From the NCBI GenBank assembly GCA_963920765.1, contig OY987244.1, forward strand, positions 16,100,358 through 16,164,357: a DNA stretch of 64,000 nucleotides, written 5' to 3'. The translations under genes were made by a program, and so were the position numbers. Source of the stretch: Ulota crispa (Eukaryota; Streptophyta; Bryopsida; Orthotrichales; Orthotrichaceae). Shown piece after piece: positions 1-64,000 of this stretch (the first letter of the stretch is position 1; each line of letters starts with the position of its first letter). The notes beneath the pieces were generated by a model. The model was given only the letters and a program-made list of their open reading frames with translations, was not told the DNA's origin and did not search any database.

Positions 1-58
1 TTCTCATTTTTGCAAACCTTACTTTAATTTTTGCATGAAATTTATACATTGTATCTCC

Positions 59-153
59 TTAACCCTTAAATGCCCACGGGGACAAAAATTGTCCCTGGCA
101 AATACACTAGGCCAGTGTATTTGCGGGTATACTCCCAGGGGCTCAAGGGTTAA
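59..153. mobile_element. Short TTAA-ended piggyBac-type MITE (95 bp)
   Basis: The segment starts with TTAACCCTTAAATGCCCACG and ends in the inverted sequence GGCTCAAGGGTTAA, so both ends are TTAA followed by a C/T-rich terminal inverted repeat. The inner part is also self-complementary (a GACAAAAATTGTC palindrome, then CACTAGGCCAGTG). It is too short to code for anything. TTAA target duplications are characteristic of the piggyBac superfamily; assigning this short copy to it is inference from its ends. Confidence 0.7.
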
Positions 154-207
154 GGCATATTATTGCATCTTTAGGAAAATTTAAACTATTTAGAGAGCTT
201 TTGTATT

Positions 208-621
208 GGGAAATGATATATGTACACGTGGCATGGAATTTGTTATATAGAGGGAGGTAAATTTTAGATACTTACTATCAACAAGCTGAATATGGAAAAT
301 TTGAATTTAGATTTGGATTTAGAGACTTTGATTTGGTTTAGAATCACAAAGGAGGTTACAATTTAACAATGTCCAATTAAAAAACTTAGTTTTTTTTACA
401 AACAAGGGTACAAGTAATAATTTGCTCCCTAGCTAAGCTTTTCCACTAGGGGTTGTTCAATTGAATCCTCCTTTGTGGTTCTAGATTAAATCAAAGTCTC
501 TAAATCCAAATTGGATTTCAAATTTTTCCAAATTCAACTTGCTAATGATAAATATCTATAATTTACCTCTCCTCCTCTGATTTCCGTATAACAAACCCCA
601 CATGTGCCTATATCAATTCCC
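208..621. mobile_element. Mutator-like foldback element, GGGAATTGAT family, copy 1
   Basis: The two halves are inverted copies of each other. The left end reads GGGAAATGATATATGTACAC, and the right end is the inverse of GGGAATTGATATAGGCACAT. The arms meet around position 405 near a TTTTTTTTACAAACAAG stretch. The same ends and interior recur at 51066-51479 and 52395-53741, the latter with a 9-bp target duplication. No clean duplication remains here: TTTTGTATT on the left is matched only loosely on the right. There is no coding capacity. Confidence 0.7.
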
Positions 622-790
622 TTCTTGTTTTGTATGATATTTTAAAAATACTTGATTGAAATGATCCATTAAATTGTATTTCTCTTGACAACATTTGCAA
701 ATTCCAAGACTTTTAATAGTGATTTGCTTTCATCTTTAAAATCTAATTTGATAGACATTGTGATAAACTGCTATTGCAAAGTCACAAGTA

Positions 791-1104
791 AGGTAGGAGC
801 GCCCATAAGCATGAGTTTAAGGGTTTTGAACATGATGACTATTAGTAAATGTCTAGCAAATTATGTGATCCTATTAGGAAGAGAAAAATAATGAGTTTGC
901 ACTTTCAAATTTATTATTTGGATACTGTGAGAATAAGTTGTGAATTTTTAAAAAGCGAATTGCCATTGTACCCATAACCACTTTTAAGATTTAATGTTCA
1001 TGTGTTGTACATTTTTATCATTGCATCTATCTCTTTCCACAAATTTTTGAAGATTCTAGAGGACACACTTGTGGAGACCCTCACGAGGATGGGTGCTCCT
1101 ACCT
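791..1104. mobile_element. TA-flanked MITE, AGGTAGGAGC family, copy 1
   Basis: The 314-bp unit begins AGGTAGGAGCGCCCATAAGC and ends in the inverse of AGGTAGGAGCACCCATCC. TA lies on both sides (789-790 and 1105-1106). A near-identical copy in opposite orientation occupies 21166-21480, and a truncated copy 62717-62938. TA target duplication and short inverted repeats point to the Tc1/mariner (Stowaway-like) class. Any short reading frames inside are chance frames. Confidence 0.8.
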
Positions 1105-1106
1105 TA

Positions 1107-2090
1107 ATAGTGCAACTTAGCTTGTTGCAAAACAAAAACAAATGTCAAAGGATCAAACACAATCATTATTTGAATTCTAAGAAGTAGAAGATATTAATGA
1201 CATGTATATTTTTTCTAACATGTATGTTTTTTCTCAAATGTATAATAAATGAAAAATAATGCCAAAAGTAGAATTAGGACCATTTGAATCTTTAGATTTG
1301 TACCAATGATGCATGCCAAATCTTTCATAATTGAAGGTCGTTTAGAAAATGAAATGGTTTTCTATACACATTCATTTATATATATTTTTATTACTATTTT
1401 CTGATTTATTTTAAAATTAACATTGTGAATGTGAAGAAAATGCTGATAAATCTTTAAAAACTTTATGATGTCACTACTATCACTTTATCACTTGAGTGAA
1501 TGTATTGAATTTTGAACGAAATTCGATTTCTAAGTCTTAAATTACAGTTCAATGTATCCATTCTGATATTTGTAAAAACAATTTTATGAAAATAATCTAA
1601 AGTTTAGTTTAGAAATCATCAAATCTTGTTCACACATGTTCCAAAAAAATCATTCCTCCATGTGATCTTTGAAGATATACACCGGTTTTACAAAGGAACG
1701 TTGGCCATTTTTTTTGCTTTTTCTTATTTTCTGTATATATTTTTCGTCTGTTTGTTTTATTTTCTTTGCTATAATTTTTTTTGCTGATTTTTGATTTTTT
1801 TTTTCTCCCCATATTTTTCCTAATTTTCCCCATATATGTATTTTTCCTACTTTTGCTTTTCTTTGCTTTTTTTATTATATCTGATTTTTGATTGCTTTTT
1901 TCTCCCCTATTTTTTCTTATTTTGTCCTTATTTTTTCTATATTTTCCTAAAAATTTTCGCTATATATATATTTTCTTGCTTTTTTTGGGTATTTTTTGCT
2001 GTTTTTATTACTGCTCCTAAAGTAAAAGGAAAAAAAAAAAAAAGGGAGAAACTCCACAGGTGACTGCGAGTTCCCAAGATTTAACGGAGC
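1107..2090. other. Intergenic, AT-rich with a long T/C-rich tract
   Basis: I see no gene here. Roughly 1690-2030 on the + strand is a pyrimidine-rich tract (runs of T with TTTTTCTTATTTT-like units) ending in an A run at about 2029-2042. Composition then changes abruptly to GC-rich at about 2090. Reading frames on either strand here are low-complexity (poly-Phe/Lys) and not credible. Confidence 0.6.
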
Positions 2091-3242
2091 TTTTCCACCG
2101 TGAGGGACAAGCCTAGTCGGGAACCAGCAAGGAACGGAGCCCAACTGCACCGAAGCTCGAGTGCCAAGGTAACAGACAATTCACCTTCACCGGAGCACGA
2201 ACACGTCCCCGGGGTTCCCGAATTGGCGCATACCCCGTTCCCAAAAGCCTCTAATAGCGGGTCACCCGCGATCAACAGAGCAGGTTCCAGACTTTTCCAT
2301 CTAGAAGCTTGGGCCGGGCCGGGCCGGGGGCGGGGGCGGGAGCCGATCTTGGCTGCAGAGGAGACGGGACCTGACGCGGCCCGGCCCGGCCCGCGCCGGG
2401 CGAGGAAGGGAGGGAGGGAGGGCATGGCGTGGCTGCTTCTCACCGTTGTTGGGAAGGCGGGGATGTGAGCCCTGTCTCTTCTTCTCTCTTTGGCCTTTAC
2501 TCTTTGGGGACACTAGCCGCACTAACTCTTACTCACTCTGCGGCAGCGATGGTCACGCCACCACCAGCACGCTCCATCGCTTGTTCTCGCCCGCCTGGTG
2601 TGCGCGCAACGAGCGCTTACGACGGCTTTTGCGGCGCTTTCGATTCGGTTACCGATTTCGTCGCCTGCCTTGCCGATTTGAGTGAGTTCTCCCTTCGCCG
2701 GAAATAATAAGGTGAGTTTTTGCAAAGCTTCGGTTGCTCTGCAGTCTCGTTTTCGTGTGAGCTTGAGTTTGCCGGGTGTGTTTTGAGACAGTCGGGGAGC
2801 GATCGAGAAACGAGCGGTGGTAGGTGGAGAAAGGCGGAGAACGAGAGTTGGAGTGGTGATGTTTGGTGATGTGATGTGTGTATGTGTGTGTGTGTGTTTG
2901 TAGAGCGGTGAGATCGGGTGTCATGCAAGGGAAGAGCGTGCATGTGGACGCGTGCGCCGGGAGAATAACGGACGACGAGACAGAGGGCCGTTTGCTGGCC
3001 CGAGAAGGAGGAGAAGAAGGAGGAGGAGGAGGAAGAGGAGGAGGAGCAGTTGCGGTGGCGGTGGTGGTTGCGAGGAGAAGGTCAAGGACAGGGATGGTCG
3101 GGCCGGGGTGAGCCACACGATGGCGGCGTGTGGAAATGTTGGTATGGCATGAAGGCGTTGAGGCGCAGTGGTTGGATCTTGGTAGACTTGTAGGGAGGCT
3201 GCGGTTAGGAAGGGACTCCGGCCTTATCGGGAGCGGCGTTTT
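2091..3242 (+). promoter_or_regulatory. GC-rich, CpG-dense leader/promoter of the EPL1-like gene
   Basis: The sequence switches from AT-rich to GC-rich at about 2090 and stays so until the start codon at 3243. It contains GGGCCGGGCC/GGGGGCGGG tracts (2310-2345), a CT-rich block (2470-2530), a (TG)n run (2877-2900) and a GGAGGA purine tract (3000-3050). A good donor (AAG/GTGAGT) lies at 2711-2712, so part of this region may be a 5'-UTR intron. No TATA box stands out. Several open frames exist on both strands, but they are compositional, repetitive and mutually overlapping. Confidence 0.55.
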
Positions 3243-6200
3243 ATGGAGGCGAAAGCTGTCACGAGCGGCATGACTGCGATGTCACGGCGATCTCGTGAGC
3301 ATCGCTCCAGCAAGAAAATTGCCGGTACGATCCAAGAGTCGCAATTAGATATCGCGTCGACTTCCAAGAATCCCAAGGTAGGCATTCTTAGTTCGTCAGA
3401 ACATCATCACCGCAAGGACAGTTCGAATTTTCGGAGGTCGTCTCGTGTAACGCGCTTTTCCCAGAATCCGCCCGGCGCCGTGTGCCTTGCGAAGGTCCTA
3501 GACGCCGGGGCCAATGTCGCGAAAGTGCACGTGAAGAGTGCGTCTGCTGCTCTGTCGTCCGTTAATTCGTCTTTCGTCGTCGGTGGTGAGAGCGAAGCGT
3601 CGAAGCGCGAGGCAGGGAGTCCGGTGGTTTCTAGTTCGGTTCGGCAACCGCATGCCGTCGAGTCTAATCATATATCTGCGGTTTCAGGGGTTGGCGGCTC
3701 GCCAGATGCGGCCGGGCAGCCTAAGGGGAGACCGTTGAGGGGAAGACCACGGGGAAGGCATGTGGCACCCGTCAAGAAGATCGCGAAGCGAGCAAAGCGT
3801 TTGCAGGAGGTGCCTTTGTCGGAAAGCGATGGAGCACGGATTTTAGGCCGGAGAATAAAAGTGTTCTGGCGAGATGAGAACAAGTGGTTCTATGGAGTAG
3901 TGAAAGCATATAATAGAGGGCGAAAATCACATAAGATAGTCTATGATGACAAAGAAGAGGAGTGGCTGAAATTGCACGAAGAGAAATTCAAGCTTCAGGT
4001 GTTGGACGGGGAGGTGTTTGGTACGCAGGAACAAATTGTTTCGAGGCAGTTTGCGAAGGTCACAGGCAATGGTCTAAAGATTAGTAGCTCTATTGGGAAG
4101 AGTAATAGGGTGAACGAGCCGGAGCACTTGAATGGGGAGGTTGCTGCATCTTCGGCCAACGGAGAGATTCAGGCTCAAAAATTGACGACTGTTCAACCTA
4201 TTCCTGTTCGTGAAAGCGTGAATAGCCTGAAATATCCAGGAGTCTGCTCCGATGGGGATCACCGCGACCAAGGTTCCAACATCAGAGAGACCGGATTCAA
4301 AGGCAGTGCAGTCGGGGAAGGTGCTACACCAACGGTGTTTGAAGGTGCAGACCTTGAAGACCCGTATGCCATAGACCATACGAGTATTTCGGATTCTCTG
4401 GTTTTGTTCATGAGATCCAAGCAGAATCTCTTGGAGTCCAGAAAGGTTCCGGCAACGCGTGAGGCGGTACCGTCTGTACAACCGCTATCCGTGGCTGCGA
4501 TTCCAACAGAGGTATCTCCAAGCTTGGATCCTTCCTTGTGTAATGAGGCGAAGGATAAAGTAGAGATTTCTGATGTTGCTCTCGGTTCTTCCGAGGCTCG
4601 TGATGTCTTCTATGATCTTGCGTCATCTGAGGAAAGAGGAGCGCCTGAAGGGATCTCATGTGAGGATGGGAAGGGTTCTGTGGATACGGAGTCACCTAAA
4701 AGCGCGAAGGGTGGGGACGTAGATCCTATCACCGAAAGCGTAGATCTTGAAGACCCGTATGCCATAGACCATACCAGTATTTTGGATTCTCTGGTTATGT
4801 TCAGGAGATCCAAGCAGAGTCACGTGGAGTCGAGGAATGTTTCAGCAACGAGTGAGGCGATACCGTCTGGACAACCCATAGTTGTGGCTGCGAACCCAAT
4901 AGAGGTGTCTCCAAGCGTGGAGATATGTGATGAGGCGAAGGATAGATTAGAGATTTCTGATGTCACACTCGCTTTTTCCGACACATGTGATTCTTCCTGT
5001 GATCTTGCAACATCCAAGGGATGCATGTTCGAAAGAGAAGCGCCTGAAGGGATCTCTTGTGACGATGGGAAGGGTTTTGCTGTTACTGAGTTGCTTGATT
5101 GCGATAAGGTTGGGGGTAAAGATTCAAGAACTGAGCCTGCAAATTCAATCCCGTCAGTCTCTTTGGGAAGTAGTGAAGGTGGCGCGTTGCACTGGAGTGG
5201 GCAGCGAAATGTCGAGCGCGGGGTAGGAGAAGACGTGCATTTTAGTAAGGCAGATATGAATAATCTGGACTTGGTTTTGAGCGATCGAAGAGAGGAAGGC
5301 AATGTGCGACTTGAATCTAGAGATGATCATGCGGACAGCGCGTCAGATGATGTTGCGGAGCATGGGAACAGAGCGGTTGAGTACACTGTTTGTAGTGAAG
5401 TCGGTTCATATTTGGGGCTAAAGCACTGGGCAGGAAGCGAGTCCGTTAAGGGGCTGGCATCGAAGATATTATTAGTTCCAAGGTCCTCACGTGAAGGCAA
5501 GCACCATGACAGTAGGCGGCCTCGGTTTACTTGGTTTGTGAGAAGTGAGCGATACATTTCGTGGTATATTGCAACAAATTTGGTGAAGATAGATTGCACA
5601 ATACCCGGGCGTTACCTTTCGTCATGGATATCTGACATAGATGGCGTGTGGAGATATGTTCCCTACCTCATGCTCTCTGTGGACGAGGTGTTGGAGAGTG
5701 ATGTTTCCCAGGAAAATTCGTCCCTGACACCGAGGACCCGCTGTTATGGGGAGCATATCGTGAAGGATATTGCATGGCGAAGAAGTTCATTGTCAGGGCT
5801 CGGCTGTAGAAATTGTGGGACCCTTGCATGTTTCTCTTTCCGTTTAGGAACTGCGAGGCTTTTACTTCGATTAACTCGTACGGCGTTGGATGACTCCGAC
5901 TCACAGCTCATACTGCGGCAAGGCAAAGACTCGGAAGTTGTTGGAGGGTTTGTCGAGACCAATCCACCATGTTCCGAGTTGCCGTGTACTATTAGTGAGA
6001 GCATGGCAGTTGAGCAGCCTTGTGAGCCGTTAACAACTGAGCAGCCTCCTGAATCGATGCTAGTTGAGCAGCTAGATGGAATTGTTGGACTTCCGGTCCG
6101 TGAGGACTTAGACAGTGGAGGTAAGGAAATCCATCTAGAGGGGGACATAGAAATAGGCGATGCGAGTTTACCCTGTAATGGCGAAGATGGTGCTTCTGAA

Positions 6201-9200
6201 CCTTACCCGGCTGCACCTCGTGCAAATGATACTGAGGTAAGTACATACTCTGTTGCCACTGGCTGGTAGCCTTCGTGATGTGTCTTAGCCTGACTAGGCC
6301 ATTTTTGTGGGGTTCGTAGACCTTGGAGGAGGTTGGTGCTAGCCGTTCACTGACGTTCCTTGTAATCTGTAGGATGACGTTGCCAGAGATACGAACTTGG
6401 CATTCGGAGGTGGAGTTTCCGAAGAAGTCACTGAAGTACAAATCGGAAACGCTGTGGAGGGTGAAGACGAAGGTGGTCTCGCTTGTTACAGGTAATTGCT
6501 GGAGTTCATCCTTGACCTTTCTTTTTAATGTTTAGGTGTGTTTTATGTGTTAATTTCTATAATTTATGGTCAAGAATTCTGGGTATTGCTGTCGTTTAAG
6601 AGAGGCTGCTGCAACCTTGGACGGAATGAAGAATATGGCCTGTATTTGCAACCTTTGGTATAGTACTCTGTGGCAACTATGAAAAATGGTTACGATGGTA
6701 CTGTTAATTTTGCAGGAGTTGGAAGTCTGTGAAGCGGGGATTTTCACAAGTTACACCTGAGTCGCTCGGAAACGATGGCTTGGGAACCGAAGACAGGGTC
6801 CAAGGATTGCTCGACAGTGAGTTGGGTTGCATGGCATTAACCAAACGACAAAAAGTTCATGTGGAAAGCTTGAGCAGTCCAGAGTTTGATTATGAAAAAG
6901 ACGATGTTGAGAAGGACCTGTCAGTTAAGGAATGTGAGGTGCACGGAGATATGAATACCAGGAGTGTGGATACAGGAGGATGTGATTCAGCTCTTCCAAG
7001 AGTAAACGTGTTGAAGCTTCGTAAGTGTTCCACGGGTAAAGGTGGGTGGCGCGTGGCTGGAAATTCATGCATGACTGATCGTACTACCATGCCGTCCGGG
7101 GACGGTGGCGAGCCTTTGACACCTTCCTCCACTGCGGACAGGAAGAGGTCTTTCAGTGAATGTTTTAACCAACCAGAGAGTCCCGAGGAAAATGGTCAGC
7201 AAGCGTCGTTTACGGAAGACCCCCATGTCGATGGGCACAAACCTGCTTGCAATGTCGATGGGATTGAGAAGGTGAAAGGGAAGGGATTGTGGTCAAACTG
7301 CGAAGTGTCATCCATAAATGATGTGACCTTCAATCCTAGGAAGCGTTTTAAGAATGGTTCTATTAGCTCAGGTTCTAGCGATGATTCGTACGCAACACAC
7401 TTTCGAGCCGAAGAGACGTACCCCAGCAGCAATCTGACGGATCGTGTTTATCCAGATTCTGCTTGTCAAGGATGCGTGGCGAACGTGCTTGTGGTTCGCC
7501 ATGACAGGGGTTGGCGGGAGTATGGAGCTACCATTGATCTTCAATCTTGTCATGGTCAAGGTTGGATGTTGATAATATCTGTCCGTGGCGAGAACATGTA
7601 TGCGTTCAAGGCGGAGCATGCCATCGTTACAGGAACCACGAATCGACACAGCCATGCTATAGTTTGGAAAGGCGGGAAGGGGTGGAGCTTGGAGTTTGAA
7701 GACAAGAAGCAGTGGCAGGTATTTAAGGAGTTGCATGAAGAATGTTACCGGCGAAATGCAAAAACCTCTTCAGTTCGCCAGATTCCAATTCCTGGTGTCA
7801 GGCACGTTGAAGATATTGCACCAAGAAGTCCAGGTTGTCACTTTGTGCGACCATACTCTAGGTACATAACCACAATGGAAGATGAAGTGGAGATGGCCCT
7901 GGGTAACAGCCGAGTGGTGTATGATATGGACTCCGAGGACGAGCAATGGTTAGCCCAAGTCAATACCGAAAGGGCAAGTGCACGAGGAACAAGGACTCGT
8001 CCTCTGATAGCTGAGGAGACTCTGGAGAGGCTTATGGACAAGCTGGAGAAGGATGCATACATGCATCAGCAGCAACATAAGACAACAGAATTGGACCCAG
8101 ATGATGTTGCCTTAGAGTCGTGCATTGGACTAGCTACACAGGAAGTCATCAAGGTCATCTACAGTTACTGGTCGGAGAAGCGAAAGCGGAAAGGGATGCC
8201 ATTAGTACGCCATTTTCAGGTATGCTTTTGTGGGACGTGCTTGTTTTGGTCTGTTTTTACTTTTCAGCTCCATGCATGCTACTGCCTGAGCAGGCTTACT
8301 TTGCCAAACTGTACAGGTCGCGTGTTTGTAAGTGTGTCTCCGTGTTGTGCGTTGTGTCACTTCATAGTGCTTTATGTTTTTACATGAGAGGTTTCAGACT
8401 AGCGATGTTGATTTATAAGAGTTAGTCTGATGTGTCACTTCGTGAGGTTTCTGACATCATTTTTTTTCAGCCTCCGGCATGGGAGCAATACCAGAAACAG
8501 GTGAAAATATGGGAGCAGGAAATAGCGAGGCTGCAGCTGGAACAGCCTTCTGCAAGCGTGCAACAGTTAACGGAAGCTATGAGGAAGCCTCCCTATTTTG
8601 CTTTCTGCTTGCGACCACGTGGACTGGAAGCACAGCTGAAGCTATCGAAGCAAAAATCACACAGGAAGCAGACTTGGCCTGGGAGTGCACCTCGGCCATG
8701 GGTTGGGCTAGGCAGCTTGGATGGCCTTGGCAGGAGACAGTATTACACAGAACCAGGAAATGGACTGCCTCCTGGTATTTTCCTTGCTTCCTTTGCATTT
8801 CCTTTTTTCCCTCCGTCCGACGAGTCGACTACATTAGGTCGGCGTATCCATTCCAATTAGGTTAATTGTTGTTCTTGATGTGATTCCATTGATCTTTTTC
8901 TTGTAGTTTAATGTCCTAAGGTATGTTTGTATCGGAATTTATAACGAAACGTTCTTGCTACTCTTCCTTCTCAGACTTCTACTTTCTTTTGTGTTTTGCT
9001 TTGCTCGTTCAGTACGCTTGTCTTTAGATACTCGTAATAGTCTGAACATACTTCTGAGGCTGACCTGTGGTTCCCTACTTTGTGTTCCAGGGCCAAGAAG
9101 ACCCGGTCGTCCTCGCCTGACAGGGGTAGTGGGAGCGGACCTGACAGGGTCCTTCAACGCCATCATGAGGGAGCACCCTGTCCTCGGAGGAGCGTCCAAG

Positions 9201-9881
9201 GAGTTTCGGAACAGTTCCCTGAACGATTATGCACAAAGAAGGGCTGTGAAAAAGAAGAAGGTTGGGCGCAAAGCTCATCGCCAGCGGCTGTTAGCAGCTG
9301 CCCAAGAATCACGACGGAAACGCTTGTTGATGCGCAATATCAGTTCAGTAGGTCTGCAGCAACAGCCAACAGATCTGGCCTTGGCAGCAGCAAGAGCTCG
9401 CAGCACCGCTGAAGCAGCCCGAGCACGTGCCCAAGCACTCTACGCAGTTGCAGATGCAGCCATGCACAAGGCTGTTGCGGCAGTTATAGCAGCTGATGCT
9501 CTGCATGCAGTAGAGCATCTGCAGAATGCGAAAGAAGAAGAGGAATCACCAGTAGTGAGTGGTGACTCGGCAGCAGTAGGACCGACCTTTGGCTCATGGC
9601 GGCGAGGAGTCCCAGGCGGTGCCCTGGGAGGGTCGGGCGTGAAGGGGTCCGCTAGTCGACAAGCATTGGAGAGTTACGGGGAGGACGCACTTCTCCCCGT
9701 TGCTAGCTGGAGCCAGGAGCTGGGTGCAGGCCTCGGCACAAGATTATTGATCAAGGATGCGGAGGTGGTGGAAGGTATGATGGGAACAACAAGAAGTGTG
9801 CACGTAGTAGAGAATCCTCCACTCAATGTAGGGATGGGGAGGATGAGAGGAGAGGGCATGGTGGCCATGCCCACTAGGTAG
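3243..9881 (+). CDS. EPL1: Enhancer of polycomb-like (EPL1) chromatin protein, plant type
   Basis: Five exons are read from GT/AG sites that keep one frame: 3243-6236, 6373-6491, 6716-8219, 8471-8774 and 9091-9881 (1903 codons). EPL1 proteins scaffold NuA4-type histone acetyltransferase complexes in the nucleus. An AT-hook-like GRPLRGRPRGR lies near residue 161. A Tudor-like domain (LGRRIKVFWRDENKWFYGVV) covers about 201-256. A PH-like module (WKGGKGWSLEFEDKKQW, then HEECYRRN and IPIPGVR) covers about 1280-1400 and is, from memory, typical of plant members. The EPL1 signature YDMDSEDEQWL is near 1440. A basic GPRRPGRPRL and an Ala-rich helix lie in the last exon. Introns are short (136, 224, 251 and 316 bp). 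Exon 1 carries an internal ~120-residue duplication. The protein seems longer than its seed-plant relatives. The ATG at 3243 is the first in this frame. Confidence 0.9.
4348..5094 (+). repeat. Tandem in-frame duplication inside EPL1 exon 1
   Basis: Two adjacent coding units both begin LEDPYAIDHTSI: the first at about 4348-4690 (residues ~370-483), the second at about 4740-5094 (~500-616). Both continue with a DSLV.F.RSKQ segment, an EVSPS segment, an EISDV segment and an APEGISC.DGKG segment. They keep the frame but have diverged, with small indels such as the extra KGCMFER in the second. The region is acidic and Ser-rich, probably disordered, and lies between the Tudor-like and PH-like parts. 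Confidence 0.8.
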
Positions 9882-10217
9882 ATAGGGACTTTCGTAGACG
9901 ACAGTTTTGCTCACTGACTATTTACGCAGCAGATGATGCAAGGAAGGGTGAACAACATCGAATATGATGATGATGATGCGATGACAACTACGGTCCTTTT
10001 GCGGGTTGCAGCTGAAGCTGTATTTGTAACATGTTGTACAGGACTGGAGGTTTTTTATTGCCGCTCTGGGCTTCAGTTGACAGGAGACTTTTTTCTTATA
10101 TTCTTTAGCTGCTTTGTGGATTTGTGTATTAAACGTATTCTTGCATGCCTGGTATTTTGTAATTTTTGCGCAAGGTAGAATTCACCACTTGGTGGGGTTG
10201 CTCTCTCAATTGCAATG
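9882..10217 (+). other. 3' flank of the EPL1-like gene
   Basis: This is AT-leaning sequence after the TAG stop, probably 3' UTR plus a short spacer. No unambiguous polyadenylation signal is seen, which is normal for plants. It runs directly into the long hairpin element that starts at 10220. Confidence 0.5.
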
Positions 10218-10219
10218 TA

Positions 10220-11110
10220 CAGTACCCCTCAATAAGTTTACGTTCGATGCGCATTTGCCTTTCAAAGAACTTTGTATAAAATAGAGTATAATTGGGATTT
10301 TGTTGTTTTGAATCATAGATGTTGATTCTTATGCAATCCCAAGCAAGCATACCAAATCTTGATTCTTTAAAATCAAAATCCTATTTTTGGTAAATTGTTT
10401 TGTATTAAAATTCATGGTGTACATGAAAATTGATTGAAGAAAATTGGTGATGAATTTTTGAGATTCGATTGCATGGGAATGTAGGAAACATCCATATGCA
10501 CCTTTCATGTTCAAACAAATATCATCAAGTAACAAGAAGATGCTTTACAAAGATCTCAACTTGAAATCAATGTACGGGTGTGGTAGGGTCAAAATTTGTA
10601 AAATTGATATTTCTTTATGATAATCAAATTTTGCGATTTGACTCATACATTATGATCACCTTTGTATCTTTGAACATGAAAGTATGTTTACCTAGCCAAA
10701 AACTAGTTAGGAAATAGAAATATCAATTTTACAAATTTTGGCCCTACCACACCTAAACATTGATTTCAAGTTGATATCTTTGTAAAGCATCTTCCTGTTA
10801 CTTGATGATATTTGTTTGAACATGAAAGGTGCATATGGATGTTTCCTACATTCCCATGCAATTGAATCTCAAAAATTCATCACCAATTTTCTTCAATCAA
10901 TTTTCATGTACACCATGAATTTTAATACAAAACAATTTACCAAAAATAGGATTTTGATTTTAAAGAATCAAGATTTGGTATGCTTGCTTGGGATTGCATA
11001 AGAATCAACATCTATGATTCAAAACAACAAAATCCCAATTATACTCTATTTTATACAAAGTTCTTTGAAAGGCAAATGCGCATCGAACGTAAACTTATTG
11101 AGGGGTACTG
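10220..11110. mobile_element. 891-bp long-hairpin (foldback) element with TA target site
   Basis: The left arm (10220 to about 10612) and right arm (about 10712 to 11110) are near-identical inverted copies of ~395 bp around a ~100-bp spacer. The ends read CAGTACCCCTCAATAAG and its inverse, flanked by TA at 10218-10219 and 11111-11112. The TA duplication and CAGTA start resemble Tc1/mariner-class elements. The arms are so alike that the same short frame can be read from both. The element lies about 340 bp past the EPL1 stop. A transcript would fold into a long double-stranded stem. Confidence 0.9.
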
Positions 11111-11249
11111 TATTGGATGTTTGAATAGTCTTTTATGTTCAAAGCAGGTGATGGCATTACATACTCCTTCTGCCTCTCCATAAGCGGCCCATTGGAAACT
11201 TGTGTTTTTTTCAGTAGTTTTGAGTACGTTGTATGGACTCAGTAGTTTC

Positions 11250-11492
11250 ACACTAAGTAAGTGCATTTAGGTTCCCTTACCTTATGACTTATTGCTTGGC
11301 CACTTGCAGGCGCATGTGGCCTAGATGTTGCTAATTTGTTTTTTGTAGTGTTGTTATCAAGTTCTTATTGTTGCTAAATTTTTTTTATTGCAATAATTAT
11401 TGATGAGAATTATTGTAATACCAATAAGTATGTCTTCAGTGTAAAGTGTCAATAGAAGATTTGTGCAGGGCAACCTAAATGCACATTCAGTG
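11250..11492. mobile_element. TA-flanked MITE, GTGCATTTAGGTTGCC family, copy 1
   Basis: The left end ACACTAAGTAAGTGCATTTA and the right end GCAACCTAAATGCACATTCA (followed by GTGTA) are inverted versions of one terminus. Related copies lie at 37839-38130 and 62986-63332. Interior words such as TTGCTTGGCCACTTG are shared with the 37.9-kb copy. The right TA (11493-11494) is intact; the left is degenerate. Non-coding. Confidence 0.65.
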
Positions 11493-11534
11493 TAGGTTGT
11501 ATGGATTTATATAATAAGTTATATGGACTTTATT

Positions 11535-11758
11535 GGGTGTACATTTGAGGAGGTGAGCGGTTTTAGAGCCCTATGCCACTTCAACTTCAAATTTTCATAA
11601 TTAATTTTACAAAACTCCAAAAAATGTGAAACAACTTGGGTTAGATGACAATTCTTCTTGTCTTTCAGGAAAACTTTACTGAAAAATATTTCAAAAAGTT
11701 CTACCTCCCCAAAATTCAGTTTCAGCCCTTAGGTGGTTGGTTTTTGAGCCTTCTACCT
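11535..11758. repeat. Partial element related to 39145-39472, ending CTACCT/TA
   Basis: This stretch, from GGTGTACATTTGAGGAGGTG to TGAGCCTTCTACCT, matches about 39240-39472 (shared words GTGAAACAACTTGG, CCTCCCCAAAATT and TTTCAGCCCTTAG). Its right terminus CTACCT followed by TA is the inverse of the AGGTAG terminus of the TA-flanked MITEs. I cannot see a convincing left terminus. The TA at 11759-11760 is also the target site of the next element. Confidence 0.55.
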
Positions 11759-11760
11759 TA

Positions 11761-13307
11761 CTCCCTCTGTCCCAATGTACTCCCTCTGTCCCAATGTACT
11801 CCCTCTGTCCCAATATAAAACTCCAAATTAGGTATAGTTCTTGTCCCACTAAAAAGCTCCCTTTTTCTAATTTCAACTGTTGAGAAAGTGTTTGTCATGT
11901 TCAATGATCTCATGGGGGCAAGCTAAGCAATTAGAGGACATTCCTCTCCTAACGAGCTTGGCCTTGTCCATAAGAGGTACCAATTGTTGCTACTAATCTC
12001 TAACCCCTAAATCACAAAAGTTCATTCAACAATCGGTTTAAAATTCGGGTAGGATCCTATGAAGTCTAGTTTTTGCGGATGTTTCTAAAATTTGGAGTTA
12101 AGGTGCACACAATGAACACCTTTGTGTGAAGAAAAATAAAACTCCAATCAAATGCTTGAGTAAAAAGTCATGCTGCCCAAAAGAATTTGGGCACCTTGGG
12201 TAGTTTGGCATCTTTGGAGAATCTTATGCTTAAACTCTTATCAACTTTTGAAACTTGGCATGTATGTAACTAATAAAACATGGTATACAATTGTAAAATT
12301 TTACAAAAAATGAGCTCATAGATCACAATCTAAGAGGAGTCAAATTTTGTCAACTATGTTTGGGTAGTTTCAAGAAAAAATAGTTTCTTCTAACTTCAAG
12401 CTCTATTATCTTGCATTATGTAAGTTCAAAGTCGCCTCTAACTCTTCATAGTTCAAATTTCAAATAAAAGATTTCCTTATTGCACAAGAAATCATGAAAA
12501 AATGACTAGTGTGTTGCCAATTCAATGAACCTCCTTGCATTGCAAGGTGATTTAGACTAAGCTAGATTCTATAATTGCTTCTAAATTCTTTCATGAGTGA
12601 ACCTAACATCATATACCTGTGAATGGTCAAAAAATTTGTTTATGTGTAGAGCAAAAAATTTACTTTAGGAGGGCTTGCTTTGAAGTCTACTGACTTTGTT
12701 TTCTACATATGAAAAAAGGTTGTTTTTCTGACATCAACATTATAATCTTACAATCTACGAGGCCAATTGGGCTGATTTCTTTTTCACACATTGCCTTACT
12801 TGTATATTATACTTCTAGATGGTTGAAACTCAAAAAAATATATATATTTTGAATTCTAAATAAATTATCAAAAAATGGCGATTTTGGTCTTGTTTTTTGT
12901 TGCAACACCCTTTGGGCTTTAGGGGTTAAATCATCAATAATGAGGAGCTAGCAACATGTACAAATATGGTACTTTTTGCATGGAATCTGGGTGCCCAAAC
13001 AGCAACGTCAAAGCTGGAGATTTTGCACACATTTGGTAGATGGAATATTGATTCTAAAATGCATGTGTCATTAGTACAAAGACTAAAGTAATGAGGAGCT
13101 GGCACCATTTACAAACTATGAACAAATATGGTACTTTTTGCATGGAATTTGGGTGTCTAAAGAGCAACATAAATACTGGAGATTTTGTAGAAATTTGGTA
13201 GGTGGTACATTGATTTTAGAATGCATTTGTCACTAGCATAATGACCAAAAACACAATTAATCCCTCATGGAGAAATTTTTTGGAGCTTTATAATGGGACA
13301 AAGGGAG
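11761..13307. mobile_element. Stowaway-like MITE (CTCCCTCTGTCCC ends) hosting a TTAA element
   Basis: The left terminus CTCCCTCTGTCCCAATGTA is present in three tandem 19-bp copies (11761, 11780, 11799). The right end is the inverse of CTCCCTTTGTCCCATTATAA. TA flanks both sides (11759-11760 and 13308-13309). A TTAA-ended element (12000-12929) sits inside. Without it, the interior matches the inverted copy at 25202-25624. The right half also holds a diverged ~150-bp tandem duplication (about 12936-13083 and 13088-13250, both with GGTACTTTTTGCATGGAAT). Non-coding. Confidence 0.85.
12000..12929. mobile_element. TTAA-ended piggyBac-type element nested in a Stowaway-like MITE
   Basis: This 930-bp element begins CTAACCCCTAAATCAC (first base of TTAA mutated) and ends GGCTTTAGGGGTTAA. 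A sister copy at 28339-29621 shares ends and interior. The unoccupied homologous site at 25423-25426 reads AATCT-TTAA-ACCATCAA. The occupied site reads AATCT, then the element, then TTAA-ATCATCAA. Insertion at a TTAA tetranucleotide is therefore seen directly. No transposase is encoded. Confidence 0.9.
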
Positions 13308-13309
13308 TA

Positions 13310-15926
13310 TCTTACAATATGATCAATAAGGTTGGAATAAAAGAAAGATGAGCTTTTGGTGGGCCACTTATTGCAAATAGAATATAACATAGCAACATGT
13401 TAAAATTGAAAGTGTTCATAAAGCAAAAGTACTAGTATTGAACTACCTTTCATTCATCACCCTAGGTTACAATTCCAATCACTAGCCTTCCTCCTCTCAA
13501 AATCACATTTTTGAATAGTCATTGTGGGGTGGATGCATGGTCGGATAAACCAAAATGCGTGTCCCATTCAATTTTCAGGAACATGTTTTGATGCATGACT
13601 TATTTCTCATAGAAGAAAGAGCTTCGAAACATCCCAAATTAGTGAATATATTCTATACTTGTTCATAAAACAAATTATATAATCAATGTTTGTTAAAATT
13701 AATAATATAAGAAATAAGGGACTTTTCAATGCATATATTTGGATTGTCCCATTCATAGCATCCTATGAAAATGATAGACATAATGTATCAAGTTAGCTAT
13801 AATGCGTACATAGGGACTACATACATGATTTAGCATCTTTTAAGTATTTCAAAAACATGCTATAATTTTAAACAAGTGATATACAATAAAAGTTGTGGAT
13901 TTTTAGTGCCAAATTAAGGTTGAATGTTTAGGTGGCAATATCTTAATGATTTTAACATTTTTTTAGTTTATTTATTTTTTTCTTTTGCAAAAGCCTTCCT
14001 AATGGCTACATGCGCTTGGTTTTTTTTTTTTATGATACACATACTTGTATAAAGGAAAACAAACACTTTGTGATCCATACTTGTAGAAATCTCAAAATTA
14101 TGGACTTTTTATGAGGTTTTATTTGCCATTTTTGGTCCACTCGACCATGCAAACGCCTTGTGGTGATTTAGAGAGTTGATATAAGGAGAGCAAGTATATT
14201 CCTACCCAATCTTCCCATTGCCTATAATTGGAATTCAAGGATATCCACTTCGAAAAAATTACTTTGTGGTTAATGAATAAATGCTTTGTCTTTGTGAGGT
14301 TCTTCACACTAAGTCAAAAGGTAATCTAGATGAGTTGTATATGTAGACATTTCTAGGTCAAACAAAGTGTATGCAAGGTTTGAATTTGAGATACCATGCA
14401 ATCCAAGACAATTATCTTGGATTACCAATTGCAATGTATTTTGGAATGTACGTGTAACACCATCTATTGCACAACTAATATGAATATTTGTTCTCAAATG
14501 CTTACCATTGATAAATAAGGGCAAATTTTTTAGTTATAAATGATAGTTAGGATATACTATGTATGAATAAAATTAGATACACAAAGTCAAAGACTATTCA
14601 AAGAATTAGAAGCAAAACCTAAGATTAGAAATAAAAAATATAGGAAAAAGTATGAAAAATATAATAGAACCAAGCTTCACATGATAAAAGGAGTTCAAGA
14701 GGATTTGCTAGAATGATGAGCTAGAACTCCATTGGAAGCACTATTTACATTGAAAATATCCACATATCTTCATAAACAAAATGGTGCACTACAACTTCTA
14801 CAAGCTAAAACTTATTTTGCAAGCACTTTTCACTTGAGAAACTTCTTGAGAAGCTTTTCTCTAAGGAAAAGCTATTTCTTGAAATGCTTCTATATTTCTG
14901 GAAGGTTTTTACAAAAGAAACTTCTCTAAGGATACATTTGCACAAAGTGTGAAAACACAAGCAAATATAGATGTTAACCTTGTGGAGCAAGGAATTTTTT
15001 TAAATACAACCCACCAAAGGGCAAGTGTTGACTATTATGTTGTTGAATTTTTCACACAAAAGATAGAAATTGCCGTGCAAGTTAGTTACAATCATGCCTC
15101 TTTTGCAACAATCATGTCACATTCAAACCAAGGGGAAACTAAATAATAACATTGATAACAAATGCAACAATTATATGTAGCCATCGAGGAGCAAAAACAT
15201 CTCACTTTGAGCAAAAAAAAATTCTCATCATTTTTGTAATTTGAATATTTCCCTCCAACATCTAATTATTCTCAAGATTTTTGTCCTAAGGCAAAATATA
15301 ACTCTCAAGAGTTTGAAATACATCTCATGTTCCATGTCACACATCACATTGGATTATGGCTAGAATTAGATGCTTTATTGCAAAGGCCAAGTAAGAGTTT
15401 GAAGTTTTGACCTAAAGAGTTTTATGTTTTCTCTTCTACTATGAATGAGTCCCATAAATATCTTATTAAACTATTGTTTTTGAGTTTTGAATTGTTCAAA
15501 TATATCTAATCCTTAAGTATAACATGTCAAATCACCATTTGTGAGTATGTTGCAAGAAATAAACATAATGTGGCATTCAACTTCCAAAAGTCAAGGACAC
15601 TTTTGACAAATAAAAGTGCATCACTTGGAGTCCAAAACACAATGGACCAACTATTCATCTTCCACAAAAATGAATGGATCTTCATGTTTTGAGATTGATG
15701 AGCTAAACGGAGAGCTATTCCAAGGGATAAAAATAGATGAGCAAATGTACATTGGTAAAATTCAAGAATATATAAGCATTCTAATCTATTAAACCAAGGC
15801 ATCTCCTTAGATTCAATATCTTGTTGTTTTAAGATGAATATTTTATGCTTCAAATCACCTCATTTCACAATTCTATTTGAATAGTAGATTTGTTTATTTT
15901 GTTTCTTAATTTGTTCCAAAAAGCCA
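13310..15926. other. Intergenic, no gene recognised
   Basis: About 2.6 kb of AT-rich sequence with scattered short frames on both strands, none with recognisable motifs or splice-compatible neighbours. No terminal inverted repeats were convincing. It may hold old, unrecognised repeat copies. Confidence 0.5.
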
Positions 15927-16224
15927 TACAATGACAAGCAAAAGAGTAACAATATTTTAAACTTTTGACTCTAAGACTTCATGCCTTGTGATCCACTTTA
16001 TCAAATCACATGAAACTACACATTGTGTAAATAAGAAGCTTGCCTATTGAATCATAAAATTTAGCTAACAAATTATGCATATTGACAAAGAATTGAAAAT
16101 TTGTAATATCACTACATTGTTACCCATTTGCACCCGGTTATTGATTTGTCAATATTTTTATATACAAAAGGATACAATCTTCTATCACATCTTATAACTA
16201 TTTAGTGTGTATGTTAAGTGTGTA

Positions 16225-17430
16225 GGTTGCTTTAGGAGAAAGGTGGCCTTGAATTCAAACCCCAAAGTAATCATAAAAAGTACTTTTAAAGAAATAAAAA
16301 ATATCATCATCAATTTCATTGATAATAGAATTTCAGCTGATTTTTTTGCTAAAAAACATAATTTAAATGTTACAACAGTGGGAAAAATTAGAATTGATGC
16401 TTGCCCAATCATTCAAAACTCAGAAAATGGCCGTCCAACAAAAACATCCAAAGTAATAAGTCAACTAATGAAATAGTTTATCACTTTAGGAGTTGCAAAT
16501 ACAACAACAAAAATGATTCATCTGCTTTGTATTAGTGATTGCATAAATCTATCTAAGTACCGTGAGACATGCCTTACAAAAGTCTGATATGGTGACTTGA
16601 TAGAATATTAAAAGCCTCAACTTCAAGACCGTCATAAAAAATTCAGTATGAATTCGCACAGAAGCACAAAGATTGAAGGGTTGAATGTTGAGAGCGAGTG
16701 TTACAGGGTGGTGAGACAAAGATCAACCAACTAGATACTGGTAGATAGAGGTGGATCACATGAATGCAAGGGATCCTAAAAGAAAACTTGCAATAAATAA
16801 CTTGTCCACAATGACTACAAATATTATAAATAATTATAATTGAGTCATTGTATAGTTGTTTAGGATATTTGTAATCATTGTGCATTAGTTGTTTAAGAGT
16901 TTTTTTTTCTAATGAATAAGTAATTTAACATATTAAGAAATTGAAAGAATAATCACATTTGGTGAAGAAAACCTAATGATTTGAGGATACTTCACTGCCA
17001 AAAGTGTTGGATACACAATCAAAGTTGATGGTTATCTTAATGCCAAGTTATATGTAAAGATACTTAATGACAAGTTGATCACGGCATTTGAATATTACAA
17101 GTATAAAAGAAAGAATGTTGTCTTGCAACAAGACAATGATCCAAAACAGATGTCAAAATTGGCAAAGAATTGGTTTAAAGAAAATGAATATAAGGTCCTA
17201 GATTAACCTCTGCAGTCTTCCAACCTCAATCCAATAGAATTTATGTGGGGAGAATCAAAGAACAGATTGGATTGTACAAAGAAGAGTCAGAGAGCATGTT
17301 TGACCTATGGAAGCATGTACAAGAGACATGAGATAGTATTCTGGCTAAAACATGCTTGGCTCTAACAAAGTGCATACCTAGGAAAGTAGTTATATTTTTG
17401 AAAGCAAAAGGAGGATGTACCAAGCATTAA
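16225..17430 (+). pseudogene. Degenerate Tc1-like DD34E transposase
   Basis: The N-terminal part (16225-16476) gives a helix-turn-helix-like segment ending in GRPTKTSKVISQL, the linker of Tc1 DNA-binding domains. The C-terminal part (about 16985-17430) gives GYFTAKSVGY, DGYLNAKLYVKIL, VLQQDNDPK and SSNLNPIEFMW. The second catalytic Asp (codon 17132) and the Glu of NPIE (codon 17237) are separated by 34 codons, the DD34E spacing of Tc1. The first Asp region is missing: a short foldback repeat (~16770-16930) sits where it should be. In-frame stops occur, including TAA within VLD*PLQ. No functional enzyme can come from this copy. Confidence 0.85.
16770..16930. repeat. Small foldback repeat inserted in the Tc1-like transposase
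   Basis: The core CCACAATGACTACAAATAT is inverted downstream as ATATTTGTAATCATTGTG, with TAATTATAATTGAGTCATTG between. A second copy lies at about 17733-17848, just outside the Tc1-like element. It replaces the part of the transposase that should hold the first catalytic Asp. Its ends cannot be fixed exactly. Confidence 0.6.
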
Positions 17431-17732
17431 TAAATTAATAGAATGAAAATCTTAAAACATAGTGTAAAAGGGCAACAATGTAGTGATGTTATAAAAATCT
17501 TCATTTCTTTGTCAATATGCATGATTTGTGACCAAAATTATATGATTCAATGAGCAAGACAGTTACCTCCACAATGTGTGTAGTTTCATGTGATTTGCTA
17601 GAGTGGGTGAAAAGATATGGAGCTTTAAAATCAAAAGCTCAGGACTTTATTACACTTTTGCTTGTCACTGTACATGCCATGACTTGCTAATTCATTGGAT
17701 TCTTTTTGAAACACTACAAAAAAATGTGTGCT

Positions 17733-17848
17733 AAATAATTGGTCCACAATGATTGCAAATGTCCTAAATAATTATAATTGAGTCATTGTATAGTTGTACA
17801 AGATATTTGTAGTCATTGTGCACTAGTTGTGTAGGACACTTTTTTTTA
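17733..17848. repeat. Second copy of the small foldback repeat
   Basis: This stretch matches 16795-16890 over about 95 bp, including TAATTATAATTGAGTCATTG and GTCATTGTGCACTAGTTG, and has the same internal inverted symmetry. It lies about 60 bp beyond the right end of the Tc1-like element. Confidence 0.6.
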
Positions 17849-17948
17849 TTAGAAGAATTGTAAGTAAATTAAATACTAAATACTCAAATTATCATGTCTA
17901 GTTGTGGTGAGTATCATGAAAAATAATGTCACATCTTACACATAATTG

Positions 17949-18052
17949 CATATATATACATACATATATACACATACATACATACATACATACATACATA
18001 CATACATACATACATACATACATACGTACATACATACATACATATATACACA
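17949..18052. repeat. (CATA)n microsatellite
   Basis: About 100 bp of CATA/TACA tetranucleotide repeat with a few TATA and one CGTA interruption. Frames through it give alternating Tyr/Ile/His or Met/Tyr/Val/Cys strings on both strands and are not genes. Confidence 0.95.
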
Positions 18053-19903
18053 CAAAAATTGAAGCAAACAATTGGTTATTAGATGTGACTTTTTGCACTT
18101 TATTTTAATCCTCATGATTGGATCTACTCAATGTTTTATGTATTCAAGGATACCCACAACTTGCAATATTCACAAATCAAGGGTTGTGACAAATCAAAGG
18201 TTAGGGCACAAAATTTTCAACTATCAAGTCCAACAAGATGCTCCAAAATGTTGTTGTATGTATATGTTCTCCTTGGCAACAAGTCAATATTAAACATAAC
18301 TCTCCATATCCCAATTAAAATCTCAATTGTGGATCAACATGGGTCTAGTAATCCAAGTGCAAATTGTTTGCACTATTCATGAAAGGTTATGGTATAAATC
18401 CTTGAACTCTTGTCCAACCATAATGTGCCAATTCAACAAGGTGCTTTAGGTAGCCGTTACAAAATTTTGGTCCTACTTGGACTCTTCTTGGCTACCATTG
18501 GGACATGCAATTGATCACACAAATTCTCACAGACGGCACAAGGCAACATAGACCATGCCCCAAGGATACCAATGATTTGGGACATGCTATCAAAGTTCTG
18601 TAATTACACTTAAGATTTAGAGTATAGATTTCTTCATGTTATTTTTAACACAACCTAAACTCCAAAAAAAAATTTACATATGTCTTAAGGGTTAATTTGT
18701 CACATGTTGATGTTAATAAAGTAAATTTCCACAAAATTCATCAACTACACAAAAGCAACCATGCCTTGTGGACCAAAACATTTTTTACTAGGTTTAAAAG
18801 TTTTTATTTTTTATAAATTTCTAAGAAATGAATCCTTCAAAAATTTATATCTCTAAGTAATTCAAAAACACATTCAAGCTTCTTAGTATGACAAGTTTTA
18901 GGCTGTTGTGATCCTACTTGTCACAACCATCTATAAATACTAGACAAATTTACTTTGGACCACAAAAATTATGAAAATACAATAAATATCTACCCAAAGT
19001 GTTGAGTTTATGATTTCCAAAAGCCATGTACGCCAGCCCTCAGAATATCATCAACCCAAGACATGGAATGGGACTATAACTTCATTTTTATTGGTTTGAC
19101 CACTTGTGTGGGCGAATGAGGTACCTTTAGGGCTCCAACGCAACCACAACAACACTTAACCAAAAGATAGCCCCTTCAAAATGACCTCCTAAGATAGCAA
19201 ATTTGCTTGTTTCCCAATACCTAGAACTTCCACTGCATTTGTTGATACAATGATACATTTCTTGCAATAGCTGATAACTTCTCTGTTAGCTCCCAAGTGC
19301 TTGCAAGTGACTCCCTCCTATGCTGAACCTATGACGAAAATTGTGACGGAAGTAAGAGGATCTGTCCAGTGAACTAAATGGCAAAATTACTGTAAGGAGC
19401 AGCACAAAAGCGACCAGTTCTTAATCCCAAACTCGATGTACGGGTTGGTAATGCTCTTAGTGTCCATTACTCTTCATTTTGAGCTCTCCATCAATCATGT
19501 GAGGAGACTTCAGTGAGAATTGGGAGATGGAACATAGGTTAAACTTATTTTGGGGAAGGGGAAATATTTTAAAATTTGTCTTACCCACAGTAATTGGAGT
19601 AACTAGCAGTTTCGTAGTAACATCGTTGAGCACCACCTCATTGCTGACTCACACCCATCTCTCGCTGACTCATTGCCTCTGACCTCATTTCAGCCCAATT
19701 CAACCATTCAACGAACGCCACGTGCCGGTTGGTGACGGTTACTCGTCAGTCCGGCTTGCTCTCCGAGGTTTCCCCACATTTGCACTAGGAATCAAAACCT
19801 GGGAACGTTTGAACCAAAATTTCGACCCATTGGTTGCCTGAATAACGGAGTACTTCTCTCGTCTCATGAGTTTTGTGGCCACAAAGTTGAGTCCATAATT
19901 ATA
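18053..19903. other. Intergenic, no gene recognised
   Basis: AT-rich sequence with no motif-bearing frame. A somewhat GC-richer patch at about 19600-19800 has no supported exon. No clear terminal inverted repeats were found. Confidence 0.45.
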
Positions 19904-20248
19904 GGGAATTGCTAAATCCACCACCCTTTTTTGTTAAATACACCACATTGCAGAGAAAAAAAAAAAGATTCTATATTTATTGGATGGTCATAAATTGATG
20001 ATAGCAAACATACTTGTTTTGGAATTATATATACTTTAAGTTATGGAAATTAAGTCTAATAAAAAAAAAAGATTAAGAAGAGTGTGTACAAAAAAATAGA
20101 AAGAGAAGGAATAGTAGGGTACATTTGCCATCATCATTAAATAGTCATCCAATATTTATAGAATTTGCCCTTATTTTCTTTGAAGAACTCTTAAACATGG
20201 TGCATTGTGGTGGATTTAGCAAAAAGTGTAGTGACTTAGCAATTTCTT
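19904..20248. mobile_element. Palindromic MITE with AATTGCTAAATCCACCAC ends
   Basis: The left end GGGAATTGCTAAATCCACCA and the right end GTGGTGGATTTAGC...GACTTAGCAATTTC are inverted. Inverted words continue inward: CACCACATTGCA with TGCATTGTGGTG, TTATTGGATGGTCAT with AGTCATCCAATATTTAT, and GATGATAGCAAA with TTTGCCATCATC. The arms are about 120-150 bp. I could not find a clean target duplication, so the superfamily is open. Non-coding. Confidence 0.7.
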
Positions 20249-21163
20249 AAAAGCTTAGGAAATTATCAACCCCTAGATGCCCAAGCCCTTTCTTTGTGAA
20301 AATCACTAAGCACTTTTAGGGGAATGAATAGAAAAGTAGGGAATATATATTTTTTGAAAATCCAACCATAGGATCTTGCTCTAGACTATGGGAGGTACTT
20401 GTGAGAAAAAATCAGCTCATTCTAAATGTAAAGGAGTGAGATATTGAAATCTGAAGTGACAAAAAAAATCCATATTGACCAAAACTTTAGAAGCCTTTGA
20501 CCACTCTTATAGCAAAAAAATTGCTCTGCACAAAGTTGAGGTTTAATTTCTCCATGTAGAAGACCAAGTTAGTATATGTTGGAGTATTTTCAGATCAATT
20601 AAAGGTGTAAAACATGCTTCAAAAAATATTTGAATGCCAAAAGGTCATAAAATTTGCAAATATACTAGGCAAAATTGGAGGCTTTATGTAAAATCCATAA
20701 GGCTTTAGACCACATTGATCAAAATGATGAAACCAAGGATTCTTATCCTACTACAACTTGGGAAAAAAACTAAATCAAAATACAAGTACGCAAATTGCTC
20801 AAAAAATTAAAACACCAAATTTTACAAGGGGCAAAAAGAATGGAGGTTTGGGAGTTCCCCAAGATCGATGGGCACCTTCCACTCCACTCCTCTTTGCCCA
20901 AGTGTCCACATCTTTTGTCCACAAGGGTTGACCCTCTTTGCAGTCAACACCCACTTACAAAGAAGAGGCCCTACCCAAACTGCCCCTTCTTGCCTAGTTT
21001 CAAATTCTTTTTTATAACTTCTTCATCAAATGTCAAAATGAAGAAAAAATTAGATGCCTGCAAAGGTCTTGAAATTCCTCACCTTCAATAAAAGTTTCAA
21101 AAATTTACACAAACTAGTTTATTTGTAGATACATGCCCAAAATCCATTTGTCCCCAGAGGAGA
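20249..21163. other. Intergenic, no gene recognised
   Basis: AT-rich. The stretch 20850-21090 is more GC-balanced and has a 98-codon frame (20795-21091) that lacks recognisable motifs and splice support. CAACCCCTAGATGCCCA at about 20270 resembles a TTAA-type terminus, but no partner end was found. Confidence 0.45.
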
Positions 21164-21165
21164 TA

Positions 21166-21480
21166 AGATAGGAGCACCCATCCTTGTGAGGGTCTCCGTA
21201 AGCGTGACCTCTGAAATCTTGAAAAATCTAGTTAAGTAGCTAGATGTAATGACAAGGATGTATAGCATGTGAACATGAAATCTTAATAGTGATTATAGGT
21301 ACAATAGCAGTTTGCTCTTCAAAAATTCACAACTTATTCTCACAGTTCCCATATAATAAATTCAAAAGTGCAAACACATTATTTTTCTATTGTTAATAGG
21401 ATCCTATAATTTGCTAGACATTCACTAATAGTCATCATGTTCAAAACCCTTAAACTCACGCTTACGGGTGCTCCTACCTT
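21166..21480. mobile_element. TA-flanked MITE, AGGTAGGAGC family, copy 2 (inverted)
   Basis: The 315-bp unit lies between TA at 21164-21165 and TA at 21481-21482, with ends AGATAGGAGCACCCATCC and the inverse of AGGTAGGAGCACCCGTAAGC. It matches 791-1104 in reverse orientation almost throughout (for example TTCACAACTTATTCTCACAG). A 99-codon minus-strand frame partly inside it is derived from the repeat. Confidence 0.85.
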
Positions 21481-21779
21481 AGTTGGGCCTTTAACCCCAG
21501 GGTACAAACCCATCAATTTTTTAATTTTTTTAAATATTTTTGGCGATTTGGTGCTCAATTGCACCCAAAAAAAACTGGCTAAAAAATGTAAGAAAAAACT
21601 TGAATGAAATCGACAAAAAAAAGTTTCAAAATTTAAAAGAATCTTAGATGAAATCGTCAAATTGTGAATGAAAACCAAATTATAGACATGTAATATGTGC
21701 TAATGTGATATTTTCTATCCAGTATGTGGATGAATGTTGAAATTTGGAGCACCAATATAACCCACTTTCACACTTCTTA

Positions 21780-22834
21780 AAAAATGAAAAAAAAAGCCCT
21801 GAAACCCAGAGACCAATTTCAGGGAAACCCCCTTCCTGGGTTCCAGAACGACCTCGACTCCAACTGTAAAGCTGGCCCTCCCGAGGCCAGAACTTTTCCT
21901 ACTCGCACTTTTGAACAGAAACCCGGTCAGAGTTGCAGCTCAGATCGACGCAGACGCTTGCGTCGCAAGTTTATTTAAGTGCCATTAATTTCATGTCATA
22001 ATCTGCATAATTGAATCAACTCTTTGTCTCAAAAGCTCTGGCGACAAACCTGCGATTGTTTCTAGGGTTTGCATCACACGCCTGTGCAGGTATCACCCCA
22101 TCGCGATCTCGCCGGACTGTTCCTCTCTACTTTGGTAAGAATCTTTTCATCAGTGTTGAGTTCTTTACACGATTTGAAACTCTTTCAATCAGCAGGAACA
22201 GAAAGATGTTTTCTGCTGGTAGTTTTGTTTCAGGAAAACCTAAAATGTCTCCCTATTCGAACAATCTTGTATTGAATCTTGAACCACGCTAGTGAGCTTT
22301 GATGGTCGCCGGACTGTTCCACTCTAAGCTTACTTTGGTATGAATCTTTTCATCAGTGTTGAATGCTTTACACGATTTCAAACTCTTTCAATCAGCAGGA
22401 CGAAGAAGACGACATGTTCCGCTCGTAGTTTTGTTTCTGGAAAACCTAAAATGTCTCCCTGTTCCAACAATTCTATATTTAATCTTGAACAGCGCTAGTG
22501 AGCTTTGATGGTCGCCGGACTGTTCCTCTCTAAGCTTACTTTGGTATGAATCTTTTCAGTATTGTTGAGTGCTTTACACGATTTCAAACTCTTTCAATCA
22601 ACAGGACGAAGAAGACGACATGTTCCGCTCGTAGTTTTGTTTCAGGAAACCCTAAAATGTCTCCCTGTTCCAACAATTCTGTATTGAAGCTTGAACAATG
22701 CTTGCGGTCTTAATTTGCTAATTTCGAGACACCTCATAGGGCGAGCGTCAGCCACTCGACGAGGATTTTTTTTTTTTTTTTTCTGATTTTTTGTCATATA
22801 TTTGCAGAGTTTGTTTGTTTCGCTGGTGTAATCG
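21780..22834 (+). promoter_or_regulatory. Promoter/5' leader of YIF1, with telo-boxes
   Basis: GC rises from about 21780. Telo-box-like motifs lie at 22063-22070 (CTAGGGTTT region, inverse orientation) and 22647-22655 (AAACCCTAA). The leader contains three tandem ~200-bp units (annotated separately) and a T run (22767-22783). TTTGCAG at 22801-22807, about 28 bp before the start codon, could be the acceptor of a 5'-UTR intron. Telo-boxes are common in the 5' regions of plant housekeeping genes; their role here is inference. Confidence 0.6.
22099..22705 (+). repeat. Three tandem ~200-bp units in the YIF1 leader
   Basis: Each unit starts around TCGCCGGACTGTTCC (22109, 22306, 22512). Each then has ACTTTGGTA(A/T)GAATCTTTTC, TTTACACGATTT, ACTCTTTCAATCA, CGTAGTTTTGTTTC or a close variant, AAAATGTCTCCCT and a (T)ATT(G/T)AA.CTTGAAC tail. 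Periods are about 197 and 206 bp. Units 2 and 3 are closest (both have GGACGAAGAAGACGACATG), so the array probably grew in two steps. Each unit carries a GGTAAG/GGTATG donor-like site and a TTTCAG or TTTCTG site. Confidence 0.9.
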
Positions 22835-25094
22835 ATGGCCTGGCAACAAGGTCCAAGCGCTGAGCAGTATGGTGCGCAACCAGGGATGCCGCCGGAGATG
22901 CAAAGACAGGCTCCAGTGGGGCCTAACAATCCTCTGAATGACGTGTTTTATGGCGCCAGCTCGGGCTTGCTAGGCACGTACCTCGGCAACAGCAAAGACT
23001 ATGTGCAGAGTAACGTAAGTTTTCTGAGGGCCATTTTTTTTATTGCTATTGCTTTAGAGCATCCGCACTCTTATACTGTGCATGACACTTATAACCAACA
23101 ACTCCCAATTCAATTCAAGTGGGTGGTTAGCCTAAGGCTTTGTCAAAAAAAAAGTTATCAAAAATTCAAGTCCATCAAGATGAAGCTGAGGGTTTGTCCC
23201 GCTTGGTGGTGGAATTACTTTTGAGCTAATGAGTATGTGTGTTGTGCTTTAGTATTTTTTGTTTGGCCTATAGTTGTTGGTTATAAGTGTCATGACCTAT
23301 ACGCTAAACAGGCCATCAATAGCACTTGGCGTGTCTGCAAACGTGTAACCCCCGTATGCTAATTAGGGCTTGGTTTAAGAAATCTTGTTAGCGCGCCCAA
23401 ATCCAGGACAATGAAAACTTGTGGATTGGTTGACACAAGAGGCCGACAATTGAAGCTCCCCTTATGCTAGTTAGGGCTTGCTCAATTGTAGCTACACTGA
23501 ATTGTTTAGGGTTTAAGGAATTGTTAGCGTGCCCAAATCCAGGACAATGGAAACTTGTTGATTGGTCAACACAAGAGGCCCACAATTGAAGCTTGACACC
23601 TGTCGTCCGTAATACACATTTAGTGCTTGCCTGCTTGTACCTGGTTGAGTGAGTGCAAGGGTGGGACATTGAAGATTTGAGCGAGCCTGTGATTGTGAAT
23701 GTACCCTAGACACCTGCTTTTGAGAGCTCCAGATTGTGCGCAAGGGTGCGGATGCTTTTTAGGCCAGGTTCTTGCTACATTTTACATGAACTGGAAAATC
23801 TCAGTTAGTCATAGCTGTTTTTGTTGTGTTTCTACAGGTGAGTAGATATTTTGCAACGCACGATATTCAGTACTATTTCCAAGTGACTGACCAGTATGTA
23901 AAGAACAAGCTCAAAGTGGTACTCTGCCCTTTTCTTCACAAGGTATGTGAAAGTTTCATCCTCTTTAGCATTCCTTACTTGCAATTTGAAGCTGTGAAAA
24001 ATCGTCTAGCACAGGTTTACCCTTACCCTTTGTATGAGAGCTGAGCTTTTGTGAAACTGTCCCTTTGCAGGGCCATTGGACAAGAATAGCCGAGCAAGTA
24101 GCAGGAGGATTGAAGTACAATCCTCCTCGGCATGACATCAATGCTCCGGATCTCTACCTTCCTCTCATGGCATTTGCAACGTACATCATGCTCTGTGGCT
24201 TTAGGCAAGGGCAGGCGGGCAAGTATGTGTTCCACCTCTTTTTCCATCTGTTCCGTTGTTTCTATAGTGCAAGACACCATAAACTAACAAACATTTGGCC
24301 ACAAAATGTCAAACAGTAGTCAACTTTGGATGCTATTAACTTTTAACTAAAATCCGTTTTTGGAACTTTTTTCCTAAGATCTCCTTGCTTATAGTTACAA
24401 AAATTATCAACTTATTCAGGGGTGCTATGAATAGCTCATATGATTATTAAGTCTTTGTTGTTTTGTGTTATAACACCCTTCAATAAGTTGAAACTCTTTG
24501 TAACTGTAAGCAGGGAGATCTTAGGAAGAAAGTTACAAAAACAGATAGGAGTTATTGTTTGCCAAAAAAAAAGTTAATAAACCATTATTTGATAATTTGT
24601 GGTCATAGGTTTGTTGGTTTATGGTATCTTGCACCGTATCATGAGTATGCACAATAGTTCAAACGTCCAGGCTTTTGCTGCATGTATTTATTTTATTTTC
24701 TTCCGCCTTTTGATGCTACAGGTTCAAACCAGACGTGATTAGTGCCTTAGTTACAAAAGCAGCCATTGGTTGGACAGTGGAAACGGTGATACTGAAGGCA
24801 TCACTGCTCAGTCTCGGAAGTGGAGATGCTCCCACGTTAGATGTGGTAGCGTATGCAGGGTATGCTTTCATTGGGATTTCTGTGTCAGTGTTTGCACATT
24901 TGTTGTCCACGTATGCTTACTACATCACCTGGGCCTATACTAGTCTCTGCATGGCCAACTTTCTGGTGAAGACGATGAAGCGTCTGCTCTTTGCAGAGGC
25001 CAGGAGGTATGACAGAGATTCAACTCGACATCATTATCTTCTTCTTCTCATGGGTGTGGCCCAGTTCCCCTTGTTTTACTGGTTAGCACGCTAG
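22835..25094 (+). CDS. YIF1: YIF1 (Hrf1 family) Golgi/ER membrane trafficking protein
   Basis: Four exons join in frame: 22835-23014, 23838-23942, 24071-24222 and 24722-25094 (269 codons, the usual plant size). YIF1 is a multi-spanning protein that pairs with YIP1 on Golgi/ER-Golgi membranes and takes part in COPII vesicle transport. Diagnostic stretches are [90 protein letters not shown] and [13 protein letters not shown], ending with a hydrophobic tail (FPLFYWLAR). The N-terminus is Pro/Gln-rich and cytosolic. Several hydrophobic segments follow from about residue 125. Introns are 823, 128 and 499 bp; the first holds a tandem duplication. ATG 22835 gives the expected N-terminus. Confidence 0.95.
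23390..23592 (+). repeat. Tandem duplication in YIF1 intron 1
   Basis: Two ~64-bp segments (about 23392-23455 and 23527-23592, period 135 bp) share GCCCAAATCCAGGACAATG, a GATTGGT(T/C)(G/A)ACACAAGAGG block and ACAATTGAAGC. They are non-coding and lie inside the 823-bp first intron. Confidence 0.8.
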
Positions 25095-25201
25095 GTCATG
25101 TGCAGTAGTGTCATATCTCGCTCCCTTGTACAATTTACTGCTCCTACTGATTTATTGAAATTGTTCCGGAGAAGAAGTACGAGTTTTGTTGTAGTGTACT
25201 A

Positions 25202-25624
25202 CTCGCTCTGCCCCCTCTAAAAACGTCCAGAACGCTTCCTGCAAAGGATTAACTGTGTTTTTAGTCTTTGTGCTATTGACACATGCATTCTAGAATCAAT
25301 GTACCATCTACCAAATGTATGCAAAATCTCTAGCTTTGATGGTTGCCTTTTGGGCACTCAAATTAATTCCATGCAAAAAGTACCATATTTGTGCTTGTTG
25401 CAAACTCCTCATTATTGATGGTTTAAAGATTAGTAGCAACAATGGTACCTCATATGGGCAAGGTCAAGCTTGTTAGAAGAGGAATGCTCTCTAATTGCTT
25501 AACTTGCTCCCATGAGATTGTTGAACATGACAAACGCTTTCTCAGCGTTTGAAATCAACAAAAAGGAGCTTCTTAGTGGAACAAGAAATTTGTTTGATTT
25601 GGAGCTTTTTAAAGGGACACGAAG
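25202..25624. mobile_element. Stowaway-like MITE, unoccupied copy (inverted relative to 11761-13307)
   Basis: The ends CTCGCTCTGCCCCCTCTAAA and the inverse of CTTCGTGTCCCTTTAAAAAG lie between TA sites (25200-25201 and 25625-25626). The interior matches the reverse complement of the 11.8-13.3-kb element (words GTACCATATTTG, GGTACCTCATATGG and CTCTAATTGCTTA). It lacks the 930-bp TTAA insertion: TTTAA is intact at 25422-25426. It begins only about 105 bp after the YIF1 stop, so it may lie in the 3' UTR. Confidence 0.8.
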
Positions 25625-25756
25625 TATAATTTTGTTGGCGTGTAGACTTTCAGTTATGCTCTGCAGATAGTGCTCCACCCAATTTGGATCCAAATTATCA
25701 TGTTAATGAGCTTTTAGGTCCTAGCTTATTTGCTTCTAATGTTGAGTGGCTTTGCT

Positions 25757-25864
25757 TTAACCCCTGATTGCCCCAGAGGACTAAAAGTGTCCTTGATTCC
25801 CAGAGGACTAAAAGTGTCCTCGATTCAGTGTTTTTTTTGAAAACCCTGGGCGTTCGGGGGTTAA
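25757..25864. mobile_element. Short TTAA-ended MITE (108 bp) with inner tandem repeat
   Basis: It begins TTAACCCCTGATTGCCCCAG and ends CCCTGGGCGTTCGGGGGTTAA in inverse style. Between them a 27-bp unit CCCAGAGGACTAAAAGTGTC.. occurs twice in tandem. It is non-coding and fits the piggyBac-type family by its TTAA ends. Confidence 0.75.
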
Positions 25865-26539
25865 TGAAATAGTTCTGTTAGATTTTTACTGTATCGAATG
25901 GTTTGCTTCTATTGAGAGGTTGTGATGTTCGACCTAGTAGCTCTGTGAATGAAAACGAAGGGCTGTTGTTTGATGATATGTCATGTCAAACTCTAATCTT
26001 ATTGTAAAGTTATTTTTTTCAGATAAAATTACTTATCAATCATAAACCACAAAATTCTTGAAGTTTTCTTTGGGGACGAGTTGAATTTGATGTGAATCTT
26101 AGAGAAAAGTGAAAAACAATCATATCAATTTCAAAATTAAATGAAAATTATCCAAAATTATCATCGTAGGTGTGAATTATAGTGTCGAGCAGTATAGCGT
26201 AAATTAAATTTTTCTTTTCTTCTCTATTTAATAACGTGTCCCTCTATTCTACGTTTCAGTAAAATATTCGTCTTGAATAAGTTCGTGAAGTTATTAATTG
26301 AAATAAAAGCAAACTTGGAAAGCTTTAGTTTTTATGGTTTTTCTTAAGAGGCAAAGAAAACCACCTCTAGCGCAATTTAGATACTAGAACATGTTTCGAA
26401 GACATTCTTATTCTTTTGTGATTCTTGATCTTCAATCCATTTCTTATTTTATGTGGTTATTTCTTTATTGTGATTGGTCATGCATGCATGTTTGACCTTT
26501 TATAATTGTTTCTTATTCTTTTTGTGATTTTTGGGGTTG
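25865..26539. other. Intergenic, no gene recognised
   Basis: AT-rich single-copy-looking sequence downstream of YIF1 and its flanking MITEs. No motif-bearing frame or inverted repeat was found. Confidence 0.45.
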
Positions 26540-26850
26540 CCTACAAGATTCAATTTTGTTTTGGTTTAGGTAGAGCGACCTACACCCCAAAATGCATGCA
26601 AGTAGGGAAAATTGCTAAAATTGGAAAGAATGAATGATGTGTACAAGTCCATAAAAAAAAAAACTACTATTATAAGCTACTTTCATCCAACATTTGGTGC
26701 ATTGGGTGGTTGCTTAAGGAGGGATCTAGCTGTTTCATCCATTTTTTTACCCAAATCTCCTAGTGTAATGGTAGCCAAAGGCAATTTGAGGTAAGATTTA
26801 GGCAAAAATATGCCAAAAAATAAAACCCTAGTTGCCTCCACCAAGACCTA
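26540..26850. repeat. Dispersed repeat, copy A
   Basis: About 300 bp that aligns with 33735-34040 by eye. Shared words include CTACTTTCATCCAA, TAAGGAGGGA, TCTCCTAGTGTAATG (copy B TTCTTAGTGTAATG) and GTAAGATTT.GGCAAA. The copies are clearly diverged. I saw no terminal repeats, so the class is unknown. Confidence 0.6.
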
Positions 26851-27123
26851 GAATGTACTTTAAAGGTTCAATCCTTGTACACTTGCTTAGGGCATATGCA
26901 CATGTATTACAAAACACCAAGTTGGAGGACTTTTGAATGAAATTAAAGGAAGTATCTAAGGCATGAACTTGTCAAAATGTTATTTTTGGCAAGGCAAAAT
27001 TTGCAAATTCCCAATGCATGGCAATTCCTTCAAATTCTACCTCTTCTTTCACAATTAATAGGTTGAAAAATCAATGATGGAGTCTCTATTTGCTTTTACA
27101 AACAACTTGTCATTAGTTAGAAG

Positions 27124-28105
27124 TTAACCCCTCATCGCCTAAGGCCCAAAGAGGGTGTAGGGCATCCTCGCTTTTCAAGTGTTGTAAGTCTCCATGCCAA
27201 TGGAGTATGACAATCTCAACCGTACAATCTTGTAGTGTGCATGTTGTAGATGATGTGAATCAAATTTGGGATCATTTGACGACATAGACTAAAAGATTAT
27301 AATGTTTTTGTGTTGATAAAAGATGCTGAAATTTTCCTAAAAATACATATGGAGGTGAATTTTGATTTCTAAACCTACTCAAGTGAAAAAAATCAAAAAA
27401 ATAGAGTGATTCAAACCAATATACAAACACATTGGTGAAATAAAAGCTCAATCAATATACTCATTTTGTTTGCAAAATTGTTTTGAAATGTCAGAAAAGA
27501 GTGAAAAAAGTAGCAAAAACCACATCTATGGCCAAACCTCCCTCTACTAAAATGCTTCTCATTCACTCATAACTTCTTGAATTGATATGGAATGTTAACC
27601 ACACTAAGTAGACTAGTATGCCCAACTTTTCCAATAACCAATATTGAAAAAAAAACTTTCTATGAAGAAGTCATAAACCACCAAAGTTCACTCAAATGCA
27701 ATCATGTGTGGATTTTGAACTTTGAGTTGCTCCCAAACATTCAAGTAAACTTGGATTGACATGAAAATTTTACCACATTTACAAGACTTTAAGGGGAACA
27801 AAAGCCAACAAATTTTGTTGGAAAATAACATTTGATGAAAAAGATACAAGCCCCCAAAGTTGAGGCCATCACAATGGAATGTGGTGAACTCAAATTGACC
27901 TTGTGAGCTTTGAATGGCTATCACAAACCCACTATGAATTAGACTGTTCTGAAAATTCTATCATAGAAACTAGACTAGTATGAGCAACTTTGTTGCAACA
28001 ACTTTTATTGAATTTGGATAATAAACACAAAAATTACAGCACTTCAAGTTGCGGTGACGAATTGTTAGAGGAAAGAAACCATCCCCTTAGGAGACTAGGG
28101 GTTAA
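27124..28105. mobile_element. TTAA-ended piggyBac-type element (982 bp)
   Basis: The left end TTAACCCCTCATCGCCTAAG and the inverted right end TTAACCCCTAGTCTCCTAAG agree at 17 of 20 positions. The interior is AT-rich without a credible gene; the 78-codon minus-strand frame at 27688-27924 has no recognisable motif. I see no sister copy in this window. Confidence 0.7.
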
Positions 28106-28338
28106 TGTACCTAGTTGGACAGGTGAAGGAAATGCGTGGCCAACACAAATAAAACAAGGAACATTGTGATTTCTAATGACCAAATTATTGAGACTTGGGG
28201 TGAAGGTGGCTGGTGTTAGATGGCATGTTGTCTTAAGGGGCCAAGGTGGACAATCTCATATTTTTTTACAAACAAGAACAAAATTAATGATTTACGTAAG
28301 TTTATCCTCCTTTGTAGTTCTAGTCTAAGCCAAGGGTT

Positions 28339-29621
28339 TTAACCCCTAAACCACAAAAGTTCTTTCAACAGTCAGTTAAAAGTTTGAGTAGGTTCCTATG
28401 AAGTCAATTTTTGGTAGATGTTTTTGAAATTTGGAAATAAGGTGCACACAATGGAAAAAAAAAAACTCCAATTGGATGCTTGAGTAAAAAGTTATGCTAC
28501 CCAAAAGAATTTGGGCACCTTGGGCATCTTTGGGGAATCTTATGCTAAAACTCTCATCAACTTTTGAAACTTGGCATGTATGTAACCAATAAAATACTCC
28601 CTTTGTCCCAAAATAATCTTCATGTTGACCTTTATTTAGTGTCCCAAAATGATCTTCTTGTTGGAGGAGGAAAGGAGCTAGCGACACTTGCACATAGTCC
28701 AAAAGCATGGGCATGCTAACCAATCCTATGCCATCAAGTGAATGGCCACCGGTGCTCTTCAAAAATGCCTCAAAATTTCAGTTTTCAAGCACTTTGAAAA
28801 CTAATTTGAAACTCAAAATTTCAAAACAATAGGAGGACATTGAACTCTATTCATAAGTAAAAAATTTGAAAACTAGTTCTTTTTGAGCTTGATCTATAAC
28901 ATTTTATGTAACAGGAAGATCATTTTGGGACGGAGGGAATACTATACAATTGTCAAAAAAAAAAAAATAGAGCTCTCAAATCACACTCTAAGAGGAGCCA
29001 AACTTTGTTAATTGTGTGCAGGCAATATCAAGAAAAATAGTTTCTTCTAACTTTGGGCCTTATTATCTTGCAATTCATAAATTCAAATTTCTTGAAACTT
29101 ATTTCACTCCTTCCAAATGTTCGCCTCTAACATTTTGCCATTTGGATTTTACATAAAAGACTTCTTCATTGCACAAGAAATCATGAAAAAATGACTAGTG
29201 TATTGCCAATTCACTAAACCTCCTTGCATAATGCATTGCAAGGTGATTTAGAATAAGCTAGATTCTATATTTGCTTCTAAATTTTTTCATGAGTGAACCT
29301 AACATCATACACTTGTGAATGGCTAGAAATCTTGTTTTTGCGTAGAGCAAAAAAATTACTTTAGGAGGGCTTAAAGTGTGCTAACCTTGTTTTGCACGAA
29401 TGAAAAAAGTTGTTTTTCTCACTTCAAACATTATAACCTTACAATCTATATGGTCAAATGGGCTGATTTTTTTTTTACACGTTGCCTTACTTGTATTTTA
29501 CACTTTTGTATGGTTGAAACTCAGAAAAAGATTTTTATTTTGAGGTTCAAATAAATCATCAAAAAAATGGCAGTTTTGGTCTTGTTTTTCTTTGCAACAC
29601 CCTTCAGACTTTAGGGGTTAA
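28339..29621. mobile_element. TTAA-ended piggyBac-type element, sister of 12000-12929
   Basis: It starts TTAACCCCTAAACCACAAAA and ends CTTTAGGGGTTAA. The interior aligns with 12000-12929 over its length (AAACTTGGCATGTATGTAAC, GAATTTGGGCACCTTGGG, AAGAAATCATGAAAAAATGA). The 353-bp size difference is almost entirely explained by a nested Stowaway-like MITE at 28597-28939. The element itself lies in remnant sequence resembling the GGGAATTGAT family (TTTTTTTACAAACAAG before it, AAATCTCCTAATTG after it). Confidence 0.85.
28597..28939. mobile_element. Stowaway-like MITE nested in the TTAA element
   Basis: The ends are CTCCCTTTGTCCCAAAATAA and the inverse of TTCCCTCCGTCCCAAAATGA, with TA at 28595-28596 and 28940-28941. 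The sister element at 12000-12929 lacks it at the same place (AATAAAACATGGTATACAAT there), which gives a second filled/empty comparison. Non-coding. Confidence 0.8.
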
Positions 29622-30496
29622 ATACAAATTAAAATTGTCAAATCAAATCTCCTAATTGTAAATATCTAAACTCTTACTATTTTGACTACAAAAAAATTTA
29701 AAATAAGATTTTGCCACCCCTGCCCCCACAAAATAGCATGCTATCTAACCCCAGCAGGTGGAGAACTGAAGAGGCCCTCACAAGGGCCCATTTACAATTC
29801 AACAAAATTGAGATCTGGAGTTGAATTAGGACGTGGAAAGGTGCGTAGTGAAAGGCATGCTTTTGAACCGCCCTAATTTACTCTCCCTCAAACAAGTGTT
29901 CAGGTCAAACCAGAAAGTCAACCAAAAAGTAAAGCTTAGGAATGTCCTTGTGGGTAGGTCTACGACATGACCTTGTAATAGAAACAACGGGGAGGAGATT
30001 TTTTCAAATGTCAAAATTTAATAATTTTGCCACAATAGGTCAAAGTTGGAAATTTTGAATTCATGTTTGAGTTCCAACTTCTAAGATCCTTAACAAGTTA
30101 ATTGGAATTCATTTATTAAAATAGAACAATTATAGAAGAGGGGTAAACTTTTATTAATCTCTAGTAGGTAAAAAAATGGAGTTTTCTTTCCATCATAGGG
30201 TCCACATAGAGGGAGATGAGGGATTTGGGAAAAGATGGAGCTTGGCCTTGCGTTTATTATAAAAACCTTGCCTGCTCATTGTTTTAGTGCACAACCCAAA
30301 ACATGTCACATCCCATGATTTTCCCTTTGACAAAAAAAAAATCATAAAGTCTCACTCCTCATTTCATGGTCAAAATTTTCAAATGTCATTTTCATAATTA
30401 ACTCCAGAGGATAATTTCAAACTTAACTCTGTGGATGAGTATTTTCTTTGGTTTTTATAGCTGTAAGAGAATTTCGGTATGTATTTTTCTGTAAAT
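29622..30496. other. Intergenic, no gene recognised
   Basis: AT-rich. A GC-balanced patch at 29690-29960 has a 64-codon frame without motifs. The start of the stretch looks like a remnant of the GGGAATTGAT foldback family. Confidence 0.45.
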
Positions 30497-31415
30497 TTAA
30501 TCCCTAAAATTCTTTTGTGTTTAGAGCCCAAAACTGCTTCAAAATACTAATCCCTAGACCAGAGTCTAAATCTTCATTGAAACTCATTTTTTAACAAATC
30601 CAACTGTAGGAATTTTTGGTTAACTTGCACAAGTACATTGTCCCAAAATTTCAAAATGAATGTCCCACCAATTGCAAGATCAATGTGTCTAAATTTCAAA
30701 ATGTAGGCTTTTCTAGTCTTTCCAAAAGGTGAAGTTTTGATTTTCAAATTTTTTAGAAAAAAACACGTATGTTGTATTTCTTGTGCAATTTTTGCAATGT
30801 GTCAGAAAATGGGTTGAAAGCATATATAAAAAAATTTAACCAAAAAAAATGTTGGATTCATTTTTACAAAAATTGTAAAGTGAAAGGTATTGATGAATGA
30901 AAGATATAACTAATATGCTAATAAGTTTTGGAAGAATTTGAAAATTGTTAATCCCAATGGTGAAAATGCTCTAATAGGCAATTAGTAACTTTATTTTTCT
31001 TTTTCATTTGTAATTTTTCAAAATGGAGAGTAAAAGATAACTTTGTATGTTTTTTTGACCCGCTTCCTACCTTCATTGCCCGCAAAAGAAAACTCCTTGT
31101 AACTCTTACCTCATTATTTGGAATTGAGTGATTCAATTTGTTTTGAGTAGGTATCAATTTATAAAATTCTATAAAAAAATTAAAAAAAAAATTAGAATGT
31201 ATTTTTTGCTGCCTAGTTTGACATTGAAATTGAAAAAACCTTCTAACTTTTGCAATACTTATCCAAATGTCATGAAATAAACCTTTGCATGTAGATTATG
31301 ATGAGTAGCATCCATCCTAAAAATTTCATGAAAAATTTCCAAATTATGAAGTCAATAGAGCTTGTCCAAGTTCTCATAAAGCCCAAAGTGGATTCCTTGG
31401 GCCTTTAGGGGTTAA
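30497..31415. mobile_element. Probable TTAA-ended element (919 bp)
   Basis: The left end TTAATCCCTAAAATTC and the inverted right end TTAACCCCTAAAGGCCC agree for the first dozen bases only. The right terminus GGGCCTTTAGGGGTTAA is typical of the family here. The left partner is a best guess. Confidence 0.45.
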
Positions 31416-31636
31416 TCACACTCATGGGCTTGGGTATTGTACATACTATACGTGGGTGTGGAGCTAAGATGAAAATGTTCAATATATTTTCACAAACAAG
31501 GTTAAAAGTAATAATTTGTTCTAGTTTTGTAATTGGTCAATTACGTATTGTAGTTGTTCAGTTGTATTCTTCTGAAGGATTCTAGATTACATGAGGGTCT
31601 ACAAAGGTGAATTCAAAATTCCCATTTTCAATCAAG

Positions 31637-31715
31637 TTAACCCCTAAATGCCCACGGCACCCAATTTGGGTGTTTTCAACACTGTAAGTTGATACCGTGG
31701 GCATTTAGGGGTTAA
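31637..31715. mobile_element. Minimal TTAA-ended MITE (79 bp, perfect 21-bp ends)
   Basis: Both ends are perfect inverted copies of TTAACCCCTAAATGCCCACG plus one more G. Only 37 bp remain between them, and these contain a second palindrome (CACCCAATTTGGGTG). It could not carry any gene. It shows the terminal sequence of this subfamily most clearly. Confidence 0.85.
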
Positions 31716-31792
31716 AATCTAAACCCTTACATGTATTGGCATGTGAAAATTATAGCTTTTCCACCTTGGCCCACAAACACGTATGTGCAGTA

Positions 31793-32184
31793 AGGTAGGC
31801 GCACCCATAAGCGTGGAAATAAGGGTTTTGGAGTAGGTAAAACAATTGACTAACTTTGAAAAAAATACTATATGTTAGGAAATGGAAATCAAAAGTATTG
31901 GCATCAATTTCAAGGTTCCAATTGCAAGCATTTGTTCACAAAGATTTTTCAAAGTCCAAAAACTTGAAATTGTAGGAACTATGTGAAAGAGATGCTAATC
32001 ACAAGACTTGTTGGTTCTTAAACAGTGAGATGGGTACTCAAAATCTCATGCTAGTCACCCACAACCATCACTTCATCTCCCATAACCATCACTATCACCC
32101 ACAACCATTTGTTTTTTTATTGATTAGCCCTGCCACTGTCAAGTGACGGGCATGGGGACGCAACGCTTATGGATGCTGCTATCT
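31793..32184. mobile_element. TA-flanked MITE, AGGTAGG(A/C)GC family, diverged copy
   Basis: It begins AGGTAGGCGCACCCATAAGC after TA (31791-31792) and ends in the inverse of AGATAGCAGCATCCATAAGC before TA (32185-32186). The interior differs from copies 1 and 2. Its right TA lies inside the TTAA that starts the next element, so the two abut. Confidence 0.65.
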
Positions 32185-33097
32185 TAACCCTTTAAAGACC
32201 ACACACACTTTCCCAAAACCCACCAGAAACTGGGCAATAAAATTAGAAGTGCATTTGAATCAAATATGGACCCAATTTGAATAATCCAACAGTACAAATG
32301 TGAAGGACACCTTGTTTGTTGTAATGTATCAAAATTTCAACTAGATTTACCGTTGGAGGTGAAATATTATAATGATTGAGTGAGCCATATAAGGAAACTC
32401 TCTAGTTTTTCATGCTTGTGTGGTTTTGATTGTTAACACTTCATGCAAGCTTTGGTTGAGAAGAGCCTTACATTTCTAGAAAGCAAGGTTTCCCACCTAT
32501 CCAACAAGACTAATTTCACACAAAATAAACAAAAATAGCAATCGCAAGGTGTAGCTAAGTGGACAAAAAGAGTCAAAAATCTCATTTTCTTTGCTACCCT
32601 AAAACGGTTCTACAAGAAATTTGATAATTGTTTTGGAAAATCTGATTGATGAAAACAATCCAAAATTGACCTTAAATGTAGGACATTAAATTTTTACAAT
32701 GAAATGATAGCACCATTTCAATAAATCTCAAAATACTACAATTATACTACAACCGTATAGAGAAATAATACAAGCGTATTTCTTGAGCAATTTGAAATTT
32801 CTTGGGACCGCACGATTGAAATGTGGCATTCTTCTTGAATGTTTGATGTATTGTGTTGTTGCTTTGATCCATCTATGACGAAATATGGATACATATTTTG
32901 AGGCCACGATGTATAAACACCATTATTTATCAACTCCCATATCCGATTCCATTGTTGTTTCTTGGATTGGATGCAAAATTCTTGTGATCACAAGCGTTCT
33001 TCAAGATCATTTTCCAAATTGTTAAGCGGTTTTACTGTATAGGCCAAAAACTACTCTCCCGAACCAAAATATGGTTCGGTGGTCTGTAAAAGGTTAA
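32184..33097. mobile_element. TTAA-ended piggyBac-type element with ends like the 5.46-kb element
   Basis: The left end TTAACCCTTTAAAGACCAC and the inverted right end TTAACCTTTTACAGACCAC match at 17 of 19 positions. They are the closest in this window to the termini of the transposase-bearing element (TTAACCCTTTAACGAC). The interior (914 bp in all) is AT-rich and non-coding. It is a plausible non-autonomous partner of that element. Confidence 0.8.
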
Positions 33098-33734
33098 ATA
33101 CCAAGTCCTGCTCTTGGTCTACATTGCACCTTCATTCCACTTGTCTTGTGTGATTCTTTTAAAATTCCTTTAGATGCCATTCTAAACCCCTTGATTTGGA
33201 CGGACCTTGCCAACCAGGCAACCACAGGTCATACCAGTTCTGATATTCAGGGATTTTTTTTATGATTCACCATTGGTCGCGCGACACGCACCCAAAAACA
33301 CATGCGGATAGTGGAAAAAGGACAGTACCATCCATATGGACACGTTCATCCATAAAGTCAGCTTCCTGAGGTATATTTCATCCAATTTTGTTGAGCACCT
33401 CGTGTATCTTTGGAGAAAGATTGAACAGTCTCATTCATTTCAAATTTTTATTATAAAGACAATTAGTTTCAAATGAGGTAAGAATTTGGCCAAAAGTTTT
33501 CTATGTTGTTTTTCTCTAGTTAATTGAGTAACATGCAATTTGTCATATTTAACTAGTCGTAGACTATTCAAAGTCCAAACACGATAATTCAAAAAGAGAA
33601 GTTGGAAGTTGTGTGCAAGATATGGGGAAATCTATATCACTTAGCAATGGGATATATCTGGATGTTTTGCAGACATGTACCAGTATTACAGCAATAATCC
33701 AAAGTTTTAGTTAAATATGGCATAGAGCATGATT
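33098..33734. other. Intergenic, no gene recognised
   Basis: Mixed-composition sequence without motif-bearing frames or clear inverted repeats. Confidence 0.45.
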
Positions 33735-34040
33735 TTGTTTTTGTTAGGGTAGATTGACTTGCAACCCAGAATGCACGCATGTAAGGATAAATTGGCTATA
33801 ATTGGAGTGAATGAACGCTTTGTGCATGTTCATCCAATAAATTTACTATTATATGCTACTTTCATCCAAAATTTGGTAAATTGGATGTTTACATAAGGAG
33901 GGAGTTGGCAATTACATCCACTTTCTCACCCAATTTTCTTAGTGTAATGTTCAACAATGTCAATTCAAAGTAAGATTTGGGCAAACATTCGCCAAAAAAA
34001 AGTAACCCTACCCAAGAGATCCTCCACCACTCTCACCCTT
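33735..34040. repeat. Dispersed repeat, copy B
   Basis: This is the diverged partner of 26540-26850 in the same orientation (CTACTTTCATCCAAAATTTGG, ACATAAGGAGGGAG, CTTAGTGTAATG). The class is unknown. Confidence 0.6.
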
Positions 34041-34077
34041 TGAGTCAATTCACCTCTTAGAACATTCTTCAATGTGA

Positions 34078-34200
34078 GGGGGTGGCAGGTGAAGTTATTT
34101 TTGGCTCACTAATAATTGATCAAATGGGGGTTTTGGTTTTTTTGAAATCCCATCTCATTAATTATTAGTGGGCCAAAAATACTTCACCGGTCACCCTTCA
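34078..34200. repeat. Short hairpin repeat
   Basis: GTGAAGTTATTTTTGGCTCA near 34091 pairs with GGGCCAAAAATACTTCACCG near 34171, and ACTAATAATT pairs with AATTATTAGT. This is an inverted repeat of about 120 bp, probably a small MITE. Target duplications are not clear. Confidence 0.6.
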
Positions 34201-35487
34201 CATGGAAGGATGCCCTTAACCAACCACCCCCCTCACATGGAAAGATGTCCTTAGTCCCTTGAGGCTTCTTCATACACACCACCACTGAGGGTGATTCACG
34301 CCGAGGGTGATGAAAACGTGAGGTATAAAACATAACCTGCGGGTTTTTATTAAGTTTGAAATATAACCCATGTGAGCATAAACGTACCCCTAGCGGTTGG
34401 GAACTCACTCGCAAAAGATCAAGTGGTGAGCGTAAAAGAAAAGACTAGCCTCCCAACTGTAATTTAATACCTTCAATTTTTCTTCCAACTTCTAAATAAA
34501 ATAAAAAACTATAATTCCATAAGAACAAATTATAACTCCCAAGAATTTTATTATACAATCCACCGACCCGCCATCTTATTCACCACATTGGAAATGGGTG
34601 TAGATTTGCATTGATTGATGTAAACCACGACACTTGGGTTTAAAAACTTAACCTCGACAATTTACTATCTCCCACCTTGTTATGAATGTACAATAAATGT
34701 GTTTACTTCCACTAAGCTAATGTAAATGGTACTACTACGGACAATCCAAATTGGTATATACAACCGTCAATAATATTAAATTGTCTTAATCAACGGCTAT
34801 CACTTTCAAAGATATAAAAAAACATGCAAATATCTTTAGTCATTATTCATTTGCAACTCAATCGCTAGCAAAATGTTGTAAGAAAACACAAACCACATAC
34901 AAGATACATACTTATTTTCATGCATACAATTTTGAAACAAAAAAAAAAAAACATATTCTACATGCATCGTTCAAATTACAATTCACAGCAAAAAGAGCTC
35001 ATAAAGCTTAAAACTATATAAAAATATAAATTCATCATAAAGATCGACTTTATTCCTTTTTTTCCCTTGCAAAATTAGATCTCACAATTTTTGTGCAATC
35101 ATTAATCTATTTTGACATTTCATGGTTTTTGAAACTCTAAATTCTGAAAGAAATAAAAGTATACCAATGTTTTAAATCATTCAAAATTATATTTGTATAG
35201 CCCCAAAATTTTACACTAAACTTCTCAGATCTATTACAAGGACTGGTTGAACAAAGTTCGGCCTAATGGAAAGCACAGAGTCCTGGATAGTAAGTCGTAG
35301 TCCTTTCTTTATAATTTTCTCACGGAATCAATAACTCACCAAATCTAAAACTAATTATATATTTGAAAAGCTTAGAAAAAGGAGCAAATTTTGTTAAAGT
35401 TTGACATAAATCTAGTAAAGCAAAATGTTAGAAAAAAATCATTTGAAAAAAAAAAACCAATTATGATTTAAATGTTTTTAAAATCAC
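34201..35487. other. Intergenic, no gene recognised
   Basis: AT-rich. A small direct repeat (CTCACATGGAA.GATG, near 34197 and 34231) follows the hairpin. No gene was seen. Confidence 0.45.
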
Positions 35488-35733
35488 TAACGTGTTATTT
35501 GTAAAATTGGGAAAAAGCTAACATTTTGGGACTTCTGAAGGTTTCAAGATGCCTCCTAAATTTGAGCTGAGTGTTTTTTTTGGGTATACATGTCCTCACT
35601 TGAGAGGAGGAATTTGCAAGGGAAAAATCTTAGTGGCTCAAACTGAATTTGATACCTCTGAATTTGGTTTAAGGTGACTTTTTTGGGTTAAAATGGTACC
35701 TCTATTTGTCCCAATTTAATAATAACGCGTTCA
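35488..35733. mobile_element. MITE related to 52031-52299
   Basis: The ends TGTTATTTGTAAAATTGGGA and the inverse of GTTATTATTAAATTGGGACA are inverted. The interior shares CATGTCCTCAC, AATCTTAGTGGCTCAAACTG and GGTTTAAGGT with the copy at 52031-52299. It is non-coding, and the target site is not clear. Confidence 0.6.
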
Positions 35734-37836
35734 CTGCAAGTTATTCAACAATTTACCACTAGTGTATTCTCAATCTATTCTCAATGTACAACAGGCTTGC
35801 TTGAGTTGAAACAATTTCAAATTCTAAAAGGCGGTTGAAAACCACAAAGATGTTGATGATGTTGATAAAAGTGTATATATATGGCATACTCATTTGTGCA
35901 AAATCACATTTGACATGGATTAAAAATATGAAATAAGAAAAACCTACTTTTCAAATTTTAACACATTTTTTCCACTTGAGTTTACTTTTCAAATATGTAA
36001 TTGCTTTTGAATTTGATGAAGGATTGAATGCATGAGAGGGGTTTTATAAAAGAGACTACGACTTAATGTCCAGGACTCTATAAATATTGTTTTTTATCAC
36101 AAATGTTCTATAAAATATTTACTCATTTGGCGTGCTAAATTTAACAACATCATTTGGCAACAAAACCCAAGTGCCCTTCGAGTCTGGTTACTAATAAATT
36201 ATCCAAGCATTGAATCTAGGCCAGTCCTTCCTTTGTGAAGCCCAAATATTTGTTCATTATGTTGCCAATTGTTTCTTTTGGTTTTTTCATTGTAGCATTA
36301 ACTTGTGAATGTTGGGTTTTTCGTCACTAACGATGATTACGTAAAGTTTCCAAGCGTAACAGTTGCAAAATGATTGACATCAAGTTTATCAAAAAAAGTT
36401 TCGTGCCTTGTTGACAAAGGGAGTGTTGATTGCAACTCCACAATGTTGTTCAACAAGGCAAAAGAAGATTCCCTTTACAAAATCCAAAAGGTATTTGTTG
36501 TATAAAAGTTAAATGCTAAAACCTAGTGAATGTATGTTTTAAGGAGAAATGAGAATGCACTCCTCAAGTTGAGTGCAAGTGTTTAAATGCATTCAAAGAA
36601 AAACATGTCATAAATAATTGTCACAAATTGTCACAACTAGGTTACAATAATTGTCTTACAATTGCACAAATAATTATATAACAACTACACAACTATTGCA
36701 CGATTAGATTGTAGTGTGAAAGCATTACATGCTTTTAGCCTTTTTTCTAACCTTTTCTTGGCCTTGAGGTATTGACAAGGTTTTGCAATTTCCATATTGC
36801 AACATCCTTCACATGATCTCTTGTTGAAAAGCATGCTTGCAAAATGTCTTCAAGGTTTTAACAACTTGAGTCATAGTTTAAAAAAAAATTTAAATCCTAT
36901 AGCTCACAATATTTTGAATTCACCTCAAATAGGACTTCTCATTGAAATAGTGTTCTTTTTTAGCAAATGAAAAGAAAATTTCATTACAAGTTAAAATATA
37001 ATTCATTCAACCATGGAGTGTCTCCATGAGAGTTGAACCCCGACCTACTCCTAGAGAGTGAGAGCAGCAGGAAGAAAGAAAAAAACGCCAACTAAAACCA
37101 AATACCCTAGTGTGACATGGGTTTTGTTTTTTATTAGTTCAAAAATGTAAAAAACAAATTTTCAGAAAATGTTAGGAAAGATAAAAAAATTTCTGAAAAT
37201 GACAAAAAGTTCAGTAATTGTCCTTTGGCAACACAAAATATTTTTAATAAATCCATTGTAGTACCATACCTTCAACCATTATCAATTCAATTAAAACCTG
37301 CTAAACTCACTCCACTTTCATTCATTGTAAACATTATAAGAAATTAACCATTTTTTTATTGTCCCTTTAAATTTGAAAGGACGCAATATTTTGTTCAAAT
37401 TGAATGTATGACAAAAAGTCTAATAATTATGTACTTACAAAAAAAATCTCTTCTGGTAAAAATAATAATAATTTCATCATTGGAAAAACAAAACCCATGT
37501 CACACTACAGTAATTGGCAATAAACCAAGAGGCACTAGTTTCCACTTTACATTCAATTCAAAGAGTGTTTGACACAAGCAAGTTGTTTTCTTTCTTTTCT
37601 CAATATATCTTCTCTATTTTAGTGAATAAGTGACCTTTTGTCTTCATGACACCCAAAGACACCTTGCTATAATTGCTTAATAATGTTATATAAAAATGCT
37701 ATGTTGCTCTTCATCTCAAAAGAATAATGTGGAGCTTGATGTGCCATTGTCCAAGACATGCCTTTAGTAAAAACACACATATATTAATCTTACTAGAATC
37801 AACTTTACAAAAGGAATGGTCCTCTCTATTTTGTTC
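35734..37836. other. Intergenic, no gene recognised
   Basis: About 2.1 kb, AT-rich, with no motif-bearing frame. Near 36600-36710 there is a run of related words (CAATAATTGTC, CACAAATAATTATA, CACAACTATTG) resembling the small foldback repeats at 16.8 and 17.7 kb. Confidence 0.45.
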
Positions 37837-37838
37837 TA

Positions 37839-38130
37839 CATGCATTAAATATTGTGTTTAGGTTGCCTAACCCTAGAAAGTTACCTTGTGATTCATTGCT
37901 TGGCCACTTGGAGATGCATGTAACTCTTTATATATTAAAATTTTACATGGTTTACAACTTGAATGCAACTAGTTTTTCTTGTGTGACCTTGTTGTTGTTG
38001 TCAAGCCCATTAAAAACTATTTATCACAATGATTTTTGATAAAAAGATATTGTAGAATCAAATAAGTATTTATATAGTGTAAATTATTGAGAAAATAGTG
38101 TGATTCTACCTAAATGCACTATTTAGTGTG
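37839..38130. mobile_element. TA-flanked MITE, GTGCATTTAGGTTGCC family, copy 2
   Basis: The left end CATGCATTAAATATTGTGTT (then TAGGTTGCC) and the right end TACCTAAATGCACTATTTAG are inverted. Interior words TTGCTTGGCCACTTG and GATGCATGT match copy 1 at 11250-11492. Non-coding. Confidence 0.6.
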
Positions 38131-38924
38131 TTGGCAACAAAACATGGCACTCTGCCACGCCCACGTACTTCACGGCATTTTTGCAATTAAATTGCGTATA
38201 GCAAGTCTAAATCCGTGACCATATATAGCATGGGGAGGCCTTCAAGGTACTTTTGCCCAATAAATTTTACAAGGAATGTGCCATTGAGAGCGTCTCAACC
38301 ATTGCTAGCTACACTTGTCGCTCTATGTTTACAATTGTTTTTTAAAAGGCCCTAAAAATTATTGTTCTCCATTGTTGCACTTCATAACCTCTTCAAACAT
38401 GTCCCAAAAATAGTCATTTGACTATTCATCAAAGGGAATATAGGATAAAATACACTAAACTTAAGATGAATAGTATTTTGAGAGTGATTGCTTGACATGC
38501 TAAGAGAATACTCAATCTAGCAACTATATTGACTATATAATGGCACTCTCACGGTGAATCCAAGTTTGAGAATTGCAACCTCCTCCAATGCACCCTGCAT
38601 GTGGGATGTGATTTTAAAGAGGACAACAAAATGTAGCCTACATTTGGTAGTTTTAGCTGCCTTCAAGAGTCCTTCAAATTGTTCTATATATTGTTTTCAA
38701 AGAAATGACAACTACTTTGCAAGTGAGAAATAGAGATATTGTTAGAAAGCTTGACCAAAACAAAATTTACATTCCTATCTACCAATGTGCAATGGATTGG
38801 AGGAGTTGATGTGTCGCACACTTTTCAAGGCCAAGCGCTAAAGCTTTCTAATTGCCATTGCCAAGCCTCAATGTAGGGTCTAGATTGAGGATGAGTGACA
38901 TGAGAGAAATTTGTCCAAGTATGC
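38131..38924. other. Intergenic, no gene recognised
   Basis: AT-rich with no supported feature. Confidence 0.4.
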
Positions 38925-39145
38925 TTAACCCATGAACGTCCTGAACGGCCTTTGCGGCCGTATGTATAGACGTATTTGAGTTGCTTCGAGAGATTTTCAA
39001 ACTTTTTTATGCACCCACCATCATACAACACTTTAATATGTATGATTGTAACACTTAATTTCCAACTAATTCAAACTTCTAAATATTGGTTAACAACCGT
39101 ATTTGGTATCGTAGCTCCAAAGCCCAAGGGCCCTTTAGGGGTTAA
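38925..39145. mobile_element. Probable short TTAA-ended MITE (221 bp)
   Basis: The left end is TTAACCCATGAACGTCC and the right end GGGCCCTTTAGGGGTTAA. The right end is typical of the family; the left end agrees only partly. The right TTAA overlaps the TA in front of the next element. Confidence 0.45.
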
Positions 39146-39472
39146 GGTAGGAGGTTCTAAAAGCGTCAAGGCTCTAAAATGGTGCACCTCCTCAAATACA
39201 CTATGTTTGTACATGTTGATTTTCATAACCCTTCAACAATGTAAAAACAATGCACATTTGAGGAGGTGCACCATTTTAAAACTGTATAACTTTTTCACTT
39301 TCAAAATTTCATAACTAATTTCACAAAACACCAAAAAATATGAAACAACTTGGATTAGAAGTCAATTCTTCTGGTCTTTCAAGGGAAATTTAGTGAGAAA
39401 TATTTCAAGAAGTTCCACCTCCCCAAAATTTAGTTTCAGCCCTTAGATGCTCTATTCATGAGTCTCCTACCT
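39145..39472. mobile_element. TA-type MITE with AGGTAGGAG ends, different interior
   Basis: It starts AGGTAGGAGGTTCTAAAAGC and ends in the inverse of AGGTAGGAGACTCATGAATA. The second half is shared with 11535-11758. GGTGCACCTCCTCAAAT at 39181 is inverted at 39249-39271. Non-coding. Confidence 0.6.
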
Positions 39473-40848
39473 TTGTGTCAGACGCTTAGGGCGTAACGGT
39501 GGAGATGCTCTGAAGACAAAACTTTCCAGCACACCCGCCATATTTTAATTAATTTCTGTGGAATAGCCTCACAATTTCCGGATGTAGCGAGCAGGAACAT
39601 TTCAAGCCCGCAGGGCGTTACGCGTATCCCGATCCTGCGGCAGTAACGATGCTTTTAAACTGTAGACGTCCACGTGCTTGCGCGATCTCTCGTTGGATGA
39701 AATCCAGGATTCATCGCGGCCGTAGAATGAAAAAGAAGCGGGGTTCACGCCCGTAAAGAGAGAGCTCCACATCTTTCCGCGCTTCCGGTGCCTGCGCTCA
39801 ACGAGAACAAGGAGCCGCTTCAATCGGTAGTGGTGCTGCGACAACGATTGCTGTGGATCGTCAGTCGTGCGAGGTCATTGCCCCCGGGCTTCGTTTCCGG
39901 TGGACAGAATGGCGTCGTGCGCTTCCGTCGAGTGTCTTTTGCCGTAATTTGGCTCCGTAACGAGCCTACGGAGGTCGGTTTTGGTGCACCGACGAGGACG
40001 GCCTTTGCATGCGCAATTCAGAACCAGAATTCCGTTGAAGCGATAGAATATAGTGTGGAATTGCCTATAATTTAGGTCGTGAGAAGTTTTATGCGGACGA
40101 CAGCATGCGGACATGGAGCGATTGCTCGTTGCCCGGGTGATGCTTAACTTAACTTAGGTTTGTGGAGAGATGCATCGGTACCTTATATTGTTTCTATACA
40201 TTGACTGTGTTGATCTCGGAGTGCGATTGTTGCTTCTGAAATTTTAGGTAGGTAGGTAGGTAGGATAGAATGAGAGAAAGTGCATGCGTCGCATTGTAAT
40301 CAGGTTTTTGGTTTGGTTTGAGGCGGATCGTTTTATTTAGATTATTGTTGCTGAGGAGGAAGAACCTGGAGTGTGGTCGTACAACAGTGGGATGCTTAGT
40401 GAGATCTTTGAGTATAAGCGAATTGTGAGCGACTTTTTGAGTTTTATTTCTTTAGCGTTCGTCGGATTCTTGATAGAACAGAGAGAGCTGAATGTGATAT
40501 CGGTCGGTTGTTTGTGATCGAGATAACACTGGCCGAAATTTCTTGAAATTGAGCGAGTTATTGTTGGAGCAACGAATTTTCTTACGGATGTTCCTTTGTA
40601 TTGGAGCGCTTTATTGGAGCTGATTAGATTAAAACGAGGAGAAAAATATTTTCAAGCTGGAACGGCGATATTAATGCACAGATGGCTTCGGGTTTCGTAA
40701 TGCGTACCTGCGGCTCTGTTTTTATAAATGGCACAAGTTTTCTTCTCATAGTGCATTTGTAGGCTGCGTGTAGCCGCGTGTCGTGTTTTTCGGTTGCGTT
40801 GTCTCTAGCCAGCCATTGCGTTGGCCTAGGTGAGACAGTAACCTGCCA
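39473..40848 (+). promoter_or_regulatory. GC-richer leader/promoter region of the ORP gene
   Basis: Composition rises sharply at about 39480 with many CpG dinucleotides. There is a (GTAG)n microsatellite at 40246-40264. Reading frames on both strands (for example 39602-39844 and 39788-40075) are short, overlapping and without motifs, so I treat the region as promoter plus 5' UTR, perhaps with UTR introns. A short independent gene here cannot be excluded. Confidence 0.45.
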
Positions 40849-43800
40849 ATGGATGCGATGGCTCCTCATCAGCAACGTCGGCGTCGTCGCCCGTCAGTTT
40901 CGAAGGAGTTGGCGCATGGTAACAGGTGAGATTAGGAATATTTTCTCTATCGCATTTATTTTATTGCATTCATGTCAAATACATCTGCTTTCTCGATGAA
41001 TTGAGGCAACGTTATAATAGATGCATGTTGATGCACTTTAGACCTACCAAAGGAGCTTGGTTTCCGCTGCTGATGAACTGAGCTCTCTTTGTAAATCCTT
41101 TCCAAATTTGAATCATTTTGATGATTATTGTTACTATTTGCGCTTTGGTATGATCACACCACGAACGCTCTTGCGCAAATTGAATGGCATTCGAATTGCC
41201 TGATTTTTTCCTTCCTGGGATAAGAGTTTTGAGGCTATGCATCGGCCTGGTCCACGTTCGTAATAGGTGTTTGAAGTGAAAACTTTTGCAATCGTTCCTA
41301 CATAATCTTTCGACACTGCCAGTATAAGTTTGAGATGTATCCTATTGTCCCTTTAAGCTTTAACCTGGCGAATAAACGGGTCTGTCCATGATAAATAATC
41401 CTAGAATGTGCACAATCATCTCCTGTTTTTATTCGTAATGTTTGTAGTGCAGTTAGTTGACTCTGTCTCTTACCATTTTGCAGACTATTTCTGTTGAACC
41501 TAAAATGGTCAAATTCATTAAATTGGCCTTTTTCTGAGCGCCAAAGTTATGACATACCAGCGTGCTAGCTCCAAAACTAGGGCATGTATAGATTTAAGGT
41601 TCTAGAAAGGTGTCTGGAAAGGTGCCGATGTCTTGAACTTTCGCCATTTTAACTAATACGACAATTCTATCGTTTGATACTTATTAGGCGTTTTTCTTCC
41701 ATGGTTTTGTAATTGAAATTTGAGTGTGGTTTCCTTTGGTTCTTACGTTCTTCGAGATATGCAAGAAATCAAATTCTCATTGTGAAAGAGATGCTTTTTA
41801 TACCAACCCGATTTTTCATAATTGGCTTTGATAACTTTTGTTGTTGCGTTCAGAAAATTGTACGACCCTCGAAGATGGCATAAGCGGACAAATAGCGGGT
41901 CAGATGTAGGTGGTCAGCCTCCTGCAGGATGGGTTCTTATTTGGGCTGGAAGGTTTAAGCGTTGGCGACGACGCTGGTTTGTTGCGAATCCGCCTGGACT
42001 GCTTCTCCACTACAAGAATTCAGATCAAATTGGTCGCCATGGCATCATAAATCTTCTTGTACGTGTGGATCTTCCGCTGGCATTGCTATATCAAAAGTGA
42101 ATTTCATGCCTCAGAATTGCTTCATCTTTACTGGCAGTTAAGATTTAAGTATGTATGTGAAGTTGAAATGCATCATGTATATCAACTAATTTGATCTGCT
42201 ATGTATTTGACACGAGCAGGGTGCCACAGTAGCTCCTGCCCCTGGCAAGGAGCGGCAGTTCAAGATCATGAAAGGCTCTAATGTATACTATCTACGTACA
42301 ACCAGTCGTGAGTATCGGCAGCCTTGGTTGGATGCGATTCATGAATCTATACGGGTGTATCAAAATTCTTTTGAGAGGGCGCAAGGTGGAGCTGACTATG
42401 GATCGGCGCTACTACCTCAGTCTTCTGTACCTTCGGTAGAGTCAATGACTGACCTAGGATTTAGGGATCGGTGGAGAGGTGCATGATGTATACAGGGCAC
42501 ATGTATTAATCATGCTCCCTATTTTCTGTTTCTAGCCTAGCACGATCATGCACCGCGATACCTTGTGGTTATTCGATTCAGCGGATGACGAATCACTTAT
42601 TTGCATCATCACGTTTAGACGAAATAGCTTTGTTGCTCGGTTTTTTATAAGCCTCTTCATACTTGTAGCAGCTCACTTGTTTGTCATCTTTTTTTCATAA
42701 AATCTAACTTTCTATCTTTTTTGGCAGCATGAGAGGGAAGATTGGGACGCTCAAGAAAGGCAGCTTAAAATACGAGTTAGAGAACGTTTGAAGGACCTGG
42801 AGCCCACACAGAAGGGTACTAAATGGTTTCTCAAAACCCTTCTCTTTCTGATATATAATCGTCAATTCATGTGTCTTTTCTAAAGTTCTAGATGCAGTGT
42901 GTAGGTTATTGAACGTAATGTCGTGGTGCTACTTGCGAGGGTTCGACAAATCCGTAAGGCTTATACTTTGTCAAATGTCATCTGAAGGTGTTATGCAAGG
43001 ACCTGCTTCTAAAGTTAAATATCTATGATTACATATTCTGTGTAAGTATTGATTCCCCGTGCTTCTGTTTGTGCAGCTTTCCTGGATCAATTGCAAACTC
43101 TACAACAATCATTATCATCTATCTCAGGTGTTCTTGGATTTGCTGATCACTCGGAGGTGCCCCCAAAACCGACGACAAACGGGACTCCTTCTTTGCCGAC
43201 GTTGCCAGAGACTACCTGGAGGTCAAATGGGTTATTCATGACGGAGGAAGCATTGTTTGACTCAGATATCGTTCAGCAGCCGAATGTTACTCCAGTAGCA
43301 GGAGATGATAGATTATCCTCTCCAGAAATGGCATCAAATATTTCTCAGAATCATTCTGGAGCTACCTCACCTCAAATGTTGCAATTACAGGAAAATGACC
43401 CTCACAGCAGAAGTGGTTCGCGCTCTCTTTTTAAGTGGAAGAGTGACTCAGAGGCCACGCTGCCTAAAGAGTTTACTAAAGATGTATCAAGTATCAGGTA
43501 ATTATCTGTGATTCATATATATTTAGCTTGAGTCATTTCCGCGTTTCTACTTTAAATATTTGTAGAAAACTTTTGTGCAGCGATTTGCATATGGAACAGC
43601 AGATTTAGAAGTATCCAGGCAGTGTACATTATAGTTGTTTGTAAAGCTTACATATGTTTGTGAAGAAAATAGTCGTACCATATTGAAATGAGGCTTGGTG
43701 GAATGTATTTCTTCCCTTTATTTCAATGTTTAAAATTTTCTTCAAATTGGTTATTCTATAATGCGTTATAGGCAATGTCAATGCTCAACTTTCTCTTTCA

Positions 43801-46800
43801 GTACTGTCTGAAAGCTTGATAATTTTTTTGGGTCTACCAGTAAGCATTATTTGTTTGAGCAGGTCCCAAAAGTCGGTGCCCGCTTTCAACCTCCAATCTG
43901 ATAAAAAAATTCGAAGGGACAGACGGAGAAGTTTATCTTTGTCACTGGATGAGCGGCCTGAGGATGATCTTGACTCTTTTCCTCAGGACATGAGCTGCAT
44001 TGGAGCTGAGTGTTTCCCAGGAAGAAAGCGTACTGTTCATGGAAATGCATCAGATACTGAACTAGGATTTAAGAAGCAGACGCTTAGGTTTAGTGGTCCT
44101 TTGCCACGGAAGAGAAATGGAGATTCCGTTTACGCTTTTACTCCAACTTCCAGCCAGGAACTCGATCCGAGTTTAATGAAGAAGTTGGAGCGAGACCTCT
44201 TCATACAAAGTAAAGAATCAGATGGGTCATCACATGGATCAGCTTCTAGAACTGGTGGGGCCTCAAGCCATGGAAGCAAGGAAATCAGGTTTGGGACGGG
44301 GCAGTTCAAAGTGATCGACAAGGAAGGATTTGCAGTTCCTGGGAGGAATGGTCTATTCAGTCAAGGGCCTCTACACGCCGCTTGGAATAACATGCTGGAT
44401 TCGTACAATGAGGTCAAAATTTGCCTCTCTTTTCTATCTAATTTTCCGTGAAATATGTGATCAACACTACTTTTAATTCAAACTGAATGAATTTTGTGCG
44501 ACTTAGTGATTTTTAGTTTTTAAGTAAAATGAGTTCTACCAACATGTGTTTGGTGAGAATCAGAGTTATCAACAAGTCTTTTATTAATTTATTAATTGCA
44601 CAATAAATGCACTGTTCAGTTTTTCAGTTTTATCCAACAAGCGTGTTGTGCCCGCTCTGGACAGTTATTAGCCTTCTTGTATTGCTCTTTGAACCAACAG
44701 TAAAATCTTCTGACCATGCACCGTATTTGGTATCTACTGTCTGAAGCGCATCCCAGTCTATTTGTTTTTGATATACCCCAGGAACTGCTTTGGCATCTGT
44801 ATTTATCTTAATGCTTGGTGTTTTTTACCGCTTTTTGATTTTCATGACGGAAGGTCGGAAACACGTGCATATGTATTATTGATGTTTTTTTGCGGAATGA
44901 TGTATTCGTGAATGGCTTAGTGACACCTGATATTGATCCTTTTTTGTGGTTTAGGCCTTGAAAGAAGAGATATATCGAGTGCTCGAACTTGAAGCAGAGA
45001 ATGCCGTCTTACAACAAGCAATGAGATCCTTGCCCCAACTTCATCATGATCGAGCTTCTCTGTTGAATTTGAGGGAAAGACAGAAGGTTCGTACGGACAT
45101 TGCAGGGTGTTTTCTGAATTATGTTAGGTGCTCCAAGATGTCAAGTTTCTTCTTGAATTTTGGGGTCTTGTCATTGTGATAAAATGCAGTTCATAATTCA
45201 CAGACGCGAACACATCATCAATAACCAGAATATCTTAAATGTTTGTGATTTTCTCCGATAGTGATGAGCTTGTTAAAAAGTCCTAGATATATTTTTGCGA
45301 CTGGAGAAACTGCTCATGTTTTCCTGTAGAATTGCGTGGAAACACACTCCTGTACTCCGATGCTCATCGTTTTTGGTGCACTGCAGAAACAGTGTGATTG
45401 TGGTCGCAAAAACATTTCTGAAGAAGAAACTGAGGAAGATGGAGACGATACTGAAGAGGACATTGCAATAGTGCATCCCGATGTCGGTAATGAGGTATGA
45501 AGAGGACCAAATGTGCTACATTATTTTACCTCGTAGGTTTGTTAGGTTTCAACCTTGAAGTGTTCGTAATGCATAATGGTTAGGAACATCCGCACTTCCA
45601 TATTTCATAAGAATGTCGTAAATATTCACTATTAGTTTACGTTAGCATACATTTTTAAATTTCCAAGAATCATCGTAACCCATTTGAACTTCGAAACTCT
45701 GTATGATTGGTTAAACGGGTTAGTTTCGTTATATATAGAAAATATTCATACAGAAACTGATGTAATTAGGTGATCCACTAAAAATTCCCGTTGGACATTC
45801 TTAATCGTGCTCGTTTCATTCTACTGTGGAAACCATAACTTGGAAGTAAGTGAAGAATACACCGAGATTTTGCTAAATTTGGGCATGTATTGTTTGTGGT
45901 AGGAGTACTTTGAGGCATTGGAGGTCTTGAATCATCATGAGTTTGCGGCTCGGTCAACTTCGCCTGATGAACAAGGGATTCTAGCTGAAACGGCTGACGG
46001 TAATCAAGAACCTCCCGAGGAGGCTGAAACAGGGGATGCCGATTTCCTATCTGAACCTGAAGGTGAAGAGACTGATCAGCCGAGAACAAGGTGAGTTGCT
46101 TGTTTGCATTCTACTTCCCAAGCGCCCATCTGGATATGCTCAAGTATTGTTTTAGCCTCTACAAATGTATCCTACTCACTGTTGTCCTTATGATTGCTTA
46201 CAGATTACCAGCTCCTAGACCACTTTCACGAGGGTTTACTGTGTGGACAGTACTGAAGAATGCAGTGGGCAGGGACCTTAATCAGATCACTATGCCTGCT
46301 ACCATCAATGAGCCCCTCTCAGTGCTTCAAAAGTGCGCAGAGGAACTCCAATATCGGTAAATAGTTACATACCGAATTCCATTGTTTCATGTTAAATCTT
46401 ATCCACGATGGCATCTTTAATCAACCTATCAGGTTTTGTTGTAATTTCACTCGATGAGTACGCAGTGTTCAAAATGGTATATTTTGCGTAGGTTTTATCG
46501 CCATATTTACAAATAAAAGGTTCGGATTTTTGGTTTTCCTTACCGTTTAATTTAGTGACGGTACGACACCTTCTTTTTGATCTTATATCTGCAGGCATTT
46601 ATTGGAGCTGGCGGTTCAGAAGACGGACTCTTTGGAGCGGCTGCTTTTGGCCTCTGCATTCACATGTGCAAGCTACTATGGGAGCATTCATCGTGATGCT
46701 AAACCATTTAATCCGTTGTTAGGGGAAACTTTTGAGTACCAAGAAAATCAATGCTGGTTTCTGGCTGAGCAGGTGCGATTTTGTTTTGGTTATTCTGGCT

Positions 46801-49056
46801 CAAACTAGGATACGGCGTATAATAGTTGTCTATAAAAGAACCGTTGGTTTGCATGATCAAGTGAATCTTATGCCCATGCATAATTACAAGCAGATTTTGT
46901 GTTGGTATTATGATCTTACTAGTATCAAGATCGTTTGTTCAAGATTATTTTATCGTTCTTAGATTCTTTCTACACCTGAATTTGACACTACGAGTAATTC
47001 CACGGATGGATTTATACGGTATTTGTTATTGATTTTGTTTTACTTCTTGCAGGTCAGTCATCACCCACCAATATTAGCCTTCCAAAGTGAAAATACAGGT
47101 GGCACATATCAAATTTATGGCGAGATTGAGATCAAGAATAAGTTTTGGGGAAGAAGCATTGAGGTTCGTCTATCCATAAGCTCACATCGCGTTATCATCT
47201 CAGAGCTGTTTTGATGCCACTGCCGTACTTAAACGAGTTTTATTTTGGCAGGTTCTGTGCAACGGAGGAGTTCATTTTAAAATCCCCAAGTACGGAGATC
47301 ATATCACATGGAATCGAGCAACTCTTTGTATTCACAATGTTGTTGTCGGTAAAGCATGGATTGACAATTATGGAGAGGTTTCTGTGATAAATCACAACAC
47401 AAGGGAAGTGGGTCGTATCCGCTTCCACAAAGCAACCAGTAGAGAGCAATGCCGTATTACTGGAAAGGTTTGTTCCGAGTACCTTATGTAACCTTGAATC
47501 CGACTACAATTGCTGCGGGACTACCCTCGTTTTGCCTTTCCTGCTTGTCTAGGTTATGTCTAGTCGAAGGTGTGAATCAAAACGTCAGCGTGAGATCATT
47601 TAAATTGGAGGTTTGAAGTTGAAGGTTTGAAGTTGAAGGTGTTGCTAATACCGGAGATTAAACATTTGCAGATTTATGATGCAAAAGGAGTTCCACGTTA
47701 TTCAATTTTTGGTAACTACATGGAAGCAATTTATTCGTGTCCAGAAGCATGCACCAACTTTGATGTCAATGGTCCGGATGTTAGACTACTTTGGAAAGCA
47801 CCTGAACAAATTAATGATTATCGTCAGCAATATTGCTTCACCCGATACACGCTAGCTTTGAATGGTGAGTCTGATGACATCTTTTGAAGTTCAGAGCCTG
47901 ATGAGTTTGCGAGAGGATCAGATGCTTGTTTGGAACTCTGGATTTTAATGTTAGGCTTTTTTGTCGTCCTCCACGTGGCAATTATATGAGATCACTTTAA
48001 TTTCGTTTTGTTGTCATGCTCCATCCATCAGTGCACCATGTACCTGCACTTGATGCGCTTTATCGATGTATTTGTGAGCTGCAGAATTGACACCAAAGTT
48101 GTCCGAGGCCCTTCCTCCCACTGATTCCAGGTTTCGACCCGATCAGCGTGCGCTGGTAAGTGGGATTTTATTGGAGTCGTAATTATTTAGAATATCGTGG
48201 AACTATCCCTTTTTGTCTCATTATTTTTGCTGAGTACTTCAATTTTCTCTTACGATTATCGAAAACACATACAATTGGCTGTCTATCCTTCAGGAGGACG
48301 GCGACTTGGAGAAAGCTACACCAGAAAAGCTGCGCTTGGAAGAGAAACAGAGGATTGCTCGACGAGTGCGAAAAGAGCAGGGGATAGAATGGCAGAACAT
48401 GTGGTTTACTGAGGTTGCCTTCTTCTCAACTTTTTAGCACCTTTTACATGTGCTGACTACAGTAGAACCTCCCTAAACTAATACCTCTCTAAACTAATAT
48501 GCTCTATAAACTAATGTATAACACAAATTTCAATGTCAAGGTCATAATATAAAAAAACCAAGCTACCTGTAATGCTATCCCGGCACTAACTTCAAGGTTA
48601 CTTCATTTACACTTCCACAAAATTAACTAAGAACTTACTTGAACTAATCTGGTTCTTGGAGTCCCAACCATATTAGTTTAAAGGAGTTCTACTGGAGTTC
48701 TACTGTATTAGTTACGGAAAATTAGGGATTCCCTGGTATGAACTTTGCTACGTAGTTATTTTCTAAATTGTACGTTTTAACACCAAGTTTGTTGATGTCG
48801 ACCTATCAGTGAGCACTTTTCAAAAGCCTTTTCCTATCAAAGATAATGCCAAGTCAGCTGTTAGGATTCGAGCAGGAAATATTAGTTGGCATAAGTACCA
48901 CTAAGTGTTAAACTTTGTGATTTGCAGCGAGAGCCCGGAGTATCAGAGGTGAAGCCAATTGAAGATGGTATCACCGAGCCCTCATGGGTTTTCAAGGGCA
49001 CATACTGGGATGCTCGCGAGAAGCAAGACTGGGAAAATTGTCCTGACATCATGTAG
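40849..49056 (+). CDS. Oxysterol-binding protein-related protein (ORP) with PH domain, FFAT-like motif and ORD
   Basis: Exons: 40849-40925, 41854-42058, 42220-42435, 42728-42815, 43077-43497, 43863-44412, 44955-45086, 45387-45494, 45903-46090, 46204-46356, 46595-46772, 47053-47163, 47252-47467, 47672-47864, 48085-48155, 48294-48413, 48928-49056 (1051 codons). ORPs move sterols or phosphoinositides at membrane contact sites. PH domain: about 50-138 (GWVLIWAGRFKRWRRRWFV). Coiled coil: 520-545. An acidic tract precedes the FFAT-like EYFEALE at about 600, a likely VAP-binding site on the ER. The lipid-transfer domain fills about 662-1051: KPFNPLLGETFEY, LAEQVSHHPPI, LPPTDSRFRPDQR, and WVFKGTYWDAR near the C-terminus. 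The exon-3 donor is uncertain: GT at 42479 breaks the frame, while GTAGAG at 42436 keeps it. All other junctions keep phase. Confidence 0.92.
48460..48705. mobile_element. pogo/Emigrant-like MITE in ORP intron 16
   Basis: The ends are CAGTAGAACCTCCCTAAACT and the inverse of CAGTAGAACTCCTTTAAACT, with TA at 48458-48459 and 48706-48707. The CAGTA.AACCTC...AATTAATA pattern is the known terminus of plant pogo-like MITEs such as Emigrant. An extra CAGTAGAACTC copy lies at the right end. It fills half of the 514-bp intron and carries no coding sequence. Confidence 0.85.
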
Positions 49057-49970
49057 GCACACATTCATCCCGAGTTGTGAGCATCTAGGGTTGGCCACTT
49101 GACCCTTATATTTTTCCTAGGCTTCATGGCTCAATACCGTTTCTTTGGGTTGAATGAGAGTCCATTATTGCGCCACTTAAAATTTGTATAGGAACTAGGG
49201 AATTGAGGCTTTGTTACAAGGTATATATATGCCAATTCATATTGTGTGGCTTGAAAAAAATTCAGTGCCACCAGCCAATTATTACCAGTCAATAAGCGGG
49301 CTAGGAGAGGTCCTGTATAAATAATTTGCGGGAAATTTGTGGATGCGATGGTCATTCAACTTCCGTAATCCATGACATTCTTGAACCGAGTACCAATCAT
49401 CGTCTATCTAAATTGTTTTCTTACTTTTTGCAGAAAGGTACGTACCTTATTTTGCTCACAAGATATGTTTTCTGGTTTCTTTAAAATTATTTTCCCTTCT
49501 CTCGTAGTCATTATATTCTTCTAGTATCTTTTCCACTATTATTATGTCCATTTTAATTGCTTTCTGTAATCATGTACATGATTTCCTTGAAGAGAATGAT
49601 TTTCCAGTTGGGTGAATGTCGATATGTTCACAAGTACAAGGGCAATCGAAGATACAAAAGATTTTGTTCGAGCAACATTTAAGTAATAATAGGAAATTGC
49701 GTATACTAGTTGGTTCAGTGCAAAATTCTCCCCGGACAGTGCTAGCAAGTACTTTCTGCGTTAACTGCTGTCTAATCTTGCTCGCTTGCTCGCGCGCATT
49801 GTTGATCATCTGCTAAGGTAGGAGGTCCATAAACCGTCCATGTAAGCCTACACAACTCATCAACGACAGGAATAGATATTCAAAGGAGCATGTCGATATT
49901 CGAAGGTTCCTAGATTGTGAACACAATTAGAACCCGAGTGGAATTTGAGCCTATTGATCTAAGATCCACC
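49057..49970 (+). other. 3' flank of the ORP gene
   Basis: This is the 3' UTR and spacer. CATTTTGCAG/AAAGGTACG-like sequence near 49428-49440 could be a splice site of an alternative 3' end, but no conserved coding follows. No gene was recognised. Confidence 0.45.
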
Positions 49971-49973
49971 TTA

Positions 49974-50297
49974 GGCCCGGTTCAAACTAGCGTCCGGCCA
50001 AAAATTTCTCAAATGTGATTGGTTGAAATTTGGTTTTTCTCCACTGTTGGGTTTAGACTGCAAGTTTGTTCGGTACTTTTACATCCATCTTCACCACTGT
50101 GGGGACCACCCTAAATAGCCACGTCAACAGCCAAGATAGTGAAGATTTGGGGCTTGCTCCAAGGGTGGTACCAAACTTGTTTGGCAGAAGCACGCTCTTG
50201 GATGACAAGTGATCACACAGAAAAGTTTCTATTTGGCAAAACATTGGATGGGGTGCCAATTTTTGTGTCTCAGTTGACTGGTAGTTTGAATCAGGCC
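49974..50297. mobile_element. Harbinger/Tourist-like MITE with TTA target site
   Basis: The ends GGCCCGGTTCAAACTAGCG and the inverse of GGCCTGATTCAAACTACCAG are inverted, and TTA flanks both sides (49971-49973 and 50298-50300). TTA target duplication with GGCC-type ends is typical of PIF/Harbinger (Tourist) MITEs. The 324-bp element lies about 0.9 kb after the ORP stop codon. Non-coding. Confidence 0.8.
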
Positions 50298-50474
50298 TTA
50301 GTTCAACCTTTGGAACTTGCCATTAGGATTGTCATATATGATCCAATCCAAGTTGCAAGTGTTTGACATTGATCTGTACTTAGAGCCAACTTCCAGTTAT
50401 AGTGACTTACAAAACCAAGTCACCAAAGTAAGTCAGTGTTTGCCTTAACTTCAAACGTGAAGTTTGATCAATAT

Positions 50475-50549
50475 TGAGTTGTATGTTATATATGGAGTGT
50501 ATCTAGACCAATGCAGTGTCCAAATACACTCCATCTATAACATACAACA
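50475..50549. repeat. Short near-perfect hairpin
   Basis: GTTGTATGTTATATATGGAG is repeated inverted as CTCCATCTATAACATACAAC about 25 bp further on. The ~75-bp hairpin stands alone just before a TTAA-ended element. Confidence 0.7.
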
Positions 50550-50569
50550 CATTGGTCAAAAATCACGTT

Positions 50570-51060
50570 TTAATCCCTATACAACAAAGGGGACAACATT
50601 TTTGTCCCTTGGTTGTGAAAAAAACACTTTGTAGGATGAAAAAAAGTTGTTTTTCATTTGATTTTTTAATAAGTGATCATGCATACATGGTCCATCATGA
50701 AAGGCAAAAAATAAACAATCTCACCAAATGCACTCATATTTTTTAGTAATCCAAATTGTGAGAAGATTTATAGACATAGTGTTAGGTCCCATGTTGCCCT
50801 TCTTGCAATTTTCATGAAGTAAACATGAAGTGTTGATTTCTACAACTTTTAGAAACAAATTTATAATGGTTGGGCACTTGCCACACCATTGTATAGCATT
50901 GTAGCTAGAGGAGCACTTCTTGCAATTTTCATAAAGTCAACATTCAATGTTGATTTTATGATTTTTAGAAATAGTATTAGAATGGTTGGGCACTTGCCAC
51001 ACCACCATATAACATTGTAGAAGGGCAAGCACAATGACTAGTCGGGCGTTTAAGGGTTAA
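50570..51060. mobile_element. Probable TTAA-ended element with internal tandem duplication
   Basis: The right end CGGGCGTTTAAGGGTTAA is typical. The left end TTAATCCCTATACAAC is a weaker partner. Inside, a ~125-bp unit (CTTCTTGCAATTTTCAT...GGTTGGGCACTTGCCACACC) occurs twice in tandem at about 50797-51020. Non-coding. Confidence 0.5.
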
Positions 51061-51065
51061 TACAA

Positions 51066-51479
51066 GGGAATTGATATGGGCACACCGGGGGTTGATACAT
51101 GCACACACCCCCCTTGAGGGATAAATTTTAGATTTCTATCATCAAAAAGTTGAATTTGAGAATTTTGAATTCAGATTGGACCTAGAAAACCTTGATTTTG
51201 TCTAGAATTATGAAGAAGGTTGCAATTGAACAACACCCAATGAAAAAGTTTATCTTTTTTTACAAACAAAAGTAAAAGTAATACTTTTACTTATAGCTGA
51301 GTTTTTTCATCAGGTGTTGTTCAATTGCAACCTGTTTATGGTTCTAGACTAAATCAAGGTCTTTGAGTCCACTTCTGAATTCAAAAATCTCAAATTCAAC
51401 ATGATGGTAGAAATCTAAAATTCAATATGCAGGGTGGGGTGCATATATCAACCCTCCAGTGTGCCCATATCAATTTCCC
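51066..51479. mobile_element. Mutator-like foldback element, GGGAATTGAT family, copy 2
   Basis: The left end GGGAATTGATATGGGCACAC and the inverted right end GGGAAATTGATATGGGCACA belong to two long arms that meet near 51265 (TACAAACAAAAGTAAAAG). The layout is that of copies 1 and 3. The flanks AATACAA and AATATAA are similar but not an exact duplication. Confidence 0.75.
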
Positions 51480-51527
51480 AATATAATCTAACATATCTAT
51501 TGCATTAAAGAGGAATTACAAGTGTCA

Positions 51528-51764
51528 TTAATCCTTAAGCGCCCCAGCAACAGGATCCTGTTGTTTGGGACCACAACTTGATCTCACTTTTTCTCTTGAT
51601 TTGTATGGTGAAAACAGTTGTGGCTGGTCTCCATCAACAAAGAAGGTAATCCTTTTTCAAATCCTACGGTCACTTTTTTTGGATGTAATTTTCCAAGCTC
51701 TGGTGGCCATTAAACCTCCATTTTCTCCTAAACCCTAAAACAACTCCGGGCGCTTAGGGGTTAA
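51528..51764. mobile_element. Short TTAA-ended MITE (237 bp)
   Basis: It begins TTAATCCTTAAGCGCCCCAG and ends CCGGGCGCTTAGGGGTTAA. The ends are inverted over about 17 bp with mismatches, and an inner palindrome AACAGGATCCTGTT adjoins the left end. It is non-coding. Confidence 0.75.
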
Positions 51765-52030
51765 GGGCAAGTGAAAAGTTTTCAAGTGGGAAGCCTCAAT
51801 GGAAAAATTGCAAAGGGAATTGAGATATTTCTATTTGAAAAAGAGTCTCTCACTAATTCATTTTTGGTCTTGCATGCCTACACCTCCATCTTCTATGCAA
51901 CAAACAATTCAAATTTGGTAGTAAGTGTTGGAAGTAAGAAAGAATACTTATCTTCCTTTTCAATGGTACATTGCACATTTACTTGTTTTTTACCATGATA
52001 AAGTCACTATCTTTTGAAAAGCAAATTAGT

Positions 52031-52299
52031 ATTGTAAACACCATATTCGGTAATTTGGGAAAAATTGTACATTTTGGGACTTTCAAACTTTGAGGTGAAA
52101 GTTTTAGGAGGTCTCCGAGAACCTAGCTTGCAACCTTTTTTTGTACACATGTCCTCACCTAAGAGGAGGAAGTTGCAAGAGAAAAAATCTTAGTGGCTCA
52201 AACTGAATTTGATATCTTCGAATCTAGTTTAAGGTAACTTTTTGGGTTTAAGGTGGAGTACAAAGTGGGACACTTGTTTTTCCCAAATTAATGAATATG
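52031..52299. mobile_element. MITE with AAACACCATATTC ends, related to 35488-35733
   Basis: AAACACCATATTCGGTAATT at the left is inverted as AATTAATGAATATGGTGTTT at the right. The interior shares AAAATCTTAGTGGCTCAAAC with 35488-35733. The right flank begins TA; the left is TGTA, so a TA target is likely but degraded. Confidence 0.65.
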
Positions 52300-52394
52300 G
52301 TGTTTGTATGATTACTACAAAAGAGATGGAGCACACAAAAAGTAGCCAAATGACTTGCTATTAGTCAATTTAGTGTTGAGGGAATTTGAAAGAA

Positions 52395-53741
52395 GGGAAT
52401 TGATATGTGTACCACACCCTTTCAATTATTGTACCACATCCCGGAGTAAAGTTTAGATTTCTACCATCTGAAAGCTAAATTTGAGAATTTGGAATTTAGA
52501 TTTGGGCTTAAAGACCATGATTTAGTCTAAAACCATAAAAAAAAAGTTGCAATTCAACAACACTCAATGAGAAAGTTGAGTTAGGGAGAAAAGTGTTACT
52601 TTTACTTTTGTTTGTAAAAAAAGATAAGCATTTTCATTGGGTGTTGTTGAATTACAACTTTTTTGTGGTTTTAGACTAAATCATGGTCTCTAAGTCCAAA
52701 TCTAAATTCCAAATTCTCAAATTCAGCTTTTTGATAGTAAAAATCTAAAATTTACTTTGGGGGTGTGGCTTGGGGAGATCACTTCCTTGTAATTTATGGT
52801 ATACACGTGAGTTAAGAGGGTATTTGATGGAGGGCTATTTACCTTAATTGTTGTATTTTAGATGACCGTATTATTATATAAAAAGCTACAAGAGGCATAT
52901 TTCTTGCACCCTATTTTTTTTGTAAATTCCTTGATTTTATTTTAAAGTGGGGCTACTTTGTTTACAAAAATTTTCTGTTCAATTTGATCATATCTCCACT
53001 ATTCTTTGTAGAAAAATCTTTCTATTACAAACAAGTATTTGATGTATATCATAAAACCTAATAACAAGCATATAAATTGAAGGGTCATTATAATCTTTCA
53101 ACTCATAAGTGATATTGTAGTGTTTATTTTTTCTATGTGATTTTTAACATATCTATTTTGAATTTGTACGGTTATAATTTTAAAGAATTGATACAAATTA
53201 CCAAAACATTGGCTTTTTGTTCAAATTAGAGCAAATTCTTAAAACCTCAAAAAAGGCCTTGCCAAGTGACTAGGGCTTCCCATTGTACCAAGCCCTAACA
53301 AGTGGCTTCCTCATGGGGATTTGGTCATCACATTGTGGCATTGCCTAAAATGGATTATCCTAGTCGTGAGCACTAACACAAAACAAAGAGATCCACAACC
53401 CTAGATTAAATAATTTTAGTGAATATAAATCTTTGTCATCTACCCTCCATTGTTAACTTTCTCCATTGTACTATAAAAAATTTGTGCATTTCCTATTCAT
53501 TAAGGCTAATTTATTAATAAAATTTCTACTACCAATTTTTTTTGCATACCCTATTTTATATGTATTACAATATATAGTATTTCATGGACCCTATAATATC
53601 CTTACATATTATATATATTTTTTGTTCTTTGAATTAAATGAACCCTATCTTTTAACTCACGTAGTTCCTAAAAAGTCAACTAGTGATCTCCCCAAGGGGT
53701 GTGGTACAGTAATTGAAAGGGTGTGGTACAAATCAATTCCC
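52395..53741. mobile_element. Mutator-like foldback element, copy 3, with exact 9-bp duplication
   Basis: The element starts GGGAATTGATATGTGTACCA and ends in the inverse of GGGAATTGATTTGTACCACA. TTGAAAGAA flanks it exactly on both sides (52386-52394 and 53742-53750). A 9-bp duplication with long inverted arms fits the Mutator superfamily. The arms pair over their length (for example AAATCTAAATTCC with GGAATTTAGATTT). The right arm is split by the element at 52769-53696. No transposase is present. Confidence 0.88.
52769..53696. mobile_element. hAT-like element with 8-bp duplication, nested in the Mutator-like element
   Basis: The ends CTTGGGGAGATCACT and its inverse are perfect. GGGTGTGG flanks both sides (52761-52768 and 53697-53704). 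An 8-bp duplication suggests the hAT superfamily, although the terminal bases are not the usual CAGGG. The 928-bp interior is AT-rich; a 98-codon frame (53466-53762) crosses the right boundary and has no transposase motif, so this is a non-autonomous copy. Confidence 0.85.
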
Positions 53742-54560
53742 TTGAAAGAAATATCTTTTTGATGTCACAAAAGCATGCAACTCAATTAAACAACAATTTG
53801 CCAATAAGATGAGTGTTCAAGCAATGCAAAAAAATTTGAATTTTGCTGGTATGGAGGTTTGTATGAAGAAGAACAAGCCTCTTCTTTCACAAAAGAATAC
53901 TCAAACTTGTTTGGGTTTTGCCAAATCTTACAAAAATTAAATTGTCCTCAAGTTGGAAGCAAGTGGTTTTTAGATGAAACTTAAGTCATCAGGTTTTGCT
54001 TAGATAGTTGTTATTGACATTAAATTATAAAAGGAAGAGGGTTTTATAAATCAACCAATGAGGAAAATAGTGAAACACAAAAGAGGTTTGATAATGGTTT
54101 GGAGTTGCATGAGAGCAATTGAACTTGGTTTTATTTGCAAGATAGAAGGGAAAATGATTTAACATGTCTATTTTGAAATATTGAAGGTCAATTTGTGTGA
54201 CACTTTTTCAAAGTATAGCATAGATACTTTTAGAGTTATTTTTCAACATGACAACAATCTTAAACATATAGTAAAAAACAACATAGGAGTGGCTATTTAA
54301 AAAATATTTTAAAGTTTTGAGGTGGTCCACTCAATCATCTAACCTAAGTCCTATTGAGCACCTACAAACAACACTAAAACAAAAGTTCAATTGTTATTCA
54401 ACACCTTCAAGAGGCCTCCAAGGATTTTGAGAGCATGTGTTGAGACTTTCTCCTATATCATTTCCACATACTATGAGAATTTTTTATGAGAGCATGCCAC
54501 AAAGAATGTAGGAATTTATTATTGTAAAGGACAATTGAACTAATTTTTGAGTGTGTATAA

Positions 54561-54977
54561 ATACACAAGTCCAAAACTAAGTCAATGAGGGATTCAATTT
54601 TAAAATTTGAAGCTTTCACATACTATGCGTTTTTTTTTTTTCAATTTTCATGTGCATAATCAATAAATTTTCTACTCTTTAAGTGATTTCATAAATGTTG
54701 AATTGTTCAATGTGCTGGCCATACAAAGCTATGTATAGAAGTATGCTAAAAGATAACATGTTGGAATTTGGAAATGGTGTTCAAATAAGTTTCTTGCAAG
54801 AAACACAAGAGTTTTGGAGATTTAAGTTTTCTAAAATCTAAAATGGTTATCACCGTGGTTGGTTATGTTGCAACATATAAGTTCACCCTTTAGTGTTGTA
54901 GTACAATCACTTTAGAGTAGAATAATGACAAGCAATTTGAAGAGCTAGTTTTGGATTACAAGGGACGAGGCTTTGTA
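54561..54977. other. Intergenic, no gene recognised
   Basis: AT-rich sequence after the broken Tc1-like transposase; it may contain that element's degraded right end. Confidence 0.4.
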
Positions 54978-55757
54978 TTAACCCCTAAGCATCTTGCTAA
55001 GAAAATTTAGCATACTTTCAATATGGAACTTTCAATACATTCTCTCAACTTCTAAAAAGTTGAACAAGTATTCACACAATCCAAACTGGTCAATCTATAC
55101 CCAACTATAAATCAAAAGTTTAAGGCTAGTTTGATTTCAAATCCAAGTAAATTTGCAAAATCCCCACTGTTGAGGATCTCATACCTAATAATTTGGGTAG
55201 CAGTTCCTAATATGGATTTTGGACTTTAATGTGATTTTTTCCCAAAAAAAAAATATACCTAATGGTTGATCCCATGAGACCGTGTCTAGCTATACTTGAT
55301 GGAAAAGAAAAGTCCTCAAATGGGAAAAAATTCCAAAACTTTTGGTCACTCAAAGTAAGTGGATCTAGCTCGCTTACTACTTTAGAGTTACAAATACCTT
55401 ACCCAATTGAGAGAAAAGAAAGTGACACATCACCACCCTTCTCCCCTATACATGGGAGTGTGGGCTTCCAACCCATCCCATCCAAAAAGTCCTCCATCCA
55501 CAATGCAATCTACAAGGCCTATATACACTTCCGCTAATAGTTTTCATATTAAAAATAGTAAATTCAAATGTTTGGGTGCAAAATCTAGATGCTTCAAGGA
55601 ACAACAAGCTGATCCAAAAGTTTTGTTGGACTTTTAACTCCATTTGGACTTGAGTGACAGACCAAAACTTGAGCATGCAATGCATTTTTTGTCTACCTTT
55701 ACACCTCCAAGAACCCCAATTGACCATATTGGGCTCTTTGGTTCTTTGAGGGGTTAA
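54978..55757. mobile_element. TTAA-ended element (780 bp)
   Basis: The left end TTAACCCCTAAGCATC and the inverted right end TTAACCCCTCAAAGAACC match for the first nine bases and less further in. Two overlapping frames inside (55262-55537 and 55407-55637) have no recognisable motif. Confidence 0.55.
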
Positions 55758-55982
55758 GGAGAAAGCTACCTTAACAAAATTTGAGATTAAGGCATCTTGC
55801 TCATAAAGCTTGTACTATTCCATGACCACCAAAAATAGCACAAGTTTTTTAGTTGTGAAACTAAATTCAAACAATAAAGAGTTCTTTGTGGTAGTAAAGG
55901 AGTTACTATATTCCTTATTTTAAGGGTGTGTGATCAACACCAGTATCATTGTTATTGACAGTTTCCCAAATGATCTTAGCCC

Positions 55983-56813
55983 TTAACCCTTGAGCGCCCT
56001 AGCCATTTTCACCATAATCAAGGCTTTGGGAGACCTACAGTTTTGATGCATTATATCTCAGTCAATTGGATGATCCACAAAAAAAAGCACCATTGAAATC
56101 ATGGAACACCTACAGTTTTGATGCATCATATCTTAGTCAATTGGATGATCCACAACAAAAAAACAGCATTGAAAATCATGGAACACCTACTTAGAAATCA
56201 GCTTGCAAATTTTTGGAGCAATTGACCATGGGAGATGAGAGACTATAACATTTGACCTAATAACATGTGATGGTAAAATCTCATTTTTGGCAAATAGTTG
56301 CTATTTAATGATTTTCACAAAATTCTATGAGCCTATGTTTCATCTCAATTTTTTTCAATAGCAAATATGTGAATGCACACATTTGCATGTTATTGAAGAT
56401 TTTACTTCTTTGTAGGTTAAGTTTTAGGGTTTCAATTTGCTATTGCATGGAAAACAATAATTGGCACAGTTGGTGAGGGTTGCCACAACAAGGGTTTATG
56501 CTTGAACCCTTACTAGTGAATTTCCTACTACCACAAAGCACACGCAAGGAAGCTTGTAATGAGTATTGATCAATTATAGCTTGTAAGACATTGCTTGCCA
56601 CCACGCCTTGTTATGGTGTTTCACCCAATTAAAACTCTTGAGACACTTGTATAAGATTTGACTTACCTTGCCATTACTCCACTTGCATGAACCTCTTGAA
56701 TACCTTGATAATTGTAATTTATAGCAAGGTCATATACTTAGATCCAATACCTCAAATAGGCATGTGGAATCCTGTGAGGACCATTTTTGTCCTATGTGAC
56801 ATTTAGAGGTTAA
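55983..56813. mobile_element. Probable TTAA-ended element (831 bp)
   Basis: The left end TTAACCCTTGAGCGCCCTAG is typical of the family. The right end CACATAGGACAAAAATGG in inverse, leading to ATTTAGAGGTTAA, is diverged. A ~75-bp unit (ACCTACAGTTTTGATGCAT...ATCATGGAAC) is tandemly duplicated at 56034-56184. Confidence 0.5.
56034..56184. repeat. Tandem duplication, ~75-bp unit x2
   Basis: ACCTACAGTTTTGATGCATTATATC and its copy start at about 56034 and 56109. Both run through CAGTCAATTGGATGATCCAC or TAGTCAATTGGATGATCCAC to ATCATGGAAC with few differences. A recent local duplication. Confidence 0.85.
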
Positions 56814-58273
56814 ATCGACTTGACTTGTTTAGGGTACCAAATGCATTCACCTTGCAAGCCTTTTGACGTGTAAGGTTTTACTTTGGCAAGGTTTGAATTA
56901 GTGCAACTTATAGAGAGGTTCCTCACAAGATCAATTTACCTTTGAAGCAGAAGATCGATTTAGCAACAGCTAAGTTGCCTGGAAGTGAAGTATTGTAGCC
57001 CCAAGTTGTATGTCAATCAATTTAGCAATCTTCGTAGCAGCTGAGTTGTCCAAACCTAAGATATCAACATGCTATTCATCATAACTCATCGTAATTCAAG
57101 GCTGTTCAAATAAAAAAAATTGTACCATATGGCTTAAGAGACGTTAACCCTTTAACGACGGGTCGACCCATTTGGAGTCGACTGCTTTCTTTGATTTTCA
57201 GGGAATTATGCTTAGAATTTGGAGATAAGGGTAAGGGGACGGATGTAGGGAATATTACAGAGCATTGACTGAACTTTGTGGCATAAGAATCTGACATGGC
57301 ACCTAGAAATGGGGATGAAAAGACCAGAGGAGGGGTGGCTAGAAATATGCCTTAGAAAGTAGAAAAGATGGAGAGCGACGTAAAAGAGAGCGTATTGTAC
57401 GTTGTTCCATCCTGTTGTCATCAGACTGTGGGAACGTTATTTTTTCATTGGGAACTGTAGTGGCCGTTGCTTGCATGCCTAGCTGGCAGTGGAGGGACAG
57501 TGGGTTCACTACACTGTTGGAGCATCCAATGTGCTTCAGGCGTGAAGCGGAAGCTCGTTTTCCGTAGAAGCGCATCCGAGGCGAGGAGATCGCGGCTTAT
57601 CTTTCGAATTGCTGGGGGGTTTAGATCTCTTCAATATCTATCCACTCAACGGCTGCCTTGTATTTTGCGCTTAGGTTTTCGTTCATTGCAAAGTAATGGG
57701 GCCGCATGTAGAGGGAGGGTGATTTATCAGATGTTCGTTCTTCGCGCGATTTTGACCGGTGGTGAGGAAATCAACAGTCAGATTTTGTAGAAGAAGCGCG
57801 TGACAGAGGGTTTGCAAAGGGAGGGTTGTATTTACATGTTTTTCTAGTGCTTTGAAGTGGGCAACTGCCAACAAGCGCCACGCCGTTTGAAAGCAACATC
57901 ATTGCAGGGCCTAGTTTTGACGTGTTTCGACAGCGGTTTAGTTCGCGCGCAGTGGCGATGGCGGGTGGGCAAAATCGAGAGAGTACACATTGCAATGCCT
58001 ACACATGGCCCCCTCCCCCTCTTCCACCTCAGGAATTCAGTGCCACTGCCTGCGTCTTGGAAAAATGGGCAGCAAGTACGCGTCTGCCTCCTCAAAAATT
58101 GGAAGTTCTCTTGAGTCTACTTGATCGAAGGTACCTGGTCGCACATCCAATTCCTGCCTGTGCTCGTGGATACGGCAACTTGGAGAGTCTTAGCGGGGCG
58201 CAGCTTCGGTACCTATTTTACCGCTAGTCAGCAAAGCTGCTCGATTGGGGGCAGAGGCGCAAGGAAGGGAGCG

Positions 58274-60993
58274 ATGGCGGATTCCCGGCGGAGCTGTATG
58301 ACCAGTTGCGCACAGCGGTCTTTCCGTTACGTTGTGGTAGGCGTTTCGGTGGGTTCCAATGGCGTTGCGAATGTCTCGCATGGAGGTACGCAAACATGGC
58401 CATTGCTGCCGGTGCATCACTCCAATTTGCTTATTCCACCGAGCACCTCAGCTAGGGACGAGTTTGTCAACCATGTAGTGCCAATTGTGAATGCTGGAAA
58501 GGAAAATGTCGACGTGACTCCCCCACCGGTAGTGACGGTGGTGAAGGCTAAGCAAAAATATGTGAGTAAACAGCAAGTCTGCAAGGGCATCGATGGTGAA
58601 TTGGACTCACAGAGGAACGTCTGTACCAAGTTCACAAGTACCGGCGTACCTGTAGCAGCTGCCAAGGCATCCTTGCCAAAGCGGCCTGCACAAACCCAGC
58701 AAAAACGCAAATTGCCAGTGAAGCCAGTTGACTTTGATCCATCCGGGACAGTCGATGTTCCCACTCCTACAGAGAGTAATTGACGTGGAAAGGTGGGAGG
58801 TCGGGGTGGGGGTCCGGGTCGTGGACGTCGACGACAAGGCAACAATCAAAGAGAATCTAGCGACGAGGACTCAGGGCCAGCTGTCCCCCCTGATGCCAGA
58901 GAATTCGAGCCAGCAAGTCTACGAGCCGCACCAGATTCAATCCGGCGAGTGCGAGTGTTGCTTTGACATCTGACGTGGGGAGGAGAGGTCCTACACATGC
59001 CTTGCCCAGAAGTCTGACACAATTGTTGGAGGAGGGGGACTCACAGATAATGGCAATGTTGTGCATGTGGACTTTAGAGCTGATTTAGGAGTGCAAGCCG
59101 TTCCTCGCGGTGTTGCCCAGGAGCTTCCAGCGCATGCAGCCTCGACGGGGAATTTGGGTCACGCCTCAGACGATGGAGAGTCTGTGAAGCTCGAACCAGG
59201 GACCATTCACCACGCTGAGCGACATTCTAGTGTCCTTCCGGGGTGGGAGGTCGGAGACAGTGATTCAGATCACGATTGGGACTCGGAGCTCTCTGTATCG
59301 GGAGCGACCCCGGCAATGGCATATCCAGTGGTGCGTCTTCGTTTGACAAGCGTGAGGACCATCCGCTTACTGTGCTTGGTGATCTAGGAATATATCAGGT
59401 TGGGGCTGAGGAGGAAAATCCAGACCTGGAGGACAAGTATCGTGACTGGAACTGGCACGCGAGGAGTTGGGCTCTACTGCCGCGGGAAGCTTTTATTGGG
59501 AGAACGCTGGGCCCAAGTGAAGACTTGCCGAAGAGGAAGGTGCTGGAGCCCGTCGACTACTTCCTCCTGTTCTGGGACGAGGTTCTACTAAGGAAGATTT
59601 TCCATAAAAGCAACGAATACACAGACTATGTGGATCCTACTACCGGGAAGAGGAAGGGTGGGGATGAGACAGTGGAACCCATCACACTACAGGAATTTCA
59701 GCAATTCATAGGTATTTGCTGCCTTATGGGAGTTCAAAACCAGCCTTCAATTCGTGATTATTGGAGCCGTGGAGATGGTGCTCTGTACTGCGAGGACGTG
59801 GCTACAATGATGTCGAGATTTTGTTTCGAATACATTCTGCGCTGCTTGTACATGACACGCAAGTACAGTTTTGTTACAGATGAACAGAGCCCTTTGTATG
59901 ATTCCATAGGCAAGTGCAGGTGGATTCTGGAGCACGTTGAGTCCCGCTTCCAACGATTTTGGAATTTGTCACTGTATGTGACGGTAGATGAGTGTATGGT
60001 GGCCTACAATAGTAAGTTCTGTTCTTTCAAAAAGTACTTACCTACAAAGCCAATCACTCATGGGATCAAGCCGTGGGCATTGGTGTGTTCGTTGACCAAC
60101 TATGTGTATAGATTGGAGATCTATGTGGAGAAGGACAACGCCCAGCCAGATCCAGGACCAAGTGCAGTACAAATTGGCATGGCCAAGCAAGTGGTTAGCC
60201 GTTTGACGAAGGGGTTGGAGGGGAAGTGGACACAGTAACTTGTGACAATTACTTCACTTCTCCTTTTCTATTTGATGACTTATTGACCCGTGGATTCTAT
60301 GCGGTTGGCACTATAAGGAAACAACGGAAGGGGTTTCCAACTAGCCTTGACGTCACCCATGATCAGCCTCGCGGTACACTCCACATCAGAGTGCACAAGG
60401 ATGAGAGGATGGCTGCCATCTAGTGGCAAGATACGAAGGGGGTGTGCTTCTTGTCAACCGTGGCTAATCTGATGATACCTGGTGGAGTTGTCACTAATTG
60501 GGTGTCTAGTTGAAGAGTGTTGGAGATTCAGACATCTCCTATACGGATGCTGTATTCTAGGAAGATGGGTGGGGTCGACGTGGCGGACTAGAACCAATCA
60601 TACTACAGCACACAGATTGCCACAAAAAAGTGGTGGTATCGTGTCTATTTTTTCTGCCTGGATTCAAGCCTAGCGAATTCTGTCACCATTCACAAAGAGA
60701 TGTCAAAGGCCTTAGGAGAGAGACCTATCACACACAAGGAGTTTCAACTTCGGCAGGCTTACTCCTTCATGGGTTGGCCGTACAAGCCAGAGAGATCAGC
60801 AGTGCCACCTCGCAGAGTGCTTGAGAGGGCTACGCACGCTGGAGTGAGCCATGTGCCGAAGAAAACAACCCTCCGTCGAGTGTGCCGGCTGTGCAAACGG
60901 CATACGTCCTTCATTTGCCCACAATGTGAAGGGGTCCGCTTATGCACAGCTGAATGCTTCGAGTTCTACCACACTCTAGCCCCTGTTGTGTAG
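58274..60993 (+). pseudogene. piggyBac (DDE_Tnp_1_7) transposase, frameshifted and with stops
   Basis: The N-terminal region is weak: a Pro/Lys-rich part, then GGRGGGPGRGRRR and acidic ESSDEDSG and GDSDSDHDWDSE blocks. The core is clear from about 59400: YFLLFWDEVLL, FQQFIGICCLMGVQNQPSIRDYW, VTVDECMVAYNS (first Asp, codon 59987), KYLPTKPITHGIKPW, VTCDNYFTSPFLFDDLL (second Asp, codon 60244), GTIRKQRKGFPTSL, MGGVDVAD (third, codon 60577) and a C-terminal Cys-rich zinc domain (CRLCKRHTSFICPQC...CTAEC). The three Asp residues fit the catalytic triad. Breaks: a frameshift near 59330, another near 60226, and stops at 58781, 60421, 60511 and 60589. The exact start is uncertain. The copy cannot make a full protein. 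Confidence 0.88.
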
Positions 60994-61171
60994 TTCCCGA
61001 ACAAGTTTTTGTGGGTGCATTGGTAAGTTACGTTTCCATGTTTGTATGATGTTCAGTTGTTGAACATGAGCACAACGTTTGAGTTCTTGTATTATCTAGT
61101 CGTGCATTTTGTAATTGCCATTGGTCATGGATGATTGTCGAGGTGTGCAGGTTTGCTCCTTTCTTTCTCAG

Positions 61172-61319
61172 TGGCACCGCAGTTTTCCCAGTTCCGGTCC
61201 ATGGTGAAGGAGATTTTGGATTTGCCGGGAGTGTCCAAGTGGTTGGAGTCGAAGCCCCCGGGTGTGAGCAGCGGTACTCGTCGTGGAGGAGGTGGTGGTT
61301 ATGTTTCCTCACGAACAAG
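61172..61319 (+). other. Exon-like patch inside the piggyBac-type element
   Basis: A CT-rich tract ending CAG (61170-61171, with alternatives at 61182 and 61191) is followed by an open stretch reading FRSMVKEILDLPGVSKWLES and then a Gly/Arg-rich RRGGGGGYVSSRTR. It ends at a GTAAAG donor (61320). It is not part of the known piggyBac domain order. It could be a captured host exon, part of the element's own second product, or chance. I do not recognise the protein. Confidence 0.35.
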
Positions 61320-62716
61320 GTAAAGCACCCTGCACCTCCAGAAACTGCCCTTTTTTTTGGTTCACGTGGTTTTTTGTGTAGCAAGTCGCATGCATTCTAT
61401 TGTTGCTTTCTAAGAGACTACGCTGCTGCCTCGACTTTGGAGCGCTCATCCTTCGGATTTCAGCGTGCAAAATCTGTCTTTGTCAAGTGTGGGTAGCCAG
61501 AATTTAAAGCATGAGTAAGGCAACTCAGCTGATGTGGTTGTGTTCTTAGAAGACTAAATACGGTATGTTGTTGCCTCTGTGGGTGAGTGCAGGTCACGGA
61601 AGATGGGATGCACGAACAGACGAAGCCTCTACGTTGAGTACCAGCAATTTGTTGCCTTGTATTTCTTGTAGCTCACTTTTTGTCTTTCTTTTGCTCCGGC
61701 TCCACATCGGAATCGAACATCCACTGCCTCACAGTGGGTCATGCAGCCTAGTATCACATGCTAGGTTAATGAGAACGCTTTCTAGGTGAATTTCAGCAAG
61801 ACTGCGACTCTCGGTTTTTGAATCTTCGTGAACCAGATGTGTAACTCTACTTGAACCCGAAGCATGTTGGTTCCGCCAATGGCTGAGACTTCCCCTTTAT
61901 GCGCATTCGCTCTGTTTTCTTTGTCTGTATGTGCTATGATTCTCAGGTCACCTCCCCTGTAGCACGTGATAATCTGTGACGGTGCTTTCTTGGGGGAGTA
62001 CAAAGCACCCTCTGTTGTCATTTCAGTTACGGTCAATGACGTATCTTGAGCAATGTTCTCGCCTAAGCCTTTTATCTAAACCGCTCTGATTTGATCAAAC
62101 CGGCTTCACCTACTTGACGAAGCTTACCTGTTGCGACCTGCTCCTTTACGCTAAGCAAAGTTGCAACCGCTCTGTTCAGCTGAAGCTGCGCGCTCTGGTT
62201 CGCAGGATACTTACTCTAAATCTGCCCTGCTCGGTTTACTCCAGCGTGGCGTTCCCCCTGCCAAGGATGGAACTTGCTCAGGGTCTTCCCCATAAAAGAA
62301 AGGCCACACGTCATTTTCTCGTTCCAAAAGAAACCTCTCTAAAGATATACATGCAAAAGAAGTACATCACCCGTATAACTCCAAGCTTTGTACGCATGCA
62401 TGATACATTCACTATAAAAACAGCCCAGTCACCACCTTAAACACTTGAAAATGATATGAATGAGAGGAGCACTATGCAATGGAGACATCCGTACGGTCAG
62501 ATCTGTAAACCCGAATTCCCCATTTTGTGAAAGTCGAAGTCAAATCTGAGACCCTAAACAGCCCAGCCCCCCCCAAATCGACCCGGTCGTTAAAGGGTTA
62601 AGCATTCTTTAAAATAAGAGTATCACATGACGTTTTCTCTCATGTTTAGATGCCTGCCAAAAGGAAAGGAGCCCAAGAACCATTGTCGAATTTGTATATA
62701 TATAAATCTGACTAAG

Positions 62717-62938
62717 CTAGGAGCACTCACAAGCGTCAGTCTAAGGGTTTTGAACATGATGATCATCGATATACAGTTAGCAAATTATCCTATCCTATTA
62801 GAAACAAAAAAATAATTGGATACTGTGAGAATAAGTTGTGAATTTTTAAAGAGCAAACTGCCATTGCAACCATAACCACTTTTAAGGTTTCATATTCACA
62901 TGTTGTACATCCTTGTAATTACATCTATTCCTTTCCAA
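62717..62938. mobile_element. Truncated MITE, AGGTAGGAGC family, copy 3
   Basis: It starts CTAGGAGCACTCACAAGCGT and matches 791 to about 1030 (TCTAAGGGTTTTGAACATGATGA, GGATACTGTGAGAATAAGTT, GTGAATTTTTAAAGAGC). The match stops near TCTATTCCTTTCC, so the right terminus is missing. Confidence 0.75.
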
Positions 62939-62985
62939 GGTGCTGGGAACCATTTCACTCCCGGTACCTTGAAAGTGGAGCAGTA

Positions 62986-63332
62986 CACCAAATATTACAT
63001 TTAGATTGCCCCATACTAATTACTCAACACTTCACACTATTTAAAAATTCAACAAGACTACAATAACTTTTGTCATCAATTACTATGATAAACAAGGGAG
63101 GAAGCAAGCAAAGGTTGGGCACAACAAGCGCCAAAGATAGAGAGTAAGGGAGCTGAAAGTTTAGACCAAACTAAGAATTATTATAACATAAAGAGAGTTG
63201 CTTGCGCATCCAGGTGGCACATGGTAAGTAATGAGATAACTTTGCCAAGGCAAGGCAATCAAATTGTCAAAAGGCAAGATAATTGTCCAAGGCAACATAA
63301 TTGTTAAGGCAACCTAAATGCACTATTTAGTG
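62986..63332. mobile_element. TA-flanked MITE, GTGCATTTAGGTTGCC family, copy 3
   Basis: The left end CACCAAATATTACATTTAGA (then TTGCCC) and the right end GCAACCTAAATGCACTATTT (then AGTG) are inverted, with TA at 62984-62985 and 63333-63334. AGGCAA words repeat near 63243-63311. Non-coding. Confidence 0.7.
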
Positions 63333-63334
63333 TA

Positions 63335-64000
63335 GATTAAAACCAAACACGTCATCAAGTCTGATAAACAGAGAAACATCCCAAATATAGTGCTGGTCAA
63401 ACACGAAAGAAGCTAATTGCAAAAATGTTTGATCTTCAGCGAATGACCAGAAAACTGATCACGGAAAACATCAGATGACTGACACACTACTACGTACTGC
63501 GCCCTACTGAACACAGTTACTGCCCAATTTCAGCTTTCGTCTTGGCCCACAACCTGTCGAGAGCGCTGTCAGCATCCCCCTGCATAACACAATGCATAAC
63601 ACAAAGCCCAGCATGAGAACTAAGTCGGCAAAACTTGACATAATACAGCTCCAGAGTGAAAGTAGGCAGAACATACATACAGGCTCACCGGAAAAAAAAC
63701 AACCAAAACAACCATCAGGAAGAATAAGGGCCGCTTCACACTATGGCCAACCAAGTCGAGAGGCCATCAGATTGATTGTGGTCAAACTTTGTTAAATATT
63801 AAAATTGACAGCATCTCAATCATAGTTTGGGTCTCCATTTTTGCTAGACCCAAACTTTCCTTTGAGAGGCCATCATTTTGGATGATAAAGTGCTGCCATG
63901 TAGGCAGTTTGGTGGATGACAGACTTTGGACTCTAGTGCGAAGGGTCAAGAGGTCAAACTCTTGATTTCTTGCAATTTGATTTATGGAAACTGACGGCCT
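63335..64000. other. Window end, no gene recognised
   Basis: GC is somewhat higher at 63440-63720. TTGGCCCACAACCTGTCGAGAGCGCTGTCAGCATCCCCCTG-like sequence around 63545-63583 could be the start of a minus-strand exon (a downstream gene's last codons), but the frame is too short to judge. A 67-codon plus frame (63592-63795) has no motif. Confidence 0.3.

Follow-up and report, generated by a model that had tools for sequence, protein, structure and literature searches.

An inactivated piggyBac-superfamily transposon in the nuclear genome of a green plant, probably a moss

The 64-kb stretch of DNA analysed here (the window, C3:16100358-16164357 of a 274.8-Mb assembly of 157 contigs, which was searched as a whole) contains, at positions 57144-62601 of the plus strand, a 5,458-bp transposon of the piggyBac superfamily with TTAA at both boundaries. 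The data argue strongly (probability about 0.93) for an inactivated cut-and-paste DNA transposon that has long resided in the nuclear genome of a green plant, probably a moss. Its assignment to piggyBac, already proposed in a sequence-only reading of the same DNA, is borne out by the TTAA ends and by a DDE_Tnp_1_7 core. The observation is solid and correctly bounded, and the host is one that has been less studied for piggyBac.

Boundaries and terminal repeats

The features of the element are collected in Table 1. The sequence TTAACCCTTTAACGAC begins at 57144 and its exact inverse finishes at 62601, the first 16 bases being the same at both ends; the limits, TTAA sites and matching inverted ends given by the sequence-only reading were exact. 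As expected of the piggyBac superfamily, the terminal inverted repeats are short and start with CCC. Allowing one free base and at most two mismatches, the terminal 16-mer is present six times in the window; 100 shuffles gave 0.32 on average. Three of the six occurrences are perfect, two of them being the element's own ends. From about 110 bp outward, the right flank is itself a repeat (72-84%), and a match across the joined flanks, such as an empty site would give, was absent from the 40 candidates scored out of 2,398.

Table 1. Features of the element in the window
Feature	Position	Strand	Genome match
5' terminal inverted repeat, TTAA at 57144-57147	57144..57167	+	
N-terminal domain, one stop inside, without Pfam match	57958..58326	+	C3:16158315-16158683
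Linker: basic KQKYV, RG-rich and acidic (SDSDHDWD) stretches; more than one frame	58115..59387	+	
Open frame, first transposase core part, VTVDEC (first catalytic Asp)	59264..60238	+	
Second transposase core part, CDNYFTS (second catalytic Asp, 60241-60261)	60226..60423	+	
Last transposase core part, GGVDVAD (60568-60588), putative Cys/His finger (about 60877-60975), in-frame stops	60424..60993	+	
3' part of element, after transposase	60994..62577	+	Itself only
3' terminal inverted repeat, TTAA at 62598-62601	62578..62601	-	

The transposase core and its lesions

The Pfam profile DDE_Tnp_1_7 (cut-off 22.4 bits) matches the element at 59276-60238 (E 2.1e-37, 129.7 bits) and, in a different frame, at 60226-60423 (E 9e-12, 45.4 bits). 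The catalytic motifs VTVDEC, CDNYFTS and GGVDVAD, picked out earlier from the letters, are all present, and in an alignment VTVDE, CDN and GGVD line up with 30 other copies from the genome. The first core piece was searched against PDB sequences (E up to 1); only piggyBac (6x67, E 1.3e-8) and piggyBat (9c0f, E 1.7e-5) were returned, and the first catalytic Asp of the window core aligns to that of 6x67. The individual catalytic aspartates of piggyBac have known roles. For the superfamily, these roles are treated in the consulted part of a recent study (PMC11707139).

For the C-terminal Cys-rich domain announced by the sequence-only reading, the Cys/His pattern is visible in the sequence, but the zf-Tnp_2 match at 60700-60993 (E 2.4e-4) reaches 22 bits, under the cut-off of 24. 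Two kinds of lesion interrupt the core: a single frame change near 60226-60238 and, between there and 60993, three in-frame stops.

A conserved domain upstream of the core

The most promising new point is a domain of about 100-120 amino acids, conserved between copies and located upstream of the core. It follows the pattern WPPPP..EF.ATA..L..WA....RLP...LLDRRYL..HPIP....NLESLSGAQLRYLFY and is matched by no Pfam family at E values up to 1; a single-sequence fold prediction gave a mean pLDDT of 48.7 and is not usable. Among the window element and the loci L070, L072 and L073, the domain is 43-60% identical, and each of the six pairs gives a dN/dS of 0.13-0.43. Constraint is looser in the linker that follows, where four of five comparisons give 0.49-0.60 and the fifth is undefined.

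Searched genome-wide, the domain was found at 41 places, the query and the window counted (weakest E 6.8e-4). At 37 of them a piggyBac core lies 1.1-5.0 kb downstream, in every case on the same strand, when about 0.2 domains so near a core would be expected by chance according to simple arithmetic from the counts; the other four have no core among the compiled core loci. Such an arrangement fits one spliced gene and two genes alike. A reading in which the domain forms a second gene of its own within the element, and is not part of the transposase, would agree with the lack of a Pfam match and with the fact that domain and linker sit in different frames in the window, L072 and L073 (in the window, the 5' portion of the linker overlaps the end of the domain in another frame). 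Yet the core stands downstream on the same strand at nearly all places, the frame difference could be an intron or damage, and a second gene seems to us rather unlikely. The domain may bind DNA or host chromatin.

Relatives in the genome

Two full-size siblings have TTAA-bounded ends of the same kind: L071 (395-6018 at that locus, 5,624 bp), whose 3' end has 3 mismatches in 16, and L072 (767-6352, 5,586 bp). In L072 the N-terminal domain is followed by an RG-rich and acidic linker, then by the core and the finger. The order is the same in L073, where only the 5' end was found in the stretch examined. In L071 the N-terminal domain, an acidic stretch and the core were seen, the RG-rich stretch and the finger were not.

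The DDE_Tnp_1_7 profile, for which 116 of the 528 candidates from a first look were scored, gave at least 120 matches over the cut-off, at 116 places. It gave none in 14 control genomes, a weak control since these are possibly not plants. The union of Pfam, DNA and L069-exon matches (see below for L069) amounts to at least 212 distinct core loci on contigs C1-C11, a lower bound because only those 116 Pfam candidates were scored. This union took 31 of 33 DNA core matches and 87 of 150 L069-exon matches, the other 63 of the latter being omitted as judged by eye to overlap DNA or Pfam matches. Among viral contigs, 58 pattern matches were obtained and none was confirmed as a relative.

The ends are likewise widespread: 135 5'-type ends (up to two mismatches) and 496 3'-type ends (up to three) were counted genome-wide, against none for the reversed-pattern control in either case. 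When 100 of the 135 5' ends were compared with core positions that included 29 of the 33 DNA core matches, six, the window's own among them, were found within 8 kb of a compiled core (about 0.7 expected, a rough estimate). All six lie on the same strand as the core, 2.2-2.9 kb upstream of it. The core loci and 5'-type ends support the earlier suggestion of a once-active lineage.

Some copies are still open. Among the 116 scored candidates, ten Pfam core matches at eight loci are stop-free in the matched stretch. One stop-free copy, L003 on C4, has GGVN in place of GGVD, so that the absence of stops does not imply activity. L069 on C1 (C1:1180649-1181995) has stop-free exons, keeps the core motifs and belongs to a separate, split branch. 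Its tested exon has many relatives, many of them with stops, the nearest being 69% identical; L069 may therefore be a surviving element rather than a domesticated gene.

Short TTAA-bounded derivatives

At 19 of the 30 best-matching end loci (of the 135), a second end with at most three mismatches faces the first, and the two delimit short TTAA-bounded derivatives of 402-638 bp, 13 of them 402-431 bp and six 591-638 bp long. Facing ends with four mismatches or at a greater distance (L039, L040, L056, L066) are not counted, nor is one inside the L071 element, at 653 bp (L052). Within the set of 19, nearest-neighbour identity is 0.86-0.94, and very recent movement is accordingly not apparent in this sample, as judged from these identities. 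With the window element the derivatives have terminal stretches of 19-38 bp in common, plus one 115-bp stretch at 70%. Since only terminal stretches are in common, the window element is unsupported as their source.

Divergence and age

Across the 30 copies that score highest with Pfam, the median pairwise amino acid identity is 0.35 (range 0.27-0.81, 435 pairs), and single linkage yields 9 groups at 50% identity and 14 at 60%. Compared with L013, L027 and L036, the window core shows 58-70% identity in its first part and 69-77% in its second; with the other 27 copies, identity is at most 40%. L003, which is not one of the 30, reaches 70% in the first part. Against L013, L027 and L036, dN is 0.13-0.30. 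The synonymous distance is undefined in these and in all eight comparisons made with the window core, which precludes a dN/dS ratio and is read here as saturation. For six related pairs among the 30 copies, dN/dS was 0.07-0.17 in three, 0.60 in one (L009-L018, the most alike of the six) and undefined in two. The dN values, the saturation and the low ratios of these pairs together suggest that most of the divergence probably arose under protein constraint, and that decay came afterwards.

This decay is visible in the 120 in-frame stops of the 30 copies and the window pieces (66 TAG, 38 TGA and 16 TAA). When each stop is traced back to the most frequent source codon of the alignment that is one step away, the change comes out as C-to-T or G-to-A for 55 of the 120. 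As raw counts, uncorrected for codon usage, these would fit loss of methylated C.

At the DNA level, no match of at least 200 bases to the window core exceeds 71% identity, itself excepted. The 3' 1.6 kb of the element match nothing else in the genome, and the 5' 2.2 kb match, besides themselves, three short pieces at 67-70%. From these matches, the window copy is best described as an old lone member of its family. Had the element recently entered by horizontal transfer from another eukaryote and then not spread, this too would account for a single-copy 3' part and for relatives no closer than 58-77% in the core among the 30 compared copies; such an arrival is nevertheless very unlikely, as relatives in the same genome have the ends and the N-terminal domain in common with the window copy, which already bears several lesions.

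The sequence-only reading had instead seen in this copy a recently broken master. Both of its ends are indeed intact, and the core has one frame change and three stops. However, no daughter copies were seen, with no long DNA match above 71% besides itself, the short derivatives share terminal stretches only, and the distance of its nearest relatives, the saturated synonymous distance and the single-copy 3' part all speak against recent mastery, which we regard as highly improbable. The interpretation as an old lone member is retained.

The host

The chlorophyll a-b binding family is represented by 56 matches in the genome, in agreement with the plant host assumed from the outset. For the one such match tested, the best PDB entries after a fused 9vfj chain were 7xqp and 8htu (355 and 354 bits), which we take to be from the same organism, followed by 8c29 (344 bits). 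In the part of PMC10005731 consulted, 8HTU is PpPSI-L, read here as from Physcomitrella. By sequence resemblance the host would be a green plant, probably a moss, with a small margin and for one protein. The concern, raised earlier, that the contig might be chimeric or contaminated by animal DNA finds an echo in the GC content of 2-kb windows (0.48-0.53 inside the element against 0.32-0.42 around it, some of the latter overlapping the element), but is very unlikely to hold given that the window sits within a 34-Mb contig and bears an EPL1-domain frame, that the genome has the chlorophyll a-b binding matches, and that relatives occur on C1-C11, of which C1, C2, C3, C4, C5 and C8 are 21-41 Mb long.

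Proposed movement and history of the family

In piggyBac, a dimeric transposase binds the ends, nicks them, forms hairpins at TTAA and joins the element to a new TTAA. Ends, target, core motifs and family spread being observed in this genome, we infer the steps of movement from homology to piggyBac and piggyBat. An intact transposase would bind both termini through the Cys/His finger and the core. Then, using its three aspartates, it would excise the element through hairpins formed at TTAA and join it into a new TTAA. The family would have split into many subfamilies while still functional and would have produced short derivatives that kept its ends. Its copies would then have decayed one after another, leaving the window copy without a close relative in the genome.

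More tentatively, and with somewhat less than even confidence, it can be proposed that the family represents a plant-resident piggyBac branch, with elements of about 5.5 kb, a conserved and selected N-terminal domain absent from Pfam, deep subfamilies within one (probably moss) genome, and many short TTAA derivatives, perhaps hundreds.

Comparison with known systems

piggyBac elements are best known from animals, and the piggyBac studies consulted deal with animal elements. The earlier remark that plant reports are few is fair, but few does not mean absent: the literature already includes piggyBac from land plants. In the parts of the literature consulted, PiggyBac is among the superfamilies present in all taxonomic groups surveyed, land plants being one group (PMC4438587), and is named as present in plants (PMC10140906, PMC10813416). 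The fern Ceratopteris, a land-plant host as here, is represented by a single line of a repeat table with 1,230 entries (PMC6890710). A dedicated study of moss or plant piggyBac was not found among the matches listed, which were mostly open papers, without repeat databases such as Repbase. The apparent hits in PMC10619864 are instances of 'piggybacking'.

What is new is the description of sibling elements of 5.59 and 5.62 kb, of a conserved N-terminal domain without a Pfam match, and of short derivatives, about 410 and 630 bp long, that are bounded by TTAA, together with the genome-wide abundance of 3'-type ends. With a couple of hundred diverse copies and their derivatives, it can be asked whether piggyBac has resided in land plants since ancient times or entered them repeatedly. 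The conserved extra domain of the plant copies provides material to ask what the N-terminal region does.

Like Trichoplusia ni piggyBac (6x67/6x68), the element has a TTAA target, short end repeats, a homologous core and a putative C-terminal Cys-rich domain, these features of the moth element being those given in the consulted part of PMC10140906. It differs from it by its size, 5,458 bp against 2,472 bp (same source), and by the conserved N-terminal domain upstream. The bee piggyBac elements described in that text also have TTAA sites and short end repeats, but complete ones measure 2.23-3.52 kb, with transposases of about 580 amino acids. With Myotis piggyBat (9c0f), the core is homologous by sequence. 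According to a 2025 paper (PMC11707139), the superfamily lacks conservation in its N-terminal regions, which are predicted to be disordered; in contrast, the N-terminal domain is conserved between copies in the family described here.

Further piggyBac-Type Sequences

Outside the main element, the end-pattern search of the window identified a perfect TTAACCCTTTAA end at 32184-32199, faced by a weaker end with 2 mismatches at 33082-33097. The outer edges of these facing ends are 914 bp apart, and the stretch that they delimit, which matched none of the 19 short derivatives compared, is possibly itself a short piggyBac-type derivative. Ends of the TTAACCCTTAAA type, with 2 mismatches, are additionally found at 59-74 and 51045-51060.

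In the host genome assembly, the transposase exons of the locus L069 are devoid of stops and retain the core motifs. No ends of the main-element type were found in the 5.3 kb of this locus, which could correspond to a domesticated gene or to a surviving element. The profile search of contigs also showed three pairs of piggyBac copies with equal or near-equal scores, spaced by 15-109 kb within pairs; these represent either inverted duplications or assembly effects.

PiggyBac-type loci in the host assembly (C, contig)
Feature	Coordinates	Description
piggyBac pair	C7:18203169 / 18223004	opposite strands
piggyBac pair	C2:36765124 / 36779670	opposite strands
piggyBac pair	C10:676128 / 785346	opposite strands
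L069	C1:1178700-1184000	piggyBac transposase exons

Other Genes

Light-harvesting genes are clustered at C4:21.39-21.77 Mb of the assembly, on both strands and with equal or nearly equal scores. Four short light-harvesting matches are split over 7 kb at C82:25807-32669, a contig that might be foreign DNA. Within the window, the long open frames at 3186-8387, comprising weak, under cut-off Tudor matches (3186-6269) and an EPL1 domain (6708-8387), correspond to an enhancer-of-polycomb-like gene.
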